Assembly (NCBI RefSeq): GCF_015353075.1
Contig: NZ_CP064187.1
Span: forward strand, 1,984,001-2,048,000
DNA from: Rhizobium sp. 007
GTDB lineage: Bacteria; Pseudomonadota; Alphaproteobacteria; Rhizobiales; Rhizobiaceae
Length of the DNA stretch: 64,000 nt
Reading direction: 5' to 3'
The position numbers and the translations under genes were made by a program. The notes under the pieces were generated by a model that saw only the letters and a list, made by a program, of their open reading frames with translations, was not told where the DNA came from and did no database searches. The stretch's first letter is position 1, and each line of letters starts with the position of its first letter. Of the stretch, positions 1 through 64,000 are shown piece by piece.

Positions 1-2
1 CG

Positions 3-80
3 CCCCAATCAGTGCATACCGGCGTCGACGCCACAACGGAAGCACTGGAACCGAAAAAAAAACGATTCAGGTTCGCGTGA
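3..80 (+). CDS. possible C-terminal tail of a gene cut by the left edge
   Basis: Frame 3 is open from the window edge to TGA at 78-80 and would end in a basic KKKRFRFA tail. It is too short to identify. Positions 81-408 hold no gene I can support; the open minus-strand frame there has no recognisable motif. Confidence 0.25.
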   Translation, partial: PQSVHTGVDATTEALEPKKKRFRFA

Positions 81-408
81 AAAGCTGGGAAGATGAATTA
101 GGAAAGCAGCGCAGGTCGAAAATGACGCGCGAATTTGGCGAAATGCTTCAATAATTTTTCTAAACTAGCAATAAGAAAAATGTCTTCATAACAATTGCTT
201 AGCGCAAATTCCCACCCGCGCAGTATCAATTTTTTCGGCAAAAAGATCATTTTGAATTGGTCCTGTAATATGCGGTTGCGGCGGCAAACGGGAACCGCCC
301 CGATAGGTTCAACAAATCTGATCGTATCCATAAAATCTATTCGTTTGTTTGATGGATGGCCAGGGAGCATATTAAGCATCAAGCGCAAACCTCGTGAGAA
401 AGGAAACG

Positions 409-609
409 ATGATGACTACGATCGGTTACCGGGATGGCAAGAGCTCATCCTCCGACGCGCACTTTGATGTAGCAAGCCTTGCCCGCAGGCTCGCACATTC
501 CTGGCACCAGTGGCAGAACGCGCGGGAAATCGAATCCATGCCTTTCGACATTCGCAAGGATATTGGTTGGCCGTCTGCGGAAGACGCGGATGAACGCAAG
601 GTTATGTAA
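409..609 (+). CDS. small DUF1127-like protein
   Basis: A 66-residue protein whose second half (HQWQNARE, then DIRKDIGW) has the Arg/Trp-rich helix and terminal 'D-IG' pattern of the rhizobial DUF1127/YjiS-like family. Members of that family are tiny, and some have been linked to phosphate, carbon or RNA metabolism; no function can be read here. The AAGGA just upstream favours the adjacent ATG codons at 409/412 over an in-frame GTG at 394. It appears monocistronic and is followed by a strong hairpin. The family call rests on a short pattern only. Confidence 0.6.
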   Translation: MMTTIGYRDGKSSSSDAHFDVASLARRLAHSWHQWQNAREIESMPFDIRKDIGWPSAEDADERKVM

Positions 610-633
610 TGAATGCGACATACCTCCCCGCTT

Positions 634-668
634 GAAGGCGGCGCCAGCCCACCGGCAGCGCCGCCTTC
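634..668 (+). terminator. GC-rich hairpin after the DUF1127-like gene
   Basis: An 11-bp perfect inverted repeat (GAAGGCGGCGC / GCGCCGCCTTC) with a 13-nt loop lies 25 bp after the stop codon. The T-run is weak, so it could be a terminator or an mRNA-stabilising stem. Confidence 0.6.
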
Positions 669-904
669 ATCGTCTCAGCGCCCCGCAGATTTAATCTTGA
701 ATTCTAGAGGCATATATCTTCAAACAAGCCGATGCCGCAACTTTTGCCGACTGTTTTCGTCATTTGACGACGATCAAATTCGCCAATGTCGCAAAATAGC
801 TCTTCACGGCCGCATTTTTCCATGCGAATGTCGCTTTCGAGACATCGGAACGACGCATTCCACGCAACGAATAGGCAATCGCCCCTCGAGCATGGATTTT
901 TCTC

Positions 905-1924
905 ATGAACAAGATGCTGACCAAGAAGCGTTCTCTCGTCTTCTTTATGGTTCCCCAGTTCACCATGCTGCCCTTTTCGGCGGCGATCGACACGCTGCGC
1001 ATCGCCAACCGCATGCTCGGCTATCAGGCTTATACCTGGCGGCTGACCTCGGTCGACGGCAACAAGGTCTATTCCTCCTGCGGCATCGGCGTCGAGGCAA
1101 ATTCGTCGCTTGCCGAAGAGCGCCGACACCTCGGCGGTGAAAACCGCCCGAACATGGTGCTCGTCTGTTCGGGCATCGATGTCGAGGATTTCAACAACAA
1201 GTCCGTCAATGCCTGGCTTCGCGAATCCTACAATCGCGGCGTGGCCGTCGGCAGTCTCTGTACGGGCGCGCATGTGCTTGCTCAGGCCGGGCTCTTGAAC
1301 GGCAAGCGCTGCGCGATCCACTGGGAAAACCTGCCGGGTTTCTCCGAAGCCTTTCCGCAGGCGGAGGTCTATGCCGACCTCTACGAAGTGGACAGCAATC
1401 TCTACACCTGCGCCGGCGGCACCGCGTCGCTCGACATGATGCTGAACCTCATCGGCCAGGATTTTGGCGAAGCGCTCGTCAACCGTGTCTGCGAGCAGCA
1501 TCTGACCGATCGTGTCCGCAGTCCGCACGACCGCCAGCGCCTGCCGCTGCGCGCCCGCCTCGGCGTCCAGAATTCCAAGGTTCTGTCGATCATCGAACTG
1601 ATGGAAGGCAATCTCGCCGAACCTCTGTCGCTGCTTGAGATCGCTGATGGCGCCGGCCTGTCCCGCCGCCAGATCGAACGGCTTTTCCGGCAGGAAATGG
1701 GCCGGTCTCCCGCCCGCTACTATCTGGAGATCCGGCTCGATCGCGCCCGCCACCTGCTGGTGCAGTCTTCAATGCCGGTCGTCGAGGTCGCAGTCGCTTG
1801 CGGCTTCGTTTCCGCATCGCATTTCTCGAAGTGTTATCGCGAACTTTACAACCGTTCACCGCAGCAGGAGCGCGCCGAGCGCAAGCTGACGATGGCAACG
1901 GCTCGCCAAGCGATCGCAGCATAA
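905..1924 (+). CDS. GlxA-type AraC-family transcriptional regulator
   Basis: A 339-residue regulator with two domains. Residues about 10-190 form a DJ-1/PfpI (class-I glutamine amidotransferase-like) sensor domain with the elbow motif GSLCTGAHVLAQ. Residues about 225-325 form an AraC/XylS double-HTH (LLEIADGAGLSRRQIERLF, then VVEVAVACGFVSASHFSKCYR). This architecture is that of GlxA/CdhR/GbdR/ArgR-type activators, which often sense quaternary amines or amino acids and activate catabolic genes. No such target lies next to it, so the ligand is unknown. The ATG follows a clear open frame. The gene converges on the diguanylate cyclase downstream with only 16 bp between the stops. Confidence 0.9.
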   Translation: MNKMLTKKRSLVFFMVPQFTMLPFSAAIDTLRIANRMLGYQAYTWRLTSVDGNKVYSSCGIGVEANSSLAEERRHLGGENRPNMVLVCSGIDVEDFNNKSVNAWLRESYNRGVAVGSLCTGAHVLAQAGLLNGKRCAIHWENLPGFSEAFPQAEVYADLYEVDSNLYTCAGGTASLDMMLNLIGQDFGEALVNRVCEQHLTDRVRSPHDRQRLPLRARLGVQNSKVLSIIELMEGNLAEPLSLLEIADGAGLSRRQIERLFRQEMGRSPARYYLEIRLDRARHLLVQSSMPVVEVAVACGFVSASHFSKCYRELYNRSPQQERAERKLTMATARQAIAA

Positions 1925-1940
1925 CAAAGATGGCGGCGCA

Positions 1941-3272
1941 CTACTGCGCCGCTTCCTCCGTCATCCTGGCGTCGGAATAGACCTGGTTACGGCCCTTGTG
2001 TTTGGCCATGTAGAGAAACTGGTCGGCGGCGTTGAGGTAATTCTCGAAGGTTTCGTAGCCCGAGATTTCCGCAACGCCGATCGAGATCGTGACCGACAGT
2101 TCCTCGTCGTCGGCAGCCACCTTCAGCCGTGAGATATCCGAGCGGATTTCGTCGCAGAGCTTCGTTGCCGCAGCCGAATCCACCATCGGGAAAAGGATCG
2201 CAAACTCCTCGCCGCCGAGGCGCGAGAGAAGATTGTCGCTGCCTTCGAAGATTGCAGCAAGCCGGCTTGCAACCGCCTTCAGCACCTCGTCGCCGATCTC
2301 GTGGCCATAGGTGTCGTTCAGCCGTTTGAAATGATCGATGTCGAGGATAGCGACTGAACTCGGCGATTTCTGCCTCAGGCACTCGTTCACGACCTTCGGC
2401 CCGTAATCGTAGAAATAGCGGCGGTTATAGAGGCCGGTCAGATAATCGCATGCGGCGGCGGATCGCAGTTGCTTCATCTGCGTCAGCGTTTCGACATTGT
2501 TGGCAATGCGGCACTGAAGCTCCTCGGCCACGAACGGCCTGTAAACGAAGTCGCTGGCGCCGGCCTTCAGGAAGCTTGCCGACAGCATCCGGTCGTTGGA
2601 CGAGGAGATGCCGATGACCCGCATCCTGTCGGAACCGAAGCGATGACGGATTCGCCGTGTCAGCTGATAGCCCGTCATGTCCGGCATGTGATGGTCGGTC
2701 ACTACGAGTTCAATGTCGCTATAGGCCTCAAGCGCAGCCAGAGCTTCGAGCCCCGAGGTTGCCTCGACGACCATGTACTGCTGCGCCTTCAAGAGGTCGA
2801 CGAGCACCTGGCGCGCAGACGGAACGTCATCGACAACGAGGACGCGCGTCTTGCGGTTCAGCATCGCGCGGCGCACGGTCGCGACCAGATTGTCGAGCGC
2901 GAATTCATTGTCCTTGAGGACGTAATCGATGACATTGCGTTCCAGTATCCGGTTGCGGGTCGCGGTATCGAAGGTCGCGGTAAAAACGATCGTGGGAACA
3001 TTGTGCTCGATCGTGCAATCAAGCGCCTCGCCATAGGGCGAATCCGGCAGGTTCAGATCGACGACGGCCATCGTGAAGCCCTGACCGTCCTGCGCCAGAG
3101 CCTCCTGCAGCGCCTTCAGCGAAGAACAGGGTTTGACGTTGAGGCCGAGTTCGGCCTGAAACCGATGGCAGAGCACGGCGGAAAACATCCGGGAATCTTC
3201 AACCAGAAGTAACTTCTGGGTTCCGAAGCGTGGGCCTGAGCCGTCCCGACTGAAATCCGCCTGAAATGCCAT
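1941..3272 (-). CDS. diguanylate cyclase with two receiver domains (PleD-like layout)
   Basis: 443 residues predicted to make cyclic di-GMP. Receiver 1 spans about 20-138 (phosphoacceptor D72 in VVDLNLPD), receiver 2 about 143-262 (VLVVDDV, D193 in VTDHHMPD), and a GGDEF domain about 275-435 with the active-site GGEEF at 353-357 and the preceding DIDHFKRLND metal/substrate motif. The usual RxxD inhibitory site before GGEEF is not seen, suggesting weak product inhibition. The domain order matches PleD, a polarity and cell-cycle regulator in Caulobacter, but orthology is not claimed. The next gene upstream on the same strand is a GGDEF-less paralogue, so the two may share a phosphorelay. The pair's 203-bp spacer suggests separate promoters. 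Confidence 0.93.
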   Translation of the reverse strand: MAFQADFSRDGSGPRFGTQKLLLVEDSRMFSAVLCHRFQAELGLNVKPCSSLKALQEALAQDGQGFTMAVVDLNLPDSPYGEALDCTIEHNVPTIVFTATFDTATRNRILERNVIDYVLKDNEFALDNLVATVRRAMLNRKTRVLVVDDVPSARQVLVDLLKAQQYMVVEATSGLEALAALEAYSDIELVVTDHHMPDMTGYQLTRRIRHRFGSDRMRVIGISSSNDRMLSASFLKAGASDFVYRPFVAEELQCRIANNVETLTQMKQLRSAAACDYLTGLYNRRYFYDYGPKVVNECLRQKSPSSVAILDIDHFKRLNDTYGHEIGDEVLKAVASRLAAIFEGSDNLLSRLGGEEFAILFPMVDSAAATKLCDEIRSDISRLKVAADDEELSVTISIGVAEISGYETFENYLNAADQFLYMAKHKGRNQVYSDARMTEEAAQ

Positions 3273-3475
3273 GCCCCCTACTCTCCCAAGTGCAATGAAA
3301 ACCCGAATCGGCCTTCATTGCGGCGGCAGGGACGATAGCCGAGAGGCCGCAAGGGTTGAAGGGGCAGAACGGCTATAAAGTAACCTCTAATTGCAACAAT
3401 TCGAGATATCTTAACAGCGGCAGGGGGCTCCTCATTCATCCGGGCGGCCTCCTGATACCGGGTTCGATCCTCGAA

Positions 3476-4306
3476 TCAGGCAACGGCCCTCTCCTTCTTC
3501 ATCGTCTGGATCTGCAGCAGCGTGTCGAGGTTTTGGTTGACGCGGCAATAGAACTCCTCGTCGATGAACGGGCGCAGCATGAAATCGTTGCCGCCCGCCT
3601 TGAGAAAGCGCGCCGAAAGCAGCCGGTTAGATGAGGACGAGACGCCGATGATGCGCAGCTGATGCGAGCCGATATTGGCGCGGATGCGCCGCGTAAGCTC
3701 GAAGCCGTCGATATCGGGCATGTTGTAGTCGGTGACCATGAGGCCAATGTCGCGATTGGCCTTCAGGATCTCGAGCGCCTTGGCGCCGCTCTCGGCAACG
3801 CTGACGCGGAAGTTATAGCGCCTCAGGCGGCTGGAGAGCAGCGCGCGCGCCGTGGCGCTGTCGTCCACGATCAGCACGTGATGGCGCTTGTTGGTCAGGA
3901 AACGGCAGATCGCTTCGGCGAGCAGATCGACTGCGAAGATGTTGTCCTTGAGGATGTAGTCGACGATATCCTTCGCCATCAGTTCGTCGCGCAGGCCCTC
4001 GTTGAAGGTGCCGGTAAAGACGATGGTCGGAATGCTGAGATCGACCAGATATTCCAGCGCCTCGCCCTTCTCAGCACCGGGGAGGTTGATGTTGGAGATC
4101 GCGAGCATGATCGGCTCGGAAGACTTGTCGTAAGCAAGCTGCAATTCCTCGAAATTGCGGCAGATCTCGACGTCGATATCGAAAAGCTCTTTCAGCCGTT
4201 TGCTGATCATCGACGTAAAGACATTTGAATCTTCAGCGAGAATAATACGCGCACCAGCAAACATCTCTCCGGAATACTGCATTCCCGAAATGCCTAAAAA
4301 TGACAT
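3476..4306 (-). CDS. dual-receiver response regulator without output domain
   Basis: 276 residues built as two receiver domains and nothing else, co-linear with the first 265 residues of the neighbouring diguanylate cyclase. Receiver 2 is canonical (VLIVDDS, acceptor in VTDYNMPD). Receiver 1 keeps the acidic pair (AEDSN, D26) but has Asn72 where the paralogue has the phosphoacceptor Asp (AISNINLPG versus VVDLNLPD), so it probably cannot be phosphorylated. It may act as a phosphate sink, an adaptor or a dimerisation partner for the cyclase. The gene arose by duplication with loss, or the cyclase by gain, of GGDEF. Identification of the domains is firm; the role is inferred. Confidence 0.88.
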   Translation of the reverse strand: MSFLGISGMQYSGEMFAGARIILAEDSNVFTSMISKRLKELFDIDVEICRNFEELQLAYDKSSEPIMLAISNINLPGAEKGEALEYLVDLSIPTIVFTGTFNEGLRDELMAKDIVDYILKDNIFAVDLLAEAICRFLTNKRHHVLIVDDSATARALLSSRLRRYNFRVSVAESGAKALEILKANRDIGLMVTDYNMPDIDGFELTRRIRANIGSHQLRIIGVSSSSNRLLSARFLKAGGNDFMLRPFIDEEFYCRVNQNLDTLLQIQTMKKERAVA

Positions 4307-4477
4307 AGCAAACCTTTTGATGGAAATTCTGTCCCCGGCCGAACCGATACATCAATTCGTTTGAGTATTTGTTAATCGACGTAGCGCGATGCCATAAGAA
4401 GAAGGCAGTCCGTAAGACCGGCTGCTATTTCTCGACTTATGCTTAAGAGACTATGCGCGAAGGGCTGTGCCGAACGT

Positions 4478-4741
4478 CTACTTGATGATCGCCGAGCCTT
4501 TGACGATCTCGATAGTCTCGCCGCCGCCGAGGCCGATGCGGTCGCCATCCGGCGTCGTCATGAAGCAGCCTGTGGCGCAGAGCGTCTCCGATGCGCCGGC
4601 ATCGACGAAGACCTCGACGCGGTTTCCGCCTTCGGTGACGATAACGACGACCGGTGCCGGATCAGTGTTGGTGATTGTCGCCGCTTCAGCGCCCGCGGCG
4701 ATGAGAAGCGAAAGAAGCATGACCGTGGCAAACCTTGCCAT
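4478..4741 (-). CDS. small secreted hypothetical protein
   Basis: 87 residues with a clear signal peptide (MARFATVMLLSLLIAAGAEA, cleavage likely after AEA). The mature part has two cysteines about four residues apart (ETLCATGCFM) and a Gly-rich C-terminal strand pattern. I do not recognise a family. It probably acts in the periplasm. It stands alone between the response regulator and the mechanosensitive channel gene, both on the same strand. Confidence 0.6.
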   Translation of the reverse strand: MARFATVMLLSLLIAAGAEAATITNTDPAPVVVIVTEGGNRVEVFVDAGASETLCATGCFMTTPDGDRIGLGGGETIEIVKGSAIIK

Positions 4742-4862
4742 TCAGCGCGGCGCAGCGATGCGCCCTCCCCTGGAGCGTCTCGGCGCTGCTGCCCCAGCAG
4801 CGAAATCCCGATTGCCCAGGCTTTATAAGCGAGAGCCTCTGAACGATCCCTGAATAAAATCC

Positions 4863-7403
4863 TTAGCCTTTGCGATTGCCATCGGCCGCTTTGCTGCGCA
4901 GCTGTCGCACCGCTCCGCTGTCCGTCACGCCGGTATCGCCGACAGGCTGTTCGTCTGCTCTTGTCGAGGAAGGTTCCAGCGCCGGAGCAGGCACGTGGTC
5001 GCGGTGAAAAATGACATCGCTCTGCGGCAGCGGGATTTCGATCCCTTCTTCCTTGAAGCGTTTGAGGATGGCGATACGCAGGTTGTTCCTGACGTTCATG
5101 CCCTCGCCCATGTCGGCCAGCATGAAGCGCAGCTCGAAGTCCAGCGAATAGGCGCCGAAACGCAGGAACTCGACATGCGGCTCTGGATTGCGCAGCACGA
5201 ATGGCGCCTCGTTGACCAGCTCCAGGAGGATATCCATGACCTTCTGCGGATCGGCGTCGTAGCTGACGGAAATGGGAATTTCCGAACGGCCGACCTTGTT
5301 GCGGTGTGTCCAGTTGCCGACCGCAGCATTGATGAGTTCGGAGTTCGGCACGATGATCGACTGCTTGCGGAAAGTCTCGATCTCCGTCGCACGCACGGAA
5401 ATGCGCGTCACGATGCCTTCTGCCGTGCCCGAGACGACATGGTCACCGACCTTGAATGGCCGTTCCACAAGCAGGATCAGGCCCGAAACGAAATTCGAAA
5501 CAATGTTCTGCAGGCCGAAACCGATACCGACCGAAAGAGCCGAAGCAACAAGTGCCAGGTTCGAAAGGTCGATACCTGCCGCCGAAACGCCGATGATCGC
5601 TGCAACGGCGACGCCGAGATAACCGATGCCGGTCTTGACGGAATTGCGCACGCCGAGATCGACATGGCTTCGCGCCATGACGTTGCTGTCGAGCCATCGC
5701 TGAACCCAGCGGGTCAAGAAATAACCGCCGGCGAAAAGCAGAATACCGGTAAAGATGCCGAGCAGCGAAATGCTGATCCCGCCGAGGCGGACCTCCGTGA
5801 AAAGACGGTAGGCGATCAGCTGAAGATCCTGGATATGGAAGCCCCAGAGCAACAGGATCAGGGGAATGCCGGTCATGAGCGCAACGGCATAGATCGCAAG
5901 TCCCACGCCAAGGCCGACCTGATCGATCGCCACCGGCCCCATATTGAAGCGGCTCTTCAGGAAACGGCCGATGAAGGTTTCGCCGAAGCTCTCCTGCTTG
6001 GAAATCGCCTTGCCCGAGAGCAGGCCGATATAGGTGGTCACGATGATCGCGCCGGTGATGATGAACTGCGTGGCGACAAAGCGGGCAAGGCCGACATAGC
6101 CGGTCAGCGCGGTCACGATGAGACCTAGGCCGAGCAGGCGAAGGATGATCGCCATGCCGCGCGGCCAGTGGCGCCCTGGCGCATCGGGATCTCCGTCGTG
6201 CGCCAGCATCGGACGCCCGAAGGAGGCCGCGATCAGGATGAGACCGATAATCAGCGCCGCAATCAGGCTTCTGACGACGGTCAAAACCAGCGGTGAGCCC
6301 ATCGCTTCGCTGACGCTGCCGAACAGGTAGTCGAGCGCATTGACAATCGCCATCGCCAGCAGGCAGGCGCCGATCGATTGCGCGCCGCGATTGGAAAGGC
6401 GCACGAGGCGCCACTGCGGCTCCCGGGGAGCGAAGACGGCATTGCTGAAGCGGCCGACGAAATAGATCAGCCCGATCGCTCCGAAAAGAGCGGCGACAAC
6501 AGGCGCAATATCCGGCCTCAACACGTTGAAACCATTGAGGAAGATATATGAGGTCACCAGCACTGCGGCAAGCGCGAAGGTGCGGATCAGCGTCGACCAG
6601 AAGGCAATCGAGAGCCGGCTGATATAGGAAGGATTCTCGACGCCGTCGTCCCGCGTCAGGTAGCGGCCGAACATCCGGTAGCCGCCTGAAAGCATGACCA
6701 GGCCTGTCGCGAGCGACATGAAGATCGCGGCGAACATCGCGAATCGCTTGAACTTCCACACGAAACTCAGCCAGCTCGAAAGTGCCTGCCGGAACTCGCC
6801 AACCTCCTCGACAAAGGCCTTGGCCGCATCGTCGAGCACCGACACCGAAACCTCGGTGCGCCTCAGCAAAGTAGCAGCAAAAAGCCGCCGGCGGGTTTCA
6901 ACCACTTCGTTCATCAGCTGGTTGATGGCAAGCGAGAGGTTTTCGGCATCGCCGGTCACGGCATTGATCTGCGCGCGCTCTGCCGTCAGCGCATTTCGCT
7001 CCTCGGTAACGATCTGCGCTTCCGGCGGCTGTCCCTCCTTCGGCGGATCGCCGAGCTCGGTGAGACGGCTCTTGATCTGATCGAAACGCGGGCGGAGATT
7101 GACGGAGGTCGTGAGAATGTGGCGTCCCAGTTCATCCACCTGCGCGGACAGGCTGACGAGAGCGTCGTCATTGTCGGCGTTCTGCTTCACGCCGTCCTGC
7201 AAGGACGCGAGCTTTGCCTTGGCCTTTTCGATCTCCTTGACTGCTTGGTCGAGCCCCGTATCCGCAAGGGGAGCCGGCGCCTCCGTCTGCGCCTGCGGTT
7301 GCGGCGGCTCCTGCGCAGCCGCAAAGCTGCCAGGCAGACCGGCAGCCGATACTGCAAGCATCAAGCAAAGAAGCGTCCGGAGCAGAATGATTGTCAGCCG
7401 CAA
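4863..7403 (-). CDS. large MscS-family mechanosensitive channel (DUF3772 type)
   Basis: 846 residues. An N-terminal signal peptide precedes a periplasmic coiled-coil region (about 45-200, DUF3772-like). Roughly ten hydrophobic segments follow, then the conserved MscS pore helix and beta domain near 590-700 (SALSVGIGFGLQNIVSNFVSG, then ERPFKVGDHVV) and the cytoplasmic alpha/beta domain (EIPISVSYDADPQ). Such large MscS relatives (like MscK or the DUF3772 proteins) open under hypo-osmotic tension to release solutes. The C-terminal 45 residues are charged and probably disordered. No partner gene is visible; it stands as a single-gene unit. Confidence 0.9.
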   Translation of the reverse strand: MRLTIILLRTLLCLMLAVSAAGLPGSFAAAQEPPQPQAQTEAPAPLADTGLDQAVKEIEKAKAKLASLQDGVKQNADNDDALVSLSAQVDELGRHILTTSVNLRPRFDQIKSRLTELGDPPKEGQPPEAQIVTEERNALTAERAQINAVTGDAENLSLAINQLMNEVVETRRRLFAATLLRRTEVSVSVLDDAAKAFVEEVGEFRQALSSWLSFVWKFKRFAMFAAIFMSLATGLVMLSGGYRMFGRYLTRDDGVENPSYISRLSIAFWSTLIRTFALAAVLVTSYIFLNGFNVLRPDIAPVVAALFGAIGLIYFVGRFSNAVFAPREPQWRLVRLSNRGAQSIGACLLAMAIVNALDYLFGSVSEAMGSPLVLTVVRSLIAALIIGLILIAASFGRPMLAHDGDPDAPGRHWPRGMAIILRLLGLGLIVTALTGYVGLARFVATQFIITGAIIVTTYIGLLSGKAISKQESFGETFIGRFLKSRFNMGPVAIDQVGLGVGLAIYAVALMTGIPLILLLWGFHIQDLQLIAYRLFTEVRLGGISISLLGIFTGILLFAGGYFLTRWVQRWLDSNVMARSHVDLGVRNSVKTGIGYLGVAVAAIIGVSAAGIDLSNLALVASALSVGIGFGLQNIVSNFVSGLILLVERPFKVGDHVVSGTAEGIVTRISVRATEIETFRKQSIIVPNSELINAAVGNWTHRNKVGRSEIPISVSYDADPQKVMDILLELVNEAPFVLRNPEPHVEFLRFGAYSLDFELRFMLADMGEGMNVRNNLRIAILKRFKEEGIEIPLPQSDVIFHRDHVPAPALEPSSTRADEQPVGDTGVTDSGAVRQLRSKAADGNRKG

Positions 7404-7491
7404 AATGTCCCCGCAAGGATTCTGTTCATCAGTGAGGCCTGCTTCTTATAGCAAAGAAAGGCGACAGAAAGGCGGAAGTTGTTTTCGCCGC

Positions 7492-8067
7492 TCAGAAACC
7501 GGCGCCGGGCCTGGCAAGATAATCCAGTTCGGCCGTCGTCGAAACTCTTCCGCTGATGGCGTTGCGGTGCGGAAACCGGCCGTAGGCAGCGATCACGTCG
7601 CGATGGCGAATGGCATAATCGAGATATTCCGCATCGCCAAGCGCCTGAAACAGCATCACCGACCGCTCCTGCTCCGCCATGTCCTCGGCATGCTCGAAAG
7701 GCAGGTAGAAGAATGTCCTGCATTCTTTCTCGACGATCTGATCGGCACCGGCATCGAGCGCCAGTTTCGCCTCGCGCAGCGCCAATCCGTCGGTCGCAAA
7801 CGCAAGCGGCGTGTTCCGATAGATATTCCGCGGAAACTGATCGAGCACGACGACCGCGGCGAGCCGGTTCTGCGGGCTCGCATGCCAGGCGCCGATCACG
7901 CCGCCCGCCAGTGCCAGGTGCGTATCCCGGAAACGGTGCCGAATTTCCTCATCGAGTGAGAGGGTCCTTTCGAACCACTGCTCGCGGCTGCATTCCTCGA
8001 ACCAGAAGGAATACACCTCCTCCGGCGTGCATATCTTGGCCACCGCTCCCCTCCCTGCGCCCGTCAA
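7492..8067 (-). CDS. DUF924 family protein
   Basis: 191 residues of the DUF924 (all-helical, TPR-like) family, recognised by EVYSFWFEE near the N-terminus, VVLDQFPRNIYR in the middle and the FFYLPFEHAED motif. The biochemical function of the family is unknown. The start ATG overlaps the stop of the upstream receiver-kinase gene by four bases (ATGA), so the two are translationally coupled, an arrangement that hints at a shared stimulus. Confidence 0.85.
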   Translation of the reverse strand: MTGAGRGAVAKICTPEEVYSFWFEECSREQWFERTLSLDEEIRHRFRDTHLALAGGVIGAWHASPQNRLAAVVVLDQFPRNIYRNTPLAFATDGLALREAKLALDAGADQIVEKECRTFFYLPFEHAEDMAEQERSVMLFQALGDAEYLDYAIRHRDVIAAYGRFPHRNAISGRVSTTAELDYLARPGAGF

Positions 8068-9119
8068 TCGATGGAAAAGACCAGTATGGCCCGGGTGCCG
8101 CGATGGGCCGGGTCATAGGTCAACTCCGATTTGAGGCTTGCTGCCATCGCGGTCAATATCTTCGTGCCGAGGCCGGTGCCCTTCGCGGGGCTGGAATGGT
8201 CGAAGCCGGCGCCATCGTCCTCCACGACGAGACGCAACTGCTCGCCCGCTTGCTCGACGATGACCCTGATCTCGCCTTCAACACCTTCGTTATAGGCATA
8301 TTTGAAAGCGTTGGTGACGAGTTCGCTGACGATGAGGCCAAGCGTGACGACCTTGTCGGTCGGCAGATCCATCGGCTGGGCGGTCAGAACGATTCGGTGC
8401 GGCCGCTTGTCGTCGCGAATGGAAGCCTCGAGTTCGCTCAAAAGGTTCTCGACATATTCGTCAAGCTGCACGGTGCCGATCTGGCGGCTGTTGTAGAGGC
8501 GCCGGTGGACGCTCGCGATGGCGTTGATGCGCATCTGCGTTTCGTGCAGCGCGTCGATCGCCACCTGGTCCGTCGTCATCGACGACTGCATGCGGATCAG
8601 CGCTCCGACAAGGCCGAGGCTGTTTGCGATACGATGATTGACTTCGGCAAGCAGCATTTCGGCGCGGTCCCTCTGCTGGCGGATCACTTCTTGCGCATCA
8701 GCCGTCTCGCGCCGGTAGCGCGCACGTTCCAGCCCTTGCTCCAGCGTCGCCGCAAGCAGATCGAAATAATCGGGGGAACTGCCCTTGAGGACATAATCGT
8801 CGGCGCCCGCCCTCAACGCCGCAACGGCAATGCCGGTGTCGTCGGAGGCAGTCGCATAGATCACCGGCGGATGATCCGGCAGCGCCATCAATTGCGGCAG
8901 GACATCGAGTCCGGTTTCCGTTTGCAGGAGATGGTCGATCACGACAGCATCGATGCCGCCTTCAGCAATCCGCTTCAATCCGGCCGCGCCGTCTCGCACC
9001 CATTCCACCGCGAAACCATGGCGAGCGAGGTTCTCCTTCAGCCGCAGCGCGAGCGTTTCGTCGTCATCGATGTAAAGGATGCGGATTTCGAGATTCGCAT
9101 CATCAGCCGAGTCACGCAT
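8064..9119 (-). CDS. response regulator-histidine kinase hybrid (HisKA_2/HWE type)
   Basis: About 351 residues. An N-terminal receiver (about 12-130: LYIDDDE, acceptor D62 in VVIDHLL) is followed by a dimerisation domain with the phospho-His motif EVNHRIANSLGLV and a C-terminal HATPase (ELVTNAFKYA N-box, VEDDGAGF, GTGLGTKI). This HisKA_2 form is common in alphaproteobacteria and often feeds the general stress response. The frame is open further upstream, but GGAGG lies five bases before the ATG at 9119, so that start is chosen. It lacks membrane segments and is probably cytoplasmic. Coupled to the DUF924 gene downstream. Confidence 0.9.
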   Translation of the reverse strand: MRDSADDANLEIRILYIDDDETLALRLKENLARHGFAVEWVRDGAAGLKRIAEGGIDAVVIDHLLQTETGLDVLPQLMALPDHPPVIYATASDDTGIAVAALRAGADDYVLKGSSPDYFDLLAATLEQGLERARYRRETADAQEVIRQQRDRAEMLLAEVNHRIANSLGLVGALIRMQSSMTTDQVAIDALHETQMRINAIASVHRRLYNSRQIGTVQLDEYVENLLSELEASIRDDKRPHRIVLTAQPMDLPTDKVVTLGLIVSELVTNAFKYAYNEGVEGEIRVIVEQAGEQLRLVVEDDGAGFDHSSPAKGTGLGTKILTAMAASLKSELTYDPAHRGTRAILVFSID

Positions 9120-9392
9120 TGGGCCTCCGGACTTTGCCAAGCAGCAACGCAACTGCCCGGCGGCCGGGTCGCCTGCATTCGAATGTCGTATTGTATCGGC
9201 CATTGCGCGTAAACAGCGGCAAAGCCTCTGTCCCCCTGCAGACCTTCAATCGAAGGAAGTTCGCATTTGAAATCATGCCGGCAATATGACCCCGCCCGCT
9301 GGAGACTCCGCGGGATAAAAAGATACTGCGAACGCAGAAAGATGCGCAAACCCGAAACTAAACGCGGCCGGACCGGAATGGTTCCATCGCCT

Positions 9393-10856
9393 TCACTTTT
9401 CTTGAAAGCGCTTGTGCTTGGACACTTCCGCGCCGGCATCTGCAGGCAAACTGAAAAAGCGTAACGACGACATGATCCCCATCAGGCCGACCGCCAAAAA
9501 GGCCCAGCGGAAATCGATAAGCGCAGGCTCCAGTGCCGAGCGAAGCGCGGTTGAGATATTAAGCAGAGCCGCCGCAACAGCGACGCCGAGCAGCATGGCG
9601 GCCTGCTGGAGCATGCTTGATAATGTCGAGGCAGAGCTGCGCTGCGCCGGGCTGATATCGGCGAAGGCAAGCGTGTTCAGCGCGGTAAATTCCATCGAGC
9701 GTGAAAGACCGGCCGCAAGCAGGATCGCGTAGATCACCGCCAGCGGCGTATCCGGCGTGAAAAAGCCGCACGCAATGATGCATAAAGCCGCAATCAGCCC
9801 ATTCACGCAAAGGACATTGCGGAATCCGAACTGCGCAAGCAGCGGCGTGGTCACTGCTTTCATGCCGAGATTGCCGAGAAAATAAACCAGCAGGTATGTG
9901 CCCGCGGCAATCGAGTTCAAACCGAAACCGAGCTGGAACAACAGCGGCAGCAGGAAGGGCGTGGCGTTGATCGCTATCCGGCAGGCCGTGCCCGCAGAGA
10001 GCGTCGAAATCGCAAAGGTCTGGACCTTGAACGCCGAGAGGTCGAGCAGCGGATTTTCCACCTTCAGGAAATGCCGGGTGGCCATGACGGAAAGCACGAT
10101 GCCGGTTGCAAGCATGGCAAAGACTAGAAGCAGGCTGCCTTCCCGCTTCACGGAGAGCTCGAGCGCGGCAAGCACGAATGTCATTCCGGCACCGCTCAGG
10201 ATGAAGCCCGGCACATCGAGACGACCCGGGTTCTCTTCGCGCTGCTCCGGCACGAAGCGCAGCACGAGCGCCATGCCGAGAAGGCCAATCGGAATATTGA
10301 TCAGGAAGTTCCAGTGCCAGCTTGCATAGGTTGTGATGAAGCCGCCGAGCACCGGTCCGATGACCGGAGCCGTCAGCGCCGGCCAGGTGATGAGCGCGAT
10401 CGCATTCACCAATTCAGACTTCGGCGCACTCTTCAAAACGATGATGCGCCCGACCGGCGTCATCAGCGCACTTCCGGCGCCCTGGATCGCACGTGCGACG
10501 ATGAATTCCGTAAGACTGCCGGAAAGGCCGCAGAAGAGCGATGCCCCGGTGAAGACGCCAATCGACGCCAGGAATATCCGCCGCGCACCGAAACGGTCGC
10601 CAAGCCAGCCGGAAAGCGGGATGAAAGCCGACATGGACAGCATGTAGACGGTGATGCCGATGCTCATCGAGACCGGCTGCACGCCGAAGCTCGCCGCCAT
10701 CTGCGGCAGCGAGGTCGCGACGATCGTGCCGTCGAGGATTTGCATGAAGAACGATACGGCGACGACCAGCGCAACGATCTTCGCCTGACCTGCGCTCGGC
10801 GCTTCGTCCGTTTTTTCACTCGTCTGTAGTGTTGTCATCGATATGCCATTGCGCAT
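9393..10856 (-). CDS. DHA2-family (14-TM) MFS drug/H+ antiporter
   Basis: 487 residues with about 14 hydrophobic helices and the MFS motif A (LGDRFGARR) after helix 2, plus the motif-C-like stretch WPALTAPVIGPVLGGF of antiporters. This is the EmrB/QacA type, exporting hydrophobic compounds in exchange for protons. No EmrA-like membrane-fusion partner is adjacent. Two starts are possible (10856 or 10838), neither with a good Shine-Dalgarno sequence. Expression may be regulated elsewhere, since no regulator gene is next to it. Confidence 0.88.
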   Translation of the reverse strand: MRNGISMTTLQTSEKTDEAPSAGQAKIVALVVAVSFFMQILDGTIVATSLPQMAASFGVQPVSMSIGITVYMLSMSAFIPLSGWLGDRFGARRIFLASIGVFTGASLFCGLSGSLTEFIVARAIQGAGSALMTPVGRIIVLKSAPKSELVNAIALITWPALTAPVIGPVLGGFITTYASWHWNFLINIPIGLLGMALVLRFVPEQREENPGRLDVPGFILSGAGMTFVLAALELSVKREGSLLLVFAMLATGIVLSVMATRHFLKVENPLLDLSAFKVQTFAISTLSAGTACRIAINATPFLLPLLFQLGFGLNSIAAGTYLLVYFLGNLGMKAVTTPLLAQFGFRNVLCVNGLIAALCIIACGFFTPDTPLAVIYAILLAAGLSRSMEFTALNTLAFADISPAQRSSASTLSSMLQQAAMLLGVAVAAALLNISTALRSALEPALIDFRWAFLAVGLMGIMSSLRFFSLPADAGAEVSKHKRFQEK

Positions 10857-11086
10857 TGCGGAGGAGAAGTGCGTATCGCCGCTGGGAACCGGGCAGGCAG
10901 GAATTCGGCACCCTGAATACGCTCCTTACGCTGCCGGGAAAAGTCAAAACGGTCCGTGCCCGCTTACAATTTCCGGTTTCCTGCGCGATCCTGTACGCAT
11001 CAACGGCACAAATTGGCTTCACAAGCGTTTGATGATGACCGGGGCGGCAGATTTCGCCGCGCCGGAATTCAACCGAGGATATTTCG

Positions 11087-11347
11087 ATGACGCCGGAAGA
11101 CCGCCGCGCCGTTTTCAGCCATCGCAAGATTGCAGCCATCGTCAAGGGAATGACACAGGAAGACGGAACTGACCTACCCATCACCGGCAAGTCGCTTGGC
11201 GAGGCGATCCTCTTCGTCTCCGAAGAAGCGGCAACCGATGCGTCGGCCGTGCATATCATCTACGGTGAGCACGGTTCGCTAAGCTACACGGATTGCCTGA
11301 GCATCTACCGTGAATACGGAGCAGAGCTTCGCAGCGAATTGACGTAG
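11087..11347 (+). CDS. small conserved hypothetical protein
   Basis: 86 residues, acidic overall, no signal peptide or membrane segment and no motif I can name. A GAGGA lies eight bases before the ATG, and the codon usage (GC-rich third positions) resembles neighbouring genes, which supports coding. It sits between the divergent MFS gene and the EamA transporter. Confidence 0.55.
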   Translation: MTPEDRRAVFSHRKIAAIVKGMTQEDGTDLPITGKSLGEAILFVSEEAATDASAVHIIYGEHGSLSYTDCLSIYREYGAELRSELT

Positions 11348-11456
11348 ACGGAAAGAGCAGTGCCCATTCGCATGGCAGCTATTCGCAACCGCATCTGCTC
11401 TCCGCAAGGTTTTTTTCGTATTCGGGAGACAACCTCCTCAAGTTCGATTCGAGAAC

Positions 11457-12428
11457 ATGTCCCCCACCCATTCGCCGCTCCGCGGTGTCCTCGTCGCATT
11501 CGCCGCCTATGCAGTCTTCGCTTTTAGCGATGCCTCGATCAAGATCCTTCACGGTGCGATCCCGTCTTACCAGGTGGCCTTCATCGGCTCGATCTTCGGC
11601 CTGGTCGTTTTGCCGGTGATCAAAGCGCGGGATGATTCCTGGCTCGATATCGTCCAGACATCGAACCGCATACTGTGGGCGCTTCGCTTCGTCTGCGGAG
11701 CGATCGGCGCGATCGCCTCGATCATCGCCTTCACGAAGCTGCCGATGGCGGAGGCCTTCTGTCTCCTCTTCCTGCTGCCCTCCTTCGTGACGATTCTCTC
11801 GGTCATCTTTCTTAAGGAGGACGTGCGCTGGCAGCGCTGGACGGCTGTCGTCGTCGGTTTCATCGGCGTGCTGACCGTGTTGCGGCCCGGCTTTCGCGAA
11901 TTGTCGGCGGGCCATCTGGCGGCCGCAATCGGCGGCTTGAGCGCAGCCATTTCCATCGTCATCCTGCGGGCGATGGGCCCCGCCGAAAAGCGCATTTCGC
12001 TCTATGGCGCCGGGCTTCTCGGAACGCTGATCGTCAGCGGCCTTCTGATGCTCTCGGATATTGCCGTTCCGACGCCGCGCGAGTGGCTCTTCATGGCGAG
12101 CTATGGCATTCTTGGAGCGATCGGCAACGTGCTTCTGATGACGGCGGCCCGCTTCGCGCCCGCAAACCTCGTCGCCCCGCCTCAGTACAGCCAGATGATC
12201 TGGGCAATCGTCTTCGGCTATCTCATCTTTGATGATACCATAGATCTCCCGATGGCCGCCGGCATCGTTTTGATCATCTGCTCGGGCCTGCTCACGCTCG
12301 CCCGCGAACGCAAGCGCGGTACGCCGCTTCCGGCCGCCGTCGTCTCGGTGGACAATCAGGCCCCCGTCTCTGCAACGGTGGAGCTTGCTGAAGCCAGCTT
12401 CGACGGCGTGGAACATCCTGCCGAATAG
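11457..12428 (+). CDS. EamA/DMT-family transporter
   Basis: 323 residues with ten predicted transmembrane helices arranged as two EamA repeats (first about 8-145, second about 155-290), the hallmark of drug/metabolite exporters of the RhaT/YdcZ group. Substrate cannot be told from sequence; relatives move amino acids, purines or riboflavin. The C-terminal 30 residues are polar and cytoplasmic. Monocistronic, with no regulator beside it. Confidence 0.88.
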   Translation: MSPTHSPLRGVLVAFAAYAVFAFSDASIKILHGAIPSYQVAFIGSIFGLVVLPVIKARDDSWLDIVQTSNRILWALRFVCGAIGAIASIIAFTKLPMAEAFCLLFLLPSFVTILSVIFLKEDVRWQRWTAVVVGFIGVLTVLRPGFRELSAGHLAAAIGGLSAAISIVILRAMGPAEKRISLYGAGLLGTLIVSGLLMLSDIAVPTPREWLFMASYGILGAIGNVLLMTAARFAPANLVAPPQYSQMIWAIVFGYLIFDDTIDLPMAAGIVLIICSGLLTLARERKRGTPLPAAVVSVDNQAPVSATVELAEASFDGVEHPAE

Positions 12429-12550
12429 GCCCGCAGTGGCCATAGTCCGGCCCTCGCTCGCTGCTATTCGAAAGCCGGGACAGTCTTTAGCTCCTTCGGC
12501 AACGGAACAATCCGGAGAGGCGCTTGTTCCAGATAAAAGAGGGAGTTTTC

Positions 12551-12781
12551 ATGACTGATGAACCCAAGGAACGCGGTGAGCCCGTCCCGCCGTCGCCCGC
12601 CGAGGAAGAAACGCGCCTACTGGCGGAGGAGCGGCGCAGCTGGCTGATCTGGACCTTCGGGATCGCCGGAGCGATCGCCGTTGTCATCATCATCGGCAGC
12701 ATAGCCATTTCACCCGGTCCTGATCAGGCGACGACCGGCTCTACACGACCCCCGCCCCAGGTCGAAGCGCCGGCACCTTAA
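12551..12781 (+). CDS. small single-pass membrane protein
   Basis: 76 residues: an acidic, Pro/Glu-rich N-terminus, one transmembrane helix (about 33-58, WLIWTFGIAGAIAVVIIIGS) and a Pro-rich C-terminal tail. AGAGGGAG before the ATG at 12551 sets the start, 27 bp inside the longest open frame. It has the same plan as the protein at 18932-19240 inside the island. Function unknown. Confidence 0.65.
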   Translation: MTDEPKERGEPVPPSPAEEETRLLAEERRSWLIWTFGIAGAIAVVIIIGSIAISPGPDQATTGSTRPPPQVEAPAP

Positions 12782-12868
12782 ATGGGCTGGTGCCGCTGCA
12801 TGAAAGCATTCTGGCTTTCATGTGCAGCCTTTCAGCTGTATGACGCGATAAAAATGAAAAGGAAGCCG

Positions 12869-13105
12869 ATGGCCGCACGAGACCGTTTTTCGAAAAAGCT
12901 GACCTGCCCGCAATGCGGCAATACCGGCTTCGCCGAGGCCTCGGAGGACGACCACCCTTCGCGCAAGAATCCCGCATTTCGTGTCGATCAGCTGCCCAAA
13001 GGCTTCTTCGAGCAAAAATCCTCGAATTTCCAGGAAACATACATCATCCGCTGCGAATGCAGCCGCAAGTTTCCATTCCGCGCACTGACGGAAAAGACCG
13101 CCTGA
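12869..13105 (+). CDS. small zinc-ribbon-like protein
   Basis: 78 residues with a CPQCG knuckle near residue 13 and a second CEC pair near 62 (IIRCECSRKF), suggesting a four-Cys zinc site. AAAAGGA directly precedes the ATG at 12869, preferred over upstream starts. The protein is basic; a nucleic-acid or protein-binding role is possible but not shown. It lies 6 bp from the convergent gene at 13112. Confidence 0.65.
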   Translation: MAARDRFSKKLTCPQCGNTGFAEASEDDHPSRKNPAFRVDQLPKGFFEQKSSNFQETYIIRCECSRKFPFRALTEKTA

Positions 13106-13111
13106 ACCGGC

Positions 13112-13300
13112 TCAGGCGAGGCCCAGCGGGATTACCGCAACCTTGCGGCTAGGACCATAATCACGCTCATGCGACGTAGGATAGCGGTCATTACGGCGAG
13201 CGCTGAAATCGATGCGGTTCGATTCGAAGATACCGTCGGGATAGGTGCCGGTGTCGTCGGTTTCGACTTCGGATTTGGCGGTAACGATTCTAAAGATCAT
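13112..13300 (-). CDS. small hypothetical protein
   Basis: 62 residues, charged, no membrane segment or known motif. The GGAGGAG placed seven bases before the ATG is one of the best ribosome-binding sites in the region and is the main reason to accept it. Convergent with the zinc-ribbon gene. Confidence 0.5.
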   Translation of the reverse strand: MIFRIVTAKSEVETDDTGTYPDGIFESNRIDFSARRNDRYPTSHERDYGPSRKVAVIPLGLA

Positions 13301-13557
13301 GGGCTCCTCCAGTTCGCCGCCTTAACGGCCGGCGGCACGCTTCCGTTCCGTCATATCCCCGAGATAGTTAAAAATTAACCATACTTCGCGGACAGAAGAC
13401 GAAATCAAGGGCCGCCTTTGGCTAAGCAAAGAGCCGCTGCCGCGAAGAGAGCAGTGCGTCTCTCCCTGCAAGGGATGTGGATTTACTTTCACCTTCCGCA
13501 TTTTCCTACCCCCAAGGAAGTGGTATTCTTTACATGGATAAAACATAGGGGGAACTC

Positions 13558-13962
13558 ATGCCACGCGTAGCAGAACTTTACTTCAAGACCGCAATCGTCT
13601 TCTTCATTATCGGGATCGCCATCGGTTTGAACATGGCCATTTCCCACGATCATACCGTTATCGGCGCCCATGCCCACTGTAATCTCTTGGGCTGGGTCAG
13701 CATGGCGATTTTCGGAGGGTATCATGCACTGAACCCGAAGAAAGCGGAACGCCGCATCGCTATGATCCAGTATTACATCTACACGGCGGGCCTTACGGTA
13801 TTGGTCCCGGCGCTCTACATGATGCTGCGGGGGAATGCGGCCATGGAGCCGGTCGTCGCCGTTTCGTCACTGATCATCTTCGCCGGCGCTCTGCTCTTCG
13901 CCTTCATCATCTTCTCGCCGAAGGAACCGGCAATTACCCCGTCAGCAGCACCGGTGCGGTAG
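13558..13962 (+). CDS. four-helix membrane protein resembling a slice of heme-copper oxidase/NorB
   Basis: 134 residues, about four transmembrane helices. The segment GAHAHCNLLGWVSMAIFG strongly resembles the helix of NorB/cytochrome oxidase subunit I that carries heme-ligand histidines (HxHxNLLGWV), and the first helix has an oxidase-like look. It is far too short to be an oxidase (subunit I is about 450-550 residues). Stand-alone proteins of this type occur in rhizobia; function unknown, possibly heme binding. GGGGGAA precedes the ATG. About 250 bp of sequence without a gene separates it from the minus-strand gene upstream. Confidence 0.7.
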   Translation: MPRVAELYFKTAIVFFIIGIAIGLNMAISHDHTVIGAHAHCNLLGWVSMAIFGGYHALNPKKAERRIAMIQYYIYTAGLTVLVPALYMMLRGNAAMEPVVAVSSLIIFAGALLFAFIIFSPKEPAITPSAAPVR

Positions 13963-14023
13963 GATCAAGACTGAGACGCAAAAGCGAGGGGCAGCCCATG
14001 CTGCCTCCTGCTTAGCCCAACAT

Positions 14024-14182
14024 CTACCTCTTTTTCGAATCAGCTGACAGCACGCGATGCGACGCGTCGTCCATAGCGCGGCTCGCTTCCTGGCCATCAC
14101 GCTTTAGGCCCCAGGCCGTATTTCCGCAAGACGAAAGCAGCAGTGCCGCGAGGCAGGCGAAGGCGAGCATGGATTTCGGCAT
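14024..14182 (-). CDS. entericidin EcnA/B-like small lipoprotein
   Basis: A 52-residue ORF read directly from the sequence. It begins MPKSMLAFACLAALLLSSCG, a lipoprotein signal with lipobox SSC (Cys19), followed by an entericidin-like short amphipathic tail (NTAWGLKRDGQEASRAMDDA). Entericidins are tiny inner/outer-membrane lipoproteins; in enterobacteria EcnA/EcnB act as an antidote/toxin pair in stationary phase, but in rhizobia single copies are common and their role is unclear. AGGGG is correctly spaced before the ATG. A longer antisense-frame reading at 14097-14279 is a shadow. Confidence 0.8.
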   Translation of the reverse strand: MPKSMLAFACLAALLLSSCGNTAWGLKRDGQEASRAMDDASHRVLSADSKKR

Positions 14183-14424
14183 CGATATCCCCTGATAGGA
14201 ATTGGCAATGCCGTGAACATGTTACACAAAACGGCAAAATCAATGCCGTGGGTCGAACAACTCCGGTCTTCAATCCCAAATCATGAATACGAAGATCGCC
14301 ATTCGACGCGAAGGCCTCATCGGCGCAGCCACTTGAATGATGAACATCAGAAATTACTTATATTAATAGGCGTGCAGTGCACGCGGGAATGATGCTTAGC
14401 TAGGCATCATGCTGGGAGGTTGTT

Positions 14425-14784
14425 ATGGCAAACACACTGATGGAAGGAAGAAGGATACAGGATTGGGTCAACCTGGTCCTGGCGGTATGCTTGTTCATCT
14501 CGCCATGGGTTGTCGGCTTTGCGGCTGAAGCCGCGCCGACCTGGAACGCATGGATCGTCGGCATCATTCTCGGCGCCCTGGCGATCACGGCGCTTTCGGC
14601 TTTCGCCGAATGGGAGGAATGGGCAAACCTGGTAGTCGGCCTATGGTTGATTGCCTCGCCATGGGCGCTCGGCTTTGCGGCCAGCGCAGCAGCGATGTGG
14701 ACGGCCGTCATCATGGGAGTGCTCGTCGCTGCGATATCGCTATGGGCAGTCTGGGATGTTCATCATCCCCATGCTCACGCCTAG
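14425..14784 (+). CDS. SPW-repeat membrane protein
   Basis: 119 residues with two tandem repeats, each of two hydrophobic helices and an SPW motif (FISPWVVGFAAEA at about 22-34 and IASPWALGFAASA at about 78-90). This is the SPW (PF03779-type) family of integral membrane proteins of unknown function, often stress-induced in rhizobia. The His-rich C-terminus (HHPHAHA) could bind metal. GGGAGG precedes the ATG. It is the last backbone gene before the island. Confidence 0.88.
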   Translation: MANTLMEGRRIQDWVNLVLAVCLFISPWVVGFAAEAAPTWNAWIVGIILGALAITALSAFAEWEEWANLVVGLWLIASPWALGFAASAAAMWTAVIMGVLVAAISLWAVWDVHHPHAHA

Positions 14785-14915
14785 GCGCGGGTAACAGCAG
14801 TCCGACTGGCTGGATAGCATGCATTAAGGCAGTGAGGCGGCGTACAGCAAAACAGCCGCCTCGCGAAACGTTTGTTCGTTCTTACGGTTCTACTGAATGC
14901 CCTGCATAATAGGGA

Positions 14916-14932
14916 AAATGGTGGGTGATGTA
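14916..14932. repeat. left attachment site (attL core) of the tRNA-Lys island
   Basis: AAATGGTGGGTGATGTA, 17 bases identical to 29817-29833, where the same bases form the 3' CCA, acceptor arm and start of the T-arm of tRNA-Lys. Flanking bases differ on both sides. A tRNA-end duplicate at the far boundary of a foreign segment is the standard signature of tyrosine-integrase insertion. Confidence 0.85.
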
Positions 14933-14996
14933 TCTGTCAAACTGTTTTTTTAAGTATTTGAATAAACGTACCTATCTCTTACAGCCATATGTATAA

Positions 14997-15018
14997 TACC
15001 CCCAATTATACCCCCAAA
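14997..15018 (+). repeat. two TACCCCCAA motifs inside attL, candidate integrase arm sites
   Basis: TACCCCCAAT at 14997-15006 and TACCCCCAAA at 15009-15018, 65-85 bp inside the left core. The same motif recurs three times just inside the right core (29668-29710). Motif reuse near both att cores suggests arm-type sites for integrase or excisionase. Confidence 0.5.
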
Positions 15019-15060
15019 GACCATCCCGCATCCCAAGAGTCCAGCTTCGCACAACCTTTG

Positions 15061-15066
15061 TATAAT
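15061..15066 (+). promoter_or_regulatory. consensus -10 box of the candidate small RNA
   Basis: A perfect TATAAT at 15061-15066 would place a transcription start near 15073, just before three tandem hairpins ending in a terminator. No good -35 hexamer is seen 16-18 bp upstream. Confidence 0.4.
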
Positions 15067-15072
15067 TTCTCC

Positions 15073-15240
15073 AGGTGCCGCCTGCTGATAGGTTGTCATT
15101 GCCTCATCTCACCCCAGCCCCCCCGGATGAGGCGAGCAAGCAGCGCCTCGGTGTTTCTACCCCATCTCTCACCGTGGCCGACGGATAACGCATCCGTCTT
15201 GACCGTCTCGACTGGCCAGGTTGAGACGGTCTTTCTTTCG
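15073..15240 (+). ncRNA. candidate structured small RNA of about 165 nt
   Basis: Three perfect hairpins follow one another: GCCTCATC/GATGAGGC (15101-15108 with 15126-15133), whose loop is C-rich; GACGGAT/ATCCGTC (15180-15186 with 15192-15198); and GACCGTCTC/GAGACGGTC (15201-15209 with 15223-15231) followed directly by TTTCTTTC, an intrinsic terminator. No protein frame uses this strand. A C-rich exposed loop is typical of rhizobial trans-acting RNAs that pair with Shine-Dalgarno sequences. I cannot assign it to a named family. It lies about 140 bp inside attL, in the island. Confidence 0.55.
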
Positions 15241-15254
15241 CGTGTGCCACCAAG

Positions 15255-15286
15255 AAAAAAACCCGCCGGCTGATGAGGCCGACGGG
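15255..15286 (-). terminator. intrinsic terminator of the 15.4-kb secreted-protein gene
   Basis: On the minus strand a 9-bp GC-rich stem (CCCGTCGGC / GCCGGCGGG, one wobble pair) is followed by seven T residues. It terminates the minus-strand gene starting at 15662 and converges with the small-RNA terminator. Confidence 0.75.
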
Positions 15287-15339
15287 CTGGGCTGAGGGGT
15301 AAACCGTTCGCTTTTTCCCTGACCTGCGAGCGCCACCGA

Positions 15340-15662
15340 CTAGAAATCAAAATAGAGGGTCACTCCCGACCGCCGGTGGTAGCGGTAATGTCAGGATAGC
15401 CGCCGTAGTACCGAGGATAGCCGTAGTACCCGTATCGGCGAGGGTAGCAGTTGCCGTAGTAACGGCAGGAACGGTAGGCGTACCGCCGGTTCCAATTGCG
15501 ACCCGAACGCCAATGACCATGGTGCCGTTTTTTGACCTGCACGACATCGCCGGTCTGCACCTGTTCTGCTTTCGGCACGAAGATCGGCGCAGCGTTTAGC
15601 GGTAGGGCGAAAGAGGCAGCCAGGACTACAGCTGCGAGGGCGGATAAGAGCTTTTTCATCAT
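15340..15662 (-). pseudogene. Tyr/Arg-rich secreted protein, frameshifted near its end
   Basis: Starts MMKKLLSALAAVVLAASF (signal peptide) after GGAGGAG, then a mature part rich in Tyr, Arg and Gly (RRYGYYGYPRYYGGYP), like small rhizobial BA14K/RcnB-type envelope proteins. The actual frame stops at 15360 after an unrelated TTGGRE tail. Shifting by one base at about 15390 restores a natural ending, GVTLYFDF, with stop at 15340, as seen in such proteins. A lost C (GACCAT to GACAT on the coding strand) explains it. It is cargo of the island or an assembly error. Confidence 0.6.
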
Positions 15663-15861
15663 GAACTCCTCCTCGCTATCTACATTGAACCATCGCGCCT
15701 GAACCACCGATGAACGTTGCGTGGCGGCGACTTGCGCTTAGCAGAGTCAACTGGCCGGCGCGCTGCTGGCGTGGGTGCAGGTGGTGACCGCGCCGGCCTT
15801 TGGCAACTGGGAGCCGCCGGCTGCCATAGCGCGGCGTCGACGAGGCGGTTGGCGCTAGCCT

Positions 15862-16164
15862 CTAAGGCCCGCGCCGAGGCGCGCGGGGCGACGCGCACTC
15901 AATTAATTCCCAGAGTTCTCCACGACGGTACGTCGTATAGAGCAACCAATCCATTCCACCGCGCTCCTCGTTGCAGCGCTTGCACGCCAAGGCGATGTTG
16001 TCGCGATTGTTGCGGCCGCCTTCCGAGCGGCGCCGCAGGTGTTCCATAGTTTCAGCGTTTGGTGGCTGCTTGCGCGGCGGCTTGTCGCTCAGCACCATCA
16101 GTCCCCCGCAGAGACCACCTTGCTTCTCGCGAATCTTGATGCGGTTCTGGATGTGGCGTGTCAT
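15862..16164 (-). CDS. HNH endonuclease
   Basis: 100 residues with the HNH core: a first Cys (GLCGGL), then TMEHLRRRSEGGRNNRDNIA carrying the catalytic His and Asn, then CKRCNEERG for the last zinc/metal ligands. Small HNH proteins of this type are common in phages beside packaging or integration genes and in mobile elements, where they nick or cut DNA. It is 4 bp downstream of the gene at 16169-16393, so the pair is probably one transcript, divergent from the HTH gene at 16593. Confidence 0.8.
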   Translation of the reverse strand: MTRHIQNRIKIREKQGGLCGGLMVLSDKPPRKQPPNAETMEHLRRRSEGGRNNRDNIALACKRCNEERGGMDWLLYTTYRRGELWELIECASPRAPRRGP

Positions 16165-16168
16165 GTGG

Positions 16169-16393
16169 TCAGCCCTTGAGCGGTTCCAGGGCGCCGGCCA
16201 TTACGGTGCGCAGAGGGCGCCCGTAGGCATCGCCGATAACTTCAATGTCGTATAGCTCGATGCCTCGCGCTGTTCGTCTGCGACCAAGCACCCTAGCCTT
16301 CATTTCACTTCCAAACTGGACGTCGGCGCCGATCCTGAACTTCCAAGCTGCGCGATAAACGCGCCGTGGTCTTCTGGCTGGGCGATCGGCCAT
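16169..16393 (-). CDS. small basic hypothetical protein, island
   Basis: 74 residues from the ATG at 16393 (MADRPARRPRRVY). A longer frame reaches back to 16555, but that would run through the divergent operator region, so the internal start is preferred. The protein has an Arg-rich N-terminus and a probable beta-rich middle (KMKARVLGRRRT-like stretch, then IELYDIEVIG). No family recognised. Lies immediately upstream of the HNH gene. Confidence 0.5.
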   Translation of the reverse strand: MADRPARRPRRVYRAAWKFRIGADVQFGSEMKARVLGRRRTARGIELYDIEVIGDAYGRPLRTVMAGALEPLKG

Positions 16394-16529
16394 GGTAACT
16401 GCCCGCGTTACGGGCAAGGCCACGGAGCCTCGTCTTGCAATGAGACCGCGCGGCAAAAGGGTTCTATCGTCGGGCTGATCCGCGTGTGCATGGTCACTGT
16501 GGCTCCTCGTTGTGTTTGTATTCGAAGTG

Positions 16530-16544
16530 TGCATAATAAATGCA
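16530..16544. promoter_or_regulatory. candidate operator between divergent island genes
   Basis: TGCAT-n5-ATGCA at 16530-16544 is a perfect inverted repeat between the start of the 16393 gene and the HTH gene at 16593. A related AGTGCAATAA half-site follows at about 16573. A natural target for the HTH protein encoded beside it. Confidence 0.4.
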
Positions 16545-16592
16545 ACATCGCGCAAACCATGTCAACATAAAAAGTGCAATAAGGGTTATTTT

Positions 16593-16919
16593 ATGATTAC
16601 TCCCTCTCAAAGCCGCGCCGCGCGGGCACTCGTGGAATGGTCCCGTGAGCAGCTAGCAGAGGTCTCTCGCGTGGCTCTTCGAACGATTGTTGATTTCGAG
16701 CGAGGGGCCAGGGCGCCACGCGAAGTCACGATTCTCGCTATCGAGAGGGCATTTTCTGACGCTGGCATCGCCTTCCTCGACGGCGACTACTCCGGCTCAG
16801 GTGGCCCAGGTGTTCGGCTCGTGGCGCCCGCTGGCAAGTCGATCGACGCCGACGACACGCAGATGGTTCAATACCGCGAGTATCTCGTGAATGACGCGCC
16901 CCCAGGCGCTGGTGGCTGA
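16593..16919 (+). CDS. small XRE-type HTH regulator of the island
   Basis: 108 residues. The first 60 form a Cro/CI-like helix-turn-helix (RAARALVEWSREQLAEVSRV, then TIVDFERGARAP and IERAFSDAGIAF), the reduced repressor seen in alphaproteobacterial prophages and integrative elements. AAGGG precedes the ATG at 16593. It is transcribed divergently from the 16393/HNH pair, with the inverted repeat at 16530-16544 between them, suggesting control of a lytic/lysogenic-like or excision switch. The C-terminal 45 residues look disordered. Confidence 0.75.
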   Translation: MITPSQSRAARALVEWSREQLAEVSRVALRTIVDFERGARAPREVTILAIERAFSDAGIAFLDGDYSGSGGPGVRLVAPAGKSIDADDTQMVQYREYLVNDAPPGAGG

Positions 16920-17172
16920 AGTCAGCGGAGCCCCCTTGAATATTCCCGATCTAGTGGCTTCTGCTAAGACCGTTCACGCCCGTTACAGCGCGGGCCGCAT
17001 GGAACGTGAGACCGTGAGAGAATGGATTGGCAGGCTCGGTGCTTACGATGGCCCTACTGGCGAACGCGTACGGGAAGCAGCTGAATGGTTTCGTGCCAAT
17101 AAAAACGAACCGGTATCTGAGGAAGTCAGATTGAAGGATCTCGAACGGCTCGCTGCAATCTTTGCATCTTGA
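16891..17172 (+). CDS. hypothetical island protein overlapping the HTH gene
   Basis: 93 residues, predicted helical and charged (TVREWIGRLGAYDG, then RVREAAEWFRANKNE). The start overlaps the last 29 bp of the HTH gene, suggesting coupling. No family recognised; the Shine-Dalgarno sequence is weak. Confidence 0.5.
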   Translation: MTRPQALVAEVSGAPLNIPDLVASAKTVHARYSAGRMERETVREWIGRLGAYDGPTGERVREAAEWFRANKNEPVSEEVRLKDLERLAAIFAS

Positions 17173-17310
17173 CCAGAACATTATCTCTCAATAATTTCTA
17201 CCTGCGGCTTCACCAACCGTAGCGGCAACCAACCTCACATCACCACATCGAGGAGACCGAAAAGAAGCTCTCCGGCATTCGTGCCGGCGGCAGGTCTGTA
17301 AACTCGTTAT

Positions 17311-17754
17311 GTGGAACAAATGGACAAATCTAGACTTCAACAAGCCGCCCTCGCCTACGCCCGCTCCGCTCAGCCGCTCGATCCCGAAATAGGCTGGAGG
17401 CGCGAAGACGTGCAGTTGGCATTTATGGCTGGCATGGAAGCTCTGGCTGTGCCGCGGCTTTTATCCCTGCCGGAAGTCGCGCGCACCCTAAATGTGTCAG
17501 CGTCGACGATCCATGACCTTGTGCGCCATGGGGAGCTCGCGTTCGTTCACGCTGGCCGCGGCACAATGCGGAAGCACCTGACATTCAGCGCAGACGAGAT
17601 CGCGAGTTTCATTAGGCGTAATACCCAGAGAACCTATTATGCCCCGGGACCGAAGACGGCCCGCTATGGAACGCGGAAGCGCCCGCACGAGCTCGCGGTC
17701 GAACGAGGAACGGCAATTGAACGCGCGAAGCTCAAAGAAGAGCCGAAGAAGTGA
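17311..17754 (+). CDS. HTH_17/excisionase-like protein, first gene of a coupled operon
   Basis: 147 residues. The middle (about 50-105) is a MerR/HTH_17-type helix-turn-helix (LLSLPEVARTLNVSASTIHDL, then a Gly-rich wing and FSADEIASFIRR), the fold of excisionases and plasmid/phage regulators that read the sequence 'choose helix, then wing'. The C-terminus is basic. The frame starts GTG 17311, with ATG at 17320 as an alternative. It begins a chain of six genes joined by 1- to 4-base overlaps (17754/17751 and onward). Confidence 0.7.
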   Translation: MEQMDKSRLQQAALAYARSAQPLDPEIGWRREDVQLAFMAGMEALAVPRLLSLPEVARTLNVSASTIHDLVRHGELAFVHAGRGTMRKHLTFSADEIASFIRRNTQRTYYAPGPKTARYGTRKRPHELAVERGTAIERAKLKEEPKK

Positions 17755-17969
17755 CGCGAAAGATCCCAGCAGAGGAAAGCGTCATCCTTATCTCTCCCAA
17801 AGAAGTCACACGCCTAACCACCCTCAGCCGTACTCAGATTGATCGATATCGCGCCGACGGCCGATTTCCGATGCCCGTAATCATAGGGCCGAAACGCATG
17901 GCATACGTTCGCGCTGAGGTCATCGCCTGGATCAAGGATCGAATTGCCAATCACAGGAAGCCCGCATGA
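17751..17969 (+). CDS. AlpA-family phage regulatory protein
   Basis: 72 residues, nearly all an AlpA/MerR-like winged helix: ISPKEVTRLTTLSRTQIDRY, then GRFPMPVIIGPKRMAYVRAEVIAWI. AlpA proteins activate integrase genes or excision in P4-like satellites. GTG start overlaps the upstream stop by four bases (GTGA). Together with the next gene it forms a tandem duplicate pair. Confidence 0.85.
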   Translation: MTRKIPAEESVILISPKEVTRLTTLSRTQIDRYRADGRFPMPVIIGPKRMAYVRAEVIAWIKDRIANHRKPA

Positions 17970-18181
17970 AACGCGTCCCCGATGAAGCTTCAATCCTCGT
18001 GTCGGTGAAAGAAGTCGAAAAAATGACTTCAATGTCCAGGACAATGGTCAATCGCTACCGCGAGCAAGGCCGCTTCCCGCAACCGGTGGAACTCGGCGAT
18101 CGACGAGTTGCGTTCGTCAAATCTGGGATCATCGAATGGATTGAGGCAAAGATAGCAGCGCGCGGAGAGGCGGAAAAGTGA
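17966..18181 (+). CDS. second AlpA-family regulatory protein
   Basis: 71 residues closely similar in plan to the preceding gene (VSVKEVEKMTSMSRTMVNRY, then GRFPQPVELGDRRVAFVKSGIIEWI). Overlaps it by ATGA. Two consecutive AlpA copies suggest duplication with specialisation, perhaps for integration versus excision control. Confidence 0.85.
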   Translation: MKRVPDEASILVSVKEVEKMTSMSRTMVNRYREQGRFPQPVELGDRRVAFVKSGIIEWIEAKIAARGEAEK

Positions 18182-18390
18182 GTCACCTTCTTGATAAGCT
18201 CCTCACGCCTGAGCAGATCGCCGAGCGCATTAAGGCGTCCAGTGGAATACACCTCACTGGGCGCACAGTGTGGGAGAAGGCCAGACGACTGGGTATTGCG
18301 AGGAAGATTGGCCGGTCGATGCTCATATCAATCGACGACGTTCCCCTTTTGTTGAAGAAGAGACGAAAGAGGACAAGCGCGAGCGAGTGA
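18178..18390 (+). CDS. small HTH protein of the coupled operon
   Basis: 70 residues. LLTPEQIAERIKASSGIHLT followed by GRTVWEKARRLGIARKIGRSM is a helix-turn-helix with a basic wing, then a Lys/Arg-rich C-terminus. GTG start with a four-base GTGA overlap. Probably a DNA-binding accessory regulator. Confidence 0.65.
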   Translation: MSHLLDKLLTPEQIAERIKASSGIHLTGRTVWEKARRLGIARKIGRSMLISIDDVPLLLKKRRKRTSASE

Positions 18391-18479
18391 TGGAAAAATC
18401 TGCAATTCGGACGGGCGAGCAAGCTTTGGCCCTTCTCCGCAAGGCTCGCGCACAAAGGTCGAAAACGGCCCGGAAATGA
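18390..18479 (+). CDS. 29-residue basic peptide of the coupled operon
   Basis: ATG overlaps the previous stop (TGATG) and the stop overlaps the next start (ATGA), so it is a link in the coupled chain. Sequence MEKSAIRTGEQALALLRKAR followed by a basic end is a single amphipathic helix. Function unknown; it may be mainly a translational relay. Confidence 0.5.
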   Translation: MEKSAIRTGEQALALLRKARAQRSKTARK

Positions 18480-18811
18480 CCTCCTCCCCTCGCCTCATCG
18501 GCCGCAAAGAAGCCGCAGCTTATTGCGGTCTAACGCCTTGGGCTTTTCGGCTTGATAGCCTCAGGGGAGATGCCATCAGCCATTCCCGGAAGTGGGACAG
18601 AAGACACGCAAAGGTCAGTTATAACCTTTCCGCAAAAACCTTATACCCACCCGAAGACGCCTTCATGATCGAAGGCTTCGGCGCGTTGCCGGTGGTGCCG
18701 CCGAAATATGTTGCGGCGACGCTGCGACGCGGATTTAGGGCTTGGCTCGTCACAGACGAGGGCCACGCAGAAATTGAACGAACAGACACTTGGAAAAACT
18801 GGAAGTTTTGA
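18476..18811 (+). CDS. excisionase-like protein with probable internal compensating frameshifts
   Basis: 111 residues. The start (LIGRKEAAAYCGLTPWAF) and the later RKWDRR are typical of rhizobial island HTH proteins in which 'SAW(I/V)xSGxMPxxIPG' links them. Here the linker reads RLDSLRGDAISHS, while the other frame over the same bases reads IASGEMPSAIPG, so one-base losses near 18545-18595 appear to have shifted and then restored the frame. The C-terminal 27 residues (from RGFRAW) recur at 27095-27178. Probably inactive. Confidence 0.55.
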   Translation: MTSSPRLIGRKEAAAYCGLTPWAFRLDSLRGDAISHSRKWDRRHAKVSYNLSAKTLYPPEDAFMIEGFGALPVVPPKYVAATLRRGFRAWLVTDEGHAEIERTDTWKNWKF

Positions 18812-18931
18812 GGCGTGGTGCCGGTATTCACGGACAATCGACGAGGCCGACATAGAGCGTCTTGCCGACCGCCACGCGGAACAAACACGCCATCGCTTCA
18901 TTTCACTACCACCAAAGATGAGGAAAGTGGC

Positions 18932-19240
18932 ATGACATACGACCCAAACAACCCGAACGACCCGAACCGCCCGCTTAACCCGACCAGCGAGCCTGACCTA
19001 CGCACGACACCGGTTCGCCGGCCCTCGTGGGGCGCTTGGATCGCCGGGATCGCGGTCTTCGCGATTGCGGCTTTCGCAATCGTAGAGTGGCTCGATGAGC
19101 CGGATACGGACCCTGCGACAACGGCTTCAACGACGAATTCGGAGCCTGCTCTAGCACCGGCGACGCCGTCCGCGCCGGCTGACAACAATGCAACTCCGGC
19201 GCCGGCCGCTCCTCCGGCAGGTGGCGGCACGCAGCAGTAA
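18932..19240 (+). CDS. single-pass membrane protein with Asn/Pro-rich start
   Basis: 102 residues: a DPNNPNDPNRP-type low-complexity N-terminus, one transmembrane helix (about 31-50, WGAWIAGIAVFAIAAFAIVE), then an Ala/Pro/Thr-rich external tail ending in GGGTQQ. GAGGAAA precedes the ATG at 18932. Same plan as 12551-12781, possibly paralogous. It ends the + strand block before the IS110 copy; GC-rich hairpins follow at 19270-19315. Confidence 0.6.
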   Translation: MTYDPNNPNDPNRPLNPTSEPDLRTTPVRRPSWGAWIAGIAVFAIAAFAIVEWLDEPDTDPATTASTTNSEPALAPATPSAPADNNATPAPAAPPAGGGTQQ

Positions 19241-19533
19241 GCTTGTCCTTGACGGCTGATCCCGCATGTACGGCGGGAATACGGGCCACCTGGAAAGGTG
19301 GCCCGCTCAGCGCAAACACTTCCCGGTCTTTGGCTATGGCTGCAGAGAGAGATACGGCATTGCGAGATAGTGCGCATGCCTGTCTGGTTCACGCGAGCAA
19401 AAACGACCATTTACAGCACCGTGCTTTGAGCACATTCTTCGCCACGGGCTGTTTCTGCTCAGAGATGACCATAGCTTATGTCCAGAATATTATTAAATGC
19501 TACGCCGATTGTTGCTTGACCGATCGGTCACAG

Positions 19534-20560
19534 CTATACCGGTTTGGCTTCAGGTCGACGATATACTCCGCCTTCGGTAAGCAAGGCCCAGACTATTCTC
19601 GCGGTCTTATTTGCAACTGCGACAGCAGCGACTTTATAGGGCCGCCTGGCAACGAGAGTTTTCAGCCAGGGGCTTGCGTTCCGGCCTATTTTCGCCCCGC
19701 GAAGTACCGCCATAGCACCGAGCACGAGTAATGATCGTAATGTCGGGTTGCCGCGCTTTGAAATTCTCCCGGGTCGGCTCTTGCCGCCGCTATCATGAGC
19801 TCTGGGCGTGAGGCCAAGCCATGATGCAAATTGCCTGCTAGATTTGAAAGCAGCAGGATCTGGTACATATGCCTTGATCGTGGACGCCGTAACTTGTCCC
19901 ACCCCTGGAATCGTCATCAAACGAATAACGTCGTTGTCTGTCCTGGACAACGAGGTGATGTCACGTTCCAAGCGGGCAATTTTCTCTGAGCGCATCGACC
20001 TCATCCAAAATAGCGGAAACTGCATGGCCTACAGCAGAAGGGACGCGACCTGTTTGATCGCCGTCCAAGGACCTCGCTAAAGCCTCTAACCGGACTGTAC
20101 CGGTGCCAACAATCAGTCCGAATTCTGCCAGATGGCTTCGGATGGCATTAAAGGCCTTCGTTCTCTGTCGGATGAACAATGCACGCGTTTTGATCAAAAC
20201 GGTCAGCGCCTGCTGGTCAGCCGTTTTCACAGGCACGAGACGCATTCCCTCTTGTAGTGCAGCAACGGCGATGGCCTGAGCGTCGGCCGCGTCCGTCTTG
20301 TCTCGTTTGACAAATGGCTTGACGTACTGACCGGGTAGAATGATGGCCTTATGCCCCAGTGCTTCAATTTCTCGCGCCCAGTAGTGAGCGCTGCCGCCTG
20401 CTTCCATTGCAACGGCGCATGGTGACAATTGCTGAAAGAACGGCTGCACATCGCTGCGGCGGAGCCTCTTGTTGAAAAGCTTTTTGCCATCGGCGTCCAG
20501 GCCGTGAACTTGGAAAACGTTTTTGGCTAAGTCCAAGCCGATAGTCGCGACTTTCTCCAT
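19534..20560 (-). mobile_element. IS110-family transposase, interrupted by a one-base frameshift
   Basis: The N-terminal frame (20560 to about 19985) has the DEDD-type RuvC-like motifs of IS110 (TIGLDLAKNVFQVHG; KRDKTDAADAQAIA). The C-terminal frame (about 19985-19534) has the transposase_20 helix-hairpin (MTIPGVGQVTASTIKAYV, ASWLGLTPR, SGGKSRPGRISKRG with the conserved Ser). The two join at LRE/KIARLE if one A is added to the A4 run (plus-strand T4 at 19980-19983). The start at 20560 has GAGGAG upstream. About 340 residues when joined. IS110 elements lack terminal inverted repeats, so the ends are not delimited. No paired neighbour gene is broken by it that I can identify. Confidence 0.88.
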
Positions 20561-20782
20561 TGTTAATCTCCTCATGTGGATGGACAGAGGAGCCATATGT
20601 CGACTTCAGTTTCGCAATAATGAAGGCTGCGAAGGAGGATGAAACCGGGCCATCATTATTCGATAGGTGGCGAGTGGCGCCCCTTCGGGCCGAAAACCGC
20701 CTTTGGCAGGCACCGGAGGGCGTGCGAAGCTCGCCGAAAAGCGAATTTGCTTTAAAGTGGCGAGACTTGACTGAGGCGGCGG

Positions 20783-21013
20783 ATGACCAGCAACGAGATC
20801 ATCACTCTCATTCTTTCATGCGTCATTATCGTATCGGCTTTTGTTGCGGCATGGGATCGAGGGGAAGGTTCGGCTGCGCTGGATCGCGTGGCTTGCGCGG
20901 CCGGGATCGAACCGGCTTATCGGATGCGAGCAGCGGCTTTGAAGCTGGAGACTTGGCCATCTGATGATTGCATCAGGGAATGCTTAAAAAGAAAACGAAA
21001 TTTGAGGCAATGA
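20783..21013 (+). CDS. small hypothetical protein with N-terminal membrane segment
   Basis: 76 residues starting MTSNEIITLILSCVIIVSAF, a signal anchor, followed by a Cys-containing soluble part. GAGGCGG precedes the ATG. It overlaps the following pseudogene by 34 bp in another frame. No family recognised; coding status moderate. Confidence 0.4.
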   Translation: MTSNEIITLILSCVIIVSAFVAAWDRGEGSAALDRVACAAGIEPAYRMRAAALKLETWPSDDCIRECLKRKRNLRQ

Positions 21014-21291
21014 CGACGGAAGAATATCAGCCGAAATACAAATGGCGCGAGACATGGCCCGGCGAGGGCCACCAGGACATTGTTTCTTTGGATGGAGATT
21101 TGTAGTTCGGGCGCATTTATCTCGACCTAACCAGCGGGTCGCGCATCCGCCAGTGGCGATGGGCGATCAATACTATCCCTTGGCAGAGCCAGAGCATCCT
21201 GCCTCACAACGGCTGGGCACCCACGGCGCGAGAGGCGTCGCGAAAGGTCGAAGAGCTTTATGAGCAGATCAAAAGCCTGCATGGACGGTAG
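20980..21291 (+). pseudogene. phage-type hypothetical ORF with an in-frame TAG
   Basis: A 104-codon frame from ATG 20980 (preceded by AGGGA) to TAG 21289-21291, interrupted by a TAG at 21103-21105 (codon 42). Both halves read like protein (EYQPKYKWRETWPGEGHQDI, then IYLDLTSGSRIRQWRWAINT and a helical end). A TGG-to-TAG change would explain it. Family not recognised. Confidence 0.5.
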
Positions 21292-21410
21292 TGGATAAAA
21301 TCTAACGCTTGGTGCCCACTTCGCGAAGGGCCGCCCGCGCCGGAACGTCGGAAGGCGCAATCCTGGCCCAACTCAGCGTGATCCGTTTTGACGCACTTTC
21401 ATCAGGCCGA

Positions 21411-21680
21411 TCACTTGCCGCCCTCAACCTCGATGTAGATTTCGACTGGGTCGATAACCGTGTCTGCAGCCTTCGCCTTCGCGGTTTCCGCAGCGCCCAT
21501 CGTCTCTTGCATTTTGGCGAGGTCGACATTCTCCCAGAGGATCGAGACACGGTTTGTCTCGGCGTGTTTGAAAATCCGATGGTTCGAGCAGAATTTCGAA
21601 AACACCGCTTTGCGGTTTTCGCTGCCCTTGAGCCAAATCTCCATATTGCCCACGGCGTGGGTTACGACCACCATCGTCAT
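21411..21680 (-). CDS. conserved hypothetical protein, possible small alpha/beta-barrel fold
   Basis: 89 residues from ATG 21680, which has GGAGAAG at correct spacing; longer frames upstream lack one. The sequence starts MTMVVVTHAVGNMEIWLKGS and continues with RVSILWENVDLAKMQETMG, a strand-helix-strand pattern like the DUF3303/ABM-type dimeric ferredoxin-like folds. Proteins of that fold bind small molecules or act as monooxygenases. Assignment is by pattern only. Stands alone on its strand. Confidence 0.55.
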   Translation of the reverse strand: MTMVVVTHAVGNMEIWLKGSENRKAVFSKFCSNHRIFKHAETNRVSILWENVDLAKMQETMGAAETAKAKAADTVIDPVEIYIEVEGGK

Positions 21681-22077
21681 CGCGCTTCTCCATTGTCCGT
21701 TGAGCCGAGACCCAGAACGGCCTTGGCTTTGTGACGTTAGCACGCTGACACGCGTCCGCCCAATTCGAAATGGAGATGGGCATCAAGTGTCAGACTTTAG
21801 CCACTAGGGGATTTAGGCCGGGGCCATTTCACACCTTAGCTCGGCCAAGGAGCATGGCCCCTGCGCCGCGGTTATCAACCTCTGATCGGCGCAGGATAAT
21901 GATAGGCTGCGCCGACCGCTACGGAATTCAACGCCTATCAGTTCGGCGCTGAGCTCTAGCACCCCACCAGACAAAGCTAGGGTACGGCTACGTCGTTCAA
22001 CGTAATGTAGTCGTCACTAAAATATGCTTAATGAAGGCGAGGCGTTCCCGCCTCGATCTCCAATTGTCATGCTCTTT

Positions 22078-22107
22078 GGCCCGCCAACACCCCGGCGGGC
22101 CTTTTTC
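22078..22107 (+). terminator. intrinsic terminator, module 1
   Basis: Stem GCCCGCC/GGCGGGC (22079-22085 with 22094-22100) followed by CTTTTTCATTT. Shares its tail with the terminators at 22284 and 26867. Confidence 0.7.
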
Positions 22108-22283
22108 ATTTCAGGGCTTGCCCCCCACAGATGATGGAGGGGTATACGAGTGGATAGCTCGCCTGATGCGAATGCATCTCTTTATTAGCAAGTACAAAAA
22201 TGCTCTTGTGGGGATGCCTCCGCATAGGCAATCGTACTACCTCCCGATAGTGCGTGGGCTCTCTCTCCAGAGCCCGACTGCTT

Positions 22284-22314
22284 GGCCCGCCTCGCCTAGT
22301 GGCGGGCCCTTTTC
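22284..22314 (+). terminator. intrinsic terminator, module 2
   Basis: Stem GGCCCGCC/GGCGGGCC (22284-22291 with 22301-22308), then CTTTTCATTTT. Near-copy of module 1. Confidence 0.7.
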
Positions 22315-22465
22315 ATTTTAGTGGTCCCCCACCACATGATGATGCGGTGCGTGTTGCCCGCAAAAATAACCAATATGTCACATCCAAGTCACTCGACAAT
22401 AAATACCAAGTATGTTGGAGTCGTTCTTGCTCGGCTAATCAGTTTTGAGAAATGGCGATACTTGC

Positions 22466-22756
22466 ATGACACAAATTCGAAATGCACTACTGACCGTTGA
22501 GACTTGGGCGCGATACCCGTTGTCCGACGGCGAGGATATGGACACCAACTTGCCGGGTCTCCGTGAGGCTTGGGATAAGGATCTAGTTCGGGAAGACAGT
22601 TCCGGCTTCGACGCCTGCATGCATTTCTCATTGACCCGCGCTGGTGTGGAGTTCCTTCACGGCCCTCAACCTTCCTTACGTGACAAAATATTGAAGTCTG
22701 CGAGACGCCTGTTCGGTCATATCGTTGGAGATCCCGTCGCTGAACGAACGTCTTAA
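22466..22756 (+). CDS. hypothetical island protein
   Basis: 96 residues from ATG 22466 (a TTG at 22445 is possible). Helical, acidic first half (TWARYPLSDGEDMD), then FSLTRAGVEFL and a basic amphipathic C-terminal helix (ILKSARRLFGHIVG). The layout resembles the protein at 23211-23510 (MSLTTEGRREF, then a basic terminal helix), suggesting a distant paralogue pair with a winged-helix-like core. Confidence 0.5.
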   Translation: MTQIRNALLTVETWARYPLSDGEDMDTNLPGLREAWDKDLVREDSSGFDACMHFSLTRAGVEFLHGPQPSLRDKILKSARRLFGHIVGDPVAERTS

Positions 22757-22793
22757 ATGCGTTCAAGATTGCTGCCTTGGCGATGCGATTCGC

Positions 22794-22898
22794 TCAATTA
22801 ATGTGAAGACCGCCGCCGACGTAGTATCCGGCTTTGAAGACGTTGGATGATGCGGTGGCTGGGGTGTTGCCTAAAAGGATCATGGTCATTTCTTGCAC
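22794..22898 (-). CDS. very short phage-like ORF
   Basis: 34 residues (GTG 22898, or ATG 22889/22883) reading MILLGNTPATASSNVFKAGY and ending GGGLHIN. It could be the tail of a lost structural gene or noise. Reported because it is on the same strand as the tail protein and lysis genes. Confidence 0.25.
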   Translation of the reverse strand: MQEMTMILLGNTPATASSNVFKAGYYVGGGLHIN

Positions 22899-22941
22899 CC
22901 TTACCGTGCATTAACAATCATGATACTCGTCTCCTCCAGTC

Positions 22942-23184
22942 GTGTGGTTGGGGGCAAACACCGTGGCATTCGCATTTCCTCGCTTCGGCAGAACAGCCGA
23001 GCTAAGAGCTTTTGTTGATGAGAGCAAATGGCATCTCTGCAGAACACCGTTCTTCGCCAAGCGAACCATTGACGGAGGCAAGACCGGCGGCATGGGCAAG
23101 ACTTGGCGGCGCAAAACCGTGAACGGATGGGAATACCGCCAAGACGCCGAAACCCTCGAAGAATTCGAGGCTCGCCAGTACTAG
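22942..23184 (+). CDS. hypothetical island protein
   Basis: 80 residues from GTG 22942. The C-terminal half (KTWRRKTVNGWEYRQDAETL) has convincing coding character; the N-terminal start is uncertain. No family recognised. It lies 26 bp before the next + strand gene. Confidence 0.4.
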   Translation: MWLGANTVAFAFPRFGRTAELRAFVDESKWHLCRTPFFAKRTIDGGKTGGMGKTWRRKTVNGWEYRQDAETLEEFEARQY

Positions 23185-23210
23185 CACCATCAAACAATGC
23201 AGAGCATCAG

Positions 23211-23510
23211 ATGCCATCGCAGCTTTACGACCTCGTCGTCGAAATCCACCGGGAAGCCGCCAAGTCCTTGGATGGGACATACACGCTCAGCGAGGCATCA
23301 GTCGATGACGAAGAGCGAAAGCTTATTGAGCAGGCGGCCCACGCCGGTCTGATTAACCTCAGGGTTAAAGATGACTTCGGTGACTATTTCATCATGTCAT
23401 TGACGACTGAAGGGCGGCGCGAATTCAACCTCCCCGAGGTTAAGCGGAATCCGCTTTGGGCGCGGCTTCTCGCAATGATCTCCTCGGGTATCACCAGCCA
23501 TTCGCGGTGA
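23211..23510 (+). CDS. hypothetical island protein with winged-helix-like core
   Basis: 99 residues from ATG 23211. Helices (LYDLVVEIHREAAKSL, KLIEQAAHAGLINL) precede a beta-hairpin (DFGDYFIMSLTTEGRREF), the order of a small winged helix, and a basic tail. DNA binding is possible. Converges on the tail-protein gene. Confidence 0.5.
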   Translation: MPSQLYDLVVEIHREAAKSLDGTYTLSEASVDDEERKLIEQAAHAGLINLRVKDDFGDYFIMSLTTEGRREFNLPEVKRNPLWARLLAMISSGITSHSR

Positions 23511-23570
23511 TCCAGTTTGCAATGAAATTGCCCATTGCCGCATGCCCTGTGATGATGGGGCGGTGGGGTG

Positions 23571-24749
23571 TTAGGCGACCGGCTTGCTGCCGTAATCCCG
23601 TGCGATCAGCTCCGGCAGCGTCAGGACGCGCAACTCGTTTGCGTTCTGCTTAGCCTGCAAATAATCAAGGAACGGAATGTCACGAGCCGCGTCGTGATTG
23701 TGAATGTGAATAATAGCTGTTGTCCCGCGAAGTATGGCAAGGTCGACAACAGCTTGCATTTGTGCAGCCGACTGCCCGGTCGCCGTATTGCTGTTCATCA
23801 TGAGTCCTTGATCAGCATCAAAGCCGAAGCGCGTATACTCCTGTCCGGTTAGCGTTGTTCTGCCGATCTTCAGGCCCGCCGCCTTGAGTGCGGTCTGAAG
23901 CTTTCCAACCGCGAAAGCGCCGCTCCAATCGACAGCAAGCGCCGGTTTCGTCTGCACCGGAACGGGATTGCTCAAGGTGAAATGCGTTGTGTCGGCCACG
24001 GCGGTGACGGTCGTTCCGGCTGGGATGCCGTAACCTGCCATGCTCATTCCGACCGCTACGGCAGTTGCGGGCGCGGCACCTGCAACAACGTTGTTCGATC
24101 CATCCCCGGTCAAGGCCGCGATCTGGATGCGGGTGGCATTGTTGTCGGTTTCACCGTTCGGATACCAGAACGCGTCCCAGCCCCATCCGAGCGCGCCCGC
24201 CGAAAGGCCATGATCAACAAGCCACTGCTTGCCTTCTGCTAGCTCCGTGACGACTGCAGCCGGGTTTGCCCTCAAGGTCATCAAGGCGTCGTCACGCGTG
24301 CCATCGAGGCACATCGCCGCGACACCCGCATCATACATTTCCTGAAGCTCTTCAATTAGCATACGGCCTGAGATGCGGGTTCCGTCCAGCCCGATCATCC
24401 CCCAAGGCACCATGCAGGTAAATTTCAGACTGCGATTCTGGTATTCCGGGAAAGCCTGCTGATGCTGCGACAGGAAGCCGTCATCGTAGGTTGGGCATAT
24501 GGTCGGGATGCCGCCAGCGTTTCGCACGGCAGCATCCACCCGTAGCGTTGCGCCGTAGGGCAGAACTTGGGGAGCGGTGCCCATATACTTCGTTCCGGCA
24601 CCGAGCGCCACGACGTTGGCATTTTCCGAGACGTGCTGTGCACCGAGCGAGTTGCTGCCGGAAATACTGGACGTATTGCCAAACCGAACCGCCACAGCAA
24701 ATGAATTTGCTGCCGTTGAACCGACGGCCAAAAGTTGGGCTGCTGCCAT
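23571..24749 (-). CDS. phage tail-associated protein with polysaccharide-deacetylase-like fold
   Basis: 392 residues. An N-terminal Ala/Gly/Ser-rich segment (1-75) precedes a NodB-like region: TYDDG at 87-91 (compare TFDDG), a strand-helix unit at 109-145, FWYPNGE at 194-200 and a final IHIHNHD at 347-353. Between about 209 and 280 a different module is inserted, with the MAGYGIPAGTTVTAV and FTLSNP pattern typical of phage tail-fibre repeat domains. The usual HxxxH metal motif after TYDDG is absent (MCLDGTRDDA occupies the place), so activity is uncertain. It follows the lysis cassette on the same strand. AGGAG precedes the ATG. Probably modifies or binds host surface polysaccharide. Confidence 0.65.
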   Translation of the reverse strand: MAAAQLLAVGSTAANSFAVAVRFGNTSSISGSNSLGAQHVSENANVVALGAGTKYMGTAPQVLPYGATLRVDAAVRNAGGIPTICPTYDDGFLSQHQQAFPEYQNRSLKFTCMVPWGMIGLDGTRISGRMLIEELQEMYDAGVAAMCLDGTRDDALMTLRANPAAVVTELAEGKQWLVDHGLSAGALGWGWDAFWYPNGETDNNATRIQIAALTGDGSNNVVAGAAPATAVAVGMSMAGYGIPAGTTVTAVADTTHFTLSNPVPVQTKPALAVDWSGAFAVGKLQTALKAAGLKIGRTTLTGQEYTRFGFDADQGLMMNSNTATGQSAAQMQAVVDLAILRGTTAIIHIHNHDAARDIPFLDYLQAKQNANELRVLTLPELIARDYGSKPVA

Positions 24750-24773
24750 GATGATCTCCTAGTATGTGGTTGG

Positions 24774-25109
24774 TTAGGCTCTGGTAGTGCGCGTGGTGCG
24801 CTCGAATGCGCGGTCTAGCCTCTCGTGGAGACCGTCGATGCGATTGCCGACGCCTTCGATGGCTCTGAGCAATTGCGCCGTCTGTTCTTGCATGCCAGCC
24901 TTGGTTGCGAATGTTTCTGCGGCATGGAGCTTGTGAGCGGCGAGGTCAGTAGTGGCCTTGTCTGCCTTGCCTTCTGCAGCCTTTATCCTGCCGTCCGTGG
25001 CCTTGTCTGCCTCCTTCACGCGGCTATCGATGCGCCACCAGATGCCCCAGCCAGCGCCAGCCACGGTCAGGAAGAAGAGAACCGCCTTCATGATTTCCTC
25101 TGGCGTCAT
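24774..25109 (-). CDS. membrane-anchored coiled-coil protein of the lysis cassette
   Basis: 111 residues: one transmembrane helix near the N-terminus (AVLFFLTVAGAGWGIWW), then a long coiled coil rich in Ala/Lys/Asp (KATDGRIKAAEGKADKATTD) and an Arg/Thr-rich end. The start overlaps the Rz1-like gene by four bases (ATGA). It may be an accessory holin/antiholin or tail-associated protein; not assigned. Confidence 0.6.
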   Translation of the reverse strand: MTPEEIMKAVLFFLTVAGAGWGIWWRIDSRVKEADKATDGRIKAAEGKADKATTDLAAHKLHAAETFATKAGMQEQTAQLLRAIEGVGNRIDGLHERLDRAFERTTRTTRA

Positions 25110-25414
25110 TTCTTCACCGCCTTGCCAGCCAAGCCAGCATCGCGGTCGGCGTAGAAATCACGCAGCGCCAAATGGCGACGAACGCACGACAGCAGCCGTT
25201 CGCGGTCCTTGATCCACAGCTTCTCAAGCTGCGCTTGCGCCAGCGGCTTGTCGCCGATATCGACAGGCCCGACGCACTTCTCGAGCAACATGCTATCCGC
25301 CTTCCGCAACACAGGCGGCGGGACGACGACTAGTTTATCGTATCTGGTTGATACGGCGCACGCTGGGAGCACCAAGCACAGGCTTGCCAGCATCAGGATC
25401 TTGGTCAGCTTCAC
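25106..25414 (-). CDS. Rz1-like outer-membrane spanin lipoprotein
   Basis: 102 residues from GTG 25414, which has GAGGAG eight bases upstream. MKLTKILMLASLCLVLPACA contains a lipobox LPAC (Cys19), followed by a Pro-rich PPP stretch. The first 80 bp overlap the end of the Rz-like gene in another frame, the classic overlapped Rz/Rz1 layout. It is longer than typical Rz1 (about 60 residues) and carries two more Cys. Works with the inner-membrane spanin to fuse the membranes at lysis. Confidence 0.7.
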   Translation of the reverse strand: MKLTKILMLASLCLVLPACAVSTRYDKLVVVPPPVLRKADSMLLEKCVGPVDIGDKPLAQAQLEKLWIKDRERLLSCVRRHLALRDFYADRDAGLAGKAVKK

Positions 25415-25730
25415 GCTGGAGCTCCTCAATTCTTTTTTCGAGTTGTTCGGTGATGGCGGCGTCGGCTGCAATGCGTGCGGCTTCGCGCTCTTTGGCTGCG
25501 TTGTTGGCCGCGTCCTGGCGCTCGATTTCGGCGGTGCGTGCGTCTGCGGCTTGCCGTTTCATCTCGGCTATCTCTGCCGTAAACTTGGCGCTAGCCGCAC
25601 CGTACCCGCGGTCATAAATGCCGTCGTAAACCTTGTATCCAGCAAGGAGCACGAGGCCGGCCGCAAGCAGGATGGCCGCGCCCTGTACCAGCCATTTGTC
25701 GATGCCAAGGAATTTTGCGATCCACGTCAT
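25335..25730 (-). CDS. Rz-like inner-membrane spanin
   Basis: 131 residues with an N-terminal transmembrane helix (GAAILLAAGLVLLAGYKVY), a long Ala/Glu/Arg-rich periplasmic coiled coil (AEIAEMKRQAADARTAEIER) and a C-terminal PSVRRINQIR segment as in i-spanins. Overlaps the upstream holin-like gene by four bases and the Rz1-like gene by 80. Confidence 0.75.
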   Translation of the reverse strand: MTWIAKFLGIDKWLVQGAAILLAAGLVLLAGYKVYDGIYDRGYGAASAKFTAEIAEMKRQAADARTAEIERQDAANNAAKEREAARIAADAAITEQLEKRIEELQREADQDPDAGKPVLGAPSVRRINQIR

Positions 25731-26026
25731 GCTAGTTGATCCTCCGGCGTTGCGGACTTTGTCACAGGCGGCTCTATCGGGTAGTAACCGCCCGCCGTCG
25801 CTCCGCTCTGCGTGATCGACTGCACGTAAGACCGCAGGTCCAAATGACCGACACCCAGATATGCGCCGGCGATTCCGAGCACGAAGGCGAAGCCGCTAGC
25901 CGCCACATACGCGGCCTGCAAATAAACGATGGCTAGATAGATCGCGCCCCAAGCAAGCGCGACGTTGATGCCAACGAGCCATTTTGAGAAGCGGCGCTTA
26001 CTTCTTTTTATTGGTGCTACAGTCAT
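25727..26026 (-). CDS. holin-like small membrane protein
   Basis: 99 residues with a basic start (RSKRRFSKW), two transmembrane helices (about 16-36 and 40-60) and a Pro/Thr-rich tail, the topology of class II holins. The ATG at 26026 overlaps the endolysin stop by four bases (ATGA), which places it where a holin is expected. Without homology evidence, holin remains an inference. Confidence 0.6.
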   Translation of the reverse strand: MTVAPIKRSKRRFSKWLVGINVALAWGAIYLAIVYLQAAYVAASGFAFVLGIAGAYLGVGHLDLRSYVQSITQSGATAGGYYPIEPPVTKSATPEDQLA

Positions 26027-26553
26027 AGCCGCCCCGCCACGGCCGCACGCAGCAGATCGCCGCACGCCTTGGCGCCCTTCACTTCAGGCGCGAATGCCAG
26101 CCGCGTGAAATCCCACTTGCCGCGCTGCTTGATCCCCAAGTTCCCCTGCACTTCAGCATGGCTAAGCACAGTGCGGGGCGTGACGGGGATGCCGTAGGCG
26201 TGGCACAAATCCGCCACCACGGAAGCCAACTTGTCCCACTGCGCCTTGGTCATCGGCGACTTGCCGGGATTAAACGGCGCCTCCGTCGCCAGAGCCATGC
26301 AGCACAACGACACGCCGATGCTGCCACTGTTGCAATTCAGCGTGTGAGCGGCATAGCCCTTCTTTGCTGGCGATTCGTTCAGTGCGATCGATGGGCGCCC
26401 GCGCACCACATTGCCATCGGCTTCAATCAGGATGTGATAGTGTTCACGATCGAAATTTGTCGCGTTGTGGCCGCCGGCCGTCCAATGGCAAATCACACGC
26501 TCCATTTGGGCGCGCGGAAGCCACCCCTCGGGCAGCGCAGTTGTGGTGGTCAT
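26023..26553 (-). CDS. phage endolysin, N-acetylmuramoyl-L-alanine amidase (Amidase_2)
   Basis: 176 residues of the zinc amidase_2/PGRP fold. Ligand and catalytic positions can be placed: ICHWTAG (H23), the Tyr/His strand REHYHILIEADG, NSGSIGVSL and LSHAEVQG with the following GKWD. It cleaves the lactyl-L-alanine bond of peptidoglycan. No signal peptide, so it needs a holin. First gene of a five-gene cassette with four-base overlaps. Confidence 0.88.
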   Translation of the reverse strand: MTTTTALPEGWLPRAQMERVICHWTAGGHNATNFDREHYHILIEADGNVVRGRPSIALNESPAKKGYAAHTLNCNSGSIGVSLCCMALATEAPFNPGKSPMTKAQWDKLASVVADLCHAYGIPVTPRTVLSHAEVQGNLGIKQRGKWDFTRLAFAPEVKGAKACGDLLRAAVAGRL

Positions 26554-27094
26554 TTGGTTGTCCTTGGTGGATTGGTGGCTAAGCAGAGCGCACGAGCCCG
26601 TTTGCAGGCGCGAGGACCGGCATGGCTTTCTCCAGAATGTGGGGAAGCGTGGATTGAGTTTGCGCTGTGGATATCGGGGAAAACCCCGAACAATCCTGAA
26701 TGATGCTCACATAAAATCGACCGAAAGCTGCACCTGCACGCGGAGGCCGTCAGTCAAGTTCTCCAGATTGGGGAAGTATCCTACAAAAGAGGTAGATATA
26801 ATTAGCGATCGCTTATGTTACGCATGCCTTCGCGGCAGTTGTATTGCCGTCGCCGCGCTATCAGAGCGGGTCGCATCTGGGGTGCGGCCCGTTTCATTTT
26901 GATCGATAGCATGTCGTTGAGGTCAGGCGCGGAAGCACCCGGCGCCAGTTGGCGGCGAGTAAGATATTCCTGTGGTGGTGAGATCAGATCGGCACGCGCC
27001 CGGTGGATATTAACCCGTCATTATCCTTACCGGATCATTGAGATGGTCGACAGCTGGCGAAAATCGGAGTCGTCCGGCCGAGCGCAAAGATCAC
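26554..27094. other. 541-bp stretch without a supported protein gene
   Basis: Upstream region of the lysis cassette. It contains a hairpin (CGGCA/TGCCG near 26835-26850) followed by the terminator at 26867-26900. Open frames here lack ribosome-binding sites and motifs. Confidence 0.55.
26867..26900 (+). terminator. intrinsic terminator, module 3
   Basis: Stem CGGGTCGCA/TGCGGCCCG (one wobble) with loop TCTGGGG, then TTTCATTTT. The TTTCATTT tail matches the terminators at 22078 and 22284. Confidence 0.65.
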
Positions 27095-27178
27095 CGTGGC
27101 ATTAGGGAATGGTTTGTGACGGACGAGGGGCGCGCAGAGATCGAACGAATTGATACGTGGCGGGATTGGAAGTTTTAA
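27095..27178 (+). pseudogene. 3' fragment of an excisionase-like gene, paralogue of 18476-18811
   Basis: 27 codons plus stop (RGIREWFVTDEGRAEIER, then TWRDWKF) match the last 27 residues of the 18476-18811 gene at 20 positions, and 61 of 84 bases agree by hand alignment. Nothing recognisable precedes it, so only the end of a second copy survives. The stop abuts the convergent RelA/SpoT-like gene. Confidence 0.65.
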
Positions 27179-28159
27179 CCGTGCAGCCCGTAACCCAACA
27201 GTGAGTACAATGGCGCCAACTCTTCATCGCTTAGGGGACTATCAACTTTTGCGTTCTCGGGAGATCCCGAGATAGCGAAAAGCACAAGTAACACGGCTGG
27301 AACATCGAAAATAAAATCCGATGCATCCCGATTGGCGAGCCTTTCTCTGATGTAAGGCTTTTTGTCGAGCCATTCCCGCAGGTCGGCCGAAAAGTTTGCA
27401 CCCGCAAACTTCTTATAGTGATCGATCAGCCGAGTGTTGAGAGGCGAAGGTATGGGTTCCCGGCCGGTGAGTGCACGATATTCCACCATGAGATCGGCCT
27501 CGACCTCGCGTGCCGACCTTTCTTTGGTGCGGATTATCTCGACCACTTCTGAGAAGTAATCGTCAGTCGCTTCGATGAGTGCCATGCTCTTGGCCGCGGC
27601 ACGCATCATCTCCGGAGTAGTGGCAACGGAGGGCTTGTATATCGTGTCGTGCGTCAGCTCACTGTATGCATGTTGGAGCAATGTCCGAACTTGAATCTCA
27701 CATGGAAGATCTGCCGGGAGATCCACCCCCGTGTTTCAAACCCGGTTTCGACCGGACTACGTAATGCAGTGACTGATAGTCGAAGACGGAGGGGTTGGCC
27801 TGTCGCTCTAACTCGAAGTCTCGAGCCTTATCCGCGGTCCAATAAGCGGTTGCGCTCTCAATGCATTTTCCTATCAGGCGGACATCTTCGTTCAGCAATA
27901 CAACAAACCTCACACCGACTTTATCTTCGATGTCATTGTAGGGATCGGCATACTTTTTCCGGATGAAAGCTTTCTGAACAAGCGACTCCTCCGTCTTCAC
28001 ACGGGGGACGACAGGCATACGTAGAAACAGCCCCAAGCCTGTGGGGGCTAGTTCCACCGTTAGCAACTGCACAATCTTGTCGACAACGAAATGGCCCCAA
28101 GCATCATACACGGGGCGCTCACGTTGCCATCGTTCGACAAAAGCCTTTCGATCAGTCAC
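27175..28159 (-). pseudogene. RelA/SpoT-type nucleotidyltransferase, frameshifted
   Basis: Two frames join into about 327 residues. Frame 1 (GTG 28159 to about 27730) carries the synthetase motifs VPRVKTEESLVQKAF, DIEDKVGVRF and FDYQSLHYVV. Frame 2 (about 27730-27175) carries CEIQVRTLLQHAYSELTHD and YKPS, then a helical C-terminus. These match the (p)ppGpp-synthetase core (ATP-binding basic loop, metal Asp, Tyr/Ser/His strand, EIQxRT). There is no HD hydrolase domain, so it is a small-alarmone-synthetase-like or toxSAS-like protein. One extra G in the G5 run (plus-strand C5 at 27726-27730) breaks the frame. GTGA couples it to the NA37 gene upstream. Confidence 0.82.
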
Positions 28160-29228
28160 AGCTGATCGGTCATCGTTCGATTAATGGTGATCTGGATCCA
28201 CATTTGTTTGCCTTCGCCTCCAAACTCCTCAGCGGGAGCTTCTTTGATTGTAACTTCGTGGTTGTGCAACAATTCGGGCGGTACAGAAAACTCGATATTG
28301 TCACCGAATTAAAATTTCCTTCTCCTAAGCCGGGCGCCCATCTCGGCGGTATCCCTGACTACAGCCCGCTCGGGGAAGCGTTTCGACACCATGAAACGCT
28401 TGTAGGCGTCCTTTTGGTCGTTGGGCAGATACTTGTCTGCGAATTCGTGGGTAGTAAAGGTCGCTGCCTGCTCGGTCTTTACGAAAGTATAGAGCGCATC
28501 TCCGAGGTCGCGCTTCTTGTCAGGTGAAAACGGCCCGCGTCGCACAACTCTTTGGTCAGGTCGTAGAAGCGTGAGGTCTCGTATGCACCATTTGCTGGGA
28601 ACAAGCAGCCAAAGAAGCTCTCGTAAAAGTATTGAGCAGCTGTTTCGCGGTGCGAACTCGAAATGTTGCTGTCGAAGATTATTGCTCGCCAGTAGAAACC
28701 GTCATCTTTGGGTTCCTGAACGAGAAAGCCGATTTTATACAATCGGGTGGCCGGCGTGAGAAAGATGTTGTCGAGGAATTCGGTAAGAATTTTCTCCGCG
28801 TTTTTGCTGCGTCGGAAGCCGCTCTGCGTTTCGGCCTTAATCACTCCCAGGAATTTTCGTTCAGGAACACCGAAGGATCCGTCGAATGCGATTACCACTC
28901 CTCCGGGAATGCTTCTCGCTTTCTGAGCAGATGCAAGACGCACCGCAATTTCCTTAGATACTTCAAGAAAATCAGTGTCATCAAGGTCGATAAGCCGGCC
29001 GGCGATATCGACCATGCTGCTAGCTGAAAAGTCAGAGATATGCATTTCAATGCTCTTTGACTGCGTCGACAGCGCTTCCGTTACTCGGAGCGTGAAGGCT
29101 CCCTTTGCCGCCGCCTCCAAATCTTCAAGCGCTTCACCGTACACGGGATCTTTTGGCTGCCTGTCGTCATCACGTTTCAACACCTCGTGCATGACCACGC
29201 GGTTAATCTTGAGGTTCTCCAGCTGCAT
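28156..29228 (-). pseudogene. NA37/YejK (NdpA)-family nucleoid-associated protein, broken
   Basis: Ancestral length about 357 residues. Segment 1 (ATG 29228 to about 28530) begins MQLENLKINRVVMHEV, as in the NA37 family, and contains FYWRAIIFDSNISS and a helical region. Segment 2 (about 28530-28309) continues SPDKKRDLGDALYTF, FTTHEFADKYLPN and KRFPERAVVRD. Segment 3 (28306-28156) reads FGDNIEFSVPPELLHNHEVT and ends TMTDQL. Lesions are a missing T in the coding-strand T4 run (plus A4 at 28527-28530) and an in-frame TAA at 28309-28311. YejK proteins bind nucleoid DNA; some occur in phage-defence neighbourhoods. Overlaps the RelA/SpoT-like gene by four bases. Confidence 0.8.
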
Positions 29229-29496
29229 TACGGCTCCGAATCAATGCTTGGTTGAAAGTAAAGTAGCATTGACAAACAACCCGTTATCACAACAGGAACA
29301 TAAAGAGAACATTGTGCACGACGTGCGCGAAGTCAACAAGAAAATGGTTTTCTATTTTGAAGCTGGTCGTCGAGACTCGCCCGCCGCTCATCTGAACGCG
29401 TCCGGGCCGTAGTGCCAGCGGGAACGGAAACTTTTCACCGCGTCTTTGGTTTGACACACGGATCGCGCGGCACAGCCCTCCTGTAACAGTGCTTGC

Positions 29497-29661
29497 TTAT
29501 GGTCCGAGCGATAGGAGCTTCTCGGCGCCAGCAAACCGATATTTGAGCCTCCAATGTTTTCCACCGGCCGGCGTGACATGGACGTAGAGCCCGCCGCTGT
29601 CGCTTAGTTTATAGGCCTTATCTTTCGCTGCTGCTTTTTTGATCGCTGTGTCGGTCAGCAC
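29497..29661 (-). pseudogene. N-terminal remnant of the island's P4-type tyrosine integrase
   Basis: 54 residues from GTG 29661 (GGGGG upstream) reading LTDTAIKKAAAKDKAYKLSD, then GGLYVHVTPAGGKHWRLKYR and AGAEKLLSLGP, then TAA. This is the arm-DNA-binding (DUF4102) domain of P4/CP4-57-type integrases, about the first 55 of 400 residues; the catalytic RHRHY part is missing. Its position 165 bp from the tRNA and orientation match an integrase of this island. The element can no longer excise by itself. Confidence 0.82.
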
Positions 29662-29667
29662 TTATCA

Positions 29668-29710
29668 TACCCCCAATGACGCGCCGCCTACCCCCATTCA
29701 CACCCCCAAT
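29668..29710 (+). repeat. three CCCCCA(A/T)T motifs inside attR, candidate arm sites
   Basis: TACCCCCAAT (29668-29677), TACCCCCATT (29689-29698) and CACCCCCAAT (29701-29710), spaced 21 and 12 bp start to start, in the integrase promoter region. They match the pair at 14997-15018. Confidence 0.5.
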
Positions 29711-29816
29711 CTTGTGGGCTTGGGTGAATAAGATTGGCAACACATGGAAACAAAGAACCGCAAGAAGGCGTGAGTTTCAAGGCTTCTGGCAATTCATGAA
29801 CTAGCATGGGAAAGAT

Positions 29817-29895
<79 letters not shown>

Positions 29896-30020
29896 GTTCG
29901 CGCTTGGCTGCGCGGTGTGACGGGGCGTATAAACAGGATCGCAGGCCTTGTCCAGCGCCCTGCGGAAAATTCTTTGATTAATTTCGAAGATTTTTCTGCA
30001 TGGCTGAAATGGGAATGAAA

Positions 30021-30935
30021 TCAAAGGTCGAGCGTACCCGTGGCAAGGCGCACCGCCTGCCCCCCGATCCGGGCATTGGAGATGGTGCCGGCCTCGACAT
30101 CGACATGCAGGTGGATGAAGGATGGCCGCCCCATCTCCACCCCCTGTTCAATCGTGATCGGATGATGGCCGTCCGGCAGCCGGTCGAAATGGTGGATCGC
30201 TCCCGAAAGTGCCGCGACTGCGGAGCCGGTTGCGGGATCCTCGGATATCCCCATGTCGCTTGCAAACATGCGCGCGTGGAACTTCGCCGAATGGTTGACG
30301 CCGGCGCGGCAGTAGATATAGGCCGAGGCCAGCGAACCGTCGACGAAGGGCACGGTCTTTTCAAAGAGCTGCGGATCGAATTCCAGCCGTTTTGCAACCC
30401 CGACATCGTGGACCGGCACGAGCAGGAAAGGAACGCCGGCGCTCCAGATCGAGGGCACGTGATTTTCGAAACCGATCTCCGTCACCTTGAGCGACAGCGC
30501 ATTGGCGATGCCGAGCTTTTCGAGCGGCATATTGATCTGCTGCGATTTCCGCGGAAGATCGAATTCGGCAAAGCTCACCTCGCCCCGCCGCAGCCGGACC
30601 GCGCAGCGCACCGGCCCGACATTTTCCTCCAATACCGAAACGAGATCGAGCGTCATGTCGCGGCCGTGCGCCTCTTCGGCAAGGGCAATCGCCGTGCCGA
30701 CGGTCGGGTGGCCGGCGAAGGGCAGTTCGCGGCCCGGCGTGAAAATCCTGAGCTTGGCTGTATAGGCTGGATTTGCCGAGGGGCGTACGAAGACTGTCTC
30801 GGAGAGATTAATCTCGCGGGCGATCGATTGCATCGCCTCCTCGCTGAGATCGTCGCCGTCGAAGATGACGGCCAGCGGATTTCCCGCGAGTTTGCGGTCG
30901 GTGAACACGTCATAGACGCTGTAGCTGCGCGCCAC
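30021..30935 (-). CDS. PhzF-family isomerase
   Basis: 304 residues of the PhzF/diaminopimelate-epimerase-like fold. Family marks are the N-terminal VFTDRKLAGNPLAV, catalytic Glu in LSETVFV, LPFAGHPTVG and the C-half SEDPATGSAVAAL. In phenazine producers PhzF isomerises trans-2,3-dihydro-3-hydroxyanthranilate, but no phenazine genes are nearby and most PhzF homologues have unknown substrates. Single gene, first in the backbone after the tRNA. Confidence 0.92.
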   Translation of the reverse strand: MARSYSVYDVFTDRKLAGNPLAVIFDGDDLSEEAMQSIAREINLSETVFVRPSANPAYTAKLRIFTPGRELPFAGHPTVGTAIALAEEAHGRDMTLDLVSVLEENVGPVRCAVRLRRGEVSFAEFDLPRKSQQINMPLEKLGIANALSLKVTEIGFENHVPSIWSAGVPFLLVPVHDVGVAKRLEFDPQLFEKTVPFVDGSLASAYIYCRAGVNHSAKFHARMFASDMGISEDPATGSAVAALSGAIHHFDRLPDGHHPITIEQGVEMGRPSFIHLHVDVEAGTISNARIGGQAVRLATGTLDL

Positions 30936-30999
30936 ATCGGCCTCCTTAATCGGTCATCGAACCTGCAACCTGCCCGACCGGCGAAACGAGTGCAAGATA

Positions 31000-31746
31000 T
31001 TAGCCCTCGTTTGTACTAGCGAAATACCAATCGATGATCGGAAGCATGGCGACGTTATAGGGATAGGCCGAGTGATCAGCAGAACGGATCGCAACCGCTC
31101 CGGCAATTTCCTTGTCCTCGGCAACGAGCATATGGGCCGCGATCCGCCCAATCATTTCGTCCGCAGCCAGGCCGAAACGGAACAGCCGGAACACGGTGAC
31201 CGCGCGGCGGAAATGGCAGGCGTAGTAAGTGGTATCCGGCGTTGCATTGCGAAGTTCCATGCCTGTCTCCTCGAGCACTTCGCGCCGCATATTGCTCTCG
31301 ACGTCGCAACGGCCGCCGGCGATATCGTCGAGGTCCAGCGAGCCGGCGGCGCAATAGACCTGACCGGCATTTGCCGTATGCGCGCCCATGCGCACGGCGA
31401 TGATCGCGCCATCTGACGAGACCATGATGCCGAAGGCAAAAAGGTGGATGCCGCCGCGGCGCTCGGCCTGCTTGCGCCACCACAGAAAGGTGGAGAAGGG
31501 AATGATGTGGCCCCTGCCCGCAATACCGCCATCGTTCAACGCAAGCTGATGCTGAAACACCATACGACCATCGAAAAGCTCCGGTTTGGCCGATATCTCG
31601 CGCTTCCAGTTCTCGCTCGCGAGTGCTGCATTCTGCAGATGATAAGGATGCTCGCCCGCCAGCACGCGAAGGTCGATGGAGGCGACAGGAAAAACAGTCT
31701 TCTCCGGCGGCCAGCCGGTAAGATCGTCTGAAAATGCAAGACTCAT
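31000..31746 (-). CDS. NUDIX hydrolase
   Basis: About 248 residues. The Nudix box is clear (GSLDLDDIAGG, then MRREVLEETGMEL, with the REVxEETG core), preceded by a family-specific N-terminal region of about 110 residues (FLWWRKQAERR). It hydrolyses nucleoside-diphosphate-X compounds; the substrate is unknown. The ATG at 31746 overlaps the endonuclease stop (ATGA), which fixes this start against a longer spurious frame. Confidence 0.88.
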   Translation of the reverse strand: MSLAFSDDLTGWPPEKTVFPVASIDLRVLAGEHPYHLQNAALASENWKREISAKPELFDGRMVFQHQLALNDGGIAGRGHIIPFSTFLWWRKQAERRGGIHLFAFGIMVSSDGAIIAVRMGAHTANAGQVYCAAGSLDLDDIAGGRCDVESNMRREVLEETGMELRNATPDTTYYACHFRRAVTVFRLFRFGLAADEMIGRIAAHMLVAEDKEIAGAVAIRSADHSAYPYNVAMLPIIDWYFASTNEG

Positions 31747-32855
31747 GTCAAATCCAGTGTCATGACGACGGGGCAATGGTCGGAGGCTTTCGGCCGATCC
31801 CAGCCGGTGCGCGGATAGCGCTCGACCTCCTGGCCGGGCGGAAAGATAGTGCGGAAGGGCTGACCGTTGCGGATGATCTCCGGCACCCGGCCGGTGTTCG
31901 CTTGCGCAAGCGCCGGCGAGAGCCAGAGATAGTCGAGCTGGCAAAGCCACTGCTCTTCCGGTCCCCGCGCGTGATAGAGCGTCCAGCGGTCGAGCGGATC
32001 GCGGCGGCGCGCGACATTCTCGGCAAAACCGTCATGGCTGAACACGTCGAGCGCGCTTTCGGTTTCGTCCGTGTGTTCGAAACGGTATCCGCTGCGACGC
32101 ACGCCGATGACGTTGACGCGCTCCTGGTAGTCGTTCATGTCGCCGCAGATCACGAAATTCTTCCTGGCGGTATGTCCGGCGCCGAAACGGCTCTCGACAA
32201 TCCGGCGCACGGCCAGCGCCTCCGCCCGGCGGACAGGCATCGTTGCCTGCCGGCTGCTGACGCCGTTGGTGCGCGGCCCATCCATCGACTTGAAATGCAC
32301 GACATAGAGCGTCAGCGGCACACCGCCGATCGAGAGATCAAGTTCCAGGCAGTCGCGCTTGAAGATCTTGTCGTCGATGCGATTGGTGAGCGCCAATTGA
32401 TCGTTGAACAGATCGAGCTCGCGATAGGTGAGCATCGCGTGGCTCTTGATCTCCTTCAGTTCGATCTTCTGGCCGTCGTGCGTTTCCTCGCGTACGAGGA
32501 CCGCGACATCGATGCCGCGGCTGTCATTACCCTTGACGAGATACTTCTGCCGGTAGCCGGTTCCCACCATCCGGAAAAGATAACCGTACTCGAAGGCTTG
32601 CAGTGCCCCCATGCTATCAATTTCCTGCAGGCAGAGAATGTCCGCATCGGCATCGGCGATCGCAAGCGCCGTCATCTGACGTGTATCGTCGGTCGAGGCG
32701 ACGACCCGCGCTTGCTCGAGCTGCTGGTAGACGCCTTCGCTCTGTATCTCAAAAAGCTTGATGACGCGGTCCTGGCGCAGTTGGTTGCGAAAACCGGTAA
32801 AATCGAAACGCGTCATCAGGTTTTCGACGTTGAACGTGGCAATGCGAAGCGACAT
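31743..32855 (-). CDS. endonuclease/exonuclease/phosphatase-family protein
   Basis: 370 residues of the EEP (DNase I-like) fold: IATFNVENL at the N-terminus, CLQEID (catalytic Glu), VVHFKSM, VICGDMND and the final KASDHCPVVM. It may be a nuclease or a phosphodiesterase; with a NUDIX hydrolase coupled downstream, a nucleotide- or nucleic-acid-cleanup role is plausible. No signal peptide. Confidence 0.9.
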   Translation of the reverse strand: MSLRIATFNVENLMTRFDFTGFRNQLRQDRVIKLFEIQSEGVYQQLEQARVVASTDDTRQMTALAIADADADILCLQEIDSMGALQAFEYGYLFRMVGTGYRQKYLVKGNDSRGIDVAVLVREETHDGQKIELKEIKSHAMLTYRELDLFNDQLALTNRIDDKIFKRDCLELDLSIGGVPLTLYVVHFKSMDGPRTNGVSSRQATMPVRRAEALAVRRIVESRFGAGHTARKNFVICGDMNDYQERVNVIGVRRSGYRFEHTDETESALDVFSHDGFAENVARRRDPLDRWTLYHARGPEEQWLCQLDYLWLSPALAQANTGRVPEIIRNGQPFRTIFPPGQEVERYPRTGWDRPKASDHCPVVMTLDLT

Positions 32856-32927
32856 CGAACATTTCCGGTTGGCGTTATGTCATTTGTAGAGACGAAAGAG
32901 GCATTCGGGAAGGCAGCGAGACGGAAA

Positions 32928-33956
32928 TCAGAGCCGCCATGCCGAACGGATCGCAATCTTCAGCGCATCGCCCGCCTGCACCGTCGTGCGGCTGAAGGCA
33001 CGCAGCATCTGGCCGTCCGCCAGGGCGAGTTTCAGCGCATAACGCTCGCCTTCATAGAGAACCGATTCCACCGTGGCCGGAATGCCCCCGCCACCGAGCA
33101 GGACGTCTTCCGGACGCACGAGCATATCGATCTGCGGCCCCTCGCTCGGTTGATCTAGAATGATGGCCTGCAGCGCATTCCAATCGAAATTTCGCTTATC
33201 ACCGCCAGGGGACCGCGTAGTCAGGATCGCCCCCCGCCCGATCAATCCGCCGACCATCCGGCCTTCCGGGCGTGCATAAATCTCGGCAGGCGGCGCGACC
33301 TGCAGCAGGTGGCCCTCCGACATCACCGCAACGTCCGTTGCAAGCGCCATGGCCTCACTCTGGTCATGCGTCACATAGATCATGGTGGCGCCGGAGCGCA
33401 AATGAAACTCGCGGAAACTCTCTTCCATCTCCTGCTTCAGGTGCCGGTCGAGATTGGCGAGCGGCTCGTCGAGCAGAACCACATCTGGCGATGTCACCAG
33501 GCAGCGCGCCAGCGCCACGCGCTGGCGCTGGCCGCCAGAGAGGTCGGCCGGACGCCGCTCGGCGTATTCCGCAAGCCGCACGGTCGAAAGGGCGTCTCGC
33601 ACCTTCCGGCGATAGGCTTCGCCCACAATGCCGCGCACCTTCAGAGGATAACCGACATTATCGGCGACATTCATATGCGGCCAGAGCGCGTAGGACTGGA
33701 AGACCATCGCCATGTTGCGCCGTTCGGGCGGCAGGGATTGCGACGCGTCCGCAAGCAGCCGCTCGCCGAGATGGATCGAGCCGTCGGTCGGCGTCTCGAA
33801 ACCTGCAATCATTCGCAGCACCGTCGTCTTGCCGCAGCCGGAGGGACCGAGCAGCGCCAGGAATCCACCCTCGCGCACGTCGAGTGAAAGTGCGCTCACC
33901 GCTGGTCTTCCAGTGCCGAAATCCTTACCGACATGATTGAGGATCAGCTTCGCCAT
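32928..33956 (-). CDS. ABC transporter ATP-binding protein (Fe3+/spermidine-type)
   Basis: 342 residues. Walker A LGPSGCGKTT, Q-loop MVFQSYALWP, signature LSGGQRQRVALARCL, Walker B VVLLDEP, H-loop YVTHDQSEAM, then a C-terminal TOBE-like regulatory domain (from about 235). It belongs to the PotA/FbpC group and powers the permease with which it overlaps by 13 bp. Confidence 0.92.
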   Translation of the reverse strand: MAKLILNHVGKDFGTGRPAVSALSLDVREGGFLALLGPSGCGKTTVLRMIAGFETPTDGSIHLGERLLADASQSLPPERRNMAMVFQSYALWPHMNVADNVGYPLKVRGIVGEAYRRKVRDALSTVRLAEYAERRPADLSGGQRQRVALARCLVTSPDVVLLDEPLANLDRHLKQEMEESFREFHLRSGATMIYVTHDQSEAMALATDVAVMSEGHLLQVAPPAEIYARPEGRMVGGLIGRGAILTTRSPGGDKRNFDWNALQAIILDQPSEGPQIDMLVRPEDVLLGGGGIPATVESVLYEGERYALKLALADGQMLRAFSRTTVQAGDALKIAIRSAWRL

Positions 33957-35638
33957 GGCACCACTCCCTTGGGCAGCCGCTTTGCCAGCAATTCCAGAAG
34001 CAGCATCATGACGATGACCATCAGGACGATAAGCACGGAAAGCGCAGACGCCAGATCCGAACTGCCGCTGTCATCGAGATTGTAGATCGCCACGCCAAGC
34101 GTCTGGGTGCCCGCAGACCAAAGCAGCGCCGAAATCGTCAGTTCGTTGCAGGCAATTAGAAAGACGAGGATGACCGAGGCGCCAGCCGCAGGCGCAATCA
34201 GCGGCACTATGATATCCCTCAGCCGGCGGAAGAAGCCTGCGCCGGAAAGCCGCGCTGCCTCCTCCAGCGCCGGATCGAGCTGATGGAACGCGCTGACGAC
34301 CGGCTTCAGGCTGACGGCAAAGAAGCTGGAGAGGTAGGCGATCAGGATGATCCAGATCGTGCCGTAGAACGTGATGTTGAGAACCGGCAGCGGCGCGGCG
34401 AAGACGAGGATGAAACAAACGGCAATGACGATGCCCGGCAGCGAATAGGGTATCTCAATCAGACTTGAGACGGCGCGCGAAATCGCATCTCTGCGCCGCG
34501 TCAACGCATAGGCCGACAGAACAGTCACCAGCAGGAGACACATGGCCGTTCCGGCCGCAAGAGAAAGCGAATTGACGAAGGCCGTCCGCGTCACCGCCTG
34601 GCGAAAGAGGATTTCATGAAAAGCGTTGAAGGACATGGTCTTGAAGCTCAGTGGCACGCCATAGGCCGGCACCAGCGCGCCGGCGAGCAGCGCGAAGAAC
34701 GGTGCGGCCAGCATGAAGAACAAGATGACCCAAAGCAGCGGCGCGAACAGATATTTCCAGCCACCGAGATCGAAGGTGGCAGTCGCACCCGAAAGGCCAA
34801 GCACGCGATAGTCTCGGCCGCGCAAGGCCCGATCCTGGATCGCAAGCCCGGCGACGGAGATAATCGCGATGATGGCCGACAGCAGAGCGACTTCGCCGAA
34901 TGTGCGGCTGGTGAAGGCCGAGAATTTCGAGAAGATCAGCGTCGGTAAGGTGTAGATCGAGGCAGGAATGCCGAGGATCGCCGGGATGCCGAAATTGCCG
35001 GTGCAGGAGACAAACGAGATCGCCGCACCCGCGATGACACCGGGCAGCGACAGTGGCAGGATGATATCGCGAAAGACACGAAAGCTGGATGCGCCGGAAA
35101 GCCGCGCGGCCTCGACGCCGTCGCGCGGCAATGCCATCAGCCCGGCCCTCAGAGCCAGGTAGACGAGCGGCGCGTGCTGCACGCCATAGAGCAGCGCAAT
35201 ACCGCCGACCGAATAAAGCGGCTGCGGGGAGCCGAGCGGCGGCGCGATATGCAGCGCTTTGAGAAGCGGGCTCGACGGGCCGGACATCTGCACCCAGGCG
35301 AGAGCCGTCACCTGCGGCGGGATCATCATCGGCAGCACGAAGAGGAAGCTCAACAGCCCCTTCCCGCGAATATCCGTCAGTGTCAGCAGAAATGCGAAGG
35401 CGCAGCCGATGACGAGTGAAATCACCGTGCCAAGGATGGCGGTGACGATCGTGTAATAGGTGGCCGACCAGAGTGCGGGATCGGCAAGCACGGCAGACAC
35501 GCCGCCATTTGCCAACGCGGCGATGCCTGCAACGGCAAGCCGCGCCAGCGGCAGCACGCTGAGGATCAGAACCACCAGAATGATGAGAGGAAACAACCAG
35601 GCCGGCTGGCTGCTTCCTGCACGAACATATCCCTGCAT
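33944..35638 (-). CDS. ABC transporter permease, two fused FbpB-type domains
   Basis: 564 residues with about 12 transmembrane helices in two halves, each with the binding-protein-dependent transport signature that contacts the ATPase (EAARLSGASSFRVFRDIILP near 190, EEAARLSGAGFFRRLRDIIVP near 470). Duplicated permeases of this size are typical of Fe3+ (FbpB/SfuB) and aminoethylphosphonate importers. Confidence 0.93.
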   Translation of the reverse strand: MQGYVRAGSSQPAWLFPLIILVVLILSVLPLARLAVAGIAALANGGVSAVLADPALWSATYYTIVTAILGTVISLVIGCAFAFLLTLTDIRGKGLLSFLFVLPMMIPPQVTALAWVQMSGPSSPLLKALHIAPPLGSPQPLYSVGGIALLYGVQHAPLVYLALRAGLMALPRDGVEAARLSGASSFRVFRDIILPLSLPGVIAGAAISFVSCTGNFGIPAILGIPASIYTLPTLIFSKFSAFTSRTFGEVALLSAIIAIISVAGLAIQDRALRGRDYRVLGLSGATATFDLGGWKYLFAPLLWVILFFMLAAPFFALLAGALVPAYGVPLSFKTMSFNAFHEILFRQAVTRTAFVNSLSLAAGTAMCLLLVTVLSAYALTRRRDAISRAVSSLIEIPYSLPGIVIAVCFILVFAAPLPVLNITFYGTIWIILIAYLSSFFAVSLKPVVSAFHQLDPALEEAARLSGAGFFRRLRDIIVPLIAPAAGASVILVFLIACNELTISALLWSAGTQTLGVAIYNLDDSGSSDLASALSVLIVLMVIVMMLLLELLAKRLPKGVVPWRS

Positions 35639-35655
35639 CGGGTATCCGGTGGTGA

Positions 35656-36633
35656 TCAGTTCGATCCGTAGATGCCCGAGAAGGTCTTCAGATCCTGATC
35701 GGTATTCTTCAACGCTTCGCCAGCCTTGATCGGCAGCACCTTGATGCTGTCGCGTGCAGGGAAGCCTTCCGGCAGCTTCATACCGTTGCGGGCCGGAATA
35801 TAGCCGAGCTTCAGGAAGCCTTCCTGACCCTTTTCGGAAAGCACGTAGTCGACGAATTTTTTCGCCGCTTCGGCGTTCTTGGTGCTTGCTAGAATGCCGA
35901 CCGGCTCGGTCACGGCCGAAACACCCTCTTGCGGGAAGACGAACTCGACGGGTGCACCCTTTGCCTTCTCGCGGATCGGCATATAGTCGACGACCATGCC
36001 ATAGGCCTTTTCGCCCGAGGCGACCGACTTCAAGACAGCGCCGTTGCCGCCGGCAGCTATGGCACCGTTTGCGGCAAGCGCCTTGTAGTAGTCCCAGCCG
36101 AGGCCATCGACTGCAGCCAGCGTCTGGGCGTGGATGAGCGCGGCACCCGAGGTCAGCGGGCTCGGCATGGCAACGAGGCCCTTGGCTTCGGGCTTCGTCA
36201 GATCCTTCCAGCTCGCCGGCTTCATCGAGGCCGAGGTATTGTACATGATGCCGGTGGTGATCAGCTTCGTTGAATAGTAGTGGCCGTCAGCATCGTAGAG
36301 AGCGGCGTCGTAGCTTGCGGCTTCCGGCGACTTGTAGGCGAGCAGCTTGCCGGCCTCCTTGAGGCGCTCCAGCGTCACCGTATCGGCGATCAGCAGCACG
36401 TCGGCAACCGGGTTGCCGGCTTCGATCTCGGCCTGCAACTTCGCCATGATCTTCGGCGTGCCGTCACGCACCCAGTCAACCTTGACCTCCGGATTTTCGG
36501 CCATGAAGCCATCGACCGTCGCCTGCGCGTCCTCGTTCGGCTGGCTGGTATAAAGCACGAGATTGGCAGCCTCAGCCGAAACGGAAACGAGACCGGCAGC
36601 CAGCAATGCGGCAAAGATGGAGAGCTTCTTCAT
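35656..36633 (-). CDS. periplasmic substrate-binding protein of the FbpA-like importer
   Basis: 325 residues from ATG 36633 (GAGGGA upstream): signal peptide MKKLSIFAALLAAGLVSVSA, then LVLYTSQPNEDAQATVDGF, the start typical of the FbpA/AfuA/PotD fold. A much longer upstream frame lacks a ribosome-binding site. Known relatives bind Fe3+ or 2-aminoethylphosphonate; the Tyr pair near the iron site cannot be judged by eye. First gene of the three-gene importer operon; the periplasmic protein delivers to the fused permease. Confidence 0.9.
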   Translation of the reverse strand: MKKLSIFAALLAAGLVSVSAEAANLVLYTSQPNEDAQATVDGFMAENPEVKVDWVRDGTPKIMAKLQAEIEAGNPVADVLLIADTVTLERLKEAGKLLAYKSPEAASYDAALYDADGHYYSTKLITTGIMYNTSASMKPASWKDLTKPEAKGLVAMPSPLTSGAALIHAQTLAAVDGLGWDYYKALAANGAIAAGGNGAVLKSVASGEKAYGMVVDYMPIREKAKGAPVEFVFPQEGVSAVTEPVGILASTKNAEAAKKFVDYVLSEKGQEGFLKLGYIPARNGMKLPEGFPARDSIKVLPIKAGEALKNTDQDLKTFSGIYGSN

Positions 36634-36805
36634 GGCAATTCCCTCATGATGAACATGACGGTTCCATAGAGAGGCCGAATAACATGATTGTGACAGTCGG
36701 CCATGGCCTCCGCGAATACTGGCGCGAGCCGCACTTGACCACGACGGTACCCCGCTATTTTCTAACCCGCGTTTCTTTTTTGATTTTGAATTTGGGAGAT
36801 GAGCA

Positions 36806-37864
36806 ATGGAATATCGTCTACTTGGCCACTCGGGCCTCAAGATTTCGACCGTGACGATGGGCACGATGACCTTCGGCGGCAAGGGCTGGGCGAAGATGGT
36901 CGGCGATCTCGGCGTTTCCGAAGCCCGCCGCCTTGTCGATCTGTGCCTCGATGCGGGCGTCAACCTGATCGACACCGCCGATGTCTATTCGGCCGGCGTC
37001 TCGGAGGAAATTCTTGGCGAAGTCCTCGGCGGCAAGCGCAAGAACGGCGTGCTGATCGCGACTAAGGCGCGCTTCCCGATGGGCGACGGCCCGAACGATG
37101 CGGGCTCGTCGCGCCAGCACCTGATCGCGGCCTGCGAGGCAAGCCTCAAGCGCCTGAAGACCGATGTCATCGATCTCTATCAGCTTCACGAATGGGACGG
37201 CCAGACGCCGCTCGAAGAAACCATGGAGGCCCTCGATACGCTCGTGCACCAGGGCAAGGTCCGCTATGTCGGCTGCTCGAACTTTTCAGGCTGGCACATC
37301 ATGAAGGCGCTCGGCATTAGCGAAAGGGACAAGCGCCAGCGCTTCGTCAGCCAGCAGATCCACTATACGCTCGAAGCCCGCGACGCCGAATACGAGCTGC
37401 TGCCCGTCAGCATCGATCAGGGGCTCGGGGTTCTCGTCTGGAGCCCGCTGGCGGGTGGTCTCCTCTCCGGCAAGCATCGCCGCAATCAGGCCGCTCCGGA
37501 AGGTACCCGTCAGTTTGCCGGATGGACCGAACCACCGATCCGCGACGAAAACCGCCTCTGGAATATCGTCGAGACGCTGGTGGCGATCGCCGAGAGCCGC
37601 GGTGTATCGGCCGCGCAGGTGGCGCTTGCCTGGCTGATCGGCCGCAAGGCCGTGACTTCCGTCATCATCGGCGGGCGCACCGAAGCGCAGTTCAAGGACA
37701 ACCTCGCCGCTGCCGAACTGAAGCTGACCGAGGAGGAGCGCAGGCGCCTCGACGACGTCAGCCTGCCGCCGGTGATCTATCCCTATTGGCACCAGCTCAA
37801 TACGGCGAGCGACCGTCTGAGTGAGGCGGACATGGAATTGTTCGCCCCGCACCTGAAGAAATAG
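36806..37864 (+). CDS. aldo/keto reductase
   Basis: 352 residues, a TIM-barrel NADPH-dependent oxidoreductase. The catalytic tetrad can be placed: Asp in NLIDTADVYS with its Tyr, Lys in IATKARF and His in LYQLHEWD; the C-terminal VIIGGRTEAQFKDNL binds the cofactor. Probably reduces aldehydes or sugars (AKR11/12-like). Divergent from the importer operon. Confidence 0.93.
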   Translation: MEYRLLGHSGLKISTVTMGTMTFGGKGWAKMVGDLGVSEARRLVDLCLDAGVNLIDTADVYSAGVSEEILGEVLGGKRKNGVLIATKARFPMGDGPNDAGSSRQHLIAACEASLKRLKTDVIDLYQLHEWDGQTPLEETMEALDTLVHQGKVRYVGCSNFSGWHIMKALGISERDKRQRFVSQQIHYTLEARDAEYELLPVSIDQGLGVLVWSPLAGGLLSGKHRRNQAAPEGTRQFAGWTEPPIRDENRLWNIVETLVAIAESRGVSAAQVALAWLIGRKAVTSVIIGGRTEAQFKDNLAAAELKLTEEERRRLDDVSLPPVIYPYWHQLNTASDRLSEADMELFAPHLKK

Positions 37865-37886
37865 GCTTCTAAGGGATCGGCGGCGC

Positions 37887-39113
37887 TCAGCCTTCGATTT
37901 CCTTTGCGATCAGCTTGCCGAGGCGGCCGATGCCTTCCTCGATCATGACGTCGTTGGCGCAGGAGAAACTGACGCGGATCGTGTTTTCGCCCGAGCCGTC
38001 GGCAAAGAAGGCCCTGCCGGGAACGAAGGCGACCTTTGCGGTCTCGATCGATTTTGCAAGAAGCGCCGCACCGTCCATGCCCTTCGGCAGCGTGATCCAG
38101 ATGAACATGCCGCCTTCCGGCTTCGTCCAGGTGATACCGGCTGGCATATGCTTGGCAAGTGCGGCCAGCATCGCGTCGCGGCGGTGGCTGTAGGCCGCCT
38201 TGATCTTTGCGACCTGCGCATCGAAGCCGCGCTCGGCGACCTGGGTGATCGCCATCTGGTTGATCGTCGAGGAATGCAGGTCAGCGGCCTGCTTCATCAG
38301 CACCAGCTTGCGGATAACCGGCGCGTTGGCGACGACGAAACCGACGCGAAGACCGGGCGCCAGCGTCTTCGAGAAGCTACCGCAATAGATCGTGCGCGTG
38401 TTGTCGATATGCCCCTTCTTGGCGATCTCCAGCGCCAGGATCGGCGGGATCGGCTCGCCGTCATAACGCAGCGACTGATAGGCGGCATCTTCGATAACGG
38501 CGATATCGAGTTCTTCCGCAAGTTCGAGTACCTTTTCACGGCCCGCGCGATCGACGGTCTCGCCGGTCGGGTTCGAGAAGTCCGCCGAGAGATAGGCGAA
38601 CTTCACCTTGCCGCCGTTCTGGGCGGCGGTGGCGCGGTAGGAATCCGGCGTCCGGTTGCCGTTCGGCGTCAACTGATCGTAAGACGGCTCGTATGCATTG
38701 AAGGCCTGCAACGCGCCGAGATAGGTCGGCCAGGTGACGAGCGCCGTATCCTTCGGCGACAGGAAGAGCTTGCCAAGATAATCGAGGCCCTGCTGCGAAC
38801 CCGAAACGATGAAGACATTGTCGAGCTCACAGGGGATATCGAGCGCAGCCATCTGCTTCACCAGCCATTCGCGTAGCGGCTTGTAACCTTCGCTCACCGA
38901 ATACTGCAGCGCCGAGCTCACTGCCGCACTATTGAAAATATCGGCATAGGCCGCCTGGAATTCCTTGTCGGGAAACAGCGCCGGATCCGGAATGCCGCCG
39001 GCAAACGAAATGATGTCCGGCTGATCGAGAAGCTTCAGCAGCTCGCGGATTTCCGATGCACGCATGCGCGACGATCGCGTCGCAAACATATTCTCCCAAT
39101 TCAACATGGGCAT
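37887..39113 (-). CDS. PLP-dependent class I/II aminotransferase
   Basis: 408 residues. SGSQQGLDYLGKLF, ADFSNPTGE, IEDAAYQSLRY and the Schiff-base lysine in CGSFSKTLAPGLRVGFV are those of the 2-aminoadipate/LysN-type and MocR-related fold type I transaminases. No GntR domain is present, so it is the free enzyme. Likely substrates are aromatic or branched-chain amino acids. Start is ATG 39113 or 39107. Confidence 0.92.
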   Translation of the reverse strand: MPMLNWENMFATRSSRMRASEIRELLKLLDQPDIISFAGGIPDPALFPDKEFQAAYADIFNSAAVSSALQYSVSEGYKPLREWLVKQMAALDIPCELDNVFIVSGSQQGLDYLGKLFLSPKDTALVTWPTYLGALQAFNAYEPSYDQLTPNGNRTPDSYRATAAQNGGKVKFAYLSADFSNPTGETVDRAGREKVLELAEELDIAVIEDAAYQSLRYDGEPIPPILALEIAKKGHIDNTRTIYCGSFSKTLAPGLRVGFVVANAPVIRKLVLMKQAADLHSSTINQMAITQVAERGFDAQVAKIKAAYSHRRDAMLAALAKHMPAGITWTKPEGGMFIWITLPKGMDGAALLAKSIETAKVAFVPGRAFFADGSGENTIRVSFSCANDVMIEEGIGRLGKLIAKEIEG

Positions 39114-39320
39114 TTCCTCATATTTTCTATAGCCGCCACCAGACCATGCAGCGGCATTTATGTCAATAATGCTGACCTATTTTCTTGTCCTGGTAACAAG
39201 TTTCAGGTCTTGTATTCGAAAGCTGCAAGCACAGGAATAGCGAGACAAAGGAAATTGAGCGGATCTTGACTGCCCATGCTGTATTCTTGCCTTATGGATA
39301 TCGATAAAGCAGAGGCAAGA

Positions 39321-39665
39321 ATGGCAACTGCGACCTTATCTGCGAAATTTCAGATTTCCATTCCGAAGGAGGTCCGGGACCAACAACATTGGTCGGCCGG
39401 ACGGGAATTCGTCTTTCTCCCGAAAGGAAAAGGCGTATTGCTGATGCCTGTGCCGGGATTGAACGATCTCCGCGGCCTTGCGCAAGGCGCAAACCCAGAG
39501 AATTACCGCGACAGAAACGACCGCTTTGACCCGCCACATGCATCGTCGTACCGCTCGATACAATGCTCGCCCGGCGGGCGTCAGAGGTCTCGGCCTCTCA
39601 CAAGCTGGCCATGGCCGACGCTATCGTCTATGCGACGGCAGAGCTTCACGATACCGATATTTTAA
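39321..39665 (+). CDS. VapB-type AbrB antitoxin with a read-through tail
   Basis: The first 72 residues are a SpoVT/AbrB-domain antitoxin (ATLSAKFQISIPKEVR, FLPKGKGVLLMPVPG, ending NYRDRNDRF, where VapB normally stops). The frame continues 43 more residues in non-natural sequence. One T missing from the CGCTTTTGA expected at the stop would explain the read-through. AGAGG precedes ATG 39321. Its partner toxin is only a fragment, so the module is dead. Confidence 0.65.
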   Translation: MATATLSAKFQISIPKEVRDQQHWSAGREFVFLPKGKGVLLMPVPGLNDLRGLAQGANPENYRDRNDRFDPPHASSYRSIQCSPGGRQRSRPLTSWPWPTLSSMRRQSFTIPIF

Positions 39666-39721
39666 CGCTGGACGCTCACTTCAAAGATTTGGAGCGTACC
39701 GTTGATTTCGAGAAAGCTTGA
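39563..39721 (+). pseudogene. C-terminal remnant of a VapC PIN-domain toxin
   Basis: 52 residues (ASEVSASHKLAMADAIVYAT, then DILTLDAHFKDLERTVDF) are the last third of a PIN-domain nuclease, including the third acidic residue and the conserved ADAI. In the same frame upstream, CIVV (probably the original MIVV start) is followed directly by PLDTMLARR, so the N-terminal two-thirds are deleted. Confidence 0.75.
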
Positions 39722-40293
39722 TGACGCCCTCATTCTATGACGAAAATGCCGAAGTCTATGCCTTGCGGAACCGCAAGCTGCCGACGGCGCGGCTCGACGC
39801 GTTTCTCTCCGCCCTACCTTCCGGCGCCTGCATCCTCGAACTCGGTTGCGGCGGTGGACAGGATAGTGCCTATATGCTCTCCAAAGGCTTCGACGTGATG
39901 GCGACGGATGGCTCGGTGGAACTGGCCAAGCAAGCTGAAAAACTGATCGGCAAGCCCGTCAAGGTGATGCGCTTCGAGGAGTTGGAAGCCAAAGACGAAT
40001 TCGACGGCGTCTGGGCCGAGGCCAGCCTGCTGCATGTGCCGCGAAAGGACTTGCCCGCTGTGCTAGCCCGTATCCGCCAGGCGCTGAAGGATGGCGGCGC
40101 GCTCCATGCAAGCTTCAAGGCGGGGACGGCAGAGGGACACGATAGCTTCGGCCGGTATTACAACTACCTTTCCGCGGCCTGTCTGTTTGAATTGCTGATG
40201 GCCGGCGGCTGGCGGAACATCACCATCGATGAAGTCGATGGTAGCGGCTACGACAACAAGCCGACGCGCTGGCTTCACCTGCGAGCACAATAA
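39721..40293 (+). CDS. class I SAM-dependent methyltransferase
   Basis: 190 residues with motif I ILELGCGGGQDSAY and motif II/III region VMATDGS and DGVWAEASLLHV. It resembles TehB-like small-molecule methyltransferases. The ATG at 39721 overlaps the VapC remnant stop (TGATG). Substrate unknown. Confidence 0.9.
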   Translation: MTPSFYDENAEVYALRNRKLPTARLDAFLSALPSGACILELGCGGGQDSAYMLSKGFDVMATDGSVELAKQAEKLIGKPVKVMRFEELEAKDEFDGVWAEASLLHVPRKDLPAVLARIRQALKDGGALHASFKAGTAEGHDSFGRYYNYLSAACLFELLMAGGWRNITIDEVDGSGYDNKPTRWLHLRAQ

Positions 40294-40296
40294 TGA

Positions 40297-40324
40297 AAGG
40301 GCCGGAGCTTCCGCCCCGGCCCTT
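40297..40324. terminator. bidirectional terminator between the methyltransferase and ilvC
   Basis: Stem AAGGGCCGG/CCGGCCCTT with a 10-nt loop, A-rich on one side and pyrimidine-rich on the other, between convergent stops. Confidence 0.75.
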
Positions 40325-40348
40325 CCAATTCCAGCAGTCAAGACGCGC

Positions 40349-41419
<1,071 letters not shown>

Positions 41420-42070
41420 TCAGCTCAGCGCCGGCATTTCCGCCAAAACCTTCTCCGTGCCGTAGAGGCGGAGGAAAGCAGTCACCGCCCTCTCCGCCTG
41501 CCGCGCGGTATCCTTGAGACCTGGCTCGCCGAGCAGCATGCGCACATGCAGGTCAGAGACGATCAGGCCGTAAAGCGTGTGATAGGCCTCGTCGGCATCA
41601 TAAAAGCGCAGCAGCCCTGCCCGCTTCCCCGCATCGATCAGCGCCATGGCGCGGCGGTCGATCTGGCGGCGGCCGCGCTCCAGAAGCAGCTTGCCGAGCT
41701 TCGAGCCGTCGCGATGCGACTGGCCGATCGCCAGCCTGTTTAGCGCCAGCGAAACATCGCCGGCCAGAACCTCCAGCAGGTCGCGTGCGAAGAGGACGAC
41801 ATGGTCATGCAGACTCGTCGCCGTCAGCCGTTCGCCGTTGCGCTCGAACGTGCGCACCTTGCTGGCCTGATAGGCAATCATCGCCGACAGCAGGCCATCG
41901 CGGTCGCCGAACCATTTGTAGAGGCTTTCCTTGGAGCAGTTGGCAGCGCGTGCGACGCCCGACGTCGTCAGCGCCTTCTCCCCGCCATCGACAAGGAGCT
42001 GCAGCGCCTGCTCCAGAACGGCGTTCTGACGCGGCGAAAATTCGCTGGGCTCCAAGGTTTCGACAGACAC
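41420..42070 (-). CDS. TetR-family regulator
   Basis: 216 residues from GTG 42070 (GGGAG upstream). N-terminal HTH (TTSGVARAANCSKESLYKWFGD) and a ligand domain of about 150 residues. A perfect 16-bp palindrome lies 20 bp upstream, so autoregulation is likely. The frame is open to 42145, but that start would place the operator inside the gene. Target not evident; neighbours are ilvC (convergent stops) and an AraC regulator. Confidence 0.87.
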   Translation of the reverse strand: MSVETLEPSEFSPRQNAVLEQALQLLVDGGEKALTTSGVARAANCSKESLYKWFGDRDGLLSAMIAYQASKVRTFERNGERLTATSLHDHVVLFARDLLEVLAGDVSLALNRLAIGQSHRDGSKLGKLLLERGRRQIDRRAMALIDAGKRAGLLRFYDADEAYHTLYGLIVSDLHVRMLLGEPGLKDTARQAERAVTAFLRLYGTEKVLAEMPALS

Positions 42071-42089
42071 GATATGCGCTCCCAAAATA

Positions 42090-42105
42090 CGTACCGTACG
42101 GTACG
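42090..42105. promoter_or_regulatory. 16-bp perfect palindrome, TetR operator candidate
   Basis: CGTACCGTACGGTACG equals its own reverse complement and sits 20 bp upstream of the TetR start at 42070. Confidence 0.7.
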
Positions 42106-42190
42106 GTTCGTGGATGCTTATCGCGCAGTCGCCCTCACCCGTCAAGAGGGGGACGAGAGGCGAAGCAAAAATTTTCTGGAGCCGGCCGCT

Positions 42191-43099
42191 TTATTCGGCA
42201 GCGGTCGCCAAGCGCTCTGCGTCGACGTCGCGCGCAGGCGAGATGCCGTAGAGACGACTGTATTCCCGGCTGAACTGCGACGGGCTTTGATATCCGACGC
42301 GATGCCCGGCCATTCCGGCATCCAGCCGCTCGACCAGCATCAAGCGACGCGCCTCGTGCAGGCGGAGCTGCTTCTGGAACTGCACCGGCGTCAGCGCGGT
42401 GACAGATTTGAAATGATGATGGAACGACGAGACGCTCATGCCAACAAGCTCGGCGAGCGCTTCAATCCTTAAAGGTCTTGCATAATTTTCCCTGAGCCAT
42501 CCCACGGCGCGGGCAATCCTGTTGCTCTGGCTTTCTGCGAGCGCAATGTTCAAGAGGTGCGGGCCGACGGGCCCGGTCAGCACGCGATAGAGGATTTCCT
42601 GCTCGATCAGCGGTGCCATGGCAGCGATATCATTTGGACGGTCAAGCAGGCGCACCAGCCGCACGGCCGCCTCCAGCAGTTCCGGCGGCGCGGCGTTGAC
42701 CGCCATGCCCCGCAGCCCCTCGGTATGCGCCGCTGGACGGGGGATATCGACGCGGCGCAGAAGCGCAGCAACCCTTTCGGCATCGATCGCCATTGCAAAG
42801 CATAGATGGGGCGCCTCCGGGCTTGCCTCCGTCACGCGCCAAGCGACCGGAAGGTCAAGTGACGTCAGAAGATAGTCGCCGGTGCCGTAGTTCAGCGTTT
42901 CCGTCCCGAGCCTGACGCTCTTTGCGCCCTGCAGCACCATAGCGACGCACGGGCGGTAGGCCGAGTGAAAGGGTCCCGCCGGCTTTGAACGGCGGCTCAG
43001 GAAGAGGTTGCCGATGGCCGTCGCGAACTCGCCCTCCCCGGACGTATGGCGCGCCGCGATAGACGCGATTTCCTGATAAGGGTTGAAGGGCAATGTCAT
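42191..43099 (-). CDS. AraC-family regulator with AraC_N cupin domain
   Basis: 302 residues: an N-terminal cupin sensor (about 20-180, with CVAMVLQGAKSVRLG and LAVAWRV-like strands) and C-terminal double HTH (IEALAELVGMSVSSFHHHFK, then GMAGHRVGYQSPSQFSREYS). The type is close to regulators found beside alcohol dehydrogenases (AraC_N/YqhC-like). It is the likely controller of the ADH at 44242, which has a 21-bp-spaced direct repeat upstream. Start ATG 43099 chosen; GTG 43132 possible. Confidence 0.88.
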   Translation of the reverse strand: MTLPFNPYQEIASIAARHTSGEGEFATAIGNLFLSRRSKPAGPFHSAYRPCVAMVLQGAKSVRLGTETLNYGTGDYLLTSLDLPVAWRVTEASPEAPHLCFAMAIDAERVAALLRRVDIPRPAAHTEGLRGMAVNAAPPELLEAAVRLVRLLDRPNDIAAMAPLIEQEILYRVLTGPVGPHLLNIALAESQSNRIARAVGWLRENYARPLRIEALAELVGMSVSSFHHHFKSVTALTPVQFQKQLRLHEARRLMLVERLDAGMAGHRVGYQSPSQFSREYSRLYGISPARDVDAERLATAAE

Positions 43100-43371
43100 G
43101 GGATAACTCGTTCTGAGATGGTGCAGGTCCACCTTATCTAAGCTTCACGGCAGCATCCTACAAACCCGAAGTCGCATTATCAGGTCTCGGGAAGCAAGGG
43201 AGTGGCCGCCATTGCGGAAATGGACCGCTGAGGACAGCTCGGCGTCAGGATCGGCCGTTGCGGCATTCGCGAAACCTCCTATTCTGCCAAGTTGCAAAAG
43301 CCTCATGCGGAACTCGCGCGCTTTGGTCAGTATCTTGCGGCAATGAATTTGAGCCTGTCGAGAGGAAAATG

Positions 43372-43743
43372 ATGCGTTTTATCAATCCTATTCCTTTCGT
43401 TCGCGACATCAATCGCTCGAAGGAATTCTACAACCAGCTGCTCGGCCTGAAAATTATAGAGGACGCCGGAAATTTCGTCCTTTTCGAGTCCGGCTTTGCA
43501 ATCCATGAGGGACGATCGCTTGAACAAACGGTCTGGCGCCAGGCGCGTGACGGAGCCGAATCCTATGGGCGAAGAAACTTGCTTTTGTATTTCGAACATG
43601 GCGATGTCGATGCCGCCTTTGAAAAGATCGCGCCGCATGTGGAGTTGATTCACCCCGTAGAAAAACAAGCGTGGGGACAGAGGGTCTTCCGTTTTTACGA
43701 TCCGGATGGGCACGCAATAGAAATTGGCGAACCACAGAGCTGA
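43372..43743 (+). CDS. VOC-family (glyoxalase-fold) protein
   Basis: 123 residues, two beta-alpha-beta-beta-beta modules: IPFVRDINRSKEFYNQLLGL, then FYDPDGHAIEIGE at the end, where metal-ligand Glu is expected. Members include glyoxalase I, fosfomycin resistance proteins and ring-cleavage enzymes. AGAGGA supports ATG 43372. Lies between AraC regulator and ADH. Confidence 0.85.
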   Translation: MRFINPIPFVRDINRSKEFYNQLLGLKIIEDAGNFVLFESGFAIHEGRSLEQTVWRQARDGAESYGRRNLLLYFEHGDVDAAFEKIAPHVELIHPVEKQAWGQRVFRFYDPDGHAIEIGEPQS

Positions 43744-44241
43744 AGAGGAACATTTGACTTCGAATTGTCCGGATTATCCTGACAGGTCAGGTGAACCCTG
43801 ACTGCGAAGGCAGCCTTCGAATTGGACACGCTAGTCGCTGAATACGGCCGCATTTTAGAGTGCATTGCGGCGAGGCAACAACGGAAAGATTGCTAGCTCT
43901 ACTCAGGCCGGCTCAAGAAGCGGTTGAGGGGAAGAGCACCAACTCCAATCGGTCGTGGAAACGCGTCGGTCCCGCGGGGTTAGTTGGAGGCGTTGCGCAT
44001 ATCCCGACAATCTGCGTGGCGACGTTTTTCACACGTGAAGGTCCGCTGATCATCATCCTGTAGCACGGCCCAGCACACCTGAATGACAGCACCGAACCTG
44101 CGACTTCCGCCAATAGCATTTTGCTGGCGGGTAGCGGATTTGCAGGATCGTGCAAAAAGCTCGCAGGATCGCTCTAACGCCACCTTGCAGTTTCGATGCA
44201 TTGTCCGGCCGTCCAATTCCTCAAATCAAAGGAAGATTCAG
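43744..44241. other. 498-bp intergenic region upstream of the alcohol dehydrogenase
   Basis: No frame here shows a ribosome-binding site or recognisable motif. It holds the direct repeat at 44142-44171 and a hairpin near 43780-43800 (CTGAC.GTCAG). Confidence 0.55.
44142..44171 (+). promoter_or_regulatory. direct repeat spaced 21 bp, AraC-type site candidate
   Basis: GCAGGATCG at 44142-44150 and again at 44163-44171, two helical turns apart, 71 bp before the ADH start. AraC proteins bind direct repeats with this 21-bp periodicity. Confidence 0.5.
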
Positions 44242-45288
44242 ATGGCTATTGCAAAAGGCTATGCCGCCACTGACGCGTCAAAACCGCTGGCGCCCTTCAC
44301 CTTCGAACGCCGTGAACCGAATGACGATGACGTCGTCATTTCCGTCCAATATTGCGGCGTCTGCCATTCCGATATCCACCAGGCCCGCAACGAATGGGGC
44401 AATTCGCGTTACCCGATGGTGCCGGGCCATGAAGTTGCAGGTGTGGTTTCGGCTGTCGGCTCGAAGGTCACGAAGTTCAAGGTCGGCGACCGCGTGGGCG
44501 TCGGCTGCTTCGTCAATTCCTGCATCGGCTGTGCCACACGCGATCTCGATTACGAGCATTTCTTGCCAGGTCTCACCCAGACCTACAACGACGTCGAAGC
44601 GGACGGCGAAACGCCGACCTATGGTGGCTATTCCGACTCGATCGTCGTCAAGGAAGGCTATGTCCTCTCCTTCCCGGACAACATCCCGCTCGATGCCGGC
44701 GCGCCGCTGCTTTGCGCCGGCATCACGCTCTATTCGCCGCTTCGTCACTGGGGGGCCGGTCCCGGCAAGAAGGTCGCAATCGTCGGCATGGGCGGTCTCG
44801 GCCACATGGGCGTCAAGCTCGGCGCCGCCATGGGCGCCGACATCACCGTGCTCAGCCAGACGCTGTCGAAGAAGGAAGACGGCCTGAAGCTCGGCGCCAA
44901 GGACTATTACGCTACCAACGATGCCGAGACCTTCAAGAAGCTCGCCGGCACCTTCGACCTGATCATCAACACGGTCGGCACGGCGATCAACTGGAACGCC
45001 TACCTCAACCTCCTGAAGTTCGACGGTTCCATGGTGCTTGTCGGCGTTCCGGAACATGCTGTTCCTGTCCACGCCTTCTCCGTCATCGCCGGCCGCAAGA
45101 GCCTTTCGGGTTCAATGATCGGCTCGATCAAGGAAACGCAGGAAATGCTCGATTTCTGCGGCGCGCACAACATCGTCTCCGAAATCGAGAAGATCGCCAT
45201 CCAGGACATCAACGAAGCCTACGAGCGCGTCATCAAGAGCGACGTGCGCTACCGCTTCGTCATCGACATCGCCTCGCTGGCGGCCTGA
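44242..45288 (+). CDS. NAD(P)-dependent zinc alcohol dehydrogenase (YahK/cinnamyl-ADH type)
   Basis: 348 residues. Catalytic zinc ligands: [10 protein letters not shown] (Cys, His), PGHEVAGVV (His-Glu), and Cys in [12 protein letters not shown]. Rossmann loop [15 protein letters not shown]. In the structural-zinc loop only two of four cysteines remain ([15 protein letters not shown]), as in a variant group of these enzymes. AAGGA precedes ATG 44242. Likely reduces aldehydes; regulated by the AraC gene 1 kb upstream. Confidence 0.92.
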
Positions 45289-45297
45289 CAACGGAAG

Positions 45298-45326
45298 GGC
45301 GGCTCACCCGAGCCGCCTTTCTCTTA
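45298..45326. terminator. terminator between convergent ADH and NDH-2 genes
   Basis: Stem GGCGGCTC/GAGCCGCC with loop ACCC, then TTTCTCTT. It ends the ADH transcript and overlaps the NDH-2 stop. Confidence 0.75.
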
Positions 45327-46589
45327 ATTCTCTTCCCGCATGGTTTCCTTCTGGGTGATCAGCCGCGCGCTGTGCTGACCGCTGAGATAGATCCACAGCC
45401 AGCTCCAGGCAACGGCAAAGCGCGAGCGCGTCCCGATCAGGAAGTAGATATGGGCAATGCCCCATATCCACCAGGCGATCCACCCCTTCAGCTTGATCTT
45501 GCCGAAATCGATGATGGCAGCGCTTTTCCCGATCGTCGCAAGGCTTCCCTGATGCCAGTACCGGAAAGGTCCTGGTGCCGGCTTTGCCTGTAGGCGCGCG
45601 CGGATGACCTTTGCGACGTAAGCGCCCTGCTGCTTGGCGGCAGGCGCGATCCCGGGCACCGGCTTGCCGTTGTCCTGAACGACGGACGCCGTATCGCCGA
45701 TGACGAAGACATCTGGCAATCCCGGCGCGCGAAGGTCTTTTTCGACAATTGCCCGCCCTGCCCGATCGGCGGGAATATCTAGCCATTTTGCCGCAGGCGA
45801 GGCCTGCACGCCAGCCGCCCAGACGATCGTCTTGCTGGCAATGAACTTCTCGCCGACTTTCACGCCGGCGGCGGTGCAGTCCGTTACGAACTCGCCGAGG
45901 TGAACCTCGACGCCGAGCTTTTCGAGCGCCTGCTGCGCATAAGCCGAAAGCTCCTCGGCGAAGCTTGCCAGCACCCGCGGCCCCGCCTCGATCAGCACGA
46001 CCTTCGCCTTGCGCGTATCGATGTTGCGGAATTCCCGCGGCAGCGTCTTGCGCGCCAGCTCGGCGATGATGCCGGCAAGTTCGACTCCGGTCGGTCCTGC
46101 GCCGACGATTGCGAAGGTCAGAAGCGCATCACGCGTGACCGGATCGGTTTCCGTCTCCGCACGCTCGAAGGCGAGCAGCACGCGCCGGCGGATCGTCGTC
46201 GCGTCCTCCAGCGTTTTCAGGCCTGGTGCGACGGGCGCCCACTCGTCGCGGCCGAAATAGGCATGCGTTGCGCCCGTGGCCAGAACAAGCGTATCATAAC
46301 CTAACGTCAATCCGCCGCGTAACGTCACTTGCTTTGCCGCGGTGTCGACGCCGGTGACTTCGCCGAGCAACGTCGTAACATCCGGCCTGTTGCTGTAGAG
46401 ATGACGGATCGGCCAGGCGATCTCCGATGTCGATAGGATCGTCGTCGCGACCTGATAGAGCAGCGGCTGGAAGAGATGGTGGTTGCGACGATCGACCAGT
46501 GTGATCTTGGCCCCTGTACCCTTGAGCCCGTTGACGAGTTGTAGCCCGCCGAAACCCCCGCCGACAACGACGACCCGATGATCGCTCAT
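45324..46589 (-). CDS. ndh: type II NADH dehydrogenase (NDH-2)
   Basis: 421 residues. Two Rossmann dinucleotide sites, VVVVGGGFGGLQLV (FAD, N-terminus) and FAIVGAGPTGVELAG (NADH), and FVIGDTASV near the FAD tail with AAKQQGAYVAKVI, the quinone-site helix. The C-terminal amphipathic helix (GWIAWWIWGIAHIYFLIG) anchors it to the inner membrane. It passes electrons from NADH to quinone without pumping protons. Confidence 0.92.
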   Translation of the reverse strand: MSDHRVVVVGGGFGGLQLVNGLKGTGAKITLVDRRNHHLFQPLLYQVATTILSTSEIAWPIRHLYSNRPDVTTLLGEVTGVDTAAKQVTLRGGLTLGYDTLVLATGATHAYFGRDEWAPVAPGLKTLEDATTIRRRVLLAFERAETETDPVTRDALLTFAIVGAGPTGVELAGIIAELARKTLPREFRNIDTRKAKVVLIEAGPRVLASFAEELSAYAQQALEKLGVEVHLGEFVTDCTAAGVKVGEKFIASKTIVWAAGVQASPAAKWLDIPADRAGRAIVEKDLRAPGLPDVFVIGDTASVVQDNGKPVPGIAPAAKQQGAYVAKVIRARLQAKPAPGPFRYWHQGSLATIGKSAAIIDFGKIKLKGWIAWWIWGIAHIYFLIGTRSRFAVAWSWLWIYLSGQHSARLITQKETMREEN

Positions 46590-46678
46590 GACATAACCTT
46601 TTTGCTGTTTTGCTGACGCAAATGTCGCCCTTTGCAGGGAGGTTTCAACGGCCGGTTCGACATAGCTGCCGTGCGATC

Positions 46679-47149
46679 TTAATCGGCATAGCCGACCGGG
46701 ATCGCGCTGCCGCTTTTCAATATCTCCATGGAAATCGAAGCCGAGACGTCGAACAGCTCGATCTTGCGGACGATCTGCTTGTAGATGACGTCGTAATGTT
46801 CGACGCGCGGCAGCACGATCTTCAGGATGTAATCCTGATTGCCCGTCAGCCGATGGGCCTCGACGATCTCCGGAATGCCGCTGATCGCCCTGCGAAACGT
46901 CTCAATCCATTCGTCGGAATGATGCGCCGTCTTGATCAGCGCAAAGACGGTGGTCGGCACGCCCATCTTTTCGCGGTCGAGCACGACGATGCGTCGAGCG
47001 ATGTGGCCGCTTTCCTCAAGGCGCTGGATGCGCCGTGAACAGGCCGAAACCGAAAGCGCGACGCGCTCTGCAAGATCGCTTACGGAAATGCCGGCATCGG
47101 CCTGGAGAAGGTCGAGAATCTTTCTATCGCGATCATCAAGCATTGCCAT
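46679..47149 (-). CDS. Lrp/AsnC-family regulator
   Basis: About 157 residues. N-terminal winged HTH (MLDDRDRKILDLLQADAGIS, then SVSACSRRIQRLEESGHI) and C-terminal RAM/AsnC ligand domain (HRLTGNQDYILKIVL). Starts at 47149 or 47143. Divergent from an aspartate/glutamate racemase 151 bp away, so it probably controls that gene in response to an amino acid. Confidence 0.9.
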   Translation of the reverse strand: MAMLDDRDRKILDLLQADAGISVSDLAERVALSVSACSRRIQRLEESGHIARRIVVLDREKMGVPTTVFALIKTAHHSDEWIETFRRAISGIPEIVEAHRLTGNQDYILKIVLPRVEHYDVIYKQIVRKIELFDVSASISMEILKSGSAIPVGYAD

Positions 47150-47300
47150 CTCTTTAATTGACGCTGATTTTTTGCACATTACAGAAATCTTACGCAAACT
47201 GATAGTTCGTTACTGCAATCAACGTCAAAGAATGCAAACATTCGGCGCAGCGACTGAGGCATGCTTTACGCGTCAGAAATCAAAAAGCAGGAGCGTGGAA

Positions 47301-48020
47301 ATGCAGACAATTGGCCTGATCGGCGGCATGAGCTTTGAAAGCTCGGCGGTCTATTATCGTCTGGTGAACGAGATGGTGCGCGAACGCCTTGGCGGTCTCG
47401 CATCGGCCGAACTCGTCATGCATTCCGTCAATTTCGAAGAGATCGTCGCCATGCAGAAGGCCGGCGACTGGGACGGCGCTGCAGCACGCCTCGGCAATGC
47501 AGCGCTTCGCCTGCAGACCGCCGGCGTCCGCTGCGTTCTCATCTGCACCAATACCATGCACCTGATCGCCGATCAGGTGGCATCGCGCCTCTCGGTTCCG
47601 CTGATCCATATCATCGACGAGACGGCGAAGTCGCTCAAGGCAGCCGGCCGCAAGCGTCCGCTGCTGCTCGCAACCCGCTACACGATGGAGCATGGTTTTT
47701 ACGCGGACCGCATGAAGGGCCTGGGCGTCAACGTGACGGTCCCGGATGCAGCCGACCGCACCATCGTTCACGACATCATCTTCAACGAACTTTGCGCCGG
47801 AAAGGTGCTCGACAGTTCGCGGACGAAGCTGATGGAAATCATCGAACGCGAACGCGCCAAAGGCGCAGACAGCATCATTCTAGGCTGCACCGAGATCTGC
47901 CTCATCCTGGACCCCGGCAAGCTGCCTCTGCCCGGCTTCGACACCACGGCGATCCATGCAAGGGCGGCCGTCGATTTTTCAATCGGCAAGGAGCGGAGCG
48001 ATGAAACAGAAGCTGCATAA
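47301..48020 (+). CDS. aspartate/glutamate racemase-family protein
   Basis: 239 residues, pseudosymmetric two-domain fold with two catalytic cysteines (VLICTNTMH and IILGCTEICLI) and the start IGLIGGMSFESSAVYY, as in YgeA/aspartate racemases. Interconverts L- and D-amino acids without PLP. GGAG precedes ATG 47301. Paired with the divergent Lrp gene. Confidence 0.9.
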   Translation: MQTIGLIGGMSFESSAVYYRLVNEMVRERLGGLASAELVMHSVNFEEIVAMQKAGDWDGAAARLGNAALRLQTAGVRCVLICTNTMHLIADQVASRLSVPLIHIIDETAKSLKAAGRKRPLLLATRYTMEHGFYADRMKGLGVNVTVPDAADRTIVHDIIFNELCAGKVLDSSRTKLMEIIERERAKGADSIILGCTEICLILDPGKLPLPGFDTTAIHARAAVDFSIGKERSDETEAA

Positions 48021-48032
48021 CATGCAGTTTAC

Positions 48033-48045
48033 TTGACTGAGTCAA
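48033..48045. promoter_or_regulatory. perfect palindrome upstream of the MarR-GNAT gene
   Basis: TTGACT-G-AGTCAA, 41 bp before the ATG at 48086. It matches the form of MarR-family operators. Confidence 0.6.
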
Positions 48046-48085
48046 TCAATTGCAGGACAAAGTCTCCTATCAGGAGATTTTGTCC

Positions 48086-49003
48086 ATGCCCGATTCCTCC
48101 CTTATCGATGCCGCCCGCGACTTCAATCGCTTCTACACCAACTTCCTCGGCGTGCTGAACAAGGCCTATCTCGACTCGCCGTTCACCTTGACGGACGCAC
48201 GGGTGCTGTTCGAGATCGGCTCGCACGACGGAATAACCGCCGTCGCGCTCGTCCGCGACCTGCATCTCGATCCCGCCTATCTCAGCCGCATTCTGAAGCG
48301 CTTCCGCAGCGACGGTCTCATCGAGACGAAGGCCGATCCCGCCGACCTGCGCAGCCAGATCATCACGGTCACCGGCAAGGGAGAGGAGCAATTGCAGGAA
48401 CTCGGCCGCCGCTCGAATGTGCAGATCGCCGAACGTTTCGATGCGCTTGCCCTTGGCGAGTCGCAAAGCGTCTTAAACGCGATGCAAACCATCCGCTCGC
48501 TGCTCGACCCGGGCGTCAAACCGTCCCCCGCGGTCATCCGCGCACATAGACCCGGCGATATCGGCTGGATCGTGCAGAGCCAGGGCAAGGCCTATGCCGA
48601 GGAATATGGCTGGGACATGCGCTTCGAAGGCCTGGTGGCCGAGGTCGCCGGCAAGTTCCTGGCGACCTTCGATCCTGCGATGGAATATTGCTGGATCGCC
48701 GAGCGCAATGGCATCAACGTCGGGTCTATTCTTGTGACGAACGGCGGCGACGGCGTTGCCAAGCTCCGCCTTCTCTATGTCGACGAGGCCGCGCGCGGGC
48801 TTGGTCTCGGCAAGACGCTGGTCGACGAGTGCATTCGCTTCGCGCGGGCGAAAGGTTACCGCCAGATATCGCTCTGGACCAACGACGTTCTGCACGCCGC
48901 ACGCAGCATCTATGTCAAAGCCGGTTTCCGTCTTGTCTCCGAAGAGAGACACCGCATGTTCGGGCCAGAGGAAAACGGCCAGACCTGGGTTCTCGACCTC
49001 TGA
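48086..49003 (+). CDS. MarR regulator fused to a GNAT acetyltransferase
   Basis: 305 residues. Residues 1-145 are a MarR winged helix (FTLTDARVLFEIGSHDG, AYLSRILKRFRSDGLIETK); residues 155-300 are a GNAT domain (LRLLYVDEAARGLGLGKTLV acetyl-CoA loop, SLWTNDVLHAARSIYVKAGF). Such fusions occur in actinobacteria and rhizobia; the acetyltransferase may act on the small molecule sensed or on a protein. AGGAGA precedes the ATG, and a perfect palindrome lies upstream. Confidence 0.9.
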   Translation: MPDSSLIDAARDFNRFYTNFLGVLNKAYLDSPFTLTDARVLFEIGSHDGITAVALVRDLHLDPAYLSRILKRFRSDGLIETKADPADLRSQIITVTGKGEEQLQELGRRSNVQIAERFDALALGESQSVLNAMQTIRSLLDPGVKPSPAVIRAHRPGDIGWIVQSQGKAYAEEYGWDMRFEGLVAEVAGKFLATFDPAMEYCWIAERNGINVGSILVTNGGDGVAKLRLLYVDEAARGLGLGKTLVDECIRFARAKGYRQISLWTNDVLHAARSIYVKAGFRLVSEERHRMFGPEENGQTWVLDL

Positions 49004-49035
49004 TTTTGTCGTGTCGCAAAAGTTTCGCTTGATTT

Positions 49036-49051
49036 GGAAACGATCATTTCC
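49036..49051. promoter_or_regulatory. near-perfect palindrome before the TetR gene
   Basis: GGAAACGATCATTTCC (one mismatch between arms), 15 bp before ATG 49066; a typical TetR-family operator. Confidence 0.65.
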
Positions 49052-49065
49052 TAATTAGGTGAGCC

Positions 49066-49683
49066 ATGACGACGGCAACCCTCGATGACAAAATCCGATC
49101 CCGCGGCAGGCCGCGCGAATTCGACACGGACGCTGCGCTCGACAAGGCGCTCTGCGTCTTTTCCGAGCGCGGCTACCACGCAGCCTCGATCAGCGAATTG
49201 ACGGACGCGATGGAGCTTACCTCCGGAAGCGTCTACAAGGCCTTCAAAGACAAGCGCGGCATCTTTCTTGCCGCCTTTGACCGGTACCGCGCCGTGCGCC
49301 GCGGCCTGCTTGATGAGCGCCTGGACAGGGTCGAGACCGGCCGCGACAAAATCCGTGAAATCCTGCGCTTTTACGCTGCGTCATCGCATGGCGTCATCGG
49401 CCGTCGCGGCTGCCTCGTCGTCGGTAGCGCCAACGAGCTTGCGATCTTCGACGAGGAGGCCGCGGAACGCGTCGCCGCTGCTTTTGCCGCCAACGAGGAC
49501 TTGCTGCTGAACCTCATCCGGCTCGGCCAGTCCGACGGCTCGATCCTAAAAACGCTGGACGCTGTAACGGCTGCCCGCGCCCTGCTGTGCCTGACGAAGG
49601 GCATGCGCGTCGCCGGCAAGACCGGCCGCCGAGAGGACGACATGACCGCCGTGGCGGACGCCGCCATAAAACTTCTCGACTGA
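49066..49683 (+). CDS. TetR-family regulator of the adjacent MFS gene
   Basis: 205 residues. HTH at about 30-75 (HAASISELTDAMELTSGSVY, KAFKDKRG). Upstream near-palindrome suggests self-repression. The MFS exporter starts 83 bp downstream on the same strand, so this is a regulator-efflux unit, responding to a compound the pump exports. Confidence 0.92.
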   Translation: MTTATLDDKIRSRGRPREFDTDAALDKALCVFSERGYHAASISELTDAMELTSGSVYKAFKDKRGIFLAAFDRYRAVRRGLLDERLDRVETGRDKIREILRFYAASSHGVIGRRGCLVVGSANELAIFDEEAAERVAAAFAANEDLLLNLIRLGQSDGSILKTLDAVTAARALLCLTKGMRVAGKTGRREDDMTAVADAAIKLLD

Positions 49684-49765
49684 CAGCGCTTCGCCCGCAA
49701 CAAGCGGGTGGCGCAGAACGACTTCAAGACCGATCCTCCCCCAGATCAGCATACCGGAGTTTTTC

Positions 49766-50974
49766 ATGAGCATTTCAACTGCAACGAATGAGACCGCTAT
49801 ACCCCGGGCGATCTCGCCTTTGATGACATTCCTTTTCGCGGCCGCCTGCGGCCTCGTCGCCGCCAATCTCTATTACGGCCAGCCACTGGCCGGCCCGATC
49901 AGTGCCGATCTCGGCTTCACGCCGGCAGCCACGGGCCTGATCGTGACGCTGACGCAGATCGGCTACGGTCTCGGCCTGCTCCTCATCGTGCCGCTCGGCG
50001 ACCTGCTCGAGAACCGCCGCCTCGTGCTGATGCTGATCCTAGTATCGGCAGTCGCGCTCGTCGGCGCAGCACTCTCCTCAACGCCCGCCCTGTTCCTGCT
50101 GGCCTCGCTCTGTATCGGCCTCTCTTCGGTCGCGGTGCAGGTTCTGGTGCCTTTCGCCGCCCATATGGCGCCGGATGCGATGCGCGGCCGTGTCGTCGGC
50201 AACGTCATGGGCGGCCTTCTCTGCGGCATCATGCTGGCCCGCCCCTTTGCGAGCTTCATCGCCGAAGCCTCGTCGTGGCACATGGTCTACTACATCACCG
50301 CGGTCGTCATGGTCGGGCTGGTCCTCATCCTGCGCGCAAATCTGCCGGTTCGCACCCCGCACACGAAGCTCGGCTACGGTGCACTGCTTGCCTCGATGCT
50401 GCACCTTGCGATGACCTCCCGCATCCTGCAGCGCCGCGCGCTCTATCAGGCCGGAATGTTCGGTGCCTTCAGCCTGTTCTGGACGACGACGCCGCTTTTG
50501 CTTGCAAGCCCGGCTTTCGGCCTGACCCAGAACGGTATCGCGCTCTTCGCGCTTGCCGGCGCTGCCGGTGCCGTCGCCTCGCCGATTGCCGGACGCCTGG
50601 CCGATCGTGGGCTGACGCAGATCGCTTCGGCCTTTGCCATGCTGCTCGGCATGGTGTCCTTCGTCATCAGCCATTTCGCAGCCGACGGCTCGCTGACCGC
50701 GCTCATCCTTTTGACGGCAGCAGCGATCCTTCTGGATTTCGGCGTGACGACCAATCTGGTCTGCGGCCAGCGCGCGATCTATGCGATCAGCGCCGACCAT
50801 CGCAGCCGTCTGAACGGTCTCTACATGGCGACCTTCTTTGCCGGCGGCGCTCTCGGCTCCGCGCTCGGCGGCTGGGCCTATGCGGCGGGTGGATGGACGA
50901 TGACAGCCTGGATCGGCTTCTGTTTCCCGGCTTTCGCCTTCCTGCTCTTCCTCACCGAGGGGCGCGGCAAGTAA
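49766..50974 (+). CDS. MFS efflux transporter
   Basis: 402 residues, 12 predicted helices. Motif A is modified (PLGDLLENRRLV); the start region (AACGLVAANLYYGQPLAGPI) is typical of the YgaY/AraJ-like exporter group. GGAG is five bases ahead of the ATG. Downstream of the TetR gene; likely a drug or metabolite pump. Confidence 0.92.
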   Translation: MSISTATNETAIPRAISPLMTFLFAAACGLVAANLYYGQPLAGPISADLGFTPAATGLIVTLTQIGYGLGLLLIVPLGDLLENRRLVLMLILVSAVALVGAALSSTPALFLLASLCIGLSSVAVQVLVPFAAHMAPDAMRGRVVGNVMGGLLCGIMLARPFASFIAEASSWHMVYYITAVVMVGLVLILRANLPVRTPHTKLGYGALLASMLHLAMTSRILQRRALYQAGMFGAFSLFWTTTPLLLASPAFGLTQNGIALFALAGAAGAVASPIAGRLADRGLTQIASAFAMLLGMVSFVISHFAADGSLTALILLTAAAILLDFGVTTNLVCGQRAIYAISADHRSRLNGLYMATFFAGGALGSALGGWAYAAGGWTMTAWIGFCFPAFAFLLFLTEGRGK

Positions 50975-50982
50975 GCCGCGCC

Positions 50983-51399
50983 TCAACCTTCAGCGGTATC
51001 GAAGCGGGCGCGGGCGTCGCGAACGGCGTCATGATTTGCTTCCGCCCAGTTCAAAAGCAGCGCCAGCGTGGCGTAAAGCGAGCGTCCGAGTTCGGTGACC
51101 CGGTATTCGACGCTTGGCGGCTTCGTCGGAAACACCTCCCGCTCGATATAGCCTTCGCGCTGCAGGTCGCGCAGCGTCTGCGTCAGCATCCTCTGCGAGA
51201 TATCTGGTATCTTCCGCCGCAGCTCACCGAAGCGGTATGGCCGCGCGGCAAGCGCTTCCAAAAGCAACGTCGACCACTTGCCGCCGATCTGCTGCATCAT
51301 GTCCCGGACAGGACAATTGCTGAAATCGAGACTCCCCAGATCGATCTCCCGGCGGATGCCGGGGGCGGGCTTGCTCTTCAGATTGAGGACAGCGCTCAT
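50983..51399 (-). CDS. HxlR-family regulator
   Basis: 138 residues, winged helix with the family core [39 protein letters not shown] and [10 protein letters not shown]. The Cys near residue 29 is the redox/electrophile sensor in relatives such as HypR and QorR. Divergent from an NmrA-like oxidoreductase; a CAGCTC/GAGCTG inverted repeat (51451-51481) lies between. Confidence 0.92.
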
Positions 51400-51514
51400 A
51401 ATGGGACGGTTCCCTTTTGGTAACGTAGAGCGGAAAAACTGCCTTCTTTACAGCTCGAAGTCAATTCCTATTTTAGAGCTGCTCTCTTTTTGAGACCACC
51501 ATAGAGGAAGACCT

Positions 51515-52402
51515 ATGAGCGAAACGATTCTCGTCACCGGCGCGGCCGGCCAGCTTGGCCGGCGCGTCATTCATCACCTGCTCGAAACCTACAACGTTCA
51601 GGCCCGAAGCATCATCGCCGCCACCCGCGACCCGGCGAAACTCGCGTCGCTCGCCGCCAAGGGCGTTGCCACCCGCAAGGCCGATTTCGACGATGCGGCA
51701 AGCCTCGAAGCCGCTTTCAGGGGCGTCGATCGCCTGCTGATCATCAGCACCGACGCGCTCGCCGTCCCCGGCCAGCGTCTGACGCAGCACAAGGCCGCCG
51801 TGGAGGCTGCGGCAAAAGCCGGCGTGAAGCACATCGCCTATACCTCGATGCCCTCGCCGGACAAGTCGCTCGTCACTTTCGCGCCGGACCACCTCGGCAC
51901 CGAGAACGCCATCAAGGCTGCCGGCATTCCCTACACGATCATCCGCAACGCCTGGTATTTCGACAACTATCTACACGGCATGCCGCATAACCTGCAGTCC
52001 GGCAGCTGGTACACGGCAAGCGGCGACGGCAAGGTTTCCAATATCTCCCGCGAAGACTGCGCATTGGCAATTGCCGCCGCCCTCGCCTCCGGAACGGGCG
52101 AGAGCGCGACCTACACGCTGACGGGCAGCCAATCGCTGACCGCCGACGAGATCGCCGCCGGCATCGCCGCTGCTGTCGGAAAGCCTTTGCAGGCCGTCAA
52201 GGTCAGCGACGAGCAGCTCGGCCAGGGCATGCGCGGCGCAGGCCTTCCCGATTTTGTCGCCGACATGCTGGTCTCAGCCGACGCCAACATCCGCGCCGGC
52301 AACTTCGACCTCCTCACAGACGACTTCAGGGCGCTGACCGGCAAGCAGACGCAGAAGCTCGAGGACTTCTTCGTTGCAAACAAGGCGGCTCTGCTGACGT
52401 AA
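51515..52402 (+). CDS. NmrA-like NAD(P)-binding oxidoreductase (QorB-type)
   Basis: 295 residues of the atypical SDR group: VTGAAGQLGRRVIHHLL at the N-terminus and YTIIRNAWYFDNYLHG where the substrate pocket begins. It resembles NAD(P)H:quinone oxidoreductase QorB, typically controlled by a divergent HxlR regulator (QorR), which is exactly the arrangement here. Likely detoxifies quinones. Confidence 0.9.
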   Translation: MSETILVTGAAGQLGRRVIHHLLETYNVQARSIIAATRDPAKLASLAAKGVATRKADFDDAASLEAAFRGVDRLLIISTDALAVPGQRLTQHKAAVEAAAKAGVKHIAYTSMPSPDKSLVTFAPDHLGTENAIKAAGIPYTIIRNAWYFDNYLHGMPHNLQSGSWYTASGDGKVSNISREDCALAIAAALASGTGESATYTLTGSQSLTADEIAAGIAAAVGKPLQAVKVSDEQLGQGMRGAGLPDFVADMLVSADANIRAGNFDLLTDDFRALTGKQTQKLEDFFVANKAALLT

Positions 52403-52541
52403 AGCGTCGATTGCTGCCTCATCAAGAGTTGATGGGGAGGGCAAGGCGGGCATCTCCTGGCACTTCAATCGCAGGCAAGGGAGCGGCAAACAGGGCGCCG
52501 CTGTCTTGGCCTTCTCTCCCTTTTCTCATTCATGTGCCTTT

Positions 52542-52651
52542 CACAGGAATCCAGCGCGGCGCAGGAGACTCCCTTCAAGGTAAATGAGTCATTCACGGCG
52601 AAGACGCGTCGTAGCTGGATCTCTGTGACAATCCTCGGGTTTAACCCGAGG
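52542..52651. repeat. RIME-like rhizobial intergenic palindrome
   Basis: CACAGGAATCCAGC (52542-52555) faces GCTGGATCTCTGTG (52614-52627), a long imperfect stem, followed by the perfect palindrome CCTCGGGTTTAACCCGAGG (52633-52651). Such mosaic palindromes are abundant between rhizobial genes. It fills most of the 332-bp gap between two genes. Confidence 0.6.
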
Positions 52652-52734
52652 ACAGAGATGAGAAAGATGAGACGTCGAGACCCTCTGCACCTCATTGCGC
52701 GCCCCTCGTCCTTCGAAAGAAGAAGCACTGTCCC

Positions 52735-53487
52735 TCATATCTTCTGCCCGCACGCACGGCAGAACCGCCGCACAGTTTCCGCCATGCCGTATCCCAGTGC
52801 ATCCGCGGTCAGGCCGTGACCGATAGAAACTTCCGCAAGCCTCGGGATGCGCTTCACAAGCGGCGGCAGGTTGGCGACGGTCAGGTCGTGGCCGGCATTG
52901 ACGCCGAGGTCGATTGCGAGTGCTGCGTCCGCCGTCTTGCCGAGCGCTTCGAGAATGGGGCCTGCCCGCTCCGGCGCATCGTAGCAGCCGCCATAAGGGC
53001 CGGTATAAAGCTCGATCCGGTCCGCTCCCGTCGCCTTGGCGATCTTCACCGCCTCGGCATCACCGTCGCCGTCGGCAAACAGCGAAACCCGGGTACCCAT
53101 CTTCTTCAGTTTTGCGACGACATCCGTGAGAAAAGCCTGGTGCTTGCGGAAATCCCAGCCGTGGTCGGAGGTCGCCTGCGATGGATCATCGGGCACGAGG
53201 GTCACCTGCTCGGGTGCGGCACCTCTACAGAGATCGAGGAATTCCTGCGTCGGATAGCCCTCGATATTGAACTCGGCCTCCGGAAACTCGTCGTCGATCA
53301 GATTGCGGATCACCGGCAGGTCAGAGAAGCGGATGTGCCGCTGGTCCGGCCGCGGATGGACGGTCAGCCCGCTGGCCCCCGACTGCAAGGCGATGCGCCC
53401 CAGCGCCTCGACGCTCGGCCAGGGCAAATCGCGCCTGTTGCGCAGCATGGCGATGGCGTTGAGATTGACGGAAAGCGTCGTCGGCAT
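52735..53487 (-). CDS. pdxJ: pyridoxine 5'-phosphate synthase
   Basis: 250 residues, the TIM-barrel PdxJ. It condenses 1-deoxy-xylulose 5-phosphate with 3-amino-1-hydroxyacetone 1-phosphate in vitamin B6 synthesis. Diagnostic: [58 protein letters not shown] and the C-terminal [13 protein letters not shown]. Cytoplasmic. Confidence 0.98.
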
Positions 53488-53914
53488 GTCGATGATCCAT
53501 TCAGTGCGATAAGCGTGAGCTGCTTTTTATGCCAATGGGCCCGGCGAGGCCAACGAGATTCGCATATGACTGCATGCAAATCTGTGATGGACGCCCGCAT
53601 GGTCGGAAGTGTCTACGGCAGGAGTATTTCCCATTCCGCCGCAAGAAATTCAGCCGCCGCGGGCACCCTATCCGGCCAACCTTACGTTGGATATAAGTTT
53701 TCGGACGCTGCGTTGCTATCCTATTTAAAAGCGATTATTTTTAGCACTTACAAAAATGTCCGTTCACGCATAACGTGAGAATAAGTATCGAGTAAGTACG
53801 CCGCGTACTGCTTCTTCCCGACGACAAGAACGCCTCGAGGAAACACCACTCCGCAGCGCCTTCGAAGCAACTGGCAAAACCGCATGAGGTGCAACTTTTG
53901 CCCCAGGAGGGTTC
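53488..53914. other. 427-bp intergenic region, nothing supported
   Basis: Between pdxJ and the MerR-LuxR regulator, which diverge. AT-rich near 53700-53770, where the regulator's promoter would be expected. No protein frame with a ribosome-binding site and no strong hairpin. Confidence 0.5.
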
Positions 53915-54601
53915 ATGCCAGACGGTACCAAACGTGCCGCCGCCGGTAAGTCTTCGGAGCGCCGGTCCAGATACCGGTTCCTGCCATCTGCCGCACTGCC
54001 GCCGGATTTGCCTGAGGGACCGGTGCCTATCGCCGAGATGGCGAACGCATTCGGGGTCACGCACAGGACGCTGCATTTCTACGAAGAGAAAGGACTGCTG
54101 TCGGCAAATCGTATCGGCCTGATGCGCGTTTACGGCGAGGACGACGTGATGCGCATGGCCGTCATCAACGTCTGCCGCGAGACCGGGATGCCGATCGCGG
54201 TCATTCAGGAGCTGATGGACGAATTGCGCCGTGCCTCCTCGCAGGACCAAGCAGAGGCAATCTTCCAGGAGGCGCTCGCCGTGCGCAAGCGCGAGCTGAC
54301 GGCGGAAATGTCGACGCTGCACCGTCAGCTGCAACAGGTCAGCGATCTGCTCGACCCCGATGCCAGCAGCGAGATACCGCCGCTGAACGACAACGAGGAT
54401 CAATCCGCCCTTTCGGATGAGGAACTGCGCTGCCTCTCGTTGATGGCCGAAGGCTTCTCGACGCAGCGCATCGCCCGCGCGCTTGACCTGAAGCATGACG
54501 AAGCACAGGCGCTCGAAGCTGACATCATCCTGAAGTTCCGGGCAAACAACCGCTTTCAGGCGATCACCAAGGCAGTGCTTCTCGGCATCGTCAAGGTATA
54601 A
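53915..54601 (+). CDS. regulator with MerR-like N-terminus and LuxR-type C-terminus
   Basis: 228 residues. About 38-110 is a MerR winged helix (VPIAEMANAFGVTHRTLHFY, EEKGLL) followed by a coiled-coil dimerisation helix (to about 150). About 170-228 is a second helix-turn-helix with the LuxR/GerE pattern (LSDEELRCLSLMAEGFSTQR, then IARALDLKHDE). Two HTH units of different families in one protein is unusual. GGAGG precedes the ATG. It may read two half-sites or use the LuxR part for oligomerisation. No target gene is adjacent. Confidence 0.75.
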   Translation: MPDGTKRAAAGKSSERRSRYRFLPSAALPPDLPEGPVPIAEMANAFGVTHRTLHFYEEKGLLSANRIGLMRVYGEDDVMRMAVINVCRETGMPIAVIQELMDELRRASSQDQAEAIFQEALAVRKRELTAEMSTLHRQLQQVSDLLDPDASSEIPPLNDNEDQSALSDEELRCLSLMAEGFSTQRIARALDLKHDEAQALEADIILKFRANNRFQAITKAVLLGIVKV

Positions 54602-54635
54602 CGTTCCGGCAACGGCCGCCACCGTTTCCGCAGCT

Positions 54636-55763
54636 TCACCGCACGATCGTCAGCGTCTCCGCCGCGCGCGTGATCGCCGTGTAAAGCCAGCGTTCGCGCG
54701 TATCGCGGAAGGCCCAGCTTTCATCGAAAAGCACGACATTGTTCCACTGCGAGCCCTGCGCCTTGTGCACGGTGAGCGCATAGCCGTAATCGAATTCGTC
54801 GTAGCGCTTGCGCGTATTCCACGGGATTTCGCCTTCGACATCCTCGAAAACCTGCTTCAGCAGCTTGATCTTGGCTGCGCCGCGATCCATGTCGTCGTCT
54901 TCCGGCCGCACGAGCAGGTTGATGCCCGGCTTCGTCGTCTCCTTCGATGACGTCATTACCTGCCAGAGCGAACCGTTGAGCAGCCCCTTGGCGGGGTCGT
55001 TGCGCAGGCAAACGAGCTTGTCGCCCGTCTGCGGATAATCCGCCGTGAAGCCCTTCAACTCCCGCAGGCGCTGGTTATAGCGCCGCCGCGTGCGGTTGGT
55101 GCCGACAAGCACCTGATCTGCATCGAGCACCAAGGCCTGGTTGACTTCGTTCTTGGCGATCACCTGGGCGGTGCCGTAGTCGCCATACATGATCTCCTTG
55201 CCTTCGCGCACCTGCATCGCAAGCTTGATGATCGGATTGTCGCGCGCCTGGCGGTGAATGTCCGTCAGCAGGTAATCCGGCTCCTGATTGGTAAAGAAGC
55301 CGCCGCCCGATACCGGCGGCAGCTGGCCGGGATCGCCGAGCACCAGGATCGGCGTGCCGAAGCTCATCAGATCCTTTCCAAGCGCCTCGTCGACCATCGA
55401 GCATTCGTCGACGATGATCAGCGCCGCCTTGGCGACCGGGCTCTGCCGGTTGATGGTGAACATCGGCGTCATCGAGGTTTTGCCGGTTTCCTCGTCCTCG
55501 ACAGCCTCTTCCCCACGCGGGCGATAGATCAGCGAATGGATGGTCTTGGCATTGCTGGCACCGCGCGAGCGCAACACCTGCGCCGCCTTGCCGGTGAAGG
55601 CGGCAAACAACACGTCGCCATCGACATTCTCCGCAAAATGCTTGGCGAGCGTCGTCTTGCCCGTTCCGGCATAGCCGAACAGACGGAAGAGCGGCGACCG
55701 GCCCTCCTTCAGCCATTTCGAAACGGCCTTCAGGGCTTCGTCCTGTTGCGGAGCAAATTGCAT
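54636..55763 (-). CDS. RecD-like ATP-dependent DNA helicase
   Basis: 375 residues, superfamily 1B helicase: Walker A FGYAGTGKTTLAKH, motif II VDECSMVD, motif III LVLGDPGQLPPV, motif V/VI TVHKAQGSQWNNVV and YTAITRAAETLTI. It resembles the RecD2/TraA helicase core without N-terminal extensions. Starts at ATG 55763; a longer frame to 55799 is possible. Role in repair or recombination. Confidence 0.9.
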   Translation of the reverse strand: MQFAPQQDEALKAVSKWLKEGRSPLFRLFGYAGTGKTTLAKHFAENVDGDVLFAAFTGKAAQVLRSRGASNAKTIHSLIYRPRGEEAVEDEETGKTSMTPMFTINRQSPVAKAALIIVDECSMVDEALGKDLMSFGTPILVLGDPGQLPPVSGGGFFTNQEPDYLLTDIHRQARDNPIIKLAMQVREGKEIMYGDYGTAQVIAKNEVNQALVLDADQVLVGTNRTRRRYNQRLRELKGFTADYPQTGDKLVCLRNDPAKGLLNGSLWQVMTSSKETTKPGINLLVRPEDDDMDRGAAKIKLLKQVFEDVEGEIPWNTRKRYDEFDYGYALTVHKAQGSQWNNVVLFDESWAFRDTRERWLYTAITRAAETLTIVR

Positions 55764-55906
55764 GGGAGCGACTTGGCAGGATTCGCAGCCGCGAAGCAAG
55801 GTGGAAAAGTGCGCCCGCAGATTGCTGCCGCGCGATTGCCTGCTTTCAGCCGCTTGAACGCAGGTTTTGCGCCCTTTAGTGTCGCCACGTTGCTTGAGGG
55901 ATTCAC

Positions 55907-56503
55907 GTGAGAAGAAGCATTCAATTATGCCTGATGATGGCGGCCCTGCCGATACCTGCTGCCGCCCACGCGGAATGGCAGGCCATCGAACAGGTCAAGC
56001 CATATACAATCACTGGCAAATCCGGCGCCGAGCTCTACGCATCGATCGGCGAACACGGCCCGAAGGCTGGCATCGGACGCGTCATCGCGCACACGACGTT
56101 CAAGCTCACCTGGACCAGGAAATACGAGCCGCAGGCGGACAGGTCCTGCAGGCTGACTGTGGCTCGGCCGAAACTGATTATCACTTACACTCTACCTGAG
56201 CCTACGACACAGCTGCCACCTGCAACCAAGGCAAGCTGGGACAGCTTCATTACTGGCGTCGAGACCCACGAGCGCTGGCACGGCGAAACCATAAAGCATA
56301 TGGTCAACGCGATTGAAGCCTACAGCCTCGGCCTCACCGCCGCCGACGATCCGGACTGCAGCAAGATCCGCGTCGTGCTGACAAAACGCCTCGGCGAACT
56401 CTCCGGCTACCAGCGCCAGCAGGGCCGCGACTTTGACAAGGTCGAAATGGGCCAAGGCGGCAACATCCAGCAGCTTATCCTCAAGCTGGTAAACGGCCCG
56501 TAG
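55907..56503 (+). CDS. secreted DUF922 putative metalloprotease
   Basis: 198 residues with a signal peptide (cleaved near AAAHA). The DUF922 core carries an HExxH zinc motif (ETHERWHGE at about 121), with KASWDSFITGVE before it, so it is a predicted Zn-dependent peptidase in the periplasm. Two Cys may form a disulfide. It converges with the ABC-F gene and overlaps it by 23 bp. Confidence 0.85.
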   Translation: MRRSIQLCLMMAALPIPAAAHAEWQAIEQVKPYTITGKSGAELYASIGEHGPKAGIGRVIAHTTFKLTWTRKYEPQADRSCRLTVARPKLIITYTLPEPTTQLPPATKASWDSFITGVETHERWHGETIKHMVNAIEAYSLGLTAADDPDCSKIRVVLTKRLGELSGYQRQQGRDFDKVEMGQGGNIQQLILKLVNGP

Positions 56504-58085
56504 GCAACTCCAGCCTGCGCGTAATCCCAATGCCTTCCAGGAAGACTTCGTCGTGACTGACGACCAGCAGCGCGCCGTCATAGGCACGCAATCCGCTCTC
56601 GACCGCAGCGATCGAATCGAGGTCGAGATGATTGGTCGGCTCGTCCAGGATCAGGAGCGAAGGCGGTTCCGGTCCGCCCAGAACGCACGCCAGACCGGCC
56701 CGCAACAGCTGGCCGCCGCTGAGCGTCGATACGATCCGGAGCGCCGCATCGTCCCTGAACATGAACCGGGCGAGCGCCGCCCGACAGGCATTTTCAACCG
56801 CGCGCGGGTTTATCCGCAGGAAGTTGTCGCGGATCGAAATCGACGGATCGAGAAGACTCACCTGTTGATCGAGCATTGCGAACTTGGAAATGACCGAGAC
56901 CGTCCCGGTCCACGGCTTCAACTCCGCGGTGACAAGCGCCAGCAATGTCGTCTTGCCCGAACCGTTCGGGCCGGTGACGGCGATGCGCTCCGGTCCAACG
57001 ATGCCGAAGGACAGATCGCTGAGGACCGGCTCGGCAGGCCGATAGCCCGCCGTCACGGAATCCATCTTCAGGACGACCTTGTTGGCAGGCAGTCCGGCCG
57101 GCGGAAGCGTCACCGAAAAGGGCTGCAGGATTTCGATCTTCTCGCGCGCGGCTGCTGCGTCTTCGAGCGCCTGGGTGCGCCGGCGTTCGGCAAGCCGGGC
57201 GTTATCGCCGCCTGTTGCTTCGCTGCGCTCCTTCAAGCCGCCGGCGACGATACGCGGCATGTCGCCTCTGGCAGCCTTCTTCCGGCCGATACGATCCCTG
57301 CGAGCTTGCCGTTCGGCCGTTGCTTGGGCGCTTCGGGCAACCTCGGCCACACGCTTCTCGGCATCGGCGAGATCATGCTGCACGGCAGCCAATTCTAAAG
57401 CCTTGCGCTCCTGATACTGGCTCCAGTTGCCGACGTAACGCGTGGCCTCAAGCGAAGTCAGTTCGACGATGGCGTCCATGATTTCGAGCAATTCCCGGTC
57501 ATGGCTGACGACGATGGCCCCCGCCCGCCAATTTGCAAGGAGTTCGATGACGGCGTGGCGGCCATCGCGGTCGAGATTGTTGGTCGGCTCGTCCAGGATG
57601 AGAAAATCGGGCTCCGAGAACATCAGCGCTGCAAGCCCTGCCCGCGTGCGCTGTCCACCCGACAGTGCGACAAGGCGCGTTTCGGGCTCAGCGTCGATCC
57701 CCGCGCGATCGAGAGCCGAAGCAATGCGGGCTTCCAGCATCCAGTCGGCAGATGCAAGCTCTTCAGCGGTCGCCTCGCCCACCTCGGCACGCCGAATGAC
57801 GGCGAGCGCCTCGGTCACGCCGAAGAGATCGCCAACCGTCTCCTCGGCTTCCACCTGGACCCTTTGGCGGAGCACGCCCAGGCGACCGCCTAACGCAATC
57901 GTCCCGGACAAAGGCTGGAGTTCGCCTGAGATCAGCTTGAGAAGCGTGGTCTTGCCAACGCCGTTGCGGCCGACAAGACCCGTTCGGTCCGCGCCGAAGC
58001 TTAGATCGAGACATGAGAAAAGCGGGCGGCCGTCAGGCGCGGACCACAACAGATTGGAGAGTGTGATGAATGCAGGCATGGACAT
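56481..58085 (-). CDS. ABC-F family ATPase
   Basis: 534 residues from ATG 58085 (GGGGAA upstream), two ABC domains without membrane segments: Walker A LVGRNGVGKTTLLK and TGPNGSGKTTLLA, signatures ALSGGQRTRAGLA and LSGGQLLRAGLA, Walker B FLILDEPTNNLD and LLILDEPTNHLD. Linker near 240-320 is long and charged. ABC-F proteins act on the ribosome (Uup/EttA/antibiotic resistance). The longer frame to 58163 lacks a start signal. Confidence 0.93.
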   Translation of the reverse strand: MSMPAFITLSNLLWSAPDGRPLFSCLDLSFGADRTGLVGRNGVGKTTLLKLISGELQPLSGTIALGGRLGVLRQRVQVEAEETVGDLFGVTEALAVIRRAEVGEATAEELASADWMLEARIASALDRAGIDAEPETRLVALSGGQRTRAGLAALMFSEPDFLILDEPTNNLDRDGRHAVIELLANWRAGAIVVSHDRELLEIMDAIVELTSLEATRYVGNWSQYQERKALELAAVQHDLADAEKRVAEVARSAQATAERQARRDRIGRKKAARGDMPRIVAGGLKERSEATGGDNARLAERRRTQALEDAAAAREKIEILQPFSVTLPPAGLPANKVVLKMDSVTAGYRPAEPVLSDLSFGIVGPERIAVTGPNGSGKTTLLALVTAELKPWTGTVSVISKFAMLDQQVSLLDPSISIRDNFLRINPRAVENACRAALARFMFRDDAALRIVSTLSGGQLLRAGLACVLGGPEPPSLLILDEPTNHLDLDSIAAVESGLRAYDGALLVVSHDEVFLEGIGITRRLELPTGRLPA

Positions 58086-58338
58086 GAAATTCCCCGGTGG
58101 CAAGGCGAATTGGCGATGCGATCGGGTTGAAATCCATTGCTGCACACATCCTGTTGAGATCAACGATGGCCGGTAATTTAAGTGACGAGTGTATCTGGTT
58201 CAAGCAGGGTCAATCTCGGCACGGCACCAAACGCGGCATTCATTCAAAAATCCCTCACACCGCATGGAATAAAATCACTGCTTTCGGTGTCTCATCTCCG
58301 GTAAGCAAAAAAGCTGCCGAACGTGAGGAGAGACCCAC

Positions 58339-58719
58339 ATGAAATCCGTAAAATTCTTGATCGCTTTCGCCGTCGCATCTGCTGCGGCAACGGCTGCATT
58401 CGCGGCAGCGCCGGTCATGACCATCGAATCCGCCAAGGGCAAAGTGCTCGCCGGCGAAAACGGCATGACGCTCTATACCTTCAAGAAGGACACGAAAGGC
58501 GTTTCCAATTGCTACGACCAATGCGCCAAGAACTGGCCGCCGCTGATGGCCGCTGGCGATGCGAAGGCCGATGGTGCATATTCGATCATCGACCGCAAGG
58601 ACGGCACAAAGCAATGGGCCAAGGACGGCATGCCGCTCTATTTCTGGGTGAAGGATACCAAGAAGGGCGATATCACCGGCGATGGCGTGGGGGGCAACTG
58701 GGACCTTGCCAAACCCTGA
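58339..58719 (+). CDS. secreted COG4315-type repeat protein
   Basis: 126 residues: signal peptide (cleaved about residue 22) and two YxFWxD-like repeats (MTLYTFKKDTKG near 43 and MPLYFWVKDTKKGD near 99) with CYDQCAKNWPPL between, the lipoprotein_15/COG4315 family. It is periplasmic or surface-exposed; function unknown. GAGGAG precedes the ATG. It lies 10 bp before the sigma factor start, probably its co-regulated target. Confidence 0.88.
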   Translation: MKSVKFLIAFAVASAAATAAFAAAPVMTIESAKGKVLAGENGMTLYTFKKDTKGVSNCYDQCAKNWPPLMAAGDAKADGAYSIIDRKDGTKQWAKDGMPLYFWVKDTKKGDITGDGVGGNWDLAKP

Positions 58720-58729
58720 GTGGACCGGC

Positions 58730-59245
58730 GTGAAGACACCCGCACCCGAAACATTCGAGGGCCAGATCCTGGCCCTCCTTCCCTCGCTCCGGCGCTATTC
58801 GCGAAGCCTCACCCGCTCCGACGCCGACGGCGAGGATCTGCTGCAGGACTGTGTCGAGAAGGTACTTGCCCGCCGTTCGCAGTGGCGTGGCTTGAACCTG
58901 CGCGGCTGGGCGCTGACTATCATGACCAATCTCTACCGCAACACCCGCCGCCAGAGCCCGCCCAGCATGATGGTCGAGCTTGACAGCGCCGAAGACATGC
59001 CCTCGCCCGAGACGACCGCCGATCCGCTAGAGCGCTTGCGGCTGGAAGACGCGCTGAACAGCCTGTCGGAGGAAAACCGCGCCGTGCTGATGCTGGTTAT
59101 CATCGAAGGCTATACCTACAGCGAGGTGGCCGCCGCGCTCGACATACCGGTCGGCACCGTCATGTCGCGCCTGTCGCGCGCGCGTCAGCGGCTTGGAGAC
59201 CTAATGAAGGCCGACAATGTGATTACGCTTCGGAGACCGAAATGA
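58730..59245 (+). CDS. ECF-type RNA polymerase sigma factor
   Basis: 171 residues from GTG 58730 (or 58682). Region 2 (LPSLRRYSRSLTRSDADGED, LLQDCVEKVL) and region 4 (LSEENRAVLMLVIIEGYTYS, then VAAALDIPVGTVMSRLSRAR) are clear. It directs transcription from promoters including, likely, the upstream COG4315 gene. Overlaps the anti-sigma gene by four bases (ATGA). Confidence 0.93.
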   Translation: MKTPAPETFEGQILALLPSLRRYSRSLTRSDADGEDLLQDCVEKVLARRSQWRGLNLRGWALTIMTNLYRNTRRQSPPSMMVELDSAEDMPSPETTADPLERLRLEDALNSLSEENRAVLMLVIIEGYTYSEVAAALDIPVGTVMSRLSRARQRLGDLMKADNVITLRRPK

Positions 59246-60024
59246 ACGAGACCAACTCGACCGTGCCCGAAGCGGACCTCCACGCCTATGCCGACGGGCA
59301 ACTGCCCGAAAACGCCCGCGCCCGTGTGGAGGCTTGGCTGCAGGACAATCCCGAGGACGCTGCCAAGGTGACGGCATGGCAGGCGCAGAATGCTGCGATC
59401 CGTTCAACGTTCGCGCCTTACGAAAAATCCAAGGAAAGCGACATCCTGCTGGTCGATCCGGAAAATGGCGCTTCCGTTTGGCCGAAACGTTCGGCCATTG
59501 CCGCAGCCGCCGTCGCTCTCTTCGCGCTTGGCGCCCTTGCCGGTCATTACGGCCCTCCGCTCGTCCAGCAACCCGAACTGCAGCTTGCCGCTTCCGAGAC
59601 ACTGCCGGCAGAGGCGCAGAACGCCTTCCTGGTCTATGCAGGCGAGGTCCGCCATCCTGTCGAAGTCTTCGCCAATGAGGAAGCGCATCTGGCGACCTGG
59701 CTCGGCAAGCGGCTTTCTATTCCGAACCTGAAGGTGCCGGATCTACAGGCCCTCGGCTTCCGGCTCGTGGGCGGACGGCTGCTGCCGGTGGATGGAAAGC
59801 CGGGCGCGATGTTCATGTACGAGAATCAGGGTGGCGAACGCCTGACCGCGCTGATCGGCCGCAACAAGGCGAACCGGACGACGAGCTTCCGTTTCGCCTC
59901 CGCCGGCGGTGTCGAGACATTCTACTGGATCGACGGCGAGCTCGGCTATGCCGTCACCGGCGAGATTTCGCGCGATATGCTGCGGCAGGTGGCCGAGGAG
60001 TGCTACAAGCAGTTCCCGTCGTGA
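59242..60024 (+). CDS. membrane anti-sigma factor
   Basis: 260 residues. The first 55 (DLHAYADGQLPENARARVE, then WLQDNPEDA) form the sigma-binding N-terminal domain; a transmembrane helix (about 77-96) and a periplasmic sensor domain follow. It holds the ECF sigma at the membrane until an envelope signal is received. Translationally coupled to it. Confidence 0.9.
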   Translation: MNETNSTVPEADLHAYADGQLPENARARVEAWLQDNPEDAAKVTAWQAQNAAIRSTFAPYEKSKESDILLVDPENGASVWPKRSAIAAAAVALFALGALAGHYGPPLVQQPELQLAASETLPAEAQNAFLVYAGEVRHPVEVFANEEAHLATWLGKRLSIPNLKVPDLQALGFRLVGGRLLPVDGKPGAMFMYENQGGERLTALIGRNKANRTTSFRFASAGGVETFYWIDGELGYAVTGEISRDMLRQVAEECYKQFPS

Positions 60025-60027
60025 CGA

Positions 60028-60417
60028 TCAGCGCAGCGGATCGTTGGAAAGCTCGATCGGCTTTCCGTGCGGCGTGGCTTCCGCCGCACGCTGCCAGCTC
60101 TCCTGCAGCGAAAGGATGGCGCCGGCATCGGCGATGCCTTTGTTGACAAGGAGCGAGGATAGCGCCGCGACCCAGCAGTCGAAGTAGTCGCTGCCATCCA
60201 CCACCCGGCCCGGCTTGTGCAGTTCGGCCGAAAGCGTCTCCGCCCACTCGCTCCATGTGAAGAGACCGCGTTCGTGGAGGTGCACTGTCATTGCAAAAGC
60301 AGCAGCCGCCCAGGGCTCGGGAAAGACCGGCTCGCCATCGGCGGATTTCGGCAGTTGGGGCGATCGCGTCAGCGGCGATGCCGTTTCACAAAGGCTCAAG
60401 GTAGCTCTCCCAGGCAT
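60028..60417 (-). CDS. nitrile hydratase accessory protein
   Basis: 129 residues, the activator/chaperone (P14K/NhlE type) needed to insert metal in the nitrile hydratase. FPEPWAAAAFAMTVHLHERG and FTWSEWAETLS are the family core. The start overlaps the beta-subunit gene by 32 bp. Third gene of the operon. Confidence 0.88.
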   Translation of the reverse strand: MPGRATLSLCETASPLTRSPQLPKSADGEPVFPEPWAAAAFAMTVHLHERGLFTWSEWAETLSAELHKPGRVVDGSDYFDCWVAALSSLLVNKGIADAGAILSLQESWQRAAEATPHGKPIELSNDPLR

Positions 60418-61045
60418 CGATCGAAACCGTCAGCGATGGATCGGCGCCCTCGCCCCAGATTTCCCTGCCATCGAAAACGACGGTATAGACCCATTGTGGA
60501 TTCTCGCCCTTGCCATGCGCATTGTCGTCCGGGAACACGAAGGAGCCTTGCACCGCCTCGACCACGCCATTCTTGGCACGCGCATAGCGCGGCAGCCGGG
60601 TATGGGTTTCCGGATTAAAATTCCTTGTCCGGACCTTCTCGCCGACGGCAAAGCGCGCAGCCCTTTCCACCGGACGGTCGCAAGCGCCGCCGCGCGCCAG
60701 AACGTTCGCAACCATATCCGCCTTCAGAACCCGTTTCGGCACTGCTCCGGCCGTCTGCTTGTGGCCGGCATCGATCTCCGCAGCCGTTGCAAATCCGTGC
60801 CGATCGAGCAGCACTTCCAGCGCCCGCATCCATATTTCGTAATAGCTTGCGGAGAGATAATCAGCTGGCAAAATATTCTCGCGCGCATGCCGGCTCTCAT
60901 CGATCGTCCAGGCACCGAAGGCACCGCACGATAGCGTCAGACCAAGCGCACGCTTCTCCCACTCAGCATGGAAATACGGCTCGTCCTTTTCAGCCGCGAC
61001 CGGCCCGAACCCCATCTGTCCACCAAGATCGTGCGGCCCGTTCAT
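60386..61045 (-). CDS. nthB: nitrile hydratase beta subunit
   Basis: 219 residues beginning [16 protein letters not shown], the invariant N-terminus of NthB. C-terminal SH3-like barrel ([20 protein letters not shown]). Pairs with the alpha subunit to hydrate nitriles to amides. Overlaps the alpha gene by four bases. Confidence 0.95.
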
Positions 61046-61677
61046 GCGGCTGCTCCCGGATTAGACGCAATTGCCGTCCCGATCATCGCATCGCGACTGA
61101 CGAGACCGGCAAGTTGCTGCTCGCTCAGGCCTTCCGTTCCCTCGGGGCGCTCGGGAATGACGAGATAGCGCAGCTCGGCCGTCGAATCCCAGACCCGGAT
61201 TTTCTTTTCCGCGGGCAGCGTCAGGCCGAATTCGGCAAGCACGCCGCGCGGATCGATCACCGCCCGCGAGCGATAGGCCGGCGCCTTGTACCAGACCGGC
61301 GGCAGGCCGAGCACCGACCAGGGATAGCAGGAGCAAAGCGTGCAGACGACGAGGTTGTGGGTCTTGGGCGTATTGAAGACGGCGCGCATGTGCTCGCCCT
61401 GCCGCCCGGTATAGCCGAGGCTCGCAATTGCCGCCGTCGCATCGCTCTCCAGCCATTCGGCGAATGCCGGATCGCTCCAGGCCTTTCCCACGACATGGGC
61501 GCCGTTGCGCGGGCCGATCTTCGTCTCATAGGTCTCGACGATCGCATCGATCGCCGCCGGATCGATCAGCCCCTTCTCCGTCAACACCGTCTCCAGCGCC
61601 TTCACCCGCGCCTGCATGTCCGAATAGCGGTTGTCGTGATGATGATGATGGTGATCATGATCAGGATGATCGTGCAA
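61042..61677 (-). CDS. nthA: nitrile hydratase alpha subunit, cobalt type
   Basis: 211 residues. The metal site [10 protein letters not shown] has Thr as in cobalt enzymes (iron enzymes have Ser). TTG at 61677 (GGAGG upstream) starts a His-rich leader ([20 protein letters not shown]) that could bind metal. Acts in the cytoplasm. No amidase is visible beside it to finish nitrile breakdown to acids. Confidence 0.95.
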
Positions 61678-61776
61678 GACGAGGCCCTCCGCGCATAGGA
61701 TGATTATCTTTAGGCGCGTGAATGCAGCCCGCCAAGCTAATCTATGCGCCTTGCGGTTTTTCGATATTCTCGGCGC

Positions 61777-63056
61777 ATGAACATTCTGATTCTCGGCGCA
61801 ACAGGTTTCATCGGCTCCGCGGTCGCCGCCCGTCTGGTGGCCGATGGCCATGCCGTGAGCGGCCTAGGCCGCACTCCTGTCCGGGCTCGAATCAAATGGC
61901 CCGATGTCCGCTGGCTGCGTGCCGATCTCGCCCACATGACCACAGCTGCCGATTGGCAAGAGACACTGAAAGACCAGCATATGGTCGTCAATTGCGCAGG
62001 CGCCTTACAGGACGGCTTCTCCGACGACCTTGCCGCATCGCAGGCAGATGCGATGCTGGCGCTCTATACCGCGGCCAAGCGTCGGACGTCCGCCTCATCG
62101 TCCAGATATCAGCAAACACGGATGCTCCAGTTGCCGACCTGCCGTTCCTCGCCACAAAACGCCGCGGCGACGATACCCTAGCGTCAAGTGGTTTACCTTA
62201 CGTCATTTTGCGTCCGGCACTCGTTGTCGGGCGCAATTCCCATGGCGGCTCAGCGCTCTTGCGGGCGCTCGCATCAATGCCATTTGTGTTGCCGCTTTTC
62301 CATTCGCAAAGCCCGGTCGAGACGATCGATATCAAAGATGTCGCTGCAGCCGTCAGCGCAGCAGTCTGCGGCGAAATTGCCAGCGGAAAAGATATTGCAC
62401 TCGCATCCAGCGAGACGCTCATGCTCTCCGAGCTCGTGAAACTGCATCGCCAATGGCTAGGCCTTCCGCCCGCGCCCATCATCCCCATCCCAGCAGCGCT
62501 GGCAAAACCCGTGACTTGGCTCGCCGATATTGCGGGGCGCCTCGGCTGGCGTTCGCCCTTGCGTTCGACCGCCATGGCCATCATATCCAAAGGCGTCACA
62601 AGCAATGGAACGGTTCCAGCCATCCGCAGCGGCTCAGTCGCGGCCACGCTGGCAGCCAACCCGTCGGGCATTCAGGATCTGTGGTTCGCGCGCCTCTATC
62701 TGCTGAAGCCGCTGATGGCCGCCGGCCTCGCTCTGTTTTGGCTGCTGTCCGGCATCATTCCGCTTCTGTCGCCACAGACGGCAAGTCAGCATCTTTTACC
62801 CTTCATGCCGACCGCCACTGCAATGGCGCTCACGCTTTTCACGTGCGCCGTCGACATCGCGCTCGGTTCAGCACTCATTTTCCGGCCCATCGCCCGCAAA
62901 GCCCTTCTCGCCATGTTCGCCGTCTCCCTCGCATATCTCGCGGGCGCAACCCTGCTCGAACCCTCACTCTGGCGCGATCCGCTGGGACCTCTCGTCAAGG
63001 TCCTCCCGTCGCTTCTGCTGACGCTCGTCACCCTTGCCATTCTGGATGAACGCTGA
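61777..63056 (+). pseudogene. SDR-type reductase fused to a DoxX-like membrane domain, frameshifted
   Basis: N-terminal NAD(P)-binding fold ([30 protein letters not shown]) reads in one frame to about 62079, then the protein continues in the next frame (SDVRLIVQISANTDAPVADL, then GLPYVILRPALVVGRNSHGG) to a C-terminal region with four transmembrane helices of DoxX type. A lost G (AAGGCG to AAGCG, near 62079) explains it. About 426 residues when joined. Couples by TGATG to the next gene. May be an assembly error. Confidence 0.75.
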
Positions 63057-63532
63057 TGCTTGCAGAACTTCTACTGCTTGCCCACGTGATCGGCGCGACC
63101 GTGCTCTTGGGCACCGGTGCAGGGATCGCTTTTTTCATGGCAAAGGCGCACAGGACGCAAGCGCCGGAACTGATTGCGCATGTCGCGGGAACCGTTGTGA
63201 TCGCCGACACGATTTTCACCGCAACGGCTGTTTTTCTCCAGCCGGTGACAGGTTATCTGCTTGCCACCATCATCGGCTGGCCGCTCGGCGAAGGCTGGAT
63301 CGCCCTCTCGCTCATCCTCTATGTCGTTACCGGCCTTTTCTGGCTGCCGGTCGTCTGGATACAGGTCAGGCTTCGCGATCTTGCACGCGCAGCCGCCACT
63401 GCTGGCGAACAGCTGCCGCCGGAGTATTTCCGGCTCTACCACATCTGGTTCGCCTGCGGGTTTCCGGCCTTCTTGGCAGTGATCGGCATCCTCTGGCTGA
63501 TGGTCAACAAGCCTTCGATCACCCTGTTTTAG
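63056..63532 (+). CDS. DUF2269 family membrane protein
   Basis: 158 residues, about four helices, with the family start LAELLLLAHVIGATVLLGTG and the LPPEYFRLYHIWFACGFPAF segment. Function unknown. ATG overlaps the upstream stop. The pairing of an SDR/DoxX protein with DUF2269 recurs in rhizobia. Confidence 0.85.
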   Translation: MLAELLLLAHVIGATVLLGTGAGIAFFMAKAHRTQAPELIAHVAGTVVIADTIFTATAVFLQPVTGYLLATIIGWPLGEGWIALSLILYVVTGLFWLPVVWIQVRLRDLARAAATAGEQLPPEYFRLYHIWFACGFPAFLAVIGILWLMVNKPSITLF

Positions 63533-63642
63533 CATCAGTCAAGTTAGGCAGCGTCCCCAAGGGCTAATCCCATTGCACCCGAGGTCCAATCGGGTTTGCG
63601 TGATATTCTCCGCCATCTCGCAAGTAGGGGAAAGGTATTGCG

Positions 63643-63900
63643 ATGAACAGGATCACTCTTCCCGCAGCAGCGCTCGGCGCTGTATTCGCTTCCTGGGCAA
63701 GCGCGGACGACTATCGCGATCTGAAAAAGGGCGAGTATCAGATCCCCGGACATCCCTATAAGTCCGCGGAGAACTGCCAGCGCACCGCTCCGGTCGGCAA
63801 GTTCGACCGCCGTTGCGACATTCCGCTCCTGGGCTTCCGCAACTTTACCGACCCGACGATCATCGTTCAGTCTGGCGGCATCGGCGGGTTCGGCATCTAA
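63643..63900 (+). CDS. small secreted hypothetical protein
   Basis: 85 residues with a signal peptide (cleaved after ASWASA), then DDYRDLKKGEYQIPGHPY and two Cys about 18 residues apart (ENCQRTA, RRCDIP), likely a disulfide. Ends in a Gly-rich GGIGGFGI. Followed by an intrinsic terminator. Confidence 0.65.
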   Translation: MNRITLPAAALGAVFASWASADDYRDLKKGEYQIPGHPYKSAENCQRTAPVGKFDRRCDIPLLGFRNFTDPTIIVQSGGIGGFGI

Positions 63901-63908
63901 GCGCCTCT

Positions 63909-63939
63909 GCGGGCGGCCGCCTGGACCGTCCGCTTTTTT
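63909..63939 (+). terminator. intrinsic terminator
   Basis: GC-rich stem GCGGGCGGCC/GGACCGTCCGC (wobble and one mismatch), then six T residues. Confidence 0.7.
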
Positions 63940-64000
63940 CTATTTCAACATCGGCCAGAGGCTCAGCACCAAGAGCACCGCCATGGTGACGTTGAACCAT
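63940..64000 (-). CDS. C-terminus of a LysE/RhtB-family exporter (partial)
   Basis: The last 19 residues, WFNVTMAVLLVLSLWPMLK, and stop TAG at 63940-63942 read from the right edge on the minus strand. The last helix of LysE/RhtB amino-acid exporters looks just like this. Cut by the window edge. Confidence 0.55.
   Translation of the reverse strand, partial: WFNVTMAVLLVLSLWPMLK

Follow-up and report, generated by a model that had tools for sequence, protein, structure and literature searches.

What is a nucleoid-associated gene doing directly in front of an alarmone synthetase gene at the end of a phage-like island, and what would the pair do where it is still intact? The question is raised by Rhizobium sp. 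007 (7.6 Mb, five contigs), and in particular by one stretch of its genome, 64,000 nucleotides in length and referred to here as the window, in which a gene related to NA37 (YejK) and a RelA/SpoT-type synthetase gene adjoin in damaged form. A first-pass annotation made from the letters of this stretch had proposed that the two could represent a growth-arrest or phage-defence module. Below, the window copy is reconstructed, its intact relatives are traced across bacterial and viral sequence collections, and the possible functions of the pair are weighed.

A decayed gene pair at a tRNA-Lys island end

Both genes lie on the reverse strand and are divided over several reading frames. NA37 is represented by an N-terminal piece of 249 aa (28479-29228; PF04245, E 7.9e-5; phrog_1974, E 8.9e-22; positions 1-237 of the 359 in the family profile), a middle piece that follows a frameshift and ends at an in-frame stop (28309-28545; phrog_1974, E 8.3e-5; profile 230-308) and a C-terminal remnant beyond that stop (28156-28308; profile 310-358). 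The synthetase consists of an N-terminal piece with the ATP-binding and G-loop motifs (27698-28159; PF04607, E 8.9e-7; phrog_32462; profile 3-145 of 329) and, after a frameshift, a C-terminal piece (27175-27726; phrog_32462, E 3.5e-29; profile 145-327). At 28156-28159 the letters GTGA once closed NA37 and opened the synthetase, so that the two ancestral genes overlapped by 4 bp.

Intact relatives are available for both genes, namely P0002 and P0003 for NA37 and P0123 (328 aa) for the synthetase. Measured against them, NA37 has suffered one frameshift and one in-frame stop, and the synthetase a single frameshift (seen against P0123 and P0124, the latter 297 aa as annotated). The Rhizobium laguerreae NA37 (P0003) is 88 and 86% identical to the two window NA37 parts, and its alignment runs without a gap through the stop at 28309. 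The window synthetase scores above the RelA_SpoT Pfam cut-off; the NA37 piece, which is truncated, falls just below that of PF04245 (22.6 vs 24.6 bits), a value exceeded by intact relatives (44.8 bits in L003 and 64.1 bits in L025 of E. coli). No hydrolase domain was found in the synthetase, PF04607 being the sole domain of the 328-aa relative. Open reading frames, Pfam and PHROG profiles and the sequence itself thus bear out the initial description of two overlapping genes, each broken by tiny lesions, with a synthetase that lacks a hydrolase domain. As sequenced, the copy of the module in this genome is dead.

The pair had also been placed at an island end beside an integrase. The island end stands: it lies at a tRNA-Lys(CTT) gene (29820-29895, reverse strand, ARAGORN), because the similarity of related loci to the window begins at 29807-29820, the 3' end of this tRNA, in 18 of 19 fetched loci (the 19th starts at a contig edge). 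The integrase is only a remnant, comprising 54 N-terminal residues with the arm DNA-binding domain of a tyrosine integrase (29500-29661, reverse strand; PF13356, E 7e-13) and 50% identical over 52 residues to the integrase encoded close to the Mesorhizobium module (L008). No direct repeats of at least 18 bp marking the left end were present within 10-32 kb, and that end was not found. Past the module, the nearest recognised gene encodes a phage-type, endolysin-like amidase (26023-26553, reverse strand; PF01510, E 4e-16), and an IS110-family transposase split over two frames (19534-20596) is a further sign of decay in the island. In G018 and G001 the end of this tRNA is repeated exactly (49 and 47 bases) at a distance of ~50 and ~39 kb from the gene itself, which makes this tRNA-Lys an apparent site of repeated integration within the genus.

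Recurrence and linkage of the two genes

The pairing recurs elsewhere, with near-perfect linkage; a lack of recurrence, one of the outcomes by which the first-pass annotation would have been refuted, is not what is seen. Among 53 IMG/VR contigs retrieved with a synthetase profile, NA37 lies directly upstream in 51, and the remaining two (L113, L125) have only 6 and 12 bases of sequence ahead of the synthetase match. The profile (A2) was built from loci found through NA37, and the search is therefore biased towards NA37-linked kin; four of the 53 contigs had previously been retrieved by the NA37 search, and one (L075, which has NA37) is the same contig as L019. The NA37 match is partial or broken in three of the 51 linked contigs (L089, L091 and L124, the last with both genes broken). 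In the reciprocal direction, an NA37 search of genomes yielded 15 loci, 14 of which have an adjoining synthetase, the 15th (L017) being a truncated NA37. Whole genomes allow a test of wider reach. Of 42 synthetase loci from them, NA37 stands upstream of the four matches that reach at least 360 bits (two of which come from the L011 and L014 records) and is also present at the two entries of the window; the 36 weaker matches (at most 113 bits; other small synthetases or long Rel proteins) have no NA37 within ~1.5 kb, although for one of them, L064, the contig breaks off ~170 bases upstream. Ten further weak matches stand outside this count. Two additional strong matches (G1210 and G1300) likewise have NA37. 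Two of the other small synthetases, L043 (G870, 113 bits) and L044 (G993, 89 bits), which lack NA37 within ~1.5 kb, are possibly sister families with other partners. Separately, a RelA/SpoT-like region (E 1e-9) was seen in a 'hypothetical' gene of the 3.5-kb Klebsiella ColRNAI plasmid NZ_CP058965.1 (2444-3061), the largest gene listed there.

The NA37 stop and synthetase start overlap by 4 bp in 19/21 related loci. Of 49 classified loci in the viral set, near-copies included, 25 overlap by 4 bp, 20 by 1 bp, and four show another arrangement; the genes thus mostly overlap. The 79 loci comprised 72 with both genes near full length, which were reduced to 57 distinct pairs by dropping synthetases at least 90% identical. 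Across these 57 pairs the divergences of NA37 and synthetase are correlated (Mantel r 0.928; none of 2000 permutations as high), which demonstrates joint inheritance rather than contact between the proteins. Sixteen of 17 checked motif positions of the synthetase are invariant in all 57; at the remaining one, position 68, 39 pairs have R and 18 have a gap. NA37 and the hydrolase-less synthetase are a real two-gene unit of overlapping genes that are inherited together. Copies with both genes intact include those of Caulobacter endophyticus (L010), Mesorhizobium (L008) and E. coli CEC15 (L158) and SCU-102 (L025).

Carriers and genomic position

The module is carried as cargo by prophages, genomic islands and plasmids of Proteobacteria. 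It is rare: a synthetase of the module type was present in 3/397, 3/398 and 3/369 genomes (G000 and G838 each counted twice), the NA37 search among relatives found a match in one of 61, and PF04245 occurred in one of 289 alphaproteobacteria, the window's own genome. Two E. coli DNA queries, which would miss more distant versions, located the pair in three and two others of 5426 E. coli genomes, five in all. Three E. coli copies have a gene for a SLATT protein and lie in integrase islands at tRNA-Thr, and in E. coli SCU-102 the genes for PsyrA and PsyrT (562 and 1044 bits against PADLOC models) are next to the module. The copies of E. coli L725 and CEC15 lack an annotated SLATT gene next to the pair and belong to a P2-like prophage adjoining guaA, where late gene D flanks them on one side and an ogr-like gene together with an HTH gene on the other.

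Several proviruses carry the module among genes of the phage itself. In the lambdoid setting of L099, profiles place it between antiterminator Q and the holin, lysozyme and Rz lysis genes, and the same site is used in L098 and L101, whose Q proteins are 78 and 96% and lysozymes 75 and 79% identical to those of L099. Elsewhere the module is flanked by tail genes on both sides (L123) or by portal genes on one side and capsid genes on the other (L014, which is Cohaesibacter record G607 and belongs to the same order as the window's genome), adjoins a holin gene (L126) or lies ~4 kb from a capsid gene (L088). An integrase is encoded within ~5 kb of the module in L003, L008, L019, L020 and L071, and, as a weak match, in L085. 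Three NA37 queries found no NA37 of the module kind in 50,697 isolated-phage records, and isolated phages were accordingly set aside as carriers. In the same records the window synthetase piece had no match and a Klebsiella synthetase three weak ones. Because these records gave no NA37 and only weak synthetase matches, the carrier phages are known from proviruses.

Seven of ten neighbouring proteins match PADLOC models at E 1e-10 or better, namely a type I specificity subunit, a methyltransferase and an endonuclease of type III, and components of candidate systems; the ten were picked by eye, not at random, and illustrate a defence context without measuring enrichment. In L018 (5091-7139) two genes adjoining the module match the candidate defence systems PDC-M30/M41. 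In L026, from Neisseria gonorrhoeae (2979-10488), an HTH gene, NA37 and a split synthetase are followed by Cas_Csd1 (a match to the first 271 of 559 positions) and Cas4, placing a decayed module near CRISPR-associated genes. Decayed copies, i.e., those of the window, L124 and L026, suggest that the module is frequently lost.

A SLATT protein as an occasional third component

A two-helix SLATT protein is encoded at 10/78 loci, corresponding to 9/57 distinct pairs; the profile was made from six of the ten loci, and these six match by construction. In L025 the SLATT_1 match reaches 86.9 bits against a cut-off of 41. The gene is upstream of the pair in seven of the nine distinct cases, convergent in L072 and directly downstream in L117. 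A tree of the joined proteins requires three changes in SLATT presence, two of them forced by well-supported branches. This repeated association in differing arrangements supports a functional link. A third gene universal to all copies had also been considered and was rejected, SLATT being absent from the alphaproteobacterial clade as well as from most loci.

Proposed function and alternative scenarios

We consider it somewhat better than an even chance (roughly 55%) that the pair is a mobile module, carried by prophages and integrative elements, which would arrest growth against other phages with NA37 controlling the synthetase, a reading drawn from gene content and context. NA37 may keep the synthetase inactive or park it on DNA until infection releases it; the trigger could be phage DNA, altered DNA topology or an NA37-binding phage protein. 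The freed synthetase would then move pyrophosphate from ATP to a nucleotide or, with lower probability, to tRNA, the nucleotide product being likelier because the enzyme core is RelP/RelQ-like. Growth would halt and the infecting phage would not be produced. In versions with a SLATT gene, the small membrane protein could act as a second, nucleotide-triggered arm, and a nucleotide product suits the prediction of PMC7159879 that SLATT proteins respond to nucleotides.

Gene order and overlap would fit a controller gene followed by its effector gene. According to Lee and Marians, whose work PMC10561277 cites, YejK binds DNA and has topoisomerase IV as an interaction partner; for CapRel, PMC9712102 describes a phage capsid protein that lifts the inhibition of a prophage-borne synthetase. 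By analogy, an NA37 that restrains or positions a prophage-borne synthetase until infection would parallel CapRel. Beyond this, we raise only tentatively the possibility that prophages bear a new class of immunity: a YejK-type DNA-binding protein would sense invading DNA or its topology and activate an alarmone synthetase, and the nucleotide made would arrest the cell and open a SLATT pore where one is present.

Three other scenarios compete with the defence module. In the first, which we regard as unlikely but the best of the three, (p)ppGpp from the prophage together with the nucleoid protein would slow the host so as to stabilise lysogeny or time induction, with no anti-phage role. Such tuning sits uneasily with the copies on plasmids and in integrase islands whose available stretch shows neither tail nor capsid genes, as well as with the copy that adjoins PsyrTA and with the SLATT genes described above. 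Somewhat less probable still is a simple toxin-antitoxin pair serving to stabilise the element that carries it, with the synthetase as toxin, NA37 as antitoxin and no sensing of phages. An antitoxin-first order with overlap and a mobile, patchy spread are what such a pair would display; NA37, at ~355 aa and YejK-like throughout its length, is nevertheless unlike small antitoxins, and synthetase frames persist beside damaged NA37 genes. L016 has an open synthetase frame next to a frameshifted NA37, and in L089 and L091, which are identical there, all that remains of NA37 beside an open synthetase frame is its C-terminal half, fused to another piece. Unless these are sequence errors, they argue against NA37 as an indispensable antitoxin. 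In L089 this in-frame fusion spans 3179-4033, upstream of the open synthetase frame, and there as in L091 the piece added to the NA37 half has a weak likeness to a DNA polymerase beta palm (19.7 bits, below the cut-off). Finally, it is very improbable that the two genes are neighbours without any relation or that the pair arose by misassembly of this genome, since linkage in 57 distinct pairs excludes chance and the breakage of both window genes, which neutral debris would also show, sits in an island that is otherwise decayed (the split IS110 transposase and the integrase remnant).

If the defence reading is true, a recurrent and unnamed anti-phage module is added to the repertoire of temperate phages, the YejK fold gains a role beyond the housekeeping nucleoid, and alarmone chemistry is tied to the sensing of DNA. 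The module is testable now, with 57 distinct near-full-length pairs to choose from, including those in the E. coli P2-like prophage and adjacent to PsyrTA.

Comparison with known families and systems

The pair is not named in PADLOC, NCBIfam or the literature matches listed, in agreement with the first-pass annotation, which did not recognise it as one of the named systems; an earlier mention is possible. Against PADLOC-DB 2.0.0 the window pieces matched no component up to E 1, and among the relatives NA37 matched no model, the synthetase weakly matched PDC-S33 (36 bits) and SLATT weakly matched '2TM effector'. The proteins PseuP_222/224 (PMC10305613), with an NdpA/YejK beside an integrase, were rejected as an instance of the pair, the main text of that paper lacking the words pyrophosphokinase and alarmone. 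KwaB of Kiwa, a suggestive second structural match, was likewise set aside as a relative of NA37 (hhalign probability 0.35%, with six proteins found with PF16162 as the comparison set) and is kept as a lead.

Like the toxSAS (FaRel2, PhRel, CapRel-SJ46), the module has a RelA/SpoT synthetase that lacks a hydrolase domain and keeps the residues of the ATP site and the G-loop, and carriage of CapRel and PhRel by temperate phages is described in PMC9712102 and PMC11782079. A SYNTH domain with its catalytic residues and no hydrolase, the feature expected of toxSAS, is present, but is common to non-toxic SAS and not diagnostic. The partner here is NA37, in contrast to the pseudo-zinc-finger, Panacea or hydrolase antitoxins of toxSAS, and the synthetase has a ~115-residue C-terminal helical part without a listed match. 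Among its structural matches, the ppGpp synthetases RelP and RelQ rank first and CapRel stands below them. The proposed likeness to toxSAS toxins therefore holds for the hydrolase-less synthetase and is weaker than was implied; since the core appears nearer to RelP/RelQ than to the toxSAS that modify tRNA, we do not claim membership.

From the RelP/RelQ small alarmone synthetases (18-22% identity) the module enzyme differs in its paired gene and C-terminal extension, and three relatives score 37.6, 42.2 and 34.8 bits against a curated RelQ (YjbM) cut-off of 320. Similarly, the module NA37 is 16% identical to YejK/NdpA of E. coli and scores 24.1 and 20.7 bits against a YejK equivalog cut-off of 341, with no match for L099; unlike that housekeeping gene, it is rare and mobile. 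The SLATT-linked nucleotide-signal systems of Burroughs and Aravind (PMC7159879) also set SLATT, predicted there to be a nucleotide-responsive pore, beside a nucleotide-making enzyme, whereas here SLATT accompanies only a minority of distinct pairs, and the word 'nucleoid' is absent from the main text of that paper. We rate the component families as known and the pair itself as unnamed, and place it among the alarmone-synthetase effector modules.
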